Part shown: piece by piece, positions 1 to 42,360 of the stretch
Numbering within the stretch: the stretch's first letter is position 1
Layout: every line of letters begins with the position of its first letter
Source of the DNA: Thiotrichaceae bacterium
Lineage (GTDB): Bacteria; Pseudomonadota; Gammaproteobacteria; Thiotrichales; Thiotrichaceae
Assembly: GCA_015490895.1 (NCBI GenBank)
Contig: WFWY01000110.1
Span: 1 to 42,360 of the forward strand
Length of the DNA: 42,360 nt
Reading direction: 5' to 3'
Position numbers and translations under genes: made by a program
The notes under the pieces: model-generated
Database searches by the model: none
The model's input: the letters and a program-made list of their open reading frames with translations, nothing else
Told to the model about the DNA's origin: nothing

Positions 1-154
1 TGATTAAGTCTGGTCGAATTTCCTGTGAGATGAAATTCGTCAGTTTTTTGATAGAAAAGTTAGCAATAGTCATTCTATTGGTCACTTTTATAGCGGAAAA
101 ATGGCGATATTTCAGCCTCAGGAAAACGACTGGGACTTGATCAGAGTCTCCCTA
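1..154 (+). mobile_element. MITE-like element, subfamily A, copy 1 (left end cut by window)
   Basis: It begins inside a terminal repeat (TGATTAAGTC) and ends GACTTGATCAGAGTCTCCCTAA. The interior is nearly identical to the inverted copy at 34991-35156 and similar to the one at 23937-24101. No transposase is present. Inside is an open frame of 36 codons starting at the ATG at position 30, with a hydrophobic middle and a basic tail. The outermost left bases lie outside the window. Confidence 0.8.
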
Positions 155-173
155 AGGAGCCTCTGATTAAGTC
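152..173 (+). repeat. Solo terminal repeat of the MITE family
   Basis: CTAAGGAGCCTCTGATTAAG is the left-end consensus of the family. It follows copy 1 directly, with no element body behind it. It stops 3 bp short of the stop codon of the minus-strand gene at 177-1361. It is probably the residue of a second insertion or an internal deletion. Confidence 0.7.
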
Positions 174-176
174 TTC

Positions 177-1361
177 TCAAATAGGCCGGGGTTTGTATTC
201 ACCGTTAGGCCAGCAGGGAGCGGAAAGTGATTCTCCTATGTTGGCTGCCTGTAGACGATCCCTTACCTCCAGCAATCGTCCGACCAGGCCTGGCTCGATC
301 TTTGCGTAGGCTTCCGGGTCTTCGACCCGGTTAACGACAATGCCCAGTAATTCGGTAATGGCATTACCCACCGAATTTTGTGAAATTGTCACAATCAATT
401 TGCCCTGATCATCACGATACAGAATCTGTTTGTAAGCAGGCCTCCAGCGAATATCATTAGCAAATTTCGGATCCTGAATAACCTGCTCGCGCAGATCCCG
501 GGCGACACGAATAAAAACAGGGTTACTTAACAGCACATCACGAATCTGCGTGGGGAATGTCGCAGCCGGGGGGATAGTCTCCTCTCCGTTGGAGACAAGC
601 GAGAAGAAGGTCTGGTAAAAGTCCAGAAAACCAAGCAAAACCTGTTCGTATTCATACCAGAAATATTGATCCTTCAGTTTTTCCTGCCCCCCTGGCACCT
701 CCCATGATGGTAAGCCTTGTGGATAACCGGTCAGCTTTAAGGATCCGTCACCGGCACTCATGGGTCGCAGTATCTGCAAATCCAGCACATCCAGAAACTG
801 CTCATAGACACCACTGAGCTGCCTCAGGAACAGTGTATTATGCCCACTATCGGTCAGATTCGGATCATTCGGGTTCGCCTCTTCAGCAGCCGCTATCTCG
901 TCCATGGGAAAAACCATAAAATGATTGTGTATCATGCGAATACTGGGAACACCGGGCTTATTCAGCGGCCAGGTTGAGTCCAGGCTCGCCTCTCCACACA
1001 ATACCAGGTGCTTTTCCGGATCAGGATATGTCTCCAACATGTAGTCACAGATTATTTGTGTCATCTGCTGCCAAACTTTCTTTTGCTGTCGTTTCATCTG
1101 ATCACGGCGCACCGGCCTGCCCAGAGGATCCAGTATTCTTCTGGAGACATCCAGCATCACGGATGTATCAAACTCTGAACTGTGTCCTACCAGCTTCCGG
1201 TACATCAATAAATCTTCAGGCGTTCTGAACAGGCCATTTTCTTCTGCCAGGTTTTTCAGGTTAGCAGGGCTATTAAAAAATTCTACACGGGAAACCCCCT
1301 CTGGTACCGAAAGTGTCATACTGGGACGGGGAGTTACAATAATCCGGGGAGTTAGTTTCAT
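177..1361 (-). CDS. Uncharacterised 394-residue protein downstream of lspA
   Basis: I do not recognise this protein. It is soluble-looking, without signal peptide or membrane segment. The most motif-like stretch is IRMIHNHFMVFP near residues 141-152; the alternating His and hydrophobic residues loosely recall HIT/GalT-type nucleotidyl-transfer sites, but the match is too weak for a function. It starts 7 bp after the lspA stop on the same strand, so it is probably the last gene of an ileS-lspA operon, in the place where many gammaproteobacteria carry fkpB and ispH. The stop codon lies 3 bp from a MITE terminal repeat. The ORF is long and uses codons like its neighbours, so it is very likely a real gene. 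Confidence 0.8.
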   Translation of the reverse strand: MKLTPRIIVTPRPSMTLSVPEGVSRVEFFNSPANLKNLAEENGLFRTPEDLLMYRKLVGHSSEFDTSVMLDVSRRILDPLGRPVRRDQMKRQQKKVWQQMTQIICDYMLETYPDPEKHLVLCGEASLDSTWPLNKPGVPSIRMIHNHFMVFPMDEIAAAEEANPNDPNLTDSGHNTLFLRQLSGVYEQFLDVLDLQILRPMSAGDGSLKLTGYPQGLPSWEVPGGQEKLKDQYFWYEYEQVLLGFLDFYQTFFSLVSNGEETIPPAATFPTQIRDVLLSNPVFIRVARDLREQVIQDPKFANDIRWRPAYKQILYRDDQGKLIVTISQNSVGNAITELLGIVVNRVEDPEAYAKIEPGLVGRLLEVRDRLQAANIGESLSAPCWPNGEYKPRPI

Positions 1362-1368
1362 ATCCGGT

Positions 1369-1851
1369 TTAGTCCTTGTTAGCGCTAAATAAACTCATGA
1401 TAATCAGTAACGCAGCACCCATAGTAATACCAATATCTGCTACGTTAAAGGTTGCAAAATGATAATCAGGGTTGAGGTAAGGGATGGGAAAATGAAAATC
1501 AATAAAATCCGTCACCTTGCCACTCATCACACGGTCAATCAGATTACCAATAGCACCACCCAACACTAGTGATAAGCCAATCGCTGTCCATTTTTCATTT
1601 TTTGGCAGGGTACGCAACCAGTTCAGGATAAACAGGCTAACCACCAGTGCGAGCACCGCAAAAAACCAGCGCTGCCAGCCTCCCTGGTCAGCGCCTATAC
1701 TAAAAGCAGCACCTTCGTTGTAACGCAAGGTCATATTCAGAAAAGAAAATATTCTAACCGGCAACCCTTCTGTCAGAGCATCTTCAGCCATCCACTTGGT
1801 CAACTGATCCATAAAAATAACGATAGCAGAAACCCACGTCCATCTAAGCAT
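1369..1851 (-). CDS. lspA: Lipoprotein signal peptidase (signal peptidase II)
   Basis: Inner-membrane aspartyl protease that cleaves signal peptides of lipid-modified prolipoproteins. The product has about 160 residues, close to the family's usual length, with four hydrophobic helices. Family signatures are visible: [21 protein letters not shown] and FNVADIG; the Asp of VTDF and the Asp of NVAD are the expected catalytic pair. I chose the ATG at 1851 (MLRWTWVS) because a GAGG sits 9 bases upstream; the frame is open 21 bases further up, but that ATG has no usable ribosome site. It overlaps the end of ileS by 8 bases, consistent with translational coupling. The lipoprotein at 27517-28032 would be a substrate. 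Confidence 0.95.
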
Positions 1852-4654
1852 AGTCACGTACCTCGCCATCACCTTCTACATTATCCACGCAGCGCTGACA
1901 AAGTTCGGGATGAGTCTTATTCAATCCAACATTTTCACGATGATGCCAGCAGCGGATACATTTTTCATGCAGGGCAACCTCTGCCTTGATCCACAAGCCA
2001 GACTCACCGTCCACGGCGCTGGCGGTTTCTGGTGGTGTATCCGTCTCGATAACGGTTGCACCGGAGGTAATCAGCACAAACCGTAACTCATTCTCGAGTT
2101 TGCCCAGTACCTGACACCATTCCCCCTGACAGTAAATACTGACTTCTGCATCCAGCGATGAACCAATTTCATCATCGACCCGGAGTTTTTCCAACTGCTT
2201 GCTAACGGCTTCACGCACAATAAATATTTGTTGCCAGTCACTGGCACTGATATGTACGTTATCATCCAGCTCACGTAACGCTGTATACCACTGGGAAAAC
2301 AGCACATAATCTGTCTTTTCACCGGGCAAATAGCTCCAGATTTCCTCTGCCGTGAAACTGGTTATAGGTGCCAGCCAGCGCACCATGGCCTGCAAAATAT
2401 GAAATGCAGCGGTTTGTGCCGAACGTCGTGGTCGGCTGTTTGCCGGCATGGTGTATTGCCGGTCTTTGGTTATGTCCAGAAACAAACTGCTCATTTCAAT
2501 CGAGCAGAAGTGCAAAATCTCCTGATAGGCAATGTGAAACTGGTAACTGTCATAGGCTACCAGCAACTTTTGTTGTGTTTTGAAAGCCCGGTCAAGCGCC
2601 CATTGATCCAGTGACAGCATTTCATCATAGACTACCTGGTCGGTCGCGGGATTAAAATCACTCAAGTTCGCCAGCAAGTAACGTGCCGTATTCCGTATCC
2701 GACGGTAGGCATCGGCTGTACGCTTGATAATCTCATCCGAAACGGTCATTTCCCGACTGTAGTCGCTGGAAGCTACCCACAAGCGCAAGATGTCAGCCCC
2801 CAGTTTTTTGTTAATACTTTGTGGGGCAATGACGTTCCCTTTGGACTTTGACATTTTTTCGCCATTGGCATCTACCGTAAAACCATGTGTCAAAACTGTC
2901 TTGTAGGGTGCGTCTCCACGCATGGCAATCGCGGTTTTCAGGGAAGACTGAAACCAGCCACGATGTTGATCTGAGCCTTCCAGGTACAAATCTGCCGGCA
3001 AACTCAACGTGGCTCTGCGCTCAAGAACAGAGGCATGTGTCACGCCAGAATCAAACCAGACATCCAGTGTATCGGTCACTTTGTCATAATACGGAGCATC
3101 TTCACCCAGCAGCTCGGCTGAATCCAGCTTGAACCAGGCTTCCACACCTTCTTTATCAATTTTTCCGGCAATTTTCTCAAATAATGCGGTGGTATCCGGG
3201 TGTAACTCGCCTGTTTCCTGGTGGACAAACAGGGTAATTGGCACACCCCAGGTACGCTGTCGTGAAATACACCAGTCCGGACTACTTTCCACCATTCCCC
3301 TAATACGGGCTTTACCCCAGTCTGGCAGCCATGCAACCGTATCAATCGCATCCAGAACCCGTTGCCGCAGACCTGTTTGATCCATGCTGATAAACCATTG
3401 TGGAGTGGCTCTGAAAATCAAGGGTGTCTTATGCCGCCAGCAATGAGGATAACTGTGATAGAGCTTGTTTTGACACAGCAACCTGCCATGTTGCTGCAAT
3501 ACTTCCAGCACATGTGGATTCGCATCCTGCACTGACTCACCCGCAAACAAGAGGGTATTCGGTAAAAAATGACCATCACTACCTACCGGATTATCAATGG
3601 GAAGATCATATTTCAGACCAACCACGAAATCTTCTTGTCCATGGCCAGGGGCGGTGTGCACACAACCTGTACCGGCATCCGTTGTCACATGCTCGCCCAG
3701 AATAACTGGAACCCTGCGTTCATAAAACGGGTGTTGCAGTTGCAAACCTTCCAGTTCACTCCCCTGGCAGGTCATCAATACCTCATGTTCAGCGATCTCA
3801 GCACGCTTTAATACATCCCGATAGAGGGCTTCTGCCAGAATCAGGCGTTCTCCGGCTACCTGTACCAGTACATAATTCAGGGTCTCATGTACAGCAACAG
3901 CCTGGTTTGCAGGTAATGTCCAGGGTGTGGTTGTCCAGATAACGACTGAAATCTCCCCTTCACCGGGCAAAGCACCACAACGTGCCGCCAACGCATTTTC
4001 ATCGGTAACAGTAAAACGCACATCAATGGCATAAGAGGTTTTATCCTGGTATTCTACTTCTGCCTCTGCCAGGGCAGAACCACAGTCTACACACCAGTGC
4101 ACCGGTTTTTCACCCTTACGCAAGTGTCCATTGGCGACAATCCGACCGAGCGAGCGGACAATATCGGCCTCCGTCTGAAAGTCCATGGTAAGATAAGGGT
4201 TATCCCATTCCCCCAGTACACCCAGGCGCTTGAAATCCGCTTTCTGTAATTCAACCTGACTGTTAGCGTATTGGCGACAAAGTTCACGAAAGCGGGCAGC
4301 ATCGACCTTGACACCAACTTTACCCACCTTCTCCTCTACCTTGAGCTCAATAGGCAGGCCGTGACAATCCCAACCAGGAGTGTAAGGTGCATCAAAGCCG
4401 CTTAAGGTTTTACATTTAATAATAATATCTTTGAGAATCTTGTTGACTGCATGCCCAATATGGATGTTGCCATTAGCATAGGGAGGGCCATCATGCAGGG
4501 TGAAGTTTGGACGCCCGGCACAATGTTCGCGTAGCCTGGCATACAAACCTGCCTCATCCCAGGCTTTCAGCATTTCTGGCTCTTTTTGCGCCAGGTTACC
4601 TCGCATCGGAAATTTTGTTGCGGGCAGATTCAAGGTTTTCTTATAGTCAGTCAC
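1844..4654 (-). CDS. ileS: Isoleucyl-tRNA synthetase
   Basis: Class I aminoacyl-tRNA synthetase that charges tRNA-Ile and edits misactivated valine. Its 936 residues are the normal bacterial length. The HIGH motif appears as GNIHIGH near residue 62 and the KMSKS loop as GEKMSKSKG in the second half. The editing domain lies between them. The C-terminus carries a zinc finger (CIRCW near residue 900, then CQRC). The stop overlaps the start of lspA. ribF, the usual upstream partner, is absent; about 250 bp upstream is instead an unexplained segment plus a truncated MITE, so the promoter context has probably been rearranged. Confidence 0.98.
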
Positions 4655-4845
4655 TTACTTTTTTTCCATCAAGAAATCAGTAAAACCGCTGGCTTGCGGT
4701 CACAAGAGCGTAAGAATACCAAGTTTTCAAAGGATGACCTACCTAAATTATCATTGGCTTTATCTTCTTGGGTTCGTGTAGACAAAGAGGAGCAGGAAGC
4801 CCCTTTCCCCGAAAGAGAACCGTACTCCAGCGACGAATACAGTAG
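4655..4845. other. Unassigned segment between ileS and a truncated MITE
   Basis: About 190 bp without a convincing gene. A plus-strand frame is open through it, but its start lies inside ileS on the opposite strand and it has no ribosome site, so I do not call it. The end encoded nearest the MITE is strongly charged (KEEQEAPFPEREP). The segment replaces the missing left half of the B-type element at 4846-4908 and also holds the presumed ileS promoter. It may be a fragment of another gene or insertion. Confidence 0.4.
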
Positions 4846-4908
4846 AGCAAAAAAGGGGCGATTCTAGCTTCGAGAAAACCGCTCACGACTTAATCAGAGG
4901 CCCCCTAA
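4846..4908 (+). mobile_element. MITE, subfamily B, right-half fragment
   Basis: AGCAAAAAAGGGGCGATTCT through the right terminal repeat GACTTAATCAGAGGCCCCCTAA matches the right 60 bp of the B copies at 14706-14873 and 26054-26183. The left half is missing. Its last bases contain the stop codon (CTA, read as TAG) of the minus-strand lyase gene. Confidence 0.8.
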
Positions 4909-6083
4909 GTCTTATGCCGGTTTTCTGCCTGTCCCACTGACGTAGCCTCTGAAGTATTGGCAGGTTGATGATTTTGCTCGGCAATCAAGGTGTCATTTTT
5001 ATAAAATACAGGCCGGGGAGAGAGCCGAACATCGTCTATGAAGGCATATTGATCCTGTCGTGGTGCCCAGTAAGGCCCACTTCCACCATAAAAGGAGGCA
5101 AATAGCAGACGATCTATTTCCAGCCTGTCCACATTACGAAAACGCATCCCCTGCCGGTCAAGCACTAGCTTGCCATCCAGCCAGGTCTTGATCACACCAT
5201 TTTTTTCACCTGGCTGATTGAGGAGAACCATAGTTTGCACGGTATGCCACCTCCCCAGTGTAACAGGTTGCTGCATTGCCAGGGGCATCACATCACCATA
5301 CTTTCCTGGTTGATCCGGATGATAGACATACTGAACCAGCTTACCTTCTTTATCCCACATCATTCTGACACTCCAGCCGTCTGCCCCATTCGGTATGGCA
5401 CCATTGGTATTGGAGTCTCCACCACCAATACCGGGTAATTTTCCACCTTTAACAAAACGAAAACCCTGTGGAAACTTAAACCGGTAACCGTAATACAGTT
5501 TCTTAAAACGTTTACCTAGCTCTGGTTTCCAGTTCACACAATGTTTGGGGCTGTAACAGCCAGATATCCCTCTGGGGTAGTGGATACGCAAACCTTTCCC
5601 ATAATAAGCGCCTTTGCCATCAACCACATTAACCAGGTTCTTCCCCATTTGCCAATCCGGACAGTGCCAATCCTTGCGAAAAGCGGCATCGCTGTAGCGC
5701 CCTGTTGAAGTATGATCAAAGTTAATTACCCACTGCTGGTCATCTGCAAGGGGGGTACTCCCAATACAGTTCGCTTCCAGATAAAAGTTCTTATATTTTT
5801 CATCCTTGCCAGTCACGCCATAATAACGGGGTGTTTTCAAATTCAGAACATACTCCCAAACCGGATGTGTTTTTGCAGGAAACGGGGCACCGTTATAAAC
5901 AACAATCTTCTTTTGCCATTTACGTCGCCGCTGATCCCAGTAGAGTTTGCCCGCATAAGCATACTTTTTTTGTGTCGTATCTTTGTAACGTTGCACCTGA
6001 ATATCAACAGGTTCTGCAAAAAGAATCGTTGATGTCACCAAAATGCCAATCATGAGTAATAGTGCCAAAGGAAATAGCCTCAT
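4905..6083 (-). CDS. Secreted polysaccharide lyase family 14-like protein (alginate lyase-like)
   Basis: 392 residues. Residues 1-23 form a Sec signal peptide (a hydrophobic run ending STILFA, then EPVDIQ). The C-terminal two thirds contain the block YYGYRFKFPQGFRFVKGGKL followed by PGIGGG, which resembles the KLPGL-GG hallmark of the PL14 alginate/glucuronan lyases, and later WHTVQTMVLLN, LDGKLV and FASFYGGSG, typical of the jelly-roll sandwich fold. The protein probably acts in the periplasm or outside the cell on a uronate-containing polysaccharide; the exact substrate cannot be read from sequence. No transporter or uronate-catabolic gene lies nearby. A G-rich ribosome site precedes the ATG. 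The stop codon lies inside the terminal repeat of a MITE fragment, so the last residues may have been altered by the insertion. Confidence 0.75.
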   Translation of the reverse strand: MRLFPLALLLMIGILVTSTILFAEPVDIQVQRYKDTTQKKYAYAGKLYWDQRRRKWQKKIVVYNGAPFPAKTHPVWEYVLNLKTPRYYGVTGKDEKYKNFYLEANCIGSTPLADDQQWVINFDHTSTGRYSDAAFRKDWHCPDWQMGKNLVNVVDGKGAYYGKGLRIHYPRGISGCYSPKHCVNWKPELGKRFKKLYYGYRFKFPQGFRFVKGGKLPGIGGGDSNTNGAIPNGADGWSVRMMWDKEGKLVQYVYHPDQPGKYGDVMPLAMQQPVTLGRWHTVQTMVLLNQPGEKNGVIKTWLDGKLVLDRQGMRFRNVDRLEIDRLLFASFYGGSGPYWAPRQDQYAFIDDVRLSPRPVFYKNDTLIAEQNHQPANTSEATSVGQAENRHKT

Positions 6084-6127
6084 TTACCCCCCCTTACCTG
6101 GTATTATATTTGTGTGAAAGCCCCATT

Positions 6128-6293
6128 ATGGAGCCTCTAATTAAGCCTGAATGGAGTTTCTCAACCGATAGAATTGTTCAGTTTTTGCTTAAAAATGGAG
6201 ATAATAGTCGCTCTATTGTGATATTTTTAAGCAATAAATGGACGGATTCTAGTCTCAGAAAAACGAGTTATGACTTAATCAGGGTCTCCTTAA
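6128..6293 (+). mobile_element. MITE, subfamily B, full-length copy
   Basis: About 166 bp bounded by GGAGCCTCTAATTAAGCC and the matching inverted end GACTTAATCAGGGTCTCCTTAA. The interior encodes an uninterrupted frame (DRIVQFLLKNGDNSRSI) that recurs in the copies at 14706 and 28411. This copy happens to have an ATG at its edge. It lies between two divergently transcribed genes. Confidence 0.85.
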
Positions 6294-6444
6294 ATAATAG
6301 CTAGTGGCGGTGACTAAGATTAATTAAAGCCAGCGCAATAACTATCCTTTATTACCGTACTCCTCATTTAATGAACACCTCCTGAACTTGCACTGATATA
6401 ACGCCTGTATACAAGTACTTACCTATCCTATCTTTTACAAAAGG

Positions 6445-6472
6445 TCTTTTTGCATGAGATTTATGGGATAAT
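6445..6472 (+). promoter_or_regulatory. Extended -10 promoter for the PhnA-like gene
   Basis: TGGGATAAT at 6464-6472 is a good extended -10 element. The -35 position is weak (GGTCTT at about 6443-6448, 18-base spacing). It is 27 bp upstream of the ATG at 6500. By-eye prediction. Confidence 0.45.
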
Positions 6473-6499
6473 AGTGCGAATACAACAACGAGAAAGCCA

Positions 6500-7081
6500 A
6501 TGAATATCGAACAAGCACTCAGGCAACGGGCAGATTCCAGGTGTGAACTCTGCCACTCAGACAGCCATCTTGGTGTCTACGAAGTCCCACCGGTCAATAT
6601 GATCTCTACAGAACATTGTGTACTGGTATGTGCTACCTGCCGTGAGCAAATTGAAGACCCGGAAAAAATGACTCCCCATCATTGGCACTGCCTGAATGAA
6701 ACCATGTGGAGTCAGGAGCCCGCTGTACAGGTTCTGGCCTGGCGCCTACTTAACCGTCTGCGTAGTGAAGCCTGGTCACAGGAGTTACTGGACATACTCT
6801 ACCTGGAAGAGTCCGTACAACACTGGGCAGAGGCTGAAACCGACCTTGTTTCAGAAGACGAGCAGGAACTAACACGAGATAGCAATGGTGCCGTACTCAA
6901 TAACGGTGACAATGTAATTATTATCAAAGATTTAGCTGTTAAGGGCGCCCGTTTCACTGCAAAGCGAGGCACCGTGGTACGCAATATTTCATTAACGCCA
7001 AACCCTGAACACATTGAAGGCAGGGTCAATGGCACTCGTATTGTGCTGTTATCCTGTTTTTTGAAAAAACAGATGGGGTAG
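6500..7081 (+). CDS. PhnA-family zinc-ribbon protein (long form)
   Basis: 193 residues. Residues 15-47 hold a Cys4-type cluster (C15-x2-C18, then C40-x3-C44-x2-C47) that probably binds zinc. The C-terminal ~60 residues (GDNVIIIKDLAVKGARFTAK to the end) match the PhnA/YjdM domain. Despite its name, this family is not required for phosphonate use in E. coli and its role is not established. The protein is longer than the ~110-residue YjdM because of an acidic middle segment around residues 100-140. The transglycosylase gene follows 7 bp downstream on the same strand, so the two are probably cotranscribed. Confidence 0.8.
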   Translation: MNIEQALRQRADSRCELCHSDSHLGVYEVPPVNMISTEHCVLVCATCREQIEDPEKMTPHHWHCLNETMWSQEPAVQVLAWRLLNRLRSEAWSQELLDILYLEESVQHWAEAETDLVSEDEQELTRDSNGAVLNNGDNVIIIKDLAVKGARFTAKRGTVVRNISLTPNPEHIEGRVNGTRIVLLSCFLKKQMG

Positions 7082-7088
7082 TCACTCC

Positions 7089-7925
7089 ATGATTTTGCGC
7101 TACTGCTATCACTGCCTCTTGATCCTGCTTACGCTCCCTTTCCTGGCACCTGCTGCTACCGCACAACATACAAACTTTCAAAGCCTGGAGCGCTATTTGC
7201 AGGAAGCCCTGGATGATACCGCCATGCAAGACTTCGAGTATGTTGTAAAGAACGTCAAGCACAATATTTTCTGGCAACAAGAAGGCCAGGAGAATAAATA
7301 CCAAAGTGCTTACAGACGCTCTACCCCTTTCTTTCGGCACCTGGGGCGAGATGATGTTCCTGGCTTTGTATTTCTTATCCCCTATCTGGAATCGGGCTGG
7401 CACCCTACCCGGGGGAAACCGTCTTCAGATTACGGTTATTGGCAGATGGTCAGTGAAGTGGTTGCCGAAATTAAAACACTGGACGAAGCTTCGGAGGGCT
7501 TAAGAAATTCACATCCTGACGAGATTCGGAGCAACCCCGCGTTAAGTACAGAGGCCGCTTTAATTCACCTGCGACGCTATTATTTCTATTTCCGCCATGT
7601 AGCCAACTTCCCGGAAGCAGATGCCTGGCTATTTGCCGTCACAGCGTTTAACTGGGGAGCTGGTAATGTGAAAAACCTGTTACAGGCTATGCAGCAAACC
7701 CCGGCGAATAATAAGAAGACTATCGGTTTTGCAGCTTTCTACCACCATTTGTTTATAACCAGCAAACAACGTCCCAATGACAAATCCATGCGAGTGGCAC
7801 TGGAGTATTTACCTAACTTGTGGAATATTGCCCTGTTACTTCAACCTTTGCAGCAAACCGCTCAGGAAGTGTCTGAAAATAACGCATTCACTCTCAAGAG
7901 ATCCTCTTCGGTATCAATACCGTGA
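7089..7925 (+). CDS. Lytic transglycosylase-like (SLT-fold) exported protein
   Basis: 278 residues with a signal peptide (residues 1-25, cleavage likely after AATA). The lysozyme-like core has PYLESGWHP (E101 as candidate catalytic acid), then SSDYGYWQMV (residues 112-121) and AFNWGAGNV, matching the ESGF/GLWQ/AYNAG motifs of SLT enzymes. It would cleave peptidoglycan glycan strands in the periplasm. The second motif is YGYWQ rather than the common GLWQ, so it is a divergent member. No LysM repeats are present. Its last 64 bases overlap the 3' end of the convergent kdsB gene. Confidence 0.75.
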   Translation: MILRYCYHCLLILLTLPFLAPAATAQHTNFQSLERYLQEALDDTAMQDFEYVVKNVKHNIFWQQEGQENKYQSAYRRSTPFFRHLGRDDVPGFVFLIPYLESGWHPTRGKPSSDYGYWQMVSEVVAEIKTLDEASEGLRNSHPDEIRSNPALSTEAALIHLRRYYFYFRHVANFPEADAWLFAVTAFNWGAGNVKNLLQAMQQTPANNKKTIGFAAFYHHLFITSKQRPNDKSMRVALEYLPNLWNIALLLQPLQQTAQEVSENNAFTLKRSSSVSIP

Positions 7926-8644
7926 TCAGGTGCGTTTTCAATAATGCCAACCTGAATATTAATTCCATGATACAGGGGGCGTAACTGCTCCAGTGATTCT
8001 ACGCGTTCCAGTCCACACGGGGGTAGCGTGGGAATAAGCTTTAGTGTACACACTCTATAGGCATACATCCCTAAATGGCGATAGTGCTGACCCGATGAAA
8101 AGTCTGGAGCAGGCGTTTCCCCTACAGAGAACCAGTGAAAGTGATCCCGATCCCAGGGGATGGGTGCACGACTGAAATAATGCGCTTTGTAATCTGCATC
8201 CAGAACCACTTTAACAATATTGGGGTTCATCAAGTCTTCAATCTGGTGGATCGGTGTTGCCAGAGTTGATATCTCGGCATCTGTATTCGCTGCCAGGTCT
8301 GCGATAAAGCGAATCACTTCCGGCGGCATTAACGGCTCATCACCTTGCAAGTTAATCACAATATCATCATCCGGCCAGCCCTGCAGGGTACAGACTTCCG
8401 CCAGTCTGTCTGTCCCTGAAAGGTGATCCTCGCGTGTCAGGATCACTTGCCCACCAAAACCCTCCACAACCCGCTGGATCCGTGTATCGTCTGTTGCCAC
8501 ATAGATGCTTTGTATGGCAGCTTTTTTTGCCTGCTGATAGACCCGTTCTATCATGGTTTTTCCAGCAATCATCTTGAGTGGCTTGCCGGGGAGTCGGCTA
8601 GAGCTATAGCGGGCAGGGATAACGATATGACAGGTCATGGGCAT
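7862..8644 (-). CDS. kdsB: 3-deoxy-manno-octulosonate cytidylyltransferase (CMP-KDO synthetase)
   Basis: Activates KDO with CTP for the lipopolysaccharide inner core; cytoplasmic. It is about 260 residues, slightly above the usual 250. The N-terminus HIVIPARYSSSRLPGKPL is the CTP-binding signature, followed by VATDD, the QGDEPL motif and HLGMYAYR. The ATG at 8638 (MTCHIV) is an equally good start. The 3' end overlaps the convergent transglycosylase gene by 64 bases. It is not linked here to lpxK or other lipid A genes. Confidence 0.95.
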   Translation of the reverse strand: MPMTCHIVIPARYSSSRLPGKPLKMIAGKTMIERVYQQAKKAAIQSIYVATDDTRIQRVVEGFGGQVILTREDHLSGTDRLAEVCTLQGWPDDDIVINLQGDEPLMPPEVIRFIADLAANTDAEISTLATPIHQIEDLMNPNIVKVVLDADYKAHYFSRAPIPWDRDHFHWFSVGETPAPDFSSGQHYRHLGMYAYRVCTLKLIPTLPPCGLERVESLEQLRPLYHGINIQVGIIENAPDHGIDTEEDLLRVNALFSDTS

Positions 8645-8681
8645 ATGAGAGTTTGCACAGATAAGTTATATACAAGAAAAT

Positions 8682-8709
8682 AAAAAGGTAGCCATACGAC
8701 TACCTTTTT
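8682..8709 (-). terminator. Rho-independent terminator (bidirectional shape)
   Basis: AAAAAGGTAG and CTACCTTTTT form a perfect 10-bp stem with an 8-base loop. On the minus strand it ends the erpA transcript before kdsB; A/T tracts on both sides make it symmetrical. Confidence 0.75.
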
Positions 8710-8774
8710 CCAGGCTGACTCTGTTACCAGCAAACGATCAAAACGCACAGAAAAGAGCCATCACGCCTCTTTCG

Positions 8775-8851
8775 TTAGGGAGCCCCTGCTTTAGTCTGGT
8801 CGAATTTCGCTTCAAACGGTCAAGTCCGGCGGGCTCCTGGGAGGCTCCTAG
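8775..8851 (-). mobile_element. Short degenerate MITE remnant overlapping the erpA stop
   Basis: A 77-bp segment bounded by TTAGGGAGCCCCTGCTTTAG and GGGAGGCTCCTAG, recognisable terminal repeats of the family. The first bases (AGTCTGGTCGAATTTCG) match subfamily A; most of the interior is deleted. The stop codon of erpA (CTA, read as TAG) is inside the right end. Confidence 0.65.
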
Positions 8852-9219
8852 ACATCAAAGGAAGAGCCACAGCCACAGGTTGTTGTGGCATTCGGGTTAC
8901 GAATCACAAACTGTGCACCTTCCAGCCCTTCAGTGTAGTCTATTTCAGCCCCCACCAGATATTGGAAACTCATGGGATCCACCAGAAGACTCACACCACC
9001 TTTCTCCACAACGGTATCGCCTTCATCTATCGTTTCGGCAAAGGTAAACCCGTACTGGAAACCCGAGCACCCGCCTCCACTGACAAAAACACGTAGTTTC
9101 AGATTATCGTTGTCTTCTTCTTCGATCAAAGACTTGACTTTTGCAGCTGCCGCATCAGTAAAATTCAGCAGGGCTTCGTCTTCCTGGGTATCAGCAGGGT
9201 CTGCTATTTCAACGCTCAT
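8848..9219 (-). CDS. erpA: Iron-sulfur cluster insertion protein, A-type carrier
   Basis: A-type carrier that delivers Fe-S clusters to apo-enzymes, including isoprenoid-pathway targets. The product has 123 residues from the ATG at 9219, chosen because a GAGG lies 9 bases upstream and the downstream residues fit the family; the frame is open 15 bases further. The three ligand cysteines are present: C51 in SGGGCSGF, C115 and C117 in [19 protein letters not shown] and DYTEGLEG are strongly ErpA-like. It has a slightly longer acidic N-terminus than the E. coli protein. The gene ends inside a MITE remnant and is followed by a terminator. Confidence 0.95.
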
Positions 9220-9296
9220 GGGTAAAATCCTCAATATACATAGTTGGATGGGAACGTAACACTAACCCCTATTTGCCGCAAGTAACACTACCAATA

Positions 9297-9833
9297 CTAA
9301 TGCTTATTATTGCCCGGCGATTCAGCTGCATGAGATAGATATAGCGCCAGCCCCAGAAAGGCGATACCACCTGCCAGGTACAACAAATCCAGTGCTGTAT
9401 TAAACGCCATCTCATTACTGTATTCAAAAAATTTCACAATCAGAATCATCAGAACCACCTTGGCCAACCGGTTCTTGAGATCATCCAGGCTGTGAATCAC
9501 CAATATTTTGGATGCGGTTGCCAAGTGTTCTGCATCATCTATCTTGCTAATAAACAATTCGTACAAACCCAGTGAAAAAATTATCAACACCGTTGCCAGC
9601 AAATAACCATCAATAATTTCTACCACATGCGTGATCATATTCGTACGAAACATTTCCTTGGCTTCACCCGACAAGGCACTGTACTCATGTAAGTGAGTAA
9701 TCATCTGCCAGGCATCGATGGTTGCCATATACATCATGGCAACTGCAGCCGCCAGACTGGCAATCACAGCTGCAATAACAAGCAGGCGGCTGTTCCAGAG
9801 AAATTTTTCAAACAGTCTTTCTATCATTTTCAT
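9297..9833 (-). CDS. YqhA family (UPF0114) inner-membrane protein
   Basis: 178 residues with four hydrophobic segments (about residues 15-37, 75-95, 120-138 and 145-165). The N-terminal FEKFLWNSR, the middle GLYELFISKID and DLKNRLAKVVLMILIVKF match the UPF0114/YqhA family, whose function is unknown. It starts in an ATGA overlap with the tilS stop, so it is translated from the tilS message. The ATG two codons later is an alternative. Confidence 0.8.
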   Translation of the reverse strand: MKMIERLFEKFLWNSRLLVIAAVIASLAAAVAMMYMATIDAWQMITHLHEYSALSGEAKEMFRTNMITHVVEIIDGYLLATVLIIFSLGLYELFISKIDDAEHLATASKILVIHSLDDLKNRLAKVVLMILIVKFFEYSNEMAFNTALDLLYLAGGIAFLGLALYLSHAAESPGNNKH

Positions 9834-11143
9834 AAGATCAGGTCAGAAGGAGCTATCTGTGCCACACCAGGCACACAAATTAATTGCTCATTAGCATAAA
9901 TTAGCGGTAGACGTGCTCGTTGCCAGGGCGGGATACCCTTTTCCTGCAACAGATTCTTTAACGTCAGCATGTGTTTTCGATGCTGTGGCCGCAGCCTCTC
10001 GCCTCCGCACCGAAAGCGGACAGTAACAGGAACAGCGCGTTCCAGTAAAACCTTTTTCAACTCGCCCAGGTCATCGGGCTGCAACACGCCTCTACCTCCC
10101 GGTATCTGCAATGGATGATGCAAATCCCAGGGAATGCAAACCGTTTTTTCTAAAGCTGTCACCACTGGCAAAGGGGGCTGGATATATACATCATCCCGAT
10201 AACGCCTAACTTCAACTCCTGACCAGTGTACCCGTGGGGTTGCAGACAAAACGCTTTGAAACACATCCTCTAGCAGATGCTGCAACTGCTTTTCTGAAGG
10301 CACAGTGAAGCCTGATTTTTTCACCCAGTGCCGAATGACGGCCTTGCGCTTCACCACCGGTAACTGATTCACCGAGTGACGGGAAAGGGTGCCCTCACGA
10401 GAGCCCGTTAACGTTGTCATTTCATCTTCAATATAAGATGATAGCAAGCTCCCGGCCTCTGCCTGTACCCTTGCAACACGCGCCAGGGTTACATCCATTC
10501 GTGGCCAGCGCTGCTGTAGCAGAGGAATCACCTCATTACGTAAAAAATTGCGGTCAAAACGGCTTTCGCTATTCGTCGGGTCTGTAATATACGCCAGCTG
10601 AAAACGCTGTGCATAGGCTTCCAGCATAGCCCGGGAATACGTCAGTAAAGGACGTAGATGGTACGTTGCTGCAATGCTGCGTGTCGCCGGCATGGCAGCC
10701 AGACCATCCAGCCCACCACCTCGTAATAGCTGCAACAAGACCGTCTCGGCCTGATCATTCTGGTGATGAGCCGTTAATAATTTTTCATCTTCCTGCAAAT
10801 GCCCCGCCAGAGCCCGGTAACGTACAGTACGCGCCACTGCTTCCAGACTTTGACCTTCGGTAGGGGGAAGCTGTACCGACAGGGTCTGGTGCTCACAATT
10901 TAATGCTTTTGCAATAGACTGACAATGCGCTGCCCAGTCTGTCGATGCCGGCTGCAAACCGTGATCTATATAGATTGATCGCACCGAAAGACCAGCATGA
11001 CGGGATTGCAGCGTAGCAAACAGATGGAGCAAGACGTGTGAATCCAGACCGCCACTGTAGGCAATTAAATATTTCCCTGATGGCGACGCTGTTGAAAAAA
11101 ATTGTCGGGCAAAGGTATCAGCGCTTAAAACAGAGTCACTCAC
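9830..11143 (-). CDS. tilS: tRNA(Ile)-lysidine synthase
   Basis: Converts the wobble C of the tRNA-Ile CAU anticodon to lysidine using ATP and lysine, changing identity from Met to Ile. 437 residues. The PP-loop SGGLDS is at residues 30-35, and HHQNDQAETVLLQLLRGGG and RNFLRNEVIPLL are typical. The C-terminal TilS domain carries RFRCGGERLRP and LKNLLQEKGIPPW. The start is a GTG that shares one base with the accA stop (TAGTG), a tight coupling; the end overlaps the next gene by 4 bases. Confidence 0.95.
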   Translation of the reverse strand: MSDSVLSADTFARQFFSTASPSGKYLIAYSGGLDSHVLLHLFATLQSRHAGLSVRSIYIDHGLQPASTDWAAHCQSIAKALNCEHQTLSVQLPPTEGQSLEAVARTVRYRALAGHLQEDEKLLTAHHQNDQAETVLLQLLRGGGLDGLAAMPATRSIAATYHLRPLLTYSRAMLEAYAQRFQLAYITDPTNSESRFDRNFLRNEVIPLLQQRWPRMDVTLARVARVQAEAGSLLSSYIEDEMTTLTGSREGTLSRHSVNQLPVVKRKAVIRHWVKKSGFTVPSEKQLQHLLEDVFQSVLSATPRVHWSGVEVRRYRDDVYIQPPLPVVTALEKTVCIPWDLHHPLQIPGGRGVLQPDDLGELKKVLLERAVPVTVRFRCGGERLRPQHRKHMLTLKNLLQEKGIPPWQRARLPLIYANEQLICVPGVAQIAPSDLIL

Positions 11144-12096
11144 TACTCTTCAAACTTGCCATAAGCCATTAAGCGCTTGTGGCGACGCTCCAGCAGCTTA
11201 TCCATATTCAAGGCTTTCAAATCACGCAAGCTGCTCACCAGAGCTTCACGTATATTGGCACAAGCCGCATCGAAATCCCGGTGTGCACCCCCTAAGGGTT
11301 CAGGAATAATCTGGTCAATCAGACCCAGCTTTCTCAACCGGGCTGAGGTAATACCCAGTGCATCCGCGGCATCTGAAGCTTTACTCGCATCTTTCCATAA
11401 AATCGACGCACAACCTTCCGGGGAAATAACTGAATAAGTTGCATATTCCAGCATCATTACCCGATCCGCCACTGCAATCGCCAGAGCACCTCCTGACCCC
11501 CCTTCACCAACCACAGTCGCAATAACCGGTGTACGCAGTTTTGACATCTCAAAAAGGTTTCTGGCAATGGCCTCACTCTGCCCTCGCTCTTCAGCACCGA
11601 TCCCCGGGTAGGCACCTGGTGTATCGATAAAGGTCAAAATCGGCAAATGAAATTTTTCTGCCAGCTTCATCAACCGCAAGGCTTTTCGATAACCTTCTGG
11701 TCTTGGCATACCAAAATTCCGGTATACTTTTTGCTTCGTATCACGGCCTTTCTGGTGGCCAATGACCATCACGGGGCGCCCCTCGAAACGGGCAACGCCT
11801 GTCACAATCGCCGGATCATCACCGTAGGCACGATCACCGTGCAATTCCTGAAAGTCTGTAAATAGATTATCAATTAAATCCGTCGTGTAAGGTCGTCCCG
11901 GGTGTCTGGCTAACTGCGATACCTGCCAGGCTGTGAGCTTGCTAAATATCGACCTGGTGAGCGAGTCCACTTTGGTTTCCAGGCGGGCAATTTCTTCCCC
12001 GATATTGACATCCGAACTATCGACATAGCGAAGCTCTTCAATTTTGGCTTCCAACTCAGCAATCGGTTGTTCAAAATCAAGATAATCAGAATTCAT
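11143..12096 (-). CDS. accA: Acetyl-CoA carboxylase carboxyltransferase subunit alpha
   Basis: Alpha subunit of the carboxyltransferase that, with AccD, transfers CO2 from biotin-AccB to acetyl-CoA to make malonyl-CoA. About 317 residues. The N-terminal [19 protein letters not shown] is characteristic, as are [29 protein letters not shown] and [14 protein letters not shown] place the start at MNSDYL; the frame opens three codons earlier. The biotin carrier and carboxylase (accB, accC) are at 29255-31087. dnaE, the usual upstream partner, is absent; a 540-bp intergenic region precedes it. Confidence 0.97.
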
Positions 12097-12638
12097 AAGT
12101 AGCATATAGTGATAGTCGTCGAGAGGCTGATATTACATGCCTTATCCGTAAAATACCATGCTCACGCAGCAAAGACGGCTCTGGATCTATGCCTACAAAC
12201 CCTGAATGTTCTGCCTCAAATGCCATAAAAAGCAATATATTCTGCGTGTTTTTTATCCTTCTTTACACTTTATTGACTCTTTTATTTACCTTTATTTACC
12301 ATTTCTTAGAAGATAGCTTTGGCCACTAATCGGAAATATGCATTCTCCCATCCCTGCATAGATAGCTAAAGCTACCCTGATAGCTATAAAAGACACTGGA
12401 AACGCAGAATCAGGGGCGTAGTGCATAACAGGTAATAAATACACACAACAGACGATACATCGTTAGGTTGGTTAATTGTTATTAAAAGCGCAACAATCAC
12501 ACCCTGACTGCCAAAATATACATTCAAGGATGATCGTATTAACACCAAGCATAAAGCGGCCAACCCCAGGCTCAGTATTAGCGACTTCCAGCGATATATT
12601 TATCAAACGACGGCATTAAGCCAGAGCATGGAGACATT
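12097..12638. promoter_or_regulatory. Long intergenic control region between accA and the five-repeat gene
   Basis: 542 bp with no convincing ORF, between divergently transcribed genes, so it should hold both promoters. Visible structure: a tandem TTTATTTACC pair near 12278-12300, and three copies of GATAGCT at 12312, 12361 and 12379. A GGAG lies 7 bases before the ATG at 12639. I see no tRNA or recognisable riboswitch. Confidence 0.4.
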
Positions 12639-14642
12639 ATGACATCTATACAAAATAACTATCACAGTGACACATGGACACGTGCCAGCAGCAACAGCCA
12701 TCGCTCTCACTCAAAACGTGCTGGCAATACAATGTCCAATGCTTTTCACGAGCACTTCGCATCACGCCGTCGCGGCAACCATGGCGGCAACCGCAGACAG
12801 TATGTTCGCCAACAAATGAGCCGGATGGTAAACCAGCAGAGCCAGAGCCTTCAGGCAGAAAGACAGGGACAGGAGCACCGACACGCATGTCCCGGCTTTG
12901 GCACGGTTAATGGTAACAACTCAGTTGACCAACAGATTAACAGCCTGCTGGAACAGATGGGTATACTCAATCAGGGTGAACCAGGGAACCTGCCGGGTGC
13001 AACCGACCCCTTAAATTTCCAGAATGATATCTCCGGATTTGATTTGAATGGAGTATTACAGTCACTCGGCTTAAACAGCCCGTCCAGCTCTGACCTCAAT
13101 GGTTTAACTGGACTGGAAGACATGCTAAACCAACTACTACAGCAACTATCATCAGGGAACAGGGACAACGCCCCCATGATGCCCCCGGTAACCATGATGG
13201 AAGACCGTATCGAAATCACCCTGGATACCAAGCCGATTTCTGGTGACACAACAGACTCAGATACTATCCCGTCTTTGCTGGACGACTTTGATCACAATCA
13301 GTTAAATGACCTGCTGCAAGCCTTTAGTCTGGATGAACTGGCTCAGATGTTGAGTGACGAAGGCACGACAGTCTCAGCCGATGAACTCATGCAGCTACTG
13401 GCTCAGTTAGGCCTCACAACCGACACTGATAATACGACTGAAACAGGCATGGACTCGGACAGGGACATGCCCATAAATGATACACCGATACCCGTTGAAC
13501 CCAATAATGGTATTGGAGATGGGGCAAACCCCATTACCACCGATGATAACGGTACTGTCCAGGCTCAGGCTATTCTGGATAGCCTGGATAGTGGCCAGCT
13601 GGCTAACTTATTACAGATGTTCAGTCTGGACGACCTGGCTCAAATGCTAAGCGATGAGGGAACTCAGGTTTCATCCGGTGAGCTTATGCAGCTACTGACA
13701 CAACTAGGACTTGCAACAGATAGCAGTAGCATGGACAGCGCTATGCCTGCTGATGGTTCTCCAGCAACTACAAATATCCCTTCCGCAGACATGATGACCA
13801 CATCTACGGATACAGGTACGGATACAGACACAATAGATGCAACAGCAGCAAATATCCAGACTCTGCTGGATGGCTTCGATACCAGCCAGCTCAATGACCT
13901 GCTGCAAATCTTTAGTCTGGATGAGCTGGCTCAAATGCTAAGCTCGGAAGGTACGCAAGTATCTGCCAGTGAGTTATCACTACTATTAACGCAACTTGGC
14001 CTTATTAGCAGTGGAACAGAGGCTGAGACAAACGCCGCTGACACCTCTAGCACGGCAGCGGAGACCTCATCTGATACCCCTTCGGTGAATACAGCAACAG
14101 GCAGCAATAGCACTGATGAAACACAAACATCCAGTACCAATGCAGACAACCCAACAGACAACACAAGCAATGCAGATATCCAGTCCCTGTTAAATGGTCT
14201 GGATGCAGGCCAGTTAAACGACCTGCTACAGGTATTTAGCCTGGACGAGCTGGCTCAAATGCTAAGCTCCGAGGGTACACAGGTTTCTGCTGATGAAATT
14301 TCCCTACTACTTGAACAACTTGGTTTATTAGGCCCTGATTCCGGCATTACAGATGCGGCATCAAACACCTCAACCGCGGGGACAATACCACCAGAAATAC
14401 CCTCTTCAACCAATACCCCTGCTGCGGAAAATTCCTCACCATCTGCTAATACGCCTACAACAACAGGTAGCAATGCCGATACCGAGTTACAAACATTGCT
14501 TGCTGAAAACAGTGGACTACTAGCCAATGTTTTTGACCTGTTTAGCCCACAGGAACTTTCCGATGCCTTAGCGCAGGAAGGCACGGATATTTCAGCCGGA
14601 GACCTGACAGCACTGCTTGGGCAATTAGGTATTAAAGCCTGA
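12639..14642 (+). CDS. Large acidic protein with five ~50-residue repeats, unknown function
   Basis: 667 residues, not recognised. Residues 1-95 are basic and rich in His, Arg, Asn and Gln. Residues 96-172 contain degenerate leucine-rich material. Five repeats follow at about 210-259, 309-358, 406-455, 514-563 and 617-666. The core reads QLNDLLQIFSLDELAQMLS, then EGTQVSASELSLLLTQLGL; the fifth is divergent. Linkers of ~50 residues are rich in Thr, Ser, Asp and Asn. Repeats are predicted helical, and the pattern hydrophobic helix, Gly, Val, Ser-x-x-Glu-Leu, helix recalls an EF-hand without most calcium ligands; this is inference. There is no signal peptide, membrane segment or RTX nonapeptide. 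One Cys (residue 84). The start has GGAG at -7. It is monocistronic, with MITEs directly after the stop. Confidence 0.85.
   Translation: MTSIQNNYHSDTWTRASSNSHRSHSKRAGNTMSNAFHEHFASRRRGNHGGNRRQYVRQQMSRMVNQQSQSLQAERQGQEHRHACPGFGTVNGNNSVDQQINSLLEQMGILNQGEPGNLPGATDPLNFQNDISGFDLNGVLQSLGLNSPSSSDLNGLTGLEDMLNQLLQQLSSGNRDNAPMMPPVTMMEDRIEITLDTKPISGDTTDSDTIPSLLDDFDHNQLNDLLQAFSLDELAQMLSDEGTTVSADELMQLLAQLGLTTDTDNTTETGMDSDRDMPINDTPIPVEPNNGIGDGANPITTDDNGTVQAQAILDSLDSGQLANLLQMFSLDDLAQMLSDEGTQVSSGELMQLLTQLGLATDSSSMDSAMPADGSPATTNIPSADMMTTSTDTGTDTDTIDATAANIQTLLDGFDTSQLNDLLQIFSLDELAQMLSSEGTQVSASELSLLLTQLGLISSGTEAETNAADTSSTAAETSSDTPSVNTATGSNSTDETQTSSTNADNPTDNTSNADIQSLLNGLDAGQLNDLLQVFSLDELAQMLSSEGTQVSADEISLLLEQLGLLGPDSGITDAASNTSTAGTIPPEIPSSTNTPAAENSSPSANTPTTTGSNADTELQTLLAENSGLLANVFDLFSPQELSDALAQEGTDISAGDLTALLGQLGIKA
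13266..14636 (+). repeat. Five coding repeats, ~150 bp each, ~300-bp period
   Basis: Units at about 13266-13415, 13563-13712, 13854-14003, 14178-14327 and 14487-14636. The first four share much DNA identity (for example CTGGCTCAAATGCTAAGC in several), which suggests recent duplication or gene conversion; the fifth is old. Linkers vary in length and sequence. Confidence 0.85.
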
Positions 14643-14654
14643 AAACAGGAAGCG

Positions 14655-14705
14655 TAGCGAAGTTTCAGCCTCAGGGAAACGATTGGGACTTGATCAGCCC
14701 CCCCC
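14655..14705 (+). mobile_element. MITE, subfamily A, right-end fragment
   Basis: GTTTCAGCCTCAGGGAAACG through GACTTGATCAGCCCCCCCC matches the right ~50 bp of A copies. It starts 13 bp after the stop of the five-repeat gene and is interrupted or followed immediately by the full B copy at 14706. Confidence 0.75.
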
Positions 14706-14873
14706 TTAAGGAGCCTCTGATTAAGTCTGAGTGGAATTTCTCGATTGATAGAATTGTTCAGTTTTTGCTTATAAATGGAGCTAATCGTCACTCTATTAGG
14801 GAGATTTTTAAGCAAAAAATGGGCGATTCTAGCTTCGAGAAAACCGCCCACGACTTATTCAGAGGCTCCTTAA
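14706..14873 (+). mobile_element. MITE, subfamily B, full-length copy
   Basis: 168 bp bounded by TTAAGGAGCCTCTGATTAAG and its inverted copy CTTATTCAGAGGCTCCTTAA, the best-preserved ends in the window. The interior frame stays open (DRIVQFLLINGANRHSI). The stop codon of the convergent hslO gene (14870-14872) lies wholly inside the right terminal repeat. Confidence 0.9.
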
Positions 14874-15781
14874 TGTAATGTCGGATTTCCAGAAGAATCA
14901 AGCCCGCCTTCACGAGAAAAGACGTTTTCTATATCAACCTGATCTAACTCATAATGCTGATTGCAAAACTCACAATCAACACTGACCTTACCCTGCTCAG
15001 CAAGAATTTCTTGAACTTCTTTTTTGCCCAGTGAGAACACGGCTTTTTCTATTTTCTGCTGCGAACAGTTACATTCAAAGCGTAACGGTTTGGCAGCATA
15101 CAAACGCAACTCTTCTTTATGGTACAGCCGATATAACAACGTCTTCGCATCCAGCCCCAGCAACTCGTCATCCGTCAAAGTTCCAGCTAAAGCTGTCGCA
15201 TGCTGCCAGTTACTCTCCCTGTCTTCAGCCGCTTCGTCGCACCCCCCCGGCAAACTTTGCAACATCAGCCCCGCTACACGTTGCTCACTAACCGCCAGCC
15301 ATAAACGTGTATACAACTGCTCAGACTGGGCAAAATAACCTCCCATACAGTCCGCCAGTGATGTGCCCTGTAACGACACCAGGCTTTGATAGCGCTCACC
15401 TTGTTGCTGTCCTGGTTTGGGCGTGTTTTCAACTGTTATCACCATTGTGCCAGTACCGAACAGCTCGCTAAAAGGAGCATTCTCAATAATCTCACCCTGC
15501 CAATGAGCAATACCCCGCAAGGCTCCCTCTGAACTTGCCTGTACTACCAGCATAGTAACCGGATATGTACCCTGAATCTGCATCACCAGTGAACCTTTAA
15601 ATTTTAACGACTCTGCCAGCAAACCAACAGCTGCCAGTGCCTCACCCAGCACACCTTGCACTGCTCCGGGATAATCGGCAGTCCGGCAAATAGCTTGCCA
15701 GGAAGATTCGAGTTGCAACCATTCGCCACGAATATTCAGGTTTTCAAGCAGGAAACGGTGAATTTTATCGGTCATCATCAA
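14870..15781 (-). CDS. hslO: Hsp33 redox-regulated chaperone
   Basis: Cytoplasmic holdase activated by oxidation, protecting proteins during oxidative and heat stress. 303 residues, normal length. The redox-sensing zinc centre is intact: C237 and C239 (FECNCS), C270 and C273 (CEFC). Upstream, GYFAQSEQL and QSLPGG are typical of the N-terminal substrate-binding domain. Start within MMMTDK is uncertain by two codons. The stop codon is supplied by a MITE terminal repeat, which may have changed the last residues. Divergent from the DMT transporter leader. Confidence 0.95.
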   Translation of the reverse strand: MMMTDKIHRFLLENLNIRGEWLQLESSWQAICRTADYPGAVQGVLGEALAAVGLLAESLKFKGSLVMQIQGTYPVTMLVVQASSEGALRGIAHWQGEIIENAPFSELFGTGTMVITVENTPKPGQQQGERYQSLVSLQGTSLADCMGGYFAQSEQLYTRLWLAVSEQRVAGLMLQSLPGGCDEAAEDRESNWQHATALAGTLTDDELLGLDAKTLLYRLYHKEELRLYAAKPLRFECNCSQQKIEKAVFSLGKKEVQEILAEQGKVSVDCEFCNQHYELDQVDIENVFSREGGLDSSGNPTLH

Positions 15782-15824
15782 AGCTATTTTTAGTCATAAA
15801 ACAGGGATTCTATCGTGCTGTCGA

Positions 15825-15853
15825 GTGTCTGTCCTGAAAAACTCTGTTACACT
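15825..15853 (+). promoter_or_regulatory. Candidate promoter of the leader/DMT transporter unit
   Basis: TGTTACACT at 15845-15853 gives an extended -10 (TG-n-TACACT); a -35-like TGTCCTG lies about 17 bases upstream. The predicted start is near 15860, at or next to the ATG of the leader ORF. Confidence 0.4.
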
Positions 15854-15859
15854 GTGTTC

Positions 15860-15943
15860 ATGTACCCCGTAAAGAACATTCTTCTACTCAAACTCTGGCG
15901 AGCCAGCGCCCTGAACGCAGCCAGACGCCCTCTTATTCTCTAA
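15860..15943 (+). CDS. Possible leader peptide, 27 codons, leucine-rich
   Basis: An ATG-TAA frame of 27 codons between a good extended -10 and the DMT transporter. Seven of 27 residues are Leu (NILLLKLW near the start) and the end is RRPLIL. The stop is 8 bases before the first arm of a set of competing hairpins, the geometry of attenuation leaders. No ribosome site is visible, and the predicted transcript start is close to the ATG, so translation would be leaderless or weak. I infer a regulatory role from position only; it may be a chance frame. Confidence 0.35.
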   Translation: MYPVKNILLLKLWRASALNAARRPLIL

Positions 15944-15950
15944 AAAACAC

Positions 15951-16018
15951 GGCTGCGGGAACCACTCCCACAGCCTATGACTGGATTCCCGCAGCACGAC
16001 TAAAAGCACAAGGAATCC
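15951..16018 (+). promoter_or_regulatory. Competing hairpins that could gate the DMT transporter ribosome site
   Basis: Arm 1 GGCTGCGGGA (15951-15960) can pair with arm 2 TCCCACAGCC (15966-15975, one mismatch), or, shifted by one base, with arm 3 TTCCCGCAGC (15986-15995, perfect 10 bp). Arm 3's neighbour GGATTCC (15983-15989) is also the exact complement of GGAATCC (16012-16018), which contains the ribosome site of the gene at 16021. So 1:2 pairing frees arm 3 to hide the ribosome site and 1:3 pairing exposes it. No U-tract is present, so control would be translational. Confidence 0.5.
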
Positions 16019-16020
16019 GC

Positions 16021-16950
16021 ATGACCCGCCCTATTTCCACACCTGCCTCTTCTGAGCACGTCCAGTTTCGCTCCGGCATCCTGTTTGCCATTACCGGGAC
16101 AGCACTGTTCTCCCTTAAATCCATTTTTATTAAACTGGCCTTTCAGGAAGATATTGATGCCACCACACTACTCACCCTGCGTATGTTAATCGCGCTACCG
16201 TTTTATCTCTTTATCTTGTTATATGCCATCAAAACCCGGCCTGGCAAGGCGGCGAAATTATCGTATGAAAATATCCTGCAAATAGCTGGCCTGGGATTTC
16301 TTGGCTACTATCTGGCATCCTATCTGGACTTTGCAGGGCTGACCTTCATCTCTGCCCAGCTGGAGCGCCTCACCCTGTTTACCTACCCCATTATGGTTGC
16401 CCTGCTAAGCTGGTTCTTTTTCAGGGAAAAAATCACCCTGAATACCATACTCTCTCTGCTTTTAAGCTATCTGGGTATCAGCTTTTTATTTGCCACCGAA
16501 GCTACGACCTATTCCACCCAGGCGCACACTGCACAGGGAACACTACTGGTCGCAGGTGCAGCCTTGAGCTTTGCGTTTTACGTGATCTTCAGTAAAACCC
16601 ATATTACCCGCCTGGGTAGTCTGATTTTTACCAGTATCGCCATGATCGCTTCACTGCTCTTTGTCCTCGTGCAATTCTTTGCGACGCATAACGCCACAGA
16701 CCTGCTGGTTTCCAAAAAGCTCTGGGCACTGGCATTCATGCTTGCCCTGTTCTGTACTGTCATCCCCAGTTTCTTTACCAGCGAAGCCATTCACCGTATT
16801 GGTGCAACCCGCACCAGTATCACCGGAACCCTTGGTCCGGTGATCACTATCATTCTGGCTGTGAAGGTACTGGGCGAACCATTTGGCTGGGAGCAAGTAG
16901 TGGGGTTGTTGCTGGTATTGCTAGGAGTGAGCTTGCTGAGAGCAAAATAA
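16021..16950 (+). CDS. DMT-superfamily (EamA) transporter
   Basis: 309 residues with ten hydrophobic segments in two five-helix halves, the usual EamA x2 layout; the N-terminal ~18 residues are cytosolic. TALFSLKSIFIKLAF and LGPVITIILAVKVLGEPFGW are typical of the first and last helices. Members export or import small metabolites, often amino acids; the substrate cannot be read from sequence. AGGA lies 6 bases before the ATG and lies in a predicted pairing with the leader. A leucine-rich leader ORF upstream hints at branched-chain amino acids, but only weakly. Confidence 0.85.
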   Translation: MTRPISTPASSEHVQFRSGILFAITGTALFSLKSIFIKLAFQEDIDATTLLTLRMLIALPFYLFILLYAIKTRPGKAAKLSYENILQIAGLGFLGYYLASYLDFAGLTFISAQLERLTLFTYPIMVALLSWFFFREKITLNTILSLLLSYLGISFLFATEATTYSTQAHTAQGTLLVAGAALSFAFYVIFSKTHITRLGSLIFTSIAMIASLLFVLVQFFATHNATDLLVSKKLWALAFMLALFCTVIPSFFTSEAIHRIGATRTSITGTLGPVITIILAVKVLGEPFGWEQVVGLLLVLLGVSLLRAK

Positions 16951-17005
16951 CAACTCCTGTATTTTTCACCGGGGTAAATTTGATAGAACATTCATATGAC
17001 GCGTC

Positions 17006-17223
17006 ATGATGACTTGTTCTCAAGGATTTATCCTCGCCAGAGTGATTAGCCTTAATTATCAATTACTCATTGAGAAAGGAGCCAGTCTGAACATCATCAA
17101 CAATGCCCGGGAAGCGCTCCTGGATGTCGCCAATAAAAGAGGTTTGCGAAATATTACCCTGCTTATCAGGCAAGAAGGCAGACTAACAGCAAGCCAGATG
17201 GGAGCCAACCCTGAGCCGAGCAT
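17006..17223 (+). pseudogene. Possible remnant of a histidine kinase ATPase domain
   Basis: A plus-strand frame contains LNIINNAREALLDVANKRGL followed by RNITLLIRQEGR, which looks like the N-box and following strand of a HATPase_c domain (NLxNNAxEA). There is no H-box upstream and no G1/G2 box downstream, and the frame runs into the 3' end of the convergent pmbA gene. I read this as a short decayed fragment filling the ~310 bp between the transporter and pmbA. Alternatively the resemblance is accidental. Confidence 0.4.
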
Positions 17224-17262
17224 TTTCGTATTTATCACATACCGTAAAACCAGCTTTTCCTG

Positions 17263-18603
17263 CTATTTCCCTGCTATGGTCATTGCTTCAATCAAAATCG
17301 AGCCTGTACGGGTACTTCCCTGATAATCCACATCATTGCCAATGGCAACGATGCCCTGGTACATATCTTTCAGGTTTCCCGCAATCGTGACCTCCTCTAC
17401 CGGATACTGAATTTCACCATTTTCTACCCAGAAACCGGAGGCTCCACGTGAATAGTCTCCCGTGATACCGTTGACGCTATTACCAATCAACTCGGAAACC
17501 AGCAGCCCTGTTCCCATTTCTTTAAGCAATGCTTCGAGGCTTTGCCCGGTGCTTTCCAGTGTCAGATTGTGTGTACCGCCTGCATTACCGGTGCTTTGCA
17601 TACCCAGTTTTCTGGCGGAGTAGCTGCCTAGCAGGTAACTCTGGATTATGCCACCTGCCACCAGGTCTTTGTTTTTGAGTGCCACACCTTCTTTATCAAA
17701 GCAGGCGCTTCCCAGTGCCTGAGGAATAAAAGGCTGCTCATACAGGCGTACAAATTCCGGGAAAACTTTTTCGCCCAGGGCATCCAGGAAAAAGCTTGCC
17801 TTATTGTATTGTGCGCTGCCACTGATCGCCGATGTGAAGTGGCTGATCAAACTACGCGCTATTTGCGGCAAGTACAGTACGGGCGCGGTGGTCGTACTGA
17901 CAGGCTGGCCATGTAGCCGTTTCACAGTGCGTTCTGCGGCCTTTTTTCCAATAGCCTCCGGGGTTTCAAGTTGCTCGCTCAGGCGGGCAGTGGAGTACCA
18001 GTAATCACGCTGCATGGAATCACCTTCCTGCGCCACCATACCGCAGGAAATACTGTGCCGTGAACCACGGTTAGTACCCATAAACCCGTGTGTATTGGCA
18101 TAAACGCTAAAGCCACGATAGGTGGTTACACCAGTGCCGTCCGCATTGGTGATCAGGGGGCTGTAGTCCCGTGCGGCATTTTCACAGGTACGCGCCAGCG
18201 CTATCGCTTCATCGGCAGTTATACCCCAGGGGTGATACAAGTCCAGATCGGGGAATTCAGTTGCCATTAGTTCAGCATCAGCCAGCCCTGCATAGTCATC
18301 CTCAGCTGTGTATTTGGCAATACGGCAGGCAGCTTCAACGGTCTCCAGCACCGCTTTTTCAGACAGGTCAGCGGTACTGGCATGGCCTTTCTTCTGTCCA
18401 TAGTACACAGTGAGCCCCATACCCTGATCGCGGTGGTATTCCAGTGTATCGACTTCTGCAAGACGTACTTCAACAGATAGCCCTTCACCGCTGTGAGTAT
18501 TGACTTCAACCGCTGTTGCACCCCGTTGCTTTGCCTCCTCCAGCACCCGCTCGGCCAGTGTCTGCAATGTTGCTTCCTGCCCGGTTTCCATGCGCTCCTC
18601 CAT
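17263..18603 (-). CDS. pmbA: Metalloprotease partner PmbA/TldE
   Basis: TldE subunit of the TldD/TldE protease that degrades unfolded peptides and matures microcin/CcdA substrates in E. coli. 446 residues. The N-terminal half (GATAVEVNTHSGEGLSVEVR, then HRDQGMGLTVYYG) and the C-terminal GLLVSELIGNSVNGITGDYS and GASGFWVENGEIQYPVEEVT are strongly conserved. It lacks the HExxxH motif, as expected for the non-catalytic partner. It follows tldD with a one-base overlap, so the two subunits are encoded together, unlike in E. coli where they are apart. Confidence 0.95.
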   Translation of the reverse strand: MEERMETGQEATLQTLAERVLEEAKQRGATAVEVNTHSGEGLSVEVRLAEVDTLEYHRDQGMGLTVYYGQKKGHASTADLSEKAVLETVEAACRIAKYTAEDDYAGLADAELMATEFPDLDLYHPWGITADEAIALARTCENAARDYSPLITNADGTGVTTYRGFSVYANTHGFMGTNRGSRHSISCGMVAQEGDSMQRDYWYSTARLSEQLETPEAIGKKAAERTVKRLHGQPVSTTTAPVLYLPQIARSLISHFTSAISGSAQYNKASFFLDALGEKVFPEFVRLYEQPFIPQALGSACFDKEGVALKNKDLVAGGIIQSYLLGSYSARKLGMQSTGNAGGTHNLTLESTGQSLEALLKEMGTGLLVSELIGNSVNGITGDYSRGASGFWVENGEIQYPVEEVTIAGNLKDMYQGIVAIGNDVDYQGSTRTGSILIEAMTIAGK

Positions 18604-20048
18604 CAGGCTGTTCCTCCTACTGTCAGATCATTGATACGCAAGGTTGGCTGCCCGACACCCACGGGTACCGACTGTCCTGCCTTACCACACATGCCTACGC
18701 CGGAGTCCAGTTGCAGGTCATTGCCGATCATGCTGATACGTGTCATCGCGCTGGGGCCATCACCGATCAGTGTTGCACCTTTAACAGGTTTGCCAAGTTT
18801 ACCGTTTTCAATCAGATAAGCTTCTGATGATGAGAAAACAAATTTGCCAGAGGTAATATCCACCTGACCACCACCAAAACTCACGGCATATAAGCCTTTG
18901 TCTACCGAGGCAATGATTTCTTCGGGAGCATAATCACCTGCGTGCATGTAGGTATTGGTCATGCGTGGCATGGGCAGGTAGGAGTAGGATTGCCGCCGAC
19001 CGTTGCCGGTAGGTTCGGCGCTCATCAGGCGTGCATTTAACTTGTCCTGCATATAGCCTTTCAAAATGCCATCTTCGATGAGTGTCGTGCATTGTGTGGG
19101 GGTACCTTCATCGTCCACACTCAATGAACCACGCCTGTTTTCCAGTGTGCCATCATCAACAACGGTCACCCCCCTGGATGCCACCTGTTCACCAATACGA
19201 CCGGCAAATGCAGACGTACCCTTGCGGTTAAAGTCACCTTCCAGTCCATGCCCAACCGCTTCATGCAGTAAAATGCCTGGCCAGCCATTACCCAGCACGA
19301 CATCCATACTGCCTGCCGGTGCAGCGACAGCTTCAACATTTACCAGTGCCTGGCGCACCGCTTCTCTCGCATAGCTTTCCGCCCGACCTTCCCGTGTAAA
19401 CCAGTCCAGTCCGAAACGACCACCACCACCAAAGCTGGCGCTTTCACGTTGTCCGCCCTTATCAACAATCACCGAAACATTCATACGCACCAGTGGGCGC
19501 ACATCCGCTACCAGCCTGCCTTCATTATCTGCAATCAGAATTACTTCATAACTGGCTGACAGGGTGGGGATGACTTGCTGCACATACGAACTTTCAGCAC
19601 GGGCAGTTTTGTCGGCAAGATGTAACAGGGCAATTTTTTCGGTGTCCACCAGGCTTGCCAGAGGATCACTGGGTAAATACAGCCGTTGCGGGTTATCATG
19701 CCTGTGCCAGACTTTTGCTTTCTGGCTTTTTCCAGACTTGCTGATAGCCCGCGCTGCACGGGCAGATTCCAACAGGGCACCCAGCGTAATTTCATCCGAA
19801 TAGGCAAAACCTGTTTGCTCACCAGAGACAGCACGCACTCCAAAACCCTGCTCAATACTGTAAGCACCGGTTTTGACGATACTATCCTCCAGCGACCAGG
19901 ATTCTGTGCGCGAGGACTGAAAATATATATCCGCCAGGTCTATCGAAGTTTGGTTAAAAGTAGCAAACACCCTGTTCAGGTCGGCCTCGGAGAGGCCAGC
20001 CGGATCAAGGATAGCAGCTTGCGCCACATGCAAGGGATTGGTATTCAT
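18603..20048 (-). CDS. tldD: Metalloprotease TldD
   Basis: Catalytic subunit of TldD/TldE. 481 residues, normal length. The zinc motif HEAVGH (HExxxH) is at residues 262-267, in [20 protein letters not shown]. The C-terminal part has [20 protein letters not shown] and the Cys-containing [19 protein letters not shown]. Gene order nitrilase-tldD-pmbA downstream of rng-maf resembles the conserved maf-rng-(yhdP)-nit-tldD block of many gammaproteobacteria, with yhdP missing here. The overlap with pmbA suggests stoichiometric production. Confidence 0.97.
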
Positions 20049-20117
20049 AGGGATTCCATATTGTTAGGTATATTTGTCAGTACTCAGAGGTCACAGCCAG
20101 CCACTGAATGTAACCAC

Positions 20118-20930
20118 CTACCCATCCAGACGGTGTTCCAGCACGGGGAATGCCTTGCGGGTTACTGCCTGTGCTTTCAGGTCTGTTTCAATCAGGATAA
20201 TGCCCGCACCTCTACCCAGCTCTTCACGGACATTGCCCCAGTAATCTATGACCATGCTATGCCCATAGGTAGTGCGCCCATTCACATGATACCCTCCCTG
20301 AGCCGGGGCAATCACATAGCACAGGTTTTCAATGGCTCTGGCTCTTAGTAACACTTCCCAGTGTGCTTTGCCGGTGGTTTCAGTAAACGCAGAGGGCAAC
20401 ACAAAAATTTCTGCACCGGCTGCCATCATTTTACGAAAATAGGCCGGGAAACGCAGATCATAACAAACCGCCATACCCACTTTACCAAAGGGCGTTTCTG
20501 TGACCACCATTTTTTTACCTGCTGCAATCGTATCACTCTCGGTATATGTCTCACTGGATTCGGAGATTTCCACATCAAATAAGTGACGTTTGTCATAGCG
20601 AGCAACCTGCTCCCCCTGACTGTCATACATGATGGAGGCAGCAAAGGCCTTGCCAGGATCGCCAGACTGGATAGGAATAGTGCCCGCGACAATCCAGATA
20701 TTGTTTTGCCGGGCACACTGACTCATAAAGGACTGGATAGTACCCCTGCCGGGCTCTTCTGCGACAGCAACACTATCTGTTTCCTTATACCCCATAATGG
20801 CGAAGTTTTCAGGCAACACCGCCATACCTGCGCCCTGCATGGCGGCTTCCTTGATTAACCGGGATGCTTCCATCAGGTTGGCCTGCACATGAGGTCCTGA
20901 TGCCATTTGAACGGCAGCAATTTTTGCCAT
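20118..20930 (-). CDS. Carbon-nitrogen hydrolase (nitrilase superfamily, Nit1-like)
   Basis: 270 residues. The catalytic triad of the superfamily is visible: E41 in VLPENF, K114 in YDKRHLFDV and C156 in GMAVCYDLRFPAYF. The sequence around the Cys and the length match the Nit1/YbeM-type group, whose known activity is hydrolysis of deaminated glutathione (metabolite repair); that specificity is inferred. It sits between rng and tldD, a common gammaproteobacterial position, and is probably cotranscribed with them. Cytoplasmic. Confidence 0.85.
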   Translation of the reverse strand: MAKIAAVQMASGPHVQANLMEASRLIKEAAMQGAGMAVLPENFAIMGYKETDSVAVAEEPGRGTIQSFMSQCARQNNIWIVAGTIPIQSGDPGKAFAASIMYDSQGEQVARYDKRHLFDVEISESSETYTESDTIAAGKKMVVTETPFGKVGMAVCYDLRFPAYFRKMMAAGAEIFVLPSAFTETTGKAHWEVLLRARAIENLCYVIAPAQGGYHVNGRTTYGHSMVIDYWGNVREELGRGAGIILIETDLKAQAVTRKAFPVLEHRLDG

Positions 20931-21002
20931 TATTATCTATCTCCACATACTTGTTTGATATGACTGCTGGTTTTTTCCTTGCTCTGCTCGGGGAGCAAAT
21001 CG

Positions 21003-22496
21003 TCACATCAATACGATATCGTACTGTTCCTGCGTGTACAATGCTTCCACCTGAAAACGAATACTCCTGTCTACAAACGTCTGAAGCTGTGCCAGGTTGT
21101 CCGACTCTTCATCCAGTAACAAATCCACGACATCCTGCGATGCCAGCACCAGTAACTCTTTTGCATCAAACTGTCTGACTTCTCTCAATATTTCACGGAA
21201 AATCTCATAGCAAACAGTTTGTGCTGTTTTCAGGTAACCTTTGCCATCACAGGTCGGACAGGGTTCACACAAAACATGCTCCAGGCTTTCCCGGGTACGT
21301 TTACGCGTCATTTCCACCAGGCCTAGCTGTGACACGGTACTCACGTAGGTTTTAGCGTAGTCACTGGATAATGCTTTCTCCAGTGCCTGTAAGACCTGTT
21401 GACGGTGGTCATAATCCACCATGTCAATAAAGTCGATAATAATGATACCACCCAGGTTACGTAAACGTAGCTGCCTGGCAATAGCTTGTGCTGCCTCCAG
21501 GTTGGTTTTGAAGATGGTTTCTTCCAGATTTCGGTGACCCACGAAACGCCCCGTGTTTACGTCAATCGTGGTCATGGATTCCGTCTGGTCAATAATCAGA
21601 TAGCCCCCTGACTTAAGCTGCACCTGGCGCTCCAGCGCCTTGTGGATTTCGTCTTCAACACCATAAATATCAAAAATGGGTCTTTCACCCGGATAATGTT
21701 CAATCACATCCAGCAGTTCAGGAATATACAACTTACAAAACTGTTGCACACTGGACAAAGTTGCACGCGAATCAATGCGTACCTTTTCCATCGGCTCCCC
21801 GACCATATCACGCAAGACTCTTTGTACCAGGGGCAAATCGGAATAGACCGCCCTGGGCTTGCGCGTACTGGCAGACACTTCCTGAATTTTTATCCACTGC
21901 TTCCGCAAAAAAGCCATATCTGCACGCAAGACTTCTTCATCGACGCCTTCTGCTGCGGTACGGATGATAAAACCGAAGTCACCCTGCTCCTCATCACGAA
22001 TCTTTTCTACCAGTGTTTTCAGGCGCTCACGTTCCTCCGGATCCTCAATCTTGCTGGAAACACCCAAAGAGCGATCTTCAGGTACCAAAACCAGTGAGCG
22101 AGAGGGAATGGTAAGATAGGTGGTCAAACGCGCACCCTTGGTGCCCAGAGGATCTTTTATCACCTGCACCAGAATATCTTTCCCTTCATGTAACAGCTCT
22201 GTAATCCGTGGTGGCTTGCTGTCCTTGCTATCACCATTAGCACCATTACTTCTTAGCACATTCTTGAATTTTGGGGTCAGGTCAGAGGCATGCAGGAAAG
22301 CGGCTTTCTCCAGTCCAATGTTAACAAATGCGGCCTCCATCCCCGGCAGTACACGGCTTACCTTTCCTTTGTAGATATTTCCAACAATCCCCTGATGGGA
22401 TGCTCTTTCAATATGTACCTCTTGTAAAATGCCATTGTTCAGCAGCGCGACACGGGACTCTTGCGGGGTTACATTTATTAATAATTCTGCATTCAT
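21003..22496 (-). CDS. rng: Ribonuclease G
   Basis: Endoribonuclease that trims the 5' end of 16S rRNA and decays some mRNAs. 497 residues, so RNase G rather than the longer RNase E. The S1 domain is at about residues 35-125. The catalytic core has TIDVNTGRFVGHRNLEETI (metal ligand Asp) and IIIIDFIDM (second Asp). The zinc link CEPCPTCDGKGYL follows. The start overlaps the maf stop by 4 bases. Confidence 0.96.
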   Translation of the reverse strand: MNAELLINVTPQESRVALLNNGILQEVHIERASHQGIVGNIYKGKVSRVLPGMEAAFVNIGLEKAAFLHASDLTPKFKNVLRSNGANGDSKDSKPPRITELLHEGKDILVQVIKDPLGTKGARLTTYLTIPSRSLVLVPEDRSLGVSSKIEDPEERERLKTLVEKIRDEEQGDFGFIIRTAAEGVDEEVLRADMAFLRKQWIKIQEVSASTRKPRAVYSDLPLVQRVLRDMVGEPMEKVRIDSRATLSSVQQFCKLYIPELLDVIEHYPGERPIFDIYGVEDEIHKALERQVQLKSGGYLIIDQTESMTTIDVNTGRFVGHRNLEETIFKTNLEAAQAIARQLRLRNLGGIIIIDFIDMVDYDHRQQVLQALEKALSSDYAKTYVSTVSQLGLVEMTRKRTRESLEHVLCEPCPTCDGKGYLKTAQTVCYEIFREILREVRQFDAKELLVLASQDVVDLLLDEESDNLAQLQTFVDRSIRFQVEALYTQEQYDIVLM

Positions 22497-23062
22497 AATA
22501 GCTGTATCTTTGCTTTGGTTAATAACACCCCTGTCTCATACAAAGGCAACCCCATCACGCCGGAATACGATCCCTCAATTCGCTTGATAAAAACTGCACC
22601 CAAGCCCTGTATGGCATAGGCACCAGCCTTGTCCTGCGGCTCTCCGGTGGCCCAGTAGGCTTCAATTTCTGCATCACTTATCGTTTTAAATATCACCGTG
22701 TTGACGTTCAGGCACTCATCATGTCCGTGTTGGTGCCGTATTGCAACTGCGGACAAAATTCGATGTGCCCTGCCGGACATAGTGGAAAGCATGCGGTAGG
22801 CATGGTCATAATTTTCCGGCTTTACCAGTAACTGAGAACCCAGCACTCCCAGAGTATCTGCACCCAATACCGGCCGACTTTTATCAGAGCGCTGCCAGGC
22901 GGCTTCGGCTTTCTCCTGTGCCAGCCGTCGTACCAGGCTTTCTGCTGACTCACCCGACAAGCTGGATTCGTCAATACCGACTGGCCTGACATCATAACGA
23001 ACCCCTATCTGATCTAGCAATTCTCTACGACGAGGTGAAGCGGAGGCCAGGATAATTCGCAT
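22493..23062 (-). CDS. maf: Maf-family nucleoside triphosphate pyrophosphatase (YhdE-like)
   Basis: Hydrolyses non-canonical or UTP/dTTP nucleotides and has been linked to septum inhibition. 189 residues. The N-terminal LASASPRRRELLDQIGV is the family signature, then VLGADTLGVL, KAGAYAIQGLGAVFIKRIEG and SYSGVMGLPL. In YhdE-type proteins the position after ASPRR is usually R(R/K); the link to rng supports that subgroup. Coupled to rlmH (adjacent with no gap) and rng (ATGA). Confidence 0.92.
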   Translation of the reverse strand: MRIILASASPRRRELLDQIGVRYDVRPVGIDESSLSGESAESLVRRLAQEKAEAAWQRSDKSRPVLGADTLGVLGSQLLVKPENYDHAYRMLSTMSGRAHRILSAVAIRHQHGHDECLNVNTVIFKTISDAEIEAYWATGEPQDKAGAYAIQGLGAVFIKRIEGSYSGVMGLPLYETGVLLTKAKIQLL

Positions 23063-23539
23063 TTATCCTGCCCGATGATAGGGATGGTTCTCGGTAATCG
23101 TCCAGGCACGATAAAGCTGCTCTGCCAGTATGACACGTACCAGCGGATGCGGGAACGTCAGTGCAGACAAGGACCACACTTGATCTGCTTGTTTTACACA
23201 CTCCCTGGTCATTCCCTCCGGCCCACCAACCAGCAGGGCAATATCTTTTCCTGACATCATCCAGTTCTCCATATGAGTCGCAAGCTTTTCCGTACTCCAG
23301 GACTGCCCCCGGACATCCAGTGCGACAATATGGCATCCACCCGGTACGTGTTGCAGCAACTTTTGGGATTCCTGTTTGCAGAGCGCTTTGATATCGCTGT
23401 TTTTCGTGCGTTTAGTAGCTGCGATTTCCTTGAGCTGTAGCTGCACCTTGCCTCCTCGAAAACGGCAGGCATATTCTGCATAGCCCCGATTGACCCAGTC
23501 CGGCATTTTCGTACCAATAGCGAGTAAATGGAGTTTCAT
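23063..23539 (-). CDS. rlmH: 23S rRNA pseudouridine-1915 N3-methyltransferase
   Basis: SPOUT-class methyltransferase modifying pseudouridine 1915 in helix 69. 158 residues, the usual size. MKLHLLAIGTKMPDWVNRGY opens the protein; the trefoil-knot SAM site appears as LLVGGPEGM and the C-terminal LTFPHPLVRVILAEQLYRAW. It overlaps rsfS by 4 bases upstream and touches maf downstream. Confidence 0.97.
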   Translation of the reverse strand: MKLHLLAIGTKMPDWVNRGYAEYACRFRGGKVQLQLKEIAATKRTKNSDIKALCKQESQKLLQHVPGGCHIVALDVRGQSWSTEKLATHMENWMMSGKDIALLVGGPEGMTRECVKQADQVWSLSALTFPHPLVRVILAEQLYRAWTITENHPYHRAG

Positions 23540-23895
23540 CCACCACTTACCACTTCGGTTTCCCAGAGTTTTTCCAGGTTATAAAAATCCCGGGTCTGTT
23601 GCAGCATGACATGCACAACAATGTCATCCAGATCCACCAGTACCCAGTCCGACCCCTGTTCACCCTCTACACCCAGGGGAGGAGTTCCCTGTTTTTTGGC
23701 TACCAGTGCAACATGATCCGCTATCGCTTTTACATGGCGACTGGATGTGCCCGTTGCGATCAGCATGACTTCTGTAAAGGTTGATTTTTTGCTGACATCA
23801 ATAACACGGACATCTTGTGCCTTCATGTCATCCAGCGCGGTCAGAACCAGTTCGGTTATTTGTTTAGTATTCATTAGTAATGTGTTACCAGCCAT
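23536..23895 (-). CDS. rsfS: Ribosomal silencing factor RsfS
   Basis: Binds uL14 on the 50S subunit and blocks subunit joining in nutrient limitation. Up to 119 residues. The conserved stretch MLIATGTSSRHVKAIADHV and the C-terminal WVLVDLDDIVVHVMLQQTRD identify it. The start is uncertain: the ATG at 23874 (MNTKQITEL) fits the family's length better, but neither site has a clear ribosome-binding sequence. A MITE separates it from nadD, its usual neighbour. Confidence 0.93.
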   Translation of the reverse strand: MAGNTLLMNTKQITELVLTALDDMKAQDVRVIDVSKKSTFTEVMLIATGTSSRHVKAIADHVALVAKKQGTPPLGVEGEQGSDWVLVDLDDIVVHVMLQQTRDFYNLEKLWETEVVSGG

Positions 23896-23936
23896 TTAGA
23901 TGTGTGCAAGTATTCAGGGAAGTTTTAATCCTTTTT

Positions 23937-24101
23937 CAGGAATCCCAGATTAAGTCCGGTCAAAATTCCTGCGAGATGAAATGCGTCAGTTTTTTGATAG
24001 AAAAGTTAGCAATAATCATTGCATTGATCACTTTAATAGCGAATAAAATAGCGATGTTTCAGCCTCGGGAAAACGATTGGGACTTGATTAGAGTCTCCTT
24101 A
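23937..24101 (+). mobile_element. MITE, subfamily A, full-length copy inside the nadD-rsfS junction
   Basis: About 165 bp, interior as in copies 1-154 and 34991-35156 but more diverged. Left end is poorly conserved (GGAATCCCAGATTAAG); right end GACTTGATTAGAGTCTCCTTA is good. The hydrophobic frame starting MKCVSFLIEKLAIIIALITL is still open here. Confidence 0.8.
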
Positions 24102-24140
24102 TGCGCTCCACGAATACCTGTACTGTCTCATTGCATCACA

Positions 24141-24157
24141 GCCGGGCATACCCCGGC
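24141..24157 (-). terminator. GC-rich hairpin after nadD
   Basis: GCCGGG and CCCGGC form a 6-bp stem with a 5-base loop, 7 bp beyond the nadD stop on the minus strand. No U-tract follows, so it may stabilise RNA or pause polymerase rather than terminate. Confidence 0.35.
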
Positions 24158-24163
24158 ACACGA

Positions 24164-24784
24164 TCATGATGACTGATATAAACGGTTCTCCTTAATATAA
24201 ATTCTCACCTTCTCAGGTAGTAAAAACTGAATATTCTGCCCTTTAGCGATACAGGCTCGTATAAAGGTAGATGATATTTCCAGTTGTGTCACAGCCATGG
24301 GTAAAATTTTCCCTGCCCGGTAGCGAGAAAAATCTTCAGCCGTTTCGGCCCAATACTTACCAGGCCATTGGGTACGCTCCAGCTGATACCCCGGACGGTG
24401 AGAAACCACCAGATGCGCCAGCTGTAATATTGTTTGCCAGTCTTTCCAGCGCTGAAAGTGTACAAAAGCATCCGCACCCAATATAAAGACCAGGGTTTCG
24501 TGCGGATATTCACCAGCCAGCTCTCGCAAAGTATCGACCGTATAAGAAGCCCCGCCCCGCTCCACCTCTCGCTTATCCAGCTCAAAAACAGGGGATGCAC
24601 TGGTGGCCAGACGAAGCATCTGCAAACGATGGTCAGCTGTACATTGAGGAGCTTGCTTGAGCGGAGGATCTCCTGCCGGTATTAACCGGACAGCCTGTAG
24701 TGATAATGCCTCGGCGATTTCCAGTGCCGGGCGCAAATGCCCAAAGTGAACAGGGTCGAAGGCTCCTCCCATGACAGCGATCAT
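24164..24784 (-). CDS. nadD: Nicotinate-nucleotide adenylyltransferase
   Basis: Adenylates nicotinate mononucleotide to deamido-NAD in NAD synthesis. 206 residues. [14 protein letters not shown] carries the HxGH motif (H13, H16); LILGADAF-type [15 protein letters not shown] and the C-terminal [10 protein letters not shown] (ISSTxIR) complete the signature. It overlaps the end of proA by 4 bases, a common arrangement (proA-nadD-rsfS-rlmH). Confidence 0.97.
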
Positions 24785-26037
24785 AAGCGGATATGACCAT
24801 CTCCAAGAACAATATATTTCAGGGTAGTCAGGCCTTCCAGCCCGACCGGCCCACGGGCATGAAGTTTGTCAGTACTAATGCCAATTTCTGCTCCCAGGCC
24901 ATATTCAAAGCCATCTGCAAAACGAGTGGATGCATTCACCATCACTGAGCTGGAGTCCACTTCACGCAAAAACCGCCGGGCTCTGGTGTAATCTTCGGTC
25001 ATAATGCTATCCGTATGATGTGAGCCATAATGATTGATATGCCGAATTGCCTCGTCCATTTCTGACACGACCCGCACCGCCAGTACCGGAGCCAGATATT
25101 CTTCACCCCAGTCTTCCTCACTGGCCGCTTTACAATCAGGCAAAATAGCTCGGGATTTTTCACAACACCGCAACTCAACACCTGCTTCAGCATAGCGTTC
25201 TGCGATGCGTGGCAAAAAGTCTTCTGCCACACGTTCTGCCACCAGCAATGTTTCCATCGCATTGCAAACCCCATAACGATGGGTTTTGGCATTAAAAGCC
25301 ACCTCGGAGGCTTTTTCCAAGTTTGCCCTGTCATCAATATAGACATGACAAATACCATCCAGGTGTTTAAGTACAGGGATCTGGGATTCCGCCATTACCC
25401 TGCGAATCAACCCCTTGCCACCACGTGGAATAATGACATCAATACTGTCTTTGGCACGCAGTAATTCACCCACCGCAGCACGGTCAGTGGTTTCAATGAC
25501 CTGAATACATTCAGCGGGTAGCTCAACTGTTTTCAAGCCTTGCTGAATACAGGCTGCAATAGCCTGGTTGGAATAGATAGCTTCCGAACCACCGCGCAAG
25601 ATAGCGGCATTACCCGATTTAAGGCACAGCCCGGCAGCATCTGCTGTTACATTGGGTCGTGATTCATAGATAATGCCAATCACTCCTAAAGGCACTCGCA
25701 TTCTACCAACCTGAATACCGGACGGGCGGTGATCCAGGTCTGAAATACTACCAACAGGATCTGGCAATGCCGCTATCTGCCGTAATCCTTCAGCCATCAC
25801 GGCGATACCTTTCTCCGTTAATGTCAGACGATCCAGCATGGCGGCATCCAGACCCTTTTCCCTGCCTGCCTGCAAATCTTTCCTGTTTGCTGCCTGCAAG
25901 GTCTGCTGGCTATCAAGCAAGGCATCTGCAATGGCATGCAAGGCAGCATTTTTCTGAGCCGCTTCAGCACTGGCCAGCTCCGTTGATGCTTTTCTTGCCT
26001 GCTGGCCTACAATTTGTATGTATTCTGTTATATTCAT
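24781..26037 (-). CDS. proA: Gamma-glutamyl phosphate reductase
   Basis: Second step of proline synthesis: NADPH reduction of glutamyl-5-phosphate to the semialdehyde. 418 residues from the ATG at 26037 (MNITEYIQ), which fits the family; the frame remains open for another 29 codons into the MITE, giving residues unlike any ProA. The catalytic Cys is in [33 protein letters not shown] and [20 protein letters not shown] are conserved. proB is not adjacent. Confidence 0.97.
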
Positions 26038-26053
26038 TCTGTCAATATACCCT

Positions 26054-26183
26054 TTGAGGAGCCTTTGGTTAAGTCCGGTCGTAGTCATTTTATTGACCAC
26101 TCTTATAGCTGATAGCTGTAGCAAAAAAATGGGCGATTCTAGCTTCGAGAAAACCGCTCACGACTTATTCAGAGTCTCCTTAG
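26054..26183 (+). mobile_element. MITE, hybrid of subfamilies A (left) and B (right)
   Basis: 130 bp. The left end TTGAGGAGCCTTTGGTTAAG plus GTCATTTTATTGACCACTC resembles A; from GCAAAAAAATGGGCGATTCT on it is B. An internal deletion or recombination joined them. It fills the space between the holA stop (2 bp away) and the proA start. Confidence 0.8.
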
Positions 26184-27242
26184 TCAACCACTCACTTCAA
26201 ACAAGGGCTTTCCTGTTAGGGAGGCTGCCGTGTCCATCATTTGATCCCAGATTCGCGACACATCCCGGATACGGACTTCTGTCTGCCCCTTTGACATCTT
26301 CTCCAGAGCAAAAAGGGAGTGTAGGATAGCCGACCAGTCCGCATGCTGCAATCGTCTCAATGCTGACGGAAAAAGAGCTTGCCTGGTTCGGGGGATAAAA
26401 CCAGCCACCTTCATGGCTTGCATTTCAGACCCTCCTCCGCGGATATGCTCACACATTGCATACAGCTGTCGCCCCAGGGTGGACAGCGACCACAAGATCA
26501 AAGGCAAGGGTGTATCCTCTTCACGCAAGATAGTCAATACGTGGTGCAGGCGTCTCAAGTCACCCTGTAATACAGCATCTGACAGATCAAATACAGTAAA
26601 GCGAGAGCTATCCGCAACCACCTGAATGACCTGATCCACATCTATCACATTCTGCCCAAATAATAACCGCAGCTTCTTTATTTCCTGGTCGGCAGCCAGA
26701 AGGTTGCCCTCAATACGTTCCGTTAGCAAACTCACAGCATCCTGGGTAGGCTGTAGACCCTGTTCACGCATCCGCTTCGCTACCCAGGCCAACGTTTGTG
26801 CCGGCGACAATTCCCATATCTGTATCATGACACCCTGCTTATCCAACGCCTTCACCCAGGCACTATTTCTGGTGTTTTTATCCAGTTTTCCGGTTTGTAA
26901 CAACAAAAACTGGTCACTGGGCATATTGTCAATATATTCGCGGATGGATTTACTACCACTGGCTCCCGGTTGACAACCACACAAACGGACATCCAGCATT
27001 TTCTTCTGACTGAACAAGGAAAGCTCAATGCCTGCTGCACTCAATGCAGACCAGCTTGTGCCAGCCGTATTACCACCGTCAAAAGACAGTATTTCCCGCT
27101 CCTCAAAGCCCTGAGACCTGGCCTGCTGGCGAATCTGGTCGGCTGCCTCCATCATTTGTAACGGCTCATCACCGGATAGAAAAAATAGCTGCTTTGTTGT
27201 GCCAGTCAGGAAGGAAGAGAGTTGTTCAACACGCAGTTTCAT
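26184..27242 (-). CDS. holA: DNA polymerase III subunit delta
   Basis: Clamp-loader subunit that opens the beta ring. 352 residues from the ATG at 27242 (MKLRVEQLSSF); the frame is open 19 codons further but those residues do not fit the family. FFLSGDEPLQMMEAADQIRQ at the start, FDGGN and LLLQTGKLDKNTRNSAWVK-type sequence match HolA domains I and II. The usual upstream lptE is absent. The stop is 2 bp from a MITE end. Confidence 0.92.
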   Translation of the reverse strand: MKLRVEQLSSFLTGTTKQLFFLSGDEPLQMMEAADQIRQQARSQGFEEREILSFDGGNTAGTSWSALSAAGIELSLFSQKKMLDVRLCGCQPGASGSKSIREYIDNMPSDQFLLLQTGKLDKNTRNSAWVKALDKQGVMIQIWELSPAQTLAWVAKRMREQGLQPTQDAVSLLTERIEGNLLAADQEIKKLRLLFGQNVIDVDQVIQVVADSSRFTVFDLSDAVLQGDLRRLHHVLTILREEDTPLPLILWSLSTLGRQLYAMCEHIRGGGSEMQAMKVAGFIPRTRQALFPSALRRLQHADWSAILHSLFALEKMSKGQTEVRIRDVSRIWDQMMDTAASLTGKPLFEVSG

Positions 27243-27516
27243 GATCGTCTTTTTCTCATAATATCTTTTGAAACAATGGCTTCTCAGGGAGAGTTGCAAA
27301 AAAGCAACAAAGTAAATATACTAGCCACTTAATGATCACAATGACACTCAGGATGTGTCTTTGTACATAATGCTAATCTCCTCATTTTCAGGAGTGCCAT
27401 GGGCTACCCAGTCAAACCCACACATCGGCAGCTTTAATATGAGATATGCTTAGGCATTAACGTATTCTACACACTTTTATTTATTCACTCACAACAACAG
27501 ATTAAAAGAGGTCAAT

Positions 27517-28032
27517 ATGAATAATTTCAACAAACTTTCTCTTGCAGGTACTGGAATAGCCCTGGCTCTCCTTCTTGGAGGATGTAGCCAACAGCAGGTA
27601 TCCGGCGACTCATCACAAGTCGCAGGTTCTTCGCAGCAAGTCGCGGGTTCTTCACAACAAACTGCGGGCTCTTCACAGCAGGTCAGCAAAGAATGTCCAG
27701 AGTGTGCTGCCCCCAAAGTAGAGCCTGTAGCAACGCCGCCCACCCCTGCTGCTACTACCACCAAAGTCACCCCCCCTCCTCGGACGGTTAGTGGACACAC
27801 TCACCCCGCAAACAAATGTACCAACACGATCAGACACAACCATCCCAATGGCAACCGTCCACACACACATCGGTATAGCTGCCAGGGATCACATCGTACA
27901 TCAGATATCAATATCCATGCCCTGCAGCGCAAGCTGAAAGCAAAGGGATACTATAAAGGCCCCATTACTGGTGTCATCAACGCAGATACTCGCGAAGCAT
28001 TGCAGCGCTATCAGCAACGACGCAGAAAATAA
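27517..28032 (+). CDS. His-rich outer-membrane lipoprotein with peptidoglycan-binding domain
   Basis: 171 residues. A lipoprotein signal peptide ends in the lipobox LLGGC (C23). Residues 28-57 are 7-residue near-repeats of QVAGSSQ (four units, 21-bp DNA repeat). A Pro/Thr-rich linker follows, then a His/Asn/Cys segment (HTHPANKC, IRHNHPNGNRPHTHRYSC) that could bind metal. Residues 128-167 (ALQRKLKAKGYYKGPITGVI, then NADTREALQRYQ) match PG_binding_1. A structural or metal-handling envelope protein is a reasonable reading; I do not know its function. AGAGG precedes the ATG. It is transcribed divergently from holA, with no partner gene. Confidence 0.8.
   Translation: MNNFNKLSLAGTGIALALLLGGCSQQQVSGDSSQVAGSSQQVAGSSQQTAGSSQQVSKECPECAAPKVEPVATPPTPAATTTKVTPPPRTVSGHTHPANKCTNTIRHNHPNGNRPHTHRYSCQGSHRTSDINIHALQRKLKAKGYYKGPITGVINADTREALQRYQQRRRK
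27600..27687 (+). repeat. 21-bp tandem coding repeats in the lipoprotein
   Basis: About four imperfect units of CAAGTCGCAGGTTCTTCGCA encoding QVAGSSQ. Copy number is likely to vary between strains by slippage. Confidence 0.75.
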
Positions 28033-28410
28033 TCTTTATACCTTTTGGTATATGCATGCCGTAGCACAAAAATCGCATTGCAATATACCGTTATTAATAA
28101 CAGGCCAACGTGGTAAAATGCGCTGGCCTGTTTGTCTTCTCCTTGCCTGAATCCACATCGGGTCAACAAATTCAGACTCCTATCTAAAAACACTGGGTTT
28201 AACCTGGAACCCTCAGTTGAACAGGCTCAAAGGGTGTCGTATTGTGCCGGTTTACGTAACAAAACAAGGGATTGTCCATCCCTTTTGAATCAGTTACAAC
28301 ACAGCTATGTGCCATCACAGACGTGCAATCTGCCTCGTAGCAACGCTTCACTCTTCTGGTGAATAAATAAGAAAGTACTTTTTCTATACTTTTAAGCTGT
28401 TAATGCTCCC
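28033..28410. other. Intergenic stretch between the lipoprotein and a MITE
   Basis: About 380 bp. It holds a small hairpin TATACC-TTTT-GGTATA (28037-28052) just after the stop and the terminator-like repeat at 28099-28132. A 76-codon frame at 28132-28362 has no ribosome site and an unusual composition, so I do not call a gene. Confidence 0.4.
28099..28132 (+). terminator. Probable terminator after the lipoprotein gene
   Basis: AACAGGCCA and TGGCCTGTT form a 9-bp stem around a 16-base loop, followed by TGTCTTCTCCTT. It is 66 bp after the stop codon. The loop is long and the T-tract is weak. Confidence 0.45.
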
Positions 28411-28576
28411 AAGGAAACTCAGATTAAGCCTGAGTGGAATTTCCCGATTGATAGAATTATTCATTTTTTGCTTAAAAATGGAGCTAATCGTTATTCTATC
28501 AGGGGGATTTTTAAGCAAAAAATGGGCGATTATAGCTTCGAGGAAACCGCTCACGACTTGATCAGAGTCTCCCCAA
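28411..28576 (+). mobile_element. MITE, subfamily B, full-length copy
   Basis: 166 bp; left end AAGGAAACTCAGATTAAGCC is diverged, right end GACTTGATCAGAGTCTCCCC. The internal frame is still open (DRIIHFLLKNGANRYSI), although the copy is clearly old. It lies about 150 bp before aroQ. Confidence 0.85.
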
Positions 28577-28730
28577 ATAGCACTTAACTGAAGTTTTTAG
28601 GATTATCTAGTGGTCAGTGCACTAGCATACCAATTGTTTCATGTGTAAAATCCGCGAACCATCGCTTTCTTGCTGCGAACTGTTGTAAACTCACAGTAAC
28701 CGATAGAAACAACTCGAACGAGATGACTGC

Positions 28731-29186
28731 ATGTCAAATATCCTGCTTATTAATGGCCCTAATCTGAATCTACTGGGAACACGTGAGCCAGATAAATATG
28801 GAACCCATACTCTGGCAGATATTGAGAACCACTTGCAACAGCAAGCCAGCCTCCAGCAGCAGCAACTCTTCTGTTTCCAGCATAATGCGGAACACGCAAT
28901 TATTGACCGAATCCATGCCGCCCGAGGTGAAGGTATCCACTTTATCCTCATTAACCCCGGTGCTTTTACCCACACCAGTATCGCCATACGTGATGCCTTG
29001 CTGGGAGTCACTATCCCTTTCATCGAAATCCACTTGTCGAATATTCATCAACGTGAGGCATTTCGTCATCATTCCTTTTTCTCGGATATCGCCGAAGGTG
29101 TCATTCTAGGGTTGGGAGTAAAAGGGTATGACCTGGCATTACAAGCAGCTGTGGAGATACTTAAAAATCGAATGTCCACTGCATAA
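28731..29186 (+). CDS. aroQ: 3-dehydroquinate dehydratase, type II
   Basis: Shikimate-pathway enzyme converting dehydroquinate to dehydroshikimate. 151 residues, usual for the dodecameric type II enzyme. [18 protein letters not shown] has the conserved Asn and catalytic Tyr; [16 protein letters not shown] and [17 protein letters not shown] carry the active-site His and Arg. It begins the conserved aroQ-accB-accC gene set. Confidence 0.97.
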
Positions 29187-29254
29187 TTTGCTGGTGGAAT
29201 AACAGGAAGCCGTTTATGGTGGCTACCGTAACAACTTAAAAGACAGGAATAAAG

Positions 29255-29716
29255 ATGGATGTAAGAAAAGTAAAAAAACTGATCGATCTCATTGAAAACA
29301 GCGACATCGCAGAAATCGAAATCAAGGAAGGAGAAGAGTCGGTACGCATATCCAAAGCCTCTGCTGTTGCACCCATGATGCAACCCGCCATGATGCCTGC
29401 TGCCCCTGCCCCCACACCAGCAACCAGCCCAGGACCGGCCCCTGCCACCACAGCAACAGAGCCGGAAAACGACGTGCCCAGTGGTCACCCAATCATCTCA
29501 CCGATGGTAGGTACCTTTTACCGTTCATCATCTCCCGGTGGAACCCCATTCGTTGAAGTAGGGGATACCGTAACAGCGGGTACAACGCTTTGCATTATCG
29601 AAGCCATGAAAATGCTCAACCAGATCGAATCTGACAAGGCTGGAGTCGTCAAGGCCATTTTGGTTGAAAATGAACAGCCTGTCGAGTTTGGTCAGCCTTT
29701 GATCATTATTGAATAA
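29255..29716 (+). CDS. accB: Biotin carboxyl carrier protein of acetyl-CoA carboxylase
   Basis: Carries biotin on a lysine of the C-terminal domain; 153 residues. The N-terminal [20 protein letters not shown] and the Ala/Pro-rich flexible linker (residues 45-70) are standard. Biotin is attached to the Lys of EAMKM near residue 119. It precedes accC by 24 bp. Confidence 0.98.
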
Positions 29717-29740
29717 AAATATTGTGCCGGAAAAAAACTG

Positions 29741-31087
29741 ATGATAAAGAAAGTCCTGATTGCAAATCGCGGAGAGATCGCCCTTCGTGTATTACGTGCC
29801 TGTAGAGAAATGGGCATTAAAACGGTTGCTATACATTCTACAGCTGACCGTGACCTGAAACATGTAAGACTTGCGGACGAGTCGGTCTGTATTGGCCCGG
29901 CACCATCACCCGAAAGCTATCTGAATATTCCTGCCATTATTAGTGCTGCTGAACTCACGAATGCAGATGCCATTCACCCTGGCTATGGTTTTTTATCCGA
30001 AAATGCAGACTTTGCCGAACGAGTCGAATCCAGCGGTTTTATCTTTATTGGCCCAAAGGCAGAAACCATTCGCCTGATGGGAGATAAAATCTCCGCAAAA
30101 GAAGCCATGATCAAGGCCAGAGTTCCCTGCGTTCCAGGCTCTGATGGTGCGATTCCGGAAGCAGAAGCCGATGTCAAAAAAATGGCACTGGATATAGGCT
30201 ATCCCGTTATTATCAAAGCAACCAGTGGTGGTGGTGGTCGTGGCATGCGTGTTATCCAGCGGGAGGCCGACCTGATGGAGTCAATCCGCCTGACACAGAC
30301 AGAAGCAAAAGCCGCATTTGGTAACGACACTCTATATATGGAGAAGTTTTTAACCACTCCCCGACATATTGAATTCCAGGTACTCTCTGACAAGCACGGC
30401 AATGCCATCCATTTATGTGAACGTGATTGCTCCATGCAACGACGCCATCAAAAGGTCGTTGAGGAAGCCCCCGCGCCCGGACTACCTGTTGAAGAACGAG
30501 AAAAACTGGGTAAAACCCTGGCTGATGCCTGCAAATCTATTGATTACCATGGCGCAGGCACTTTCGAATTTCTTTATGAAAACGGGGAGTTTTATTTTAT
30601 TGAAATGAATACCCGTCTACAGGTAGAACATACCGTGACAGAGCAAATTACGGGTATCGACCTGGTCAAGCAGCAAATAAAAATAGCTGCAGGTGAAGTG
30701 CTGGATATTCCCAACACTATCCAGCCTCGGGGACACGCCATAGAGTGCCGGATAAATGCCGAAGATCCAGTCACTTTCCTGCCTTCGCCAGGGAAGATAA
30801 CACGCTACCATGTTCCTGGTGGACTGGGTGTCCGGGTCGACTCCCATATTTATGCGGATTACACCGTACCACCCAATTATGACTCCATGATTGGAAAACT
30901 CATTACACATGGTGAAAACCGGGAAACAGCCATAGCACGCATGCGGGGGGCATTGACCGAAATGATCATTGAAGGCATTAAGACCAATATTCCACTACAT
31001 CTAAAAATACTCGATGATCCCGAATTCCAGCAAGGTGGTGCCAACATCCATCACCTGGAGCATATGCTTGAAGACTCCTCTTCCTGA
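29741..31087 (+). CDS. accC: Biotin carboxylase of acetyl-CoA carboxylase
   Basis: ATP-grasp enzyme that carboxylates biotin on AccB. 448 residues. [20 protein letters not shown] opens the N-terminal domain; the Gly-rich ATP loop [10 protein letters not shown] and the C-terminal [20 protein letters not shown] are intact. Together with accA at 11143 and an accD elsewhere it forms the fatty-acid committing enzyme. Confidence 0.99.
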
Positions 31088-31108
31088 TTCTGGTCAAAAT
31101 AGTTATCC

Positions 31109-32002
31109 ATGAGTTGGCAACAGCTATTCTGTCAGACATCAAAACAGCACGAAGCTGCCATTAGCCAGCTCATGGAAGAAAATGGTGCAGTTTCTGTAAC
31201 CTATCAGGATGCCAAAGACTCCCCAATTCTAGAGCCTCTCCCTGGAGAAAGCCCGCTATGGGATGAACTGGTGATTATCGGCCTGTTTGAGACCGATAAG
31301 AAGCTATCCCCTCTCATTCAGCTAATCAGTCAACAGCACCCTGGACACTGTCAGCTCCATACCGAAATACTCGAAGAACAACAATGGGAGCGCAGCTGGA
31401 TGGACAATTATCATCCCATGAAGTTTGGGGAAAACTTATGGATCTACCCAACCCACCACGAACGCCCTGACGATAACAGCACACAGATTCTTCTAGATCC
31501 CGGGCTCGCCTTCGGCACCGGAACTCATCCCACAACGGCACTTTGCCTGGAATGGCTGGATCAACACCCACCCAGAGCACTTACAGGTATTGATTATGGC
31601 TGTGGTTCAGGAGTACTGGCTATTGCTGCAATCAAGCTGGGAGCCCATACCATGATCGCAACCGATATAGACCAACAGGCATTAACAGCCACCCAAAACA
31701 ACATGTGCACCAACCATATTAACAATGAATCAATTTATACCTGCCTGCCTGAAAACCTGCCCAAGGCTCCTGTAGATCTAATCCTGGCTAATATTCTTTC
31801 TGGACCACTCGTTGAGCTGGCGCCTGATCTGGCTCAGCGGATAAAACCACAGGGGCGTATCGTGCTGTCAGGCATTCTACATCAGCAAAAACACGAAATA
31901 CTGGATGCCTATTCACCCTGGTTTGACAAACTCACTATTGACACACAGCAAGACTGGCTAAGAGTAACAGGCATCCGAAATATAAACACACCCTGTTTAT
32001 AA
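31109..32002 (+). CDS. prmA: Ribosomal protein L11 methyltransferase
   Basis: Trimethylates L11. 297 residues. Lys/Trp-rich N-terminal substrate domain with WERSWMDNYHPMKFGENLWI; SAM-binding motif I is DYGCGSGVLAIAA and motif IV LILANILSGPL. Twenty-one bp after accC, in the usual gammaproteobacterial order. Confidence 0.96.
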   Translation: MSWQQLFCQTSKQHEAAISQLMEENGAVSVTYQDAKDSPILEPLPGESPLWDELVIIGLFETDKKLSPLIQLISQQHPGHCQLHTEILEEQQWERSWMDNYHPMKFGENLWIYPTHHERPDDNSTQILLDPGLAFGTGTHPTTALCLEWLDQHPPRALTGIDYGCGSGVLAIAAIKLGAHTMIATDIDQQALTATQNNMCTNHINNESIYTCLPENLPKAPVDLILANILSGPLVELAPDLAQRIKPQGRIVLSGILHQQKHEILDAYSPWFDKLTIDTQQDWLRVTGIRNINTPCL

Positions 32003-32378
32003 ACATAAAAAGTGAGTAATTACTCAGTGTAATGATACGCAAGATAGTAAGCTGTTTTAATTACGCTGAGCAGTTACCATAAAAAAACACAAACCTGCCT
32101 ATATAGGGGACAGATGGACAATTCCCGACCAGCCCATAGATTTAACTGATAGACTGTCATTTTTTAGCCACTTAAATTGCTAAAATAACTATCAATATAC
32201 CGGGGAGTTTAAATTTAATCGGGTTTAACCCCTCTGATATAACCATTGGGAATGGTGTCCAATCATTCAGCATTCCTTAACTTACATTACGTCATTTTCA
32301 GTTTGAGAAAAGACATAAAAATGACACTTTCGGGTGTCAACGAAACGTATTTGCCAGCGTCTTAGGACAGAGCCACTA
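32003..32378. promoter_or_regulatory. Intergenic region with several short palindromes
   Basis: 376 bp without a gene. It contains TGAGTAATTACTCA (14-bp palindrome, 32013-32026), ACCATT-GGG-AATGGT (32242-32256) and TGACAC-TTTCGG-GTGTCA (32322-32339). It separates prmA from the zinc-ribbon gene and so probably holds the promoter of the dusB-fis unit. Confidence 0.4.
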
Positions 32379-33140
32379 ATGTATACACAATGCCCACATT
32401 GCGAAGCCATATTTCGCGTCAGCATGAAAGAAATCACTACCGCGCATGGTCAGTTGCGCTGTGGTGAGTGTGGTCATACATTTAATGCCATGAATTCACT
32501 AAGTAGTACACTACCGGGCGAGCTCGAACAAACCACAACGCCCGAAGAGGCCATAGCCAACAAGACATCCTCCGCGCCAATACCCTCTGAGAGTAGCCCG
32601 ACACATCCCCAGGCAAATGTGCCGACAAAAGCCTATACACACAAGCCCCAATCCACAACCCCAACCCAGGATCGAGCAAGAAAATACATGCTATGGTCCG
32701 GTATTGGACTGGTCACCCTGCTGTTACTACAAACCTTGTATGTCTCTCGCGACTGGTTGGCTCATCAACCAGCAACGGCAGGCATTACTCGTTCCGCTTG
32801 CCAGTTTTTGGGGTGTAGCATCACACCAAAACGTGACCCCACACAGATTGAAATTATTTCTCATAATGTCTATGCACACCCCAATGAACCCGGCTCACTG
32901 ATTATTACTGCCACCATGAGAAATAAAGCCTCCTATGGGCAGCCCTTACCATTAGTCGAAGTGAGTTTTCTCGATAAAGACACGAATACCATTGCACTAC
33001 GCCGCTTCCGGCCGGAGGAATATACCCCCAAAAACAGAGCCGACAAGAAACTGTTTCTTCCCAATGAAACACTTTATTTCAGAATGAAAATAAAGGACCC
33101 TGGCAAGGATGCCGTCACTTTCCAGTTTAATTTTTTGTGA
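32379..33140 (+). CDS. Zinc-ribbon and DUF3426 membrane protein
   Basis: About 253 residues from the ATG at 32379; the frame is open 15 codons upstream, but the protein MYTQCPHCEAIFRVSMKEI fits the MJ0042-type zinc ribbon (CPxC near residues 5-8, CGEC about 22 residues later). A Pro/Thr-rich linker, one transmembrane helix (GIGLVTLLLLQTLYV) and a C-terminal DUF3426 domain follow. Family function is unknown; it is a frequent neighbour of prmA and dusB in gammaproteobacteria. 6 bp before dusB, so cotranscribed with dusB and fis. Confidence 0.8.
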   Translation: MYTQCPHCEAIFRVSMKEITTAHGQLRCGECGHTFNAMNSLSSTLPGELEQTTTPEEAIANKTSSAPIPSESSPTHPQANVPTKAYTHKPQSTTPTQDRARKYMLWSGIGLVTLLLLQTLYVSRDWLAHQPATAGITRSACQFLGCSITPKRDPTQIEIISHNVYAHPNEPGSLIITATMRNKASYGQPLPLVEVSFLDKDTNTIALRRFRPEEYTPKNRADKKLFLPNETLYFRMKIKDPGKDAVTFQFNFL

Positions 33141-33146
33141 CCCATC

Positions 33147-34145
33147 ATGCAAATAGGCTCTTACACATTACCCAGCAAATTGCTACTGGCCCCCATGGCG
33201 GGCATTACCGACCCACCATTTCGCAGCCTTTGCCGACGCTTTGGTGCCGGACTGGCAACTTCAGAAATGCTAACTTCTGATATTACGCTTTGGGACTCCA
33301 AAAAGTCACTGTACCGCTTGCCACAGCCCAATGAAAGTGAACCTCGTAGCGTACAAATTGCAGGAACTGATCCAAAGCTAATGGCCGAAGCCACCCAGCT
33401 GAGCATCACCAAAGGAGCGCAAATTATTGACATAAATTTTGGTTGCCCTGCAAAAAAAGTCTGTAATAAAGCCGCCGGTTCCGCACTTATGCAGGATCCG
33501 GAAACAGCCAGAGCCATTATTCGAGCTGTAACCCGAACAGCAGCAACTCTTAATGTCCCGGTCACCTTGAAAATGCGTACAGGCTGGTCAAGAAAACATA
33601 AGAATGCACTGGAAATTGCCAAAATCGCTGAAGACAACCAAATATCAGCCTTGTCCATCCACGGTAGAACCCGCCAGGATGGCTACTCAGGCTACGCTGA
33701 ATATGAAACCATTCGCCGCGTAAAACAGGCAGTCAGTATTCCGGTGATTGCCAACGGTGACCTGCGTGACTCCCGGGATCTCAACTTTGTACTAAGCTAT
33801 ACCGGTGTTGATGCACTCATGCTCGGACGAGTCACACAGGGACAACCCTGGATATTTCACCGTTACAACACCTTGTTAGAAACAGGTACCTTGCCTGAAG
33901 ACCTGTCTTTTTTCCAAAAAGCCCAGGTCATCCTTGAGCATATTAAGCAAATTCATCACTTGTTCGGCACGACAATAGGCGTGAAGCTCGCACGCAAACA
34001 CATCGGGTGGTATCTCGATCGTCTAGCTTTTCCTGCCAACAAAAAGAAGACCCTTTTTGGAGCAACAACTTCAGAATCCCAGGTACAACTGCTTGCAGAG
34101 GTACTTGTAAATCCCCCCAACAAAGCCCCTAATACAGGAAGGTAA
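33147..34145 (+). CDS. dusB: tRNA-dihydrouridine synthase B
   Basis: FMN enzyme that reduces U17 of tRNA. 332 residues. The TIM barrel starts SKLLLAPMAGITDPPFRSLC; the catalytic Cys is in INFGCPAKKVCNKAAGSAL; the SIHGRTR and MLGRVTQGQPWIF motifs bind phosphate and FMN. Directly upstream of fis, the widely conserved dusB-fis pair. Confidence 0.97.
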   Translation: MQIGSYTLPSKLLLAPMAGITDPPFRSLCRRFGAGLATSEMLTSDITLWDSKKSLYRLPQPNESEPRSVQIAGTDPKLMAEATQLSITKGAQIIDINFGCPAKKVCNKAAGSALMQDPETARAIIRAVTRTAATLNVPVTLKMRTGWSRKHKNALEIAKIAEDNQISALSIHGRTRQDGYSGYAEYETIRRVKQAVSIPVIANGDLRDSRDLNFVLSYTGVDALMLGRVTQGQPWIFHRYNTLLETGTLPEDLSFFQKAQVILEHIKQIHHLFGTTIGVKLARKHIGWYLDRLAFPANKKKTLFGATTSESQVQLLAEVLVNPPNKAPNTGR

Positions 34146-34149
34146 CATT

Positions 34150-34410
34150 ATGAATAATCATATATCATTATCAGACAACCTGGCATCACAGCTCTCTGAT
34201 ACCGTCGCGACTGTCTCTAGAGACTATCTAACAACTCTGGGCGACCAGGATCCAACCAACCTCTACCGTCAGATTCTTGATGAAGTGGAAAAACCCCTGC
34301 TCCAGGTGATTATGGAACGTACACATGGCAATCAGTCAAGAGCTGCTATCTGTCTTGGTATTAACCGTGCTACATTACGCTCTAAACTCAAACGTCATGG
34401 CTTAATGTGA
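34150..34410 (+). CDS. fis: DNA-binding protein Fis
   Basis: Nucleoid protein and factor for inversion, abundant in early growth. 86 residues, a little shorter than E. coli's 98 because of a shorter N-terminal arm. The C-terminal helix-turn-helix GNQSRAAICLGINRATLRSK is well conserved. Four bp after dusB. The presence of dusB-fis is a gammaproteobacterial signature. Confidence 0.96.
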   Translation: MNNHISLSDNLASQLSDTVATVSRDYLTTLGDQDPTNLYRQILDEVEKPLLQVIMERTHGNQSRAAICLGINRATLRSKLKRHGLM

Positions 34411-34435
34411 GCCAGCTACTTTATCGATAAGACAC

Positions 34436-34993
34436 ATGCAAACATCCTTTCCAGATCGCGAGCAACAAATCATTCAGACGCATTCCAGCCTGATCCGATT
34501 AGTTGCAGATACGTTACAACAAACAGAACTCAAGCCAAAGCTGGATGAAGTTCTTATGATCAGTGCCAAAAATGGATGGACTGATCTTGTCGCCGCCATT
34601 CGGAAAATTCTTTCCGGTGAACGTAATCGAAACAATCTGGGAAACCTGGATGACGAGGATAGAGTTATTATCCACGCCATACTGGATGGGATCCAGAACC
34701 CTGCAACATTACCTGATGATGCAGTCACTGGTGACCCTACGATGGCTGCACCCGGAATAGCACACATGATCCATGAGGCCGCAACAGGTAATGCTCAAGC
34801 GCTTGTCCTGCTATCAAATATGGCAGAACAAATGAGCAGTGCAGGAGGCGATATGCGACGCCTGGGGGGAATCATGAAAACTATTCTGGATGGAGAACGC
34901 AACCCGGATAAACTCTGTAAAGGAATGGCTCAACAAGGACGTTCGTTAGTTTTATCCATACTGGATGAGCTTGGAAAAATACAAGCTCATTAA
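34436..34993 (+). CDS. Unknown protein with an internal duplication, downstream of fis
   Basis: 185 residues, not recognised. It looks all-helical and acidic, without signal or membrane segments. Two parts resemble each other: IRKILSGERNRNNL with DRVIIHAILDGI (about residues 56-86), and MKTILDGERNPDKL with GRSLVLSILDEL (about 145-180). This suggests an ancient duplication of a ~35-residue helical unit. It follows fis by 25 bp on the same strand, where purH often sits, so it may belong to the dusB-fis transcript. The stop codon lies inside the left end of a MITE copy. Confidence 0.75.
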   Translation: MQTSFPDREQQIIQTHSSLIRLVADTLQQTELKPKLDEVLMISAKNGWTDLVAAIRKILSGERNRNNLGNLDDEDRVIIHAILDGIQNPATLPDDAVTGDPTMAAPGIAHMIHEAATGNAQALVLLSNMAEQMSSAGGDMRRLGGIMKTILDGERNPDKLCKGMAQQGRSLVLSILDELGKIQAH

Positions 34994-35156
34994 GGAGACT
35001 CTGATCAAGTCCCAGTCGTTTTCCTGAGGCTGAAATATCGCCATTTTTTCGCTATAAAAGTGACCAATAGGATGACTATTGCTAACGTCTCTATCAAAAA
35101 ACTGACGAATTTCATCTCACAGGAAATTGACCGGACTTAATCAGAGGCTCCTTAAG
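34991..35156 (-). mobile_element. MITE, subfamily A, full-length inverted copy
   Basis: 166 bp. TTAAGGAGACTCTGATCAAG at the left and GACTTAATCAGAGGCTCCTTA at the right. Its reverse complement matches the copy at 1-154 almost base for base, so these two moved recently. The stop codon (TAA, 34991-34993) of the upstream gene is formed by its first bases. Confidence 0.88.
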
Positions 35157-35308
35157 CAGTATAGTATCTACCTGAGTACTTCCAACTTACAGGCAAGTAC
35201 TCTCTTTTTTCATTGGCCTTCCATACGACAGTCATAACGACACAATGAGTTATCCCGGTCAGGGACTTCGATTAAGTAGATGTTCAGAATAGGGCAAGCT
35301 GCGATATG

Positions 35309-35362
35309 TTATGCTTATCATTATTATCTAATAAACTAATGATAACTGATGACAAAGCATAA
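35309..35362 (+). promoter_or_regulatory. AT-rich stem-loop in front of the 95-codon gene
   Basis: TTATCATTA (35315-35323) and TAATGATAA (35337-35345) pair perfectly around a 13-base loop; outside it TTATGCTT (35309-35316) pairs with AAGCATAA (35355-35362). It ends 5 bp before the ATG and leaves no recognisable ribosome site. It may be an operator (it resembles a relaxed Fur-like repeat) or an RNA control element. Confidence 0.4.
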
Positions 35363-35367
35363 AAACT

Positions 35368-35655
35368 ATGACTGCAACGACGCTTAACCACACACCTGTC
35401 ACACTACAACAAGACAGGCTATCCAACCCTTCTCTGCATGGCTTCACTATACATATTGATATTGATGCAAAAAAATCTCCCCGGTTTATACACTACCTGG
35501 ATACATTTCATGTCATGGAGAAAGCAAGCCTTTCTGCGACACAGCAGGGCCTGTGCATCAAAATAACCGCCACCGACCAGCAACTTGGTGAATTTATTTT
35601 ACAGGGAGTCCAGCGCCATGCGGACGTCACTAAAGTAGCAATCGCTGTTGCCTGA
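35368..35655 (+). CDS. Small protein of unknown function
   Basis: 95 residues, not recognised. A predicted alpha/beta protein: strand FTIHIDID, helix SPRFIHYLDTFHVM, strand ASLSATQQGLCIKITA, helix QLGEFILQGVQ, then strand VTKVAIAV. That beta-alpha-beta-beta-alpha-beta order is reminiscent of an ACT-like or ferredoxin-like small domain, but this is inference. No ribosome site is visible, and the gene stands alone facing purL. Confidence 0.55.
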   Translation: MTATTLNHTPVTLQQDRLSNPSLHGFTIHIDIDAKKSPRFIHYLDTFHVMEKASLSATQQGLCIKITATDQQLGEFILQGVQRHADVTKVAIAVA

Positions 35656-35719
35656 TTCTTTTTGGTACCCACTTGAACCTGGAACACCCTTGATCCAACA
35701 GCTACAGCTAGTACAGTAA

Positions 35720-38700
35720 TCAGCTCACGAAGACTCGGGCATTTCCAAACATTCGCATCCAGGGGCCATCTTCACCCCAATTATCGGGCCGCCAGGAGTA
35801 TTGCACACTTCTAAATAGCCGCTCTGGATGTGGCATCATAATGGTAAATCTGCCATCTACAGTCGTTAAGCCTGTGATTCCATCCTCAGAGCCGTTTGGA
35901 TTCAAGGGGTAACGCTCCGTTGCATGACCATAGTGATCCACATAACGCAGACTGACCAGCCCTCGTTGAGTCGTTTCTTCTTTTTGCCCCGCCGCAAAAA
36001 CAGTTCGGCCTTCACCATGCGCGACCGCGATGGGCAACAGGGAACCCTGCATACCCTGTAACAGGACAGAGGGTGACTCAACAACCTCTACTGTGGAAAA
36101 ACGGGCTTCAAATTGCTCCGATAAATTACGGTGAAAGCGCGGCCAATGTGCTGCACCTGGAATCAGGTCTGTGAGTTGCGAAAACATCTGACAACCATTA
36201 CATACTCCCAGCCCAAAAACGTCATCACGCTGGAAAAAGGCTGAAAACTCGTCTTTACTGCGACGATTCTGCAAAATCGTTTTTGCCCAGCCACCCCCTG
36301 CTCCCAGTACATCACCATAAGAAAAACCACCACAGGCAATCAAACCAGAAAAAGCCTTCAGATTAAGTCTCCCCGCAATAATATCGGTCATGTGCACATC
36401 AATGGCTTTAAACCCTGCCCGGTCAAAAGCAGCCGCCATTTCCGTTTGTCCGTTGATACCCTGCTCACGTAATATCGCAACAGAGGGCCGGGTCAGGTTA
36501 ACATAGGGTGTGCTCACATTTTCAGCAGGGTCAAACGTCAGATGTAGCGGGATACCAGGGTCCTGCGTATCATCCAGCAAGGCAAACTCCTGCTGTGCAC
36601 AGACTGCATTATCCCGTAGTGCCTGCATCTGGTAACTGGTCTCTGACCAGTAGCGCTGCAAAGTCACTCTGGGAGCAGAGTACCATTGTTCACCTCCCCA
36701 GCTAAAGACCAGCTGGTCATCATCGCGCAAACATCCTATAACATGTGAATGTCTGCCCAGACCAGCTTCACGCAGTACTGATAACACCTCTTCTGTTTCA
36801 TTATGGCGAGTTTGAAGCACGACACCCAACTCTTCTGTAAACAAGGCACTCAGGGGATCATGAGCAATATCATCCAGTTTGACGTCCACTCCCACATGAG
36901 CAGCAAACGCCATTTCACACAATGTCGCCAGCAACCCTCCATCAGAGCGGTCATGATAGGCCAGGATCATATCATCATTGTTCAACGCCTGAACAACCTT
37001 GAAAAAAGCCTTTAAACTATGAAAATCCTTGATATCCGGTGCATGATGACCAACCTGGGCGGTAACCTGGGCAAATGCCGAAGCAGCCATACGATTCTTG
37101 CCTTTTCCCAGGTCAATCAGAACAAGATCCGAATCACCCTGATCTGTTCTTAGTTGTGGTGTCAATGTCTTTCGCACATCCCTCACCCGACCAAAAGCGG
37201 TGATAATCAGGGAAAGCGGTGCTGTCATTTCACGAGCCTGCCCTGCTTGCTCCCAGACAGTCTTCATTGATAATGAGTCCTTACCTACAGGAATGGCAAT
37301 ACCCAGCTCTGGGCACATTTCTTCACCCACTGCCCTGACTGTTTCAAATAGCAGGGCATCCTCTCCTTCGTGGCCTGCTGCTGCCATCCAGTTGGCAGAC
37401 AAGCGAATATCCGAAAGACTGTCAATTCTGCTGGCTGCAATATTGGTAATAGCTTCACCAATCGCCATACGCCCGGAAGCAGCGGCATTGACCAGAGCAA
37501 TCGGTGTACGCTCACCCAGTGCCATGGCTTCTCCTGCATAATCTTCATAATCTGCACAAGTTACTGCTACATCTGCAACAGGAACCTGCCAGGGACCTAC
37601 CATCTGGTCGCGCGTAACCATTCCAGTGACCGTGCGATCACCTATGGTAATAAGGAATGACTTGGAAGCCACGGCCGGTAGCCGTAAGACACGCTCAACA
37701 GCCTCTGCCAAAGGAATATTGCTCATCTCTATTTCTGGCTTATGAAATGTTTTATGGTGAACATCCCGCAGCAATTTGGGTGCCTTTCCAAACAGGACAT
37801 CCATAGGTATGTGAATGGGGTTGTTATTAAACAAACTGTCCGAAACTATGAGCTCCTGCTCATCTGTAGCAGCACCGATCACGGCATACACTGCACGTTC
37901 ACGCTCACAGATCCTCTCAAAAACATCCAGCTTGTCCGCAGCGATAGCCAGAACATAGCGCTCCTGTGCCTCATTACACCAGATCTCCATAGGCGACATG
38001 CTCTGTTCATCATTCGGCACCTTGCGTAACTCAAAATGCCCTCCCTTCCCCGCATCATTTATAATTTCTGGCACAGCATTGGACAAACCACCCGCACCGA
38101 CATCATGAATCGACAAAATAGGCGTCTCATCGCCCAGAGCGACACACCTGTCTATCACTTCCTGACAGCGCCGTTCCATCTCGGGATTACCCCGTTGAAC
38201 AGAAGCAAAATCCAGATTTTCACAACTACTGCCACTGGTCATGGAGGAAGCTGCACCACCTCCCAGGCCAATTAGCATGGCGGGGCCACCCAATACAACA
38301 ATAGGAGTGCCTTCAGGAATATCCTGCTTTTCAATATGACCTTCACGGATATTACCCAGCCCGCCCGCCAGCATAATTGGCTTATGATAGCCCCGTAATT
38401 CCTGCCCGGAAGGCCCAGGTACTTCTGCCTCATAGGTGCGGAAATAACCACAGATATTCGGTCGACCAAATTCATTATTAAATGCTGCCGAACCGATTGG
38501 CCCTTCAAGCATAATATCGCAGGCTGAAACGATCCGTGAGGGGCGACCAAAGTCTTGCTCCCAGGGCATGGCATAGCCGGGAATATTCAAGTTGGATACG
38601 GAAAAGCCACACAGTCCTGCTTTGGGTTTGGAACCATTTCCGGTTGCCCCTTCATCACGAATCTCACCGCCAGAGCCTGTTGCTGCACCCGGGAACGGTG

Positions 38701-39607
38701 AAATCGCTGTAGGGTGATTATGTGTTTCCACTTTCATGATCATATGTATTGGCTCACGGCTGCCAACATACTCACCGGTTTCCGGATCTGGGTAAAAACG
38801 GGTTCCCAGCTTGCCCTCAACGGCAGCTGAATTGTCCTTATAGGCAGAAAGCACACCTTCCGGAGCATGGTGATAGGTGTTACGAATCATGCCAAACAGA
38901 GACTTCTCCTGTGGTTTGCCATCCACAATCCAGTCAGCATTAAAAATTTTGTGCCGACAGTGTTCTGAGTTAGCCTGAGCAAACATCATTAGTTCTATAT
39001 CAGTAGGATCACGCCCTAACTCCCGATAACGCATTGCCAGATAATCAATCTCATCTGTGGAAAGAGCCAGACCCCATGCTCTATTGGCACTGTTGAGTGC
39101 GGCCCTGGCATCTTTACTTATGTCTACACGACGCAATGACGCCGGGTCGGCATCCGCGAACAATACCTCTGCCTGCTGCAAGTCAGACCATACTGTTTCC
39201 ATCATCCGGTCATGCAATAACGCCTGAATAGCCGTAATGTGTGTATCTGTAAGCTCACTGTCCACCTGCAAGTAATACGCCGTACCGCGCTCTACCCGCT
39301 CAATCTTCGCCAGGCCGGCATTATGCACAATATCTGTCGCCTTACTCGACCACGGAGATATCGTTCCCGGACGCGGTGTTACCACGAGCAAATGACCGGC
39401 ATGCCTGACATCCACGGCGTCTTCTCCGTAATCCAGCAGAGCCTCCAACTGTGATAGCTCCTCCTCTGACAAACCTCCTTGTACTTTAATAAAATGCTGG
39501 AAGTGTGCAGTCAGCTGGGTAATAAAAGGAACAGAAGACTGCAGCGCAGATAACAGCTTTTGCTGACGAAAAGTAGATAAGGCATTGCTACCGGGAATAA
39601 TTAACAT
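35720..39607 (-). CDS. purL: Phosphoribosylformylglycinamidine synthase (large form)
   Basis: Fourth step of purine synthesis: converts FGAR and glutamine to FGAM with ATP. 1295 residues, the long single-chain form of gammaproteobacteria. The ATP-binding part carries [20 protein letters not shown] and [12 protein letters not shown]; the C-terminal class I glutaminase has the nucleophile in GVCNGCQMF and the His/Glu in MPHPERLFR. No other pur genes adjoin it. Confidence 0.98.
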
Positions 39608-39673
39608 AAACGAATATGACCAGGATAATATTAAGCCTAAATTCCTCAGCTGACCACTTCAACTAACAAACAG

Positions 39674-39701
39674 GGTTATGATTTTTAATAAAATCATAAC
39701 C
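39674..39701. promoter_or_regulatory. Perfect 12-bp AT-rich palindrome upstream of purL
   Basis: GGTTATGATTTT and AAAATCATAACC with a 4-base spacer. It lies about 67 bp upstream of the purL start codon. It is either an operator or a hairpin in the purL leader; no U-tract follows on either strand, so termination is unlikely. Confidence 0.55.
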
Positions 39702-39844
39702 TGTAAGTGTTCACTTTCCGGGTGTCCGGGTAAAGACACTACAGGACAGATTACATGGCTGTGGTAACATCTGTCTGTATCGTAACTGCTTTTTGAAAGG
39801 TTACGCCTTGATTTACTTACCACCGCCTACACACTCTGCCCAGC

Positions 39845-39873
39845 CGAGGGTTTCAGGCTAAAAGGCGTATAAT
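39845..39873 (+). promoter_or_regulatory. Candidate promoter for the DUF3144 gene
   Basis: A consensus TATAAT at 39868-39873 (GCGTATAATAG). The -35 region is poor. This implies a ~85-base untranslated leader. Confidence 0.45.
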
Positions 39874-39964
39874 AGTCCATTACTCATCACAATCCCAACC
39901 ACCACTTGCTTTTATGCATAATAATCCCTGACAATATGTCTTTCTCACCGGAATCTGACGAAAC

Positions 39965-40297
39965 ATGAGCAACAGCGAAAAACCCACCGATAACCCTGTC
40001 GACGAGAACGCACTGTTTATCAGTATGGCGGATGCCTTTATCGACCTTGCCAATCAACATTGTGAGCAAACAAAAAATGCACTGGTCAACGCTGCCATGT
40101 TGTATGGAACAGCCCGGTTTTGTGCCTTTGTTACCGCTTCTATGGCTCAGTCAAAAGACACCTATGAGACCAATATTGATAATGCAGTGGATTATTACAC
40201 CGAAGAATTTCAAAAGATGCTGCGGGAACATATGGAACAATATAAAAGTGTTTTTCAGGAAACACCACGCTATGAACACTTGATGAATAAAAAATAA
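39965..40297 (+). CDS. DUF3144 family protein
   Basis: 110 residues; soluble and helical. The middle, ADAFIDLANQHCEQTKNALV followed by AAMLYGTARFCAFVTAS, is the recognisable DUF3144 core, and the acidic C-terminal helix (YYTEEFQKMLREHMEQYK) is typical. The family is common in gammaproteobacteria and has no known function. It stands alone between purL and a convergent methyltransferase. Confidence 0.75.
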   Translation: MSNSEKPTDNPVDENALFISMADAFIDLANQHCEQTKNALVNAAMLYGTARFCAFVTASMAQSKDTYETNIDNAVDYYTEEFQKMLREHMEQYKSVFQETPRYEHLMNKK

Positions 40298-40348
40298 ACG
40301 AGTGCCTGTACGCTGGGCAAAAGTGGTTATGCCTGACGCTGATATCTC

Positions 40349-40951
40349 TCAGTCAATTTGTTTTTCCCAAACCAGAATACGATTATTTTCCGGCATTTCA
40401 ACATCCTGATTTAAGTTCATAGTGGCCTGGCTTGCCAGCTCATCCAGCCACTCAAAATCCCGGATACCACTTTTGGGGTCACGCTCTTTTAACCAGAGAT
40501 CAAAACGTGCATTACTGTCACTGGTGTATTGTCCGTTGTAATTAAAGGGGCCGTACAAGACCAGCAAACCACCGGGTTCCAGTATTTCTCCAATACCGGC
40601 AAACAGGCAAATCACATCTTCCTCACTCATAATATGTACAGCATTGGCTGAAAATACTGCATCATAGGTGTCCAGATGACTCCAGGCGGCTCTGTCACAG
40701 ACTGCCAGTGCAACAGGAGACCTGACATTGTCCAGCTGCGCCTCTCTCAGCCAGAGACGAATACCAGGATGGTTTTCCTCGAGATCACTGGTTTGCCAGA
40801 TCAAATGTGGCATCTCTTTGGCAAAATACACAGCATGCTGCCCTGTGCCACTACCAATTTCCAGGAGTCGCCGACTCCTGGAAAAAAGTGGCTTGATCAC
40901 TTTAAAAATGGGGTCACGGTTTTGTACACAGGATTCGGCAAAAGGTTTCAT
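40349..40951 (-). CDS. DUF938 family SAM-dependent methyltransferase-like protein
   Basis: 200 residues. Motif I is RRLLEIGSGTGQHAVYFA (about residues 27-44), then WQTSDLEENHPGI and a late GGLLVLYGPFNYNGQYTSDS, all typical of DUF938. The substrate is unknown. It starts 4 bases inside the end of the COG3146 gene, so the two are cotranscribed. Confidence 0.85.
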   Translation of the reverse strand: MKPFAESCVQNRDPIFKVIKPLFSRSRRLLEIGSGTGQHAVYFAKEMPHLIWQTSDLEENHPGIRLWLREAQLDNVRSPVALAVCDRAAWSHLDTYDAVFSANAVHIMSEEDVICLFAGIGEILEPGGLLVLYGPFNYNGQYTSDSNARFDLWLKERDPKSGIRDFEWLDELASQATMNLNQDVEMPENNRILVWEKQID

Positions 40952-42111
40952 AGTGAGTCCTTATAGGGAATATGGCGGTTACACTCCGCAATATACTCGG
41001 CGACTGCCTGCTGCTCGTGTTCGGTATATTTGCGGATACTTTCCTGAAAGGGGTTATCTGCAAGCCAGTGGCTAGACCGGGTGAGCGTTGGAACAAACCC
41101 TCTAGCTATTTTGTGTTCACCCTGTGCGCCAGGCTCAAATAGCTTGAGACCGTGTTGAATACAATACTCAATGCCCTGATAATAACAAGCCTCAAAATGC
41201 AGTTTATCAATAGACTCATCACACCCCCAGAATCGTCCATAAAGCGTTGTATCACTGCGATACATCAGGGAGCCTGCAATGCAATGATTCTCCTTGTCTG
41301 CCAGAACCAGTACTATTTGCTCAGGCAGGTCACGGGCAACCTGTTTAAAAAAGTCCGCATTGAGTGTCGCTGTACCCCATTTACTTTCAAAGGTGTTGAA
41401 ATAAAACCGGGTGAAATCCTCCCAGTCTCGTTCAGTAGCACGATGACCGTCCAGTACACGGAGAGTGACTTCGCTATCCACTACTCGCTTACGTTCCTGA
41501 CGAATATTTTTACGCTTTTTTGGCTTGAGGGCTGCCAGAAAGCTGTCAAAATCCTGATAATCTCGATTCTGCCAGTGAAATTGGCAGTCGTGTCGAACCA
41601 GTAACTTCTGTTGTGCCAGCCACTCCTGTTCCTGTGTACGGGCGAACAAAATATGGCAACCGCTCATATTGCCCTGGCGTACAACCTCCTGGGCGAGCTC
41701 CAATAACAACGGAGCGACTTTCTCAAAGTCACCAGGTCTGGCTAATAACCGTTGGCCATGAGTGGGGGTGTAAGGTATTGCAGAAACCAGTTTGGGATAG
41801 TAATGCAGACCAGCTCTTGCCCAGGCATCTGCCCAGGCATGGTCAAAGACAAACTCACCGTAGGAATTATATTTTTCATACAACGGCATGGCACCAATCA
41901 GTTTTCGGGTACAGCTTTCCGGGTCGGTTTCATAAACTGCCACATGACGGGGCAACCAGCCAAACTTCTCACCAACACAGTGATGTATTTCCAGAGCATT
42001 CAGAAATTCATGGCGAAGAAACGGGTTGTTATCCTGTACCAGTGTATTCCAGTCTGCTGCTGCAATGTCTTTAATCTGTGAGTGAATTTCAAGGTGTATC
42101 GAAGCTGGCAC
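40948..42111 (-). CDS. COG3146/DUF482 FemAB-like GNAT protein
   Basis: 387 residues. The N-terminal NNPFLRHEFLNALE, the middle FLAALKPKKRKNIRQERKRV and the C-terminal YYQGIEYCIQHGLKLFEPGA followed by QGEHKIARGF are hallmarks of COG3146 (FemAB_like). The GNAT fold suggests acyl or aminoacyl transfer; the real substrate is unknown. It is 18 bp downstream of parB and overlaps the next gene. Confidence 0.85.
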   Translation of the reverse strand: MPASIHLEIHSQIKDIAAADWNTLVQDNNPFLRHEFLNALEIHHCVGEKFGWLPRHVAVYETDPESCTRKLIGAMPLYEKYNSYGEFVFDHAWADAWARAGLHYYPKLVSAIPYTPTHGQRLLARPGDFEKVAPLLLELAQEVVRQGNMSGCHILFARTQEQEWLAQQKLLVRHDCQFHWQNRDYQDFDSFLAALKPKKRKNIRQERKRVVDSEVTLRVLDGHRATERDWEDFTRFYFNTFESKWGTATLNADFFKQVARDLPEQIVLVLADKENHCIAGSLMYRSDTTLYGRFWGCDESIDKLHFEACYYQGIEYCIQHGLKLFEPGAQGEHKIARGFVPTLTRSSHWLADNPFQESIRKYTEHEQQAVAEYIAECNRHIPYKDSL

Positions 42112-42129
42112 CGTTAGTTTCCATGGCGG

Positions 42130-42360
42130 CTACTGAATATGCTCAAGTATACCATCCAGTTCATCCAGGCTATTATATTCTATCACCAACTTACCCTGGC
42201 CTTTATTGTTGTATTTTATCTGAATATTGGCACCAAGCTTTTCACTAAGTTCCTGTTCCAGTTTACTCACTTCCGGTGACCGGGGTGGAGTCGCAGGCTT
42301 TTCTCTTTCCGGAGTGGTCAGTTTTTTGACCAGTCTTTCTGTATCACGCACACTCATGCC
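42130..42360 (-). CDS. parB: ParB C-terminal part (gene cut by window end)
   Basis: About 75 C-terminal residues of a chromosome partitioning ParB. LSVRETE-like SVRDTERLVKKL is followed by a Pro-rich hinge and the dimerisation domain (VSKLEQELSEKLGANIQIKY, then GKLVIEYNSLDELDGIL). The CTPase and parS-binding domains lie beyond the window. A ParB here suggests the replication origin region is not far away in this genome, although in other lineages the distance varies. Confidence 0.85.
   Translation of the reverse strand, partial: GMSVRDTERLVKKLTTPEREKPATPPRSPEVSKLEQELSEKLGANIQIKYNNKGQGKLVIEYNSLDELDGILEHIQ

Follow-up and report, generated by a model that had tools for sequence, protein, structure and literature searches.

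E. coli trpL and the other proteobacterial and actinobacterial trp leaders comprise a short ORF with one or several Trp codons, a feature shared by the leader described here, which precedes an EamA-family transporter gene in a stretch of 42,360 nucleotides from a Thiotrichaceae bacterium (contig WFWY01000110.1; hereafter the window, meaning the whole stretch analysed). In E. coli trpL, modelled side by side with the window leader, the end of the ORF likewise forms a helix with the 5' arm of the following hairpin, which is allowed when the ribosome stalls at Trp and blocked when it has moved further on; the intrinsic terminator of trp attenuators also has an apparent counterpart in four relatives of the window leader. 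The leader ORF of Sinorhizobium meliloti trpL is leaderless, its first base being the RNA 5' end, a property predicted here as well, and controls trpE(G) by transcription attenuation, unlike the window leader (PMC7298713). Trp attenuators control trp biosynthesis, whereas the window leader precedes a transporter gene; the family of the window further differs in having mostly one Trp codon (23/25 leaders), in the extra arms 3 and 4, which are able to close the start site, and in the lack of an Rfam match.

Translational attenuators of antibiotic-resistance genes (ermB, ermC and cat type) share with the window leader a short ORF, helices that alternate and sequestration of the ribosome-binding site. 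Their signal is a drug-stalled ribosome, whereas the window leader would respond to an amino-acid codon. Actinobacterial T-boxes that sequester the Shine-Dalgarno sequence, and LEU elements, place amino-acid genes under RNA control at translation initiation, as proposed here (PMC1262725); nevertheless, T-boxes respond to tRNA itself, LEU elements are pseudoknots, and neither has the window layout. At the gathering score, Rfam gave no match in the window and only a TPP riboswitch in 17 related loci (3378-3478, plus strand of locus L009, near the ortholog and unrelated to the leader), and the Trp leader model RF00513 gave no window match at E up to 5, where the only two matches were chance ones to other families on the minus strand. 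A Trp leader before an EamA transporter is not described among the literature matches listed, although older comparative studies of proteobacterial attenuators, cited in PMC1262725, may mention one. Since no match was found in Rfam or among the literature matches listed, and since most genes controlled by the Rfam attenuators surveyed in 2013 encode biosynthetic enzymes (PMC3766115), the pairing of a Trp leader with a transporter is taken as a variation on a familiar type of system.

The leader and the transporter gene (Table 1) are separated by 77 bases, between the ORF at 15860-15943 and the gene start ATG at 16021, and the upstream neighbour is an Hsp33 gene on the opposite strand (14870-15781). 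The initial annotation had proposed a 27-codon ORF followed by mutually exclusive pairings ahead of an EamA gene, and all of these elements are present in the sequence: arm 1 (15952-15961) pairs with arm 3 (15986-15995) at 10/10 positions, arm 3 (15983-15989, GGATTCC) with 16012-16018 (GGAATCC), overlapping the transporter Shine-Dalgarno sequence, at 7/7, and arm 1 (15951-15960) with arm 2 (15966-15975) at 9/10. It had included neither arms A and B inside the ORF nor the relatives with a terminator. Arm B (15916-15922) pairs with arm 1 (15951-15957) at 7/7 positions, and the pair inside the ORF, 15894-15899/15920-15925, spans the Trp codon, while the whole of arm 1 (15951..15963) can pair with either arm 2 or arm 3.

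Table 1. Coordinates of the leader elements and the transporter gene in the window
Feature	Position	Strand	Basis or remark
-10-like hexamer TACACT	15848..15853	+	6 nt 5' of leader ATG
Leader ORF, 27 codons, MYPVKNILLLKLWRASALNAARRPLIL	15860..15943	+	ATG 15860, TAA 15941-15943; Trp-containing ORFs upstream of orthologs
UGG, proposed regulatory Trp codon	15896..15898	+	Trp conservation and ribosome-position modelling
Arm A, UCUGGC	15894..15899	+	Complement 15920-15925; holds Trp codon; inside leader ORF
Arm B, CGCAGCCAGA	15916..15925	+	Inside leader ORF; partner arm A or arm 1a
Arm 1 (1a GGCUGCG + 1b GGGAACC)	15951..15963	+	1a with B, 1b with arm 3
Arm 2	15964..15975	+	Hairpin 1:2 with arm 1; equivalent hairpin terminator-like in four relatives
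Arm 3	15983..15995	+	Alternates between arm 1 and arm 4
Arm 4 and transporter Shine-Dalgarno, AAGGAATCC	16010..16018	+	Complementarity to arm 3
EamA-family (DMT) transporter, 309 aa	16021..16950	+	PF00892, 132.9 bits

The transporter scores 132.9 bits against PF00892 (EamA/DMT; cut-off 28.2) and only 26.3 bits against NF050091, the model of the aromatic amino-acid exporter YddG (cut-off 300); among solved structures, the sole sequence match at E up to 10 is 7b0k (LicB/DMT permease), at E 0.015. Further observations in this part of the window comprise (i) a perfect 8-nt inverted repeat, TCGTGCTG/CAGCACGA, at 15813-15820 and 15992-15999, one arm of which lies 5' of the predicted transcription start; (ii) the resemblance of hairpin 1:2 (15951-15975), read on the minus strand with its T-run, to an intrinsic terminator, for which the ORF list shows no convincing gene immediately ahead on that strand; and (iii) a 667-aa ORF (12639-14642, plus strand) with several copies of a repeat like LDGLDAGQLNDLLQVFSLDELAQMLSSEGTQVSADEISLLLEQLGL and only marginal Pfam matches.

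Of 63 genomes from the window's family, 46 have an ortholog of the transporter (E up to 1e-20), the order-level search having covered the same 63 genomes, and 25 family loci display an upstream ORF with an in-frame Trp codon together with recognisable arms; the sequence of locus L017 is identical to the named record L036, labelled Thiotrichaceae. A recognised leader is missing in 21 of the 46 family genomes with the transporter, two of which (G010 and G028) hold gene fragments only. Outside the family, a Trp leader ORF precedes the gene in 16 of 50 loci of the same class (14 plus L092 and L101), some of the 50 having short upstream DNA; the boxed ORFs of L054, L055, L059 and L063 were excluded by eye for other start codons, distance or frame overlap, and the 12-codon ORF MISVHQRRYWRP of L065 was not counted either. 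In a family of another class, the leader ORF was found in 19 of 20 fetched loci, picked by eye for a Trp ORF, with L160 cut at the contig end and two further genomes with hits lying outside the 20. Two orthologs from another gammaproteobacterial family (L146 and L150) have short upstream Trp ORFs, MHHTFSYLWLVLVMPVAR and MIMTFMFTYLWLLLLNACSR, the former seeming to possess a Shine-Dalgarno sequence, unlike the 58 leaders checked.

A covariance model built from the 25 loci gave 26 hits of 59-95 bits in the 63 family genomes, with 50 candidates scored per genome under strict filters. The training loci account for 25 of these, and the 26th (G074, L116 at about 1460-1850) is a Trp leader before a degraded, internally shortened EamA copy, the next hits reaching at most 24.5 bits. 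Applied to 31 loci, class-level ones or family loci lacking a leader, the model gave nine matches, none convincing (best 13.9 bits, L072, E 0.007); because it does not recover the class-level leaders convincingly, the groups are united by orthology of the gene, by Trp and by layout. On a quick tree of 94 proteins, the leader label falls on both sides of the drawn root and requires 15 changes compared with 30.1 in shuffles, a pattern that fits an old element lost many times. The trpA gene is present in 58 of the 63 family genomes, most of which can therefore probably make tryptophan; G003 and G033 (loci L008 and L031) carry the Trp leader and transporter with no trpA match, an absence that is unsure in draft genomes. 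In the window's own genome, trpE is itself preceded by a 12-codon ORF with one Trp, MNQLNTCRWRVD.

The leader ORF is probably leaderless, with transcription predicted from sequence to start at or beside its ATG, because no Shine-Dalgarno core lies 5-13 nt before the ATG in any of the 58 leaders and a -10 box ends 6 or 7 nt before the ATG in 25 of the 39 leaders from the family and the class (13 have a different spacing and one lacks a box). Among 93 ortholog upstream regions, which are partly non-independent, 40 contain a Trp ORF whose ATG lies 5-10 nt past a -10-like hexamer, compared with 1.96 in dinucleotide shuffles. Neither of the two outcomes named by the initial annotation as contrary to it was found: the predicted start, at about 15860, lies upstream of 15951, and the ORF and the pairings are both conserved in relatives.

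The emphasis on leucine is where the initial annotation departs from these data. Its translational-attenuator layout, with the leader ORF, the exclusive pairings and the sequestered transporter start, is borne out in relatives, but the weight given to leucine is not supported. Most leader sets were chosen for holding Trp; the exception is a set collected with no residue required, comprising 49 promoter-adjacent ORFs in 45 loci, some of them nested, compared with 9.2 per shuffled set. Trp occurs in 43 of the 49, compared with 26% in shuffles, and is the most enriched residue (3.54-fold), followed by Thr (1.67-fold) and Leu (1.37-fold). A leucine-sensing leader would be in keeping with the 7 Leu among the 27 residues of the window peptide, with this slight Leu enrichment, with the presence of Leu directly after the first Trp in 47 of the 58 leaders, and with the window Leu codons just before Trp, which also permit helix B:1. 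It is nevertheless very improbable given the much larger enrichment of Trp, which the relatives keep, and the residue other than Leu after the first Trp in 11 of the 58 leaders; in addition, the codon after UGG may be preserved by the pairing of GGCU. The sensor is thus very likely the Trp codon at 15896-15898 and not leucine. The confidence expressed here for the sensor, and below for the start-site output and the direction of control, represents subjective odds.

Arrest of the TnaC type involves a Trp at a fixed distance from the stop codon together with other fixed residues. A nascent peptide that senses free tryptophan in this manner would accommodate the single Trp of 23 of the 25 family leaders, but the distance is not fixed, 2 to 18 residues following the last Trp in 39 peptides, no common C-terminal motif was seen among them, and the Trp position tracks the geometry of the RNA instead, which makes this reading very improbable.

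This geometry was modelled on RNA ending at the end of arm 1, with the nucleotides masked up to 13 nt beyond the A-site codon. The B:1 helix averages 8.5 bp for a ribosome at Trp (25 loci) and 2.3 bp for one that is ten codons further along (23 loci). In the family leaders it reaches, at the last Trp codon, 0.911 of its maximum compared with 0.657 at random codons (0/5000; 25 loci); with automatic hairpin detection, the best Trp codon gives 0.996 compared with 0.757 in the other class (0/5000; 18 loci) and 0.925 compared with 0.722 in the class loci (8/5000), these 14 loci still counting the low-scoring L094, for which a different hairpin was chosen, while no hairpin was detected in L152. For E. 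coli trpL the same model gives a helix of 9.6-9.7 bp with the ribosome at the Trp codons and of 1.1 bp with the ribosome at the stop. Because stalls upstream of Trp also allow the helix, Trp marks the downstream edge of a permissive stretch, at the far end of a plateau with no unique peak. In the window, B:1 measures 9.2 bp with no ribosome; with one it shortens from 7.6 bp at Trp to 4.0 bp five codons later and 1.1 bp close to the end.

After arm 2 has been transcribed, B:1 averages 2.9 bp with the ribosome stalled at Trp compared with 0.04 six codons on, and in the window hairpin 1:2 then prevails despite the stall (8.7 bp compared with 0.3 for B:1). The modelling thereby supports a switch helix permitted by the Trp stall, blocked further on and exclusive with the hairpin, on average and in truncated RNA, in all three groups; equilibrium folding with the full hairpin present does not display such switching. 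The notion of the initial annotation that ribosome progress sets the RNA fold is upheld in the relatives, but the opening and closing of the transporter start that it attached to this progress is not shown by folding.

The pairings themselves were assessed with hand-set arms in the 25 family loci, placed by eye with pairing in mind, and kinship among the sequences inflates the covariation counts. In B:1a, 145 of 150 cells are paired (97%), with 9 changed on both sides compared with 2.9 in shuffles; in 1b:3a, 113 of 125 (90%), with 15 compared with 7.2; and in 3:4, scored in 17 loci with arm 4 at the start codon, 112 of 119 (94%), with 11 compared with 3.5. None of 2000 row shuffles matches these values, although extra pair types show no excess over shuffles, and the 1a:3b pairs show no covariation excess at all (reached by 451/2000 shuffles). 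Arms 4 and 3 co-vary as GCGGGA/TCCCGC, GCGAGA/TCTCGC, GCAAGA/TCTTGC and GCCGGA with a matching arm 3; as the two arms change together, the transporter's second codon changes in step with the RNA.

A plain MAFFT alignment, unfitted to the model, gives 89.2% pairing for 1:3 (15 cells changed on both sides compared with 6.9; slid versions 34-54%) and 73.7% for 3:4 (12 compared with 4.9; slid versions 20-53%), and both helices also beat the shuffles in covariation score. On this alignment, hairpin 1:2 beats slid controls but mostly not shuffles and shows little covariation; the only five pairs predicted by RNAalifold all belong to it. In a scan of all 96 column pairs the second best, 15961:15986, belongs to 1b:3a, while the best (15904:15928) and the third (15894:15984) fall outside the proposed model.

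Folding of the window leader gives a z-score of -2.64, with 2 of 200 shuffles equally stable, so modest a value that, taken alone, it would accommodate chance pairings in a GC-rich leader with a meaningless ORF. The case beyond chance is stronger from the conservation and covariation in relatives, and these, together with the restriction of the leader to one gene, leave chance a negligible probability. A structured leader with a conserved hairpin could also be an RNA that binds a protein or, like a riboswitch, a metabolite, the ORF being incidental; Rfam, however, gave at the gathering score no match in the window and only the unrelated TPP riboswitch in the 17 related loci, the few invariant alignment columns sit in the arms, UGGC and the start, and the ORF and its Trp are conserved, so that such an RNA is about as improbable as leucine sensing.

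Two outputs are suggested by the leaders. In four class loci (L034, L072, L074 and L094) a hairpin that has a T-rich tail and an energy, from direct folding, of -12.7 to -18.5 kcal/mol lies between the leader and the gene; the terminator scan listed that of L034 and not those of L094, L074 and L072. When transcription has reached only the 5' arm of the hairpin, the antiterminator of these loci measures 7.1-11.6 bp for a stall at the first Trp codon, 0.2-5.2 for a ribosome at the stop codon and 4.1-8.1 with no ribosome. Equilibrium folding of the complete hairpin favours the terminator in each of the four for a ribosome at the first Trp codon, and therefore the effect of the antiterminator would be kinetic. 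The direction modelled for these relatives is the classical one, in which shortage turns the gene on. A T-rich stretch also follows closely after the A:B region in L018, L024, L026, L027, L028, L029 and L046 and might be a weak terminator.

In the window's family, no hairpin with a T-run was recognised between arm 1 and the gene, arms 3 and 4 being found instead, and an RNA arm that pairs with the Shine-Dalgarno sequence or start codon of the gene, as well as with an upstream arm, is present, as in translational attenuators. A start-site output is likely in this family. In the family of the other class, a search for arms 3 and 4 gave values below 0.05 for 1:3 in 7 of 18 loci and for 3:4 in 3 of 18, weak support drawn from a set in which several automatic gene starts look wrong.

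Folding of the full-length RNA favours 3:4 over 1:3 in 21 of 25 family loci in the absence of a ribosome and in 23 of 25 under a stall at Trp. On stalling, the start becomes cheaper to open in 9 of the 25 family loci and costlier in 7; among 14 class loci the corresponding counts are 7 and 5. In RNA that does not yet include arm 4, stalling raises helix 1:3 in 5 and lowers it in 7 of the 25. When B:1 is forced, 1:3 keeps at least 3 bp in 15 of 25 loci before arm 4 and in 2 of 25 after it. Thus the direction of control is fixed neither by equilibrium folding of the whole RNA under ribosome masks nor by folding of RNA that lacks arm 4, and control as proposed must be kinetic because static folding does not show it.

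Together, these results point to a ribosome-mediated tryptophan attenuator that probably controls the EamA transporter. Transcription would start at or beside the leader AUG, and the ORF would be translated in leaderless fashion. When charged tRNA-Trp is short, the ribosome would stop at UGG 15896-15898 and leave arm B free to pair with 1a; when tryptophan is plentiful, it would cover B, and arm 1 would be free to fold on arm 2. This sensing step, Trp stall as opposed to run-on, is supported by the comparative and modelling data. In the window's family, arm 3 may then pair either with arm 1 or with the Shine-Dalgarno sequence or start codon of the transporter, with a presumed effect on translation, whereas in some relatives hairpin 1:2 itself may act as an intrinsic terminator. 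Arm 1 would be bipartite, B taking up 1a while 1b binds arm 3. In the favoured scheme, shortage would let B:1a break hairpin 1:2, and 1b would hold arm 3 until a ribosome binds the start, so that the transporter is made; it would act on tryptophan or a compound related to it, import being the simplest case. Activation of the transporter by Trp shortage is favoured with moderate confidence, and the substrate and transport direction read from the leader are guesses.

The same sensor may work with the opposite sign, B:1 freeing arm 3 to close the start under shortage and an exporter being made when tryptophan is ample. As this sign would require, the mean length of helix 1:3 in RNA without arm 4 is 7.55 bp for a ribosome at the stop, 7.02 bp in the absence of a ribosome and 6.35 bp for a stall at Trp, but the differences are small; 3:4 wins in the finished RNA when B:1 is forced; and the protein weakly matches the YddG exporter model, albeit far under its cut-off (26.3 bits compared with 300). 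Given also the classical layout of the terminator-type relatives, in which the Trp stall allows the antiterminator, the opposite sign is unlikely, though with an appreciable chance. A broader version is rated slightly lower still: an old family of leaderless Trp attenuators attached to one EamA clade in at least two classes of the phylum, the output of which shifts between terminator and start closure, and which in the window's family may run the opposite way, uncharged tRNA-Trp switching an exporter off.

If true, the attenuator reading would tie a large transporter clade to tryptophan and give a testable guess at its substrate, and would extend a textbook mechanism, familiar chiefly in biosynthetic operons, to a transporter gene and to control at the start site. 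The occurrence of terminator and start-site outputs within one family would make the evolution of attenuation traceable.
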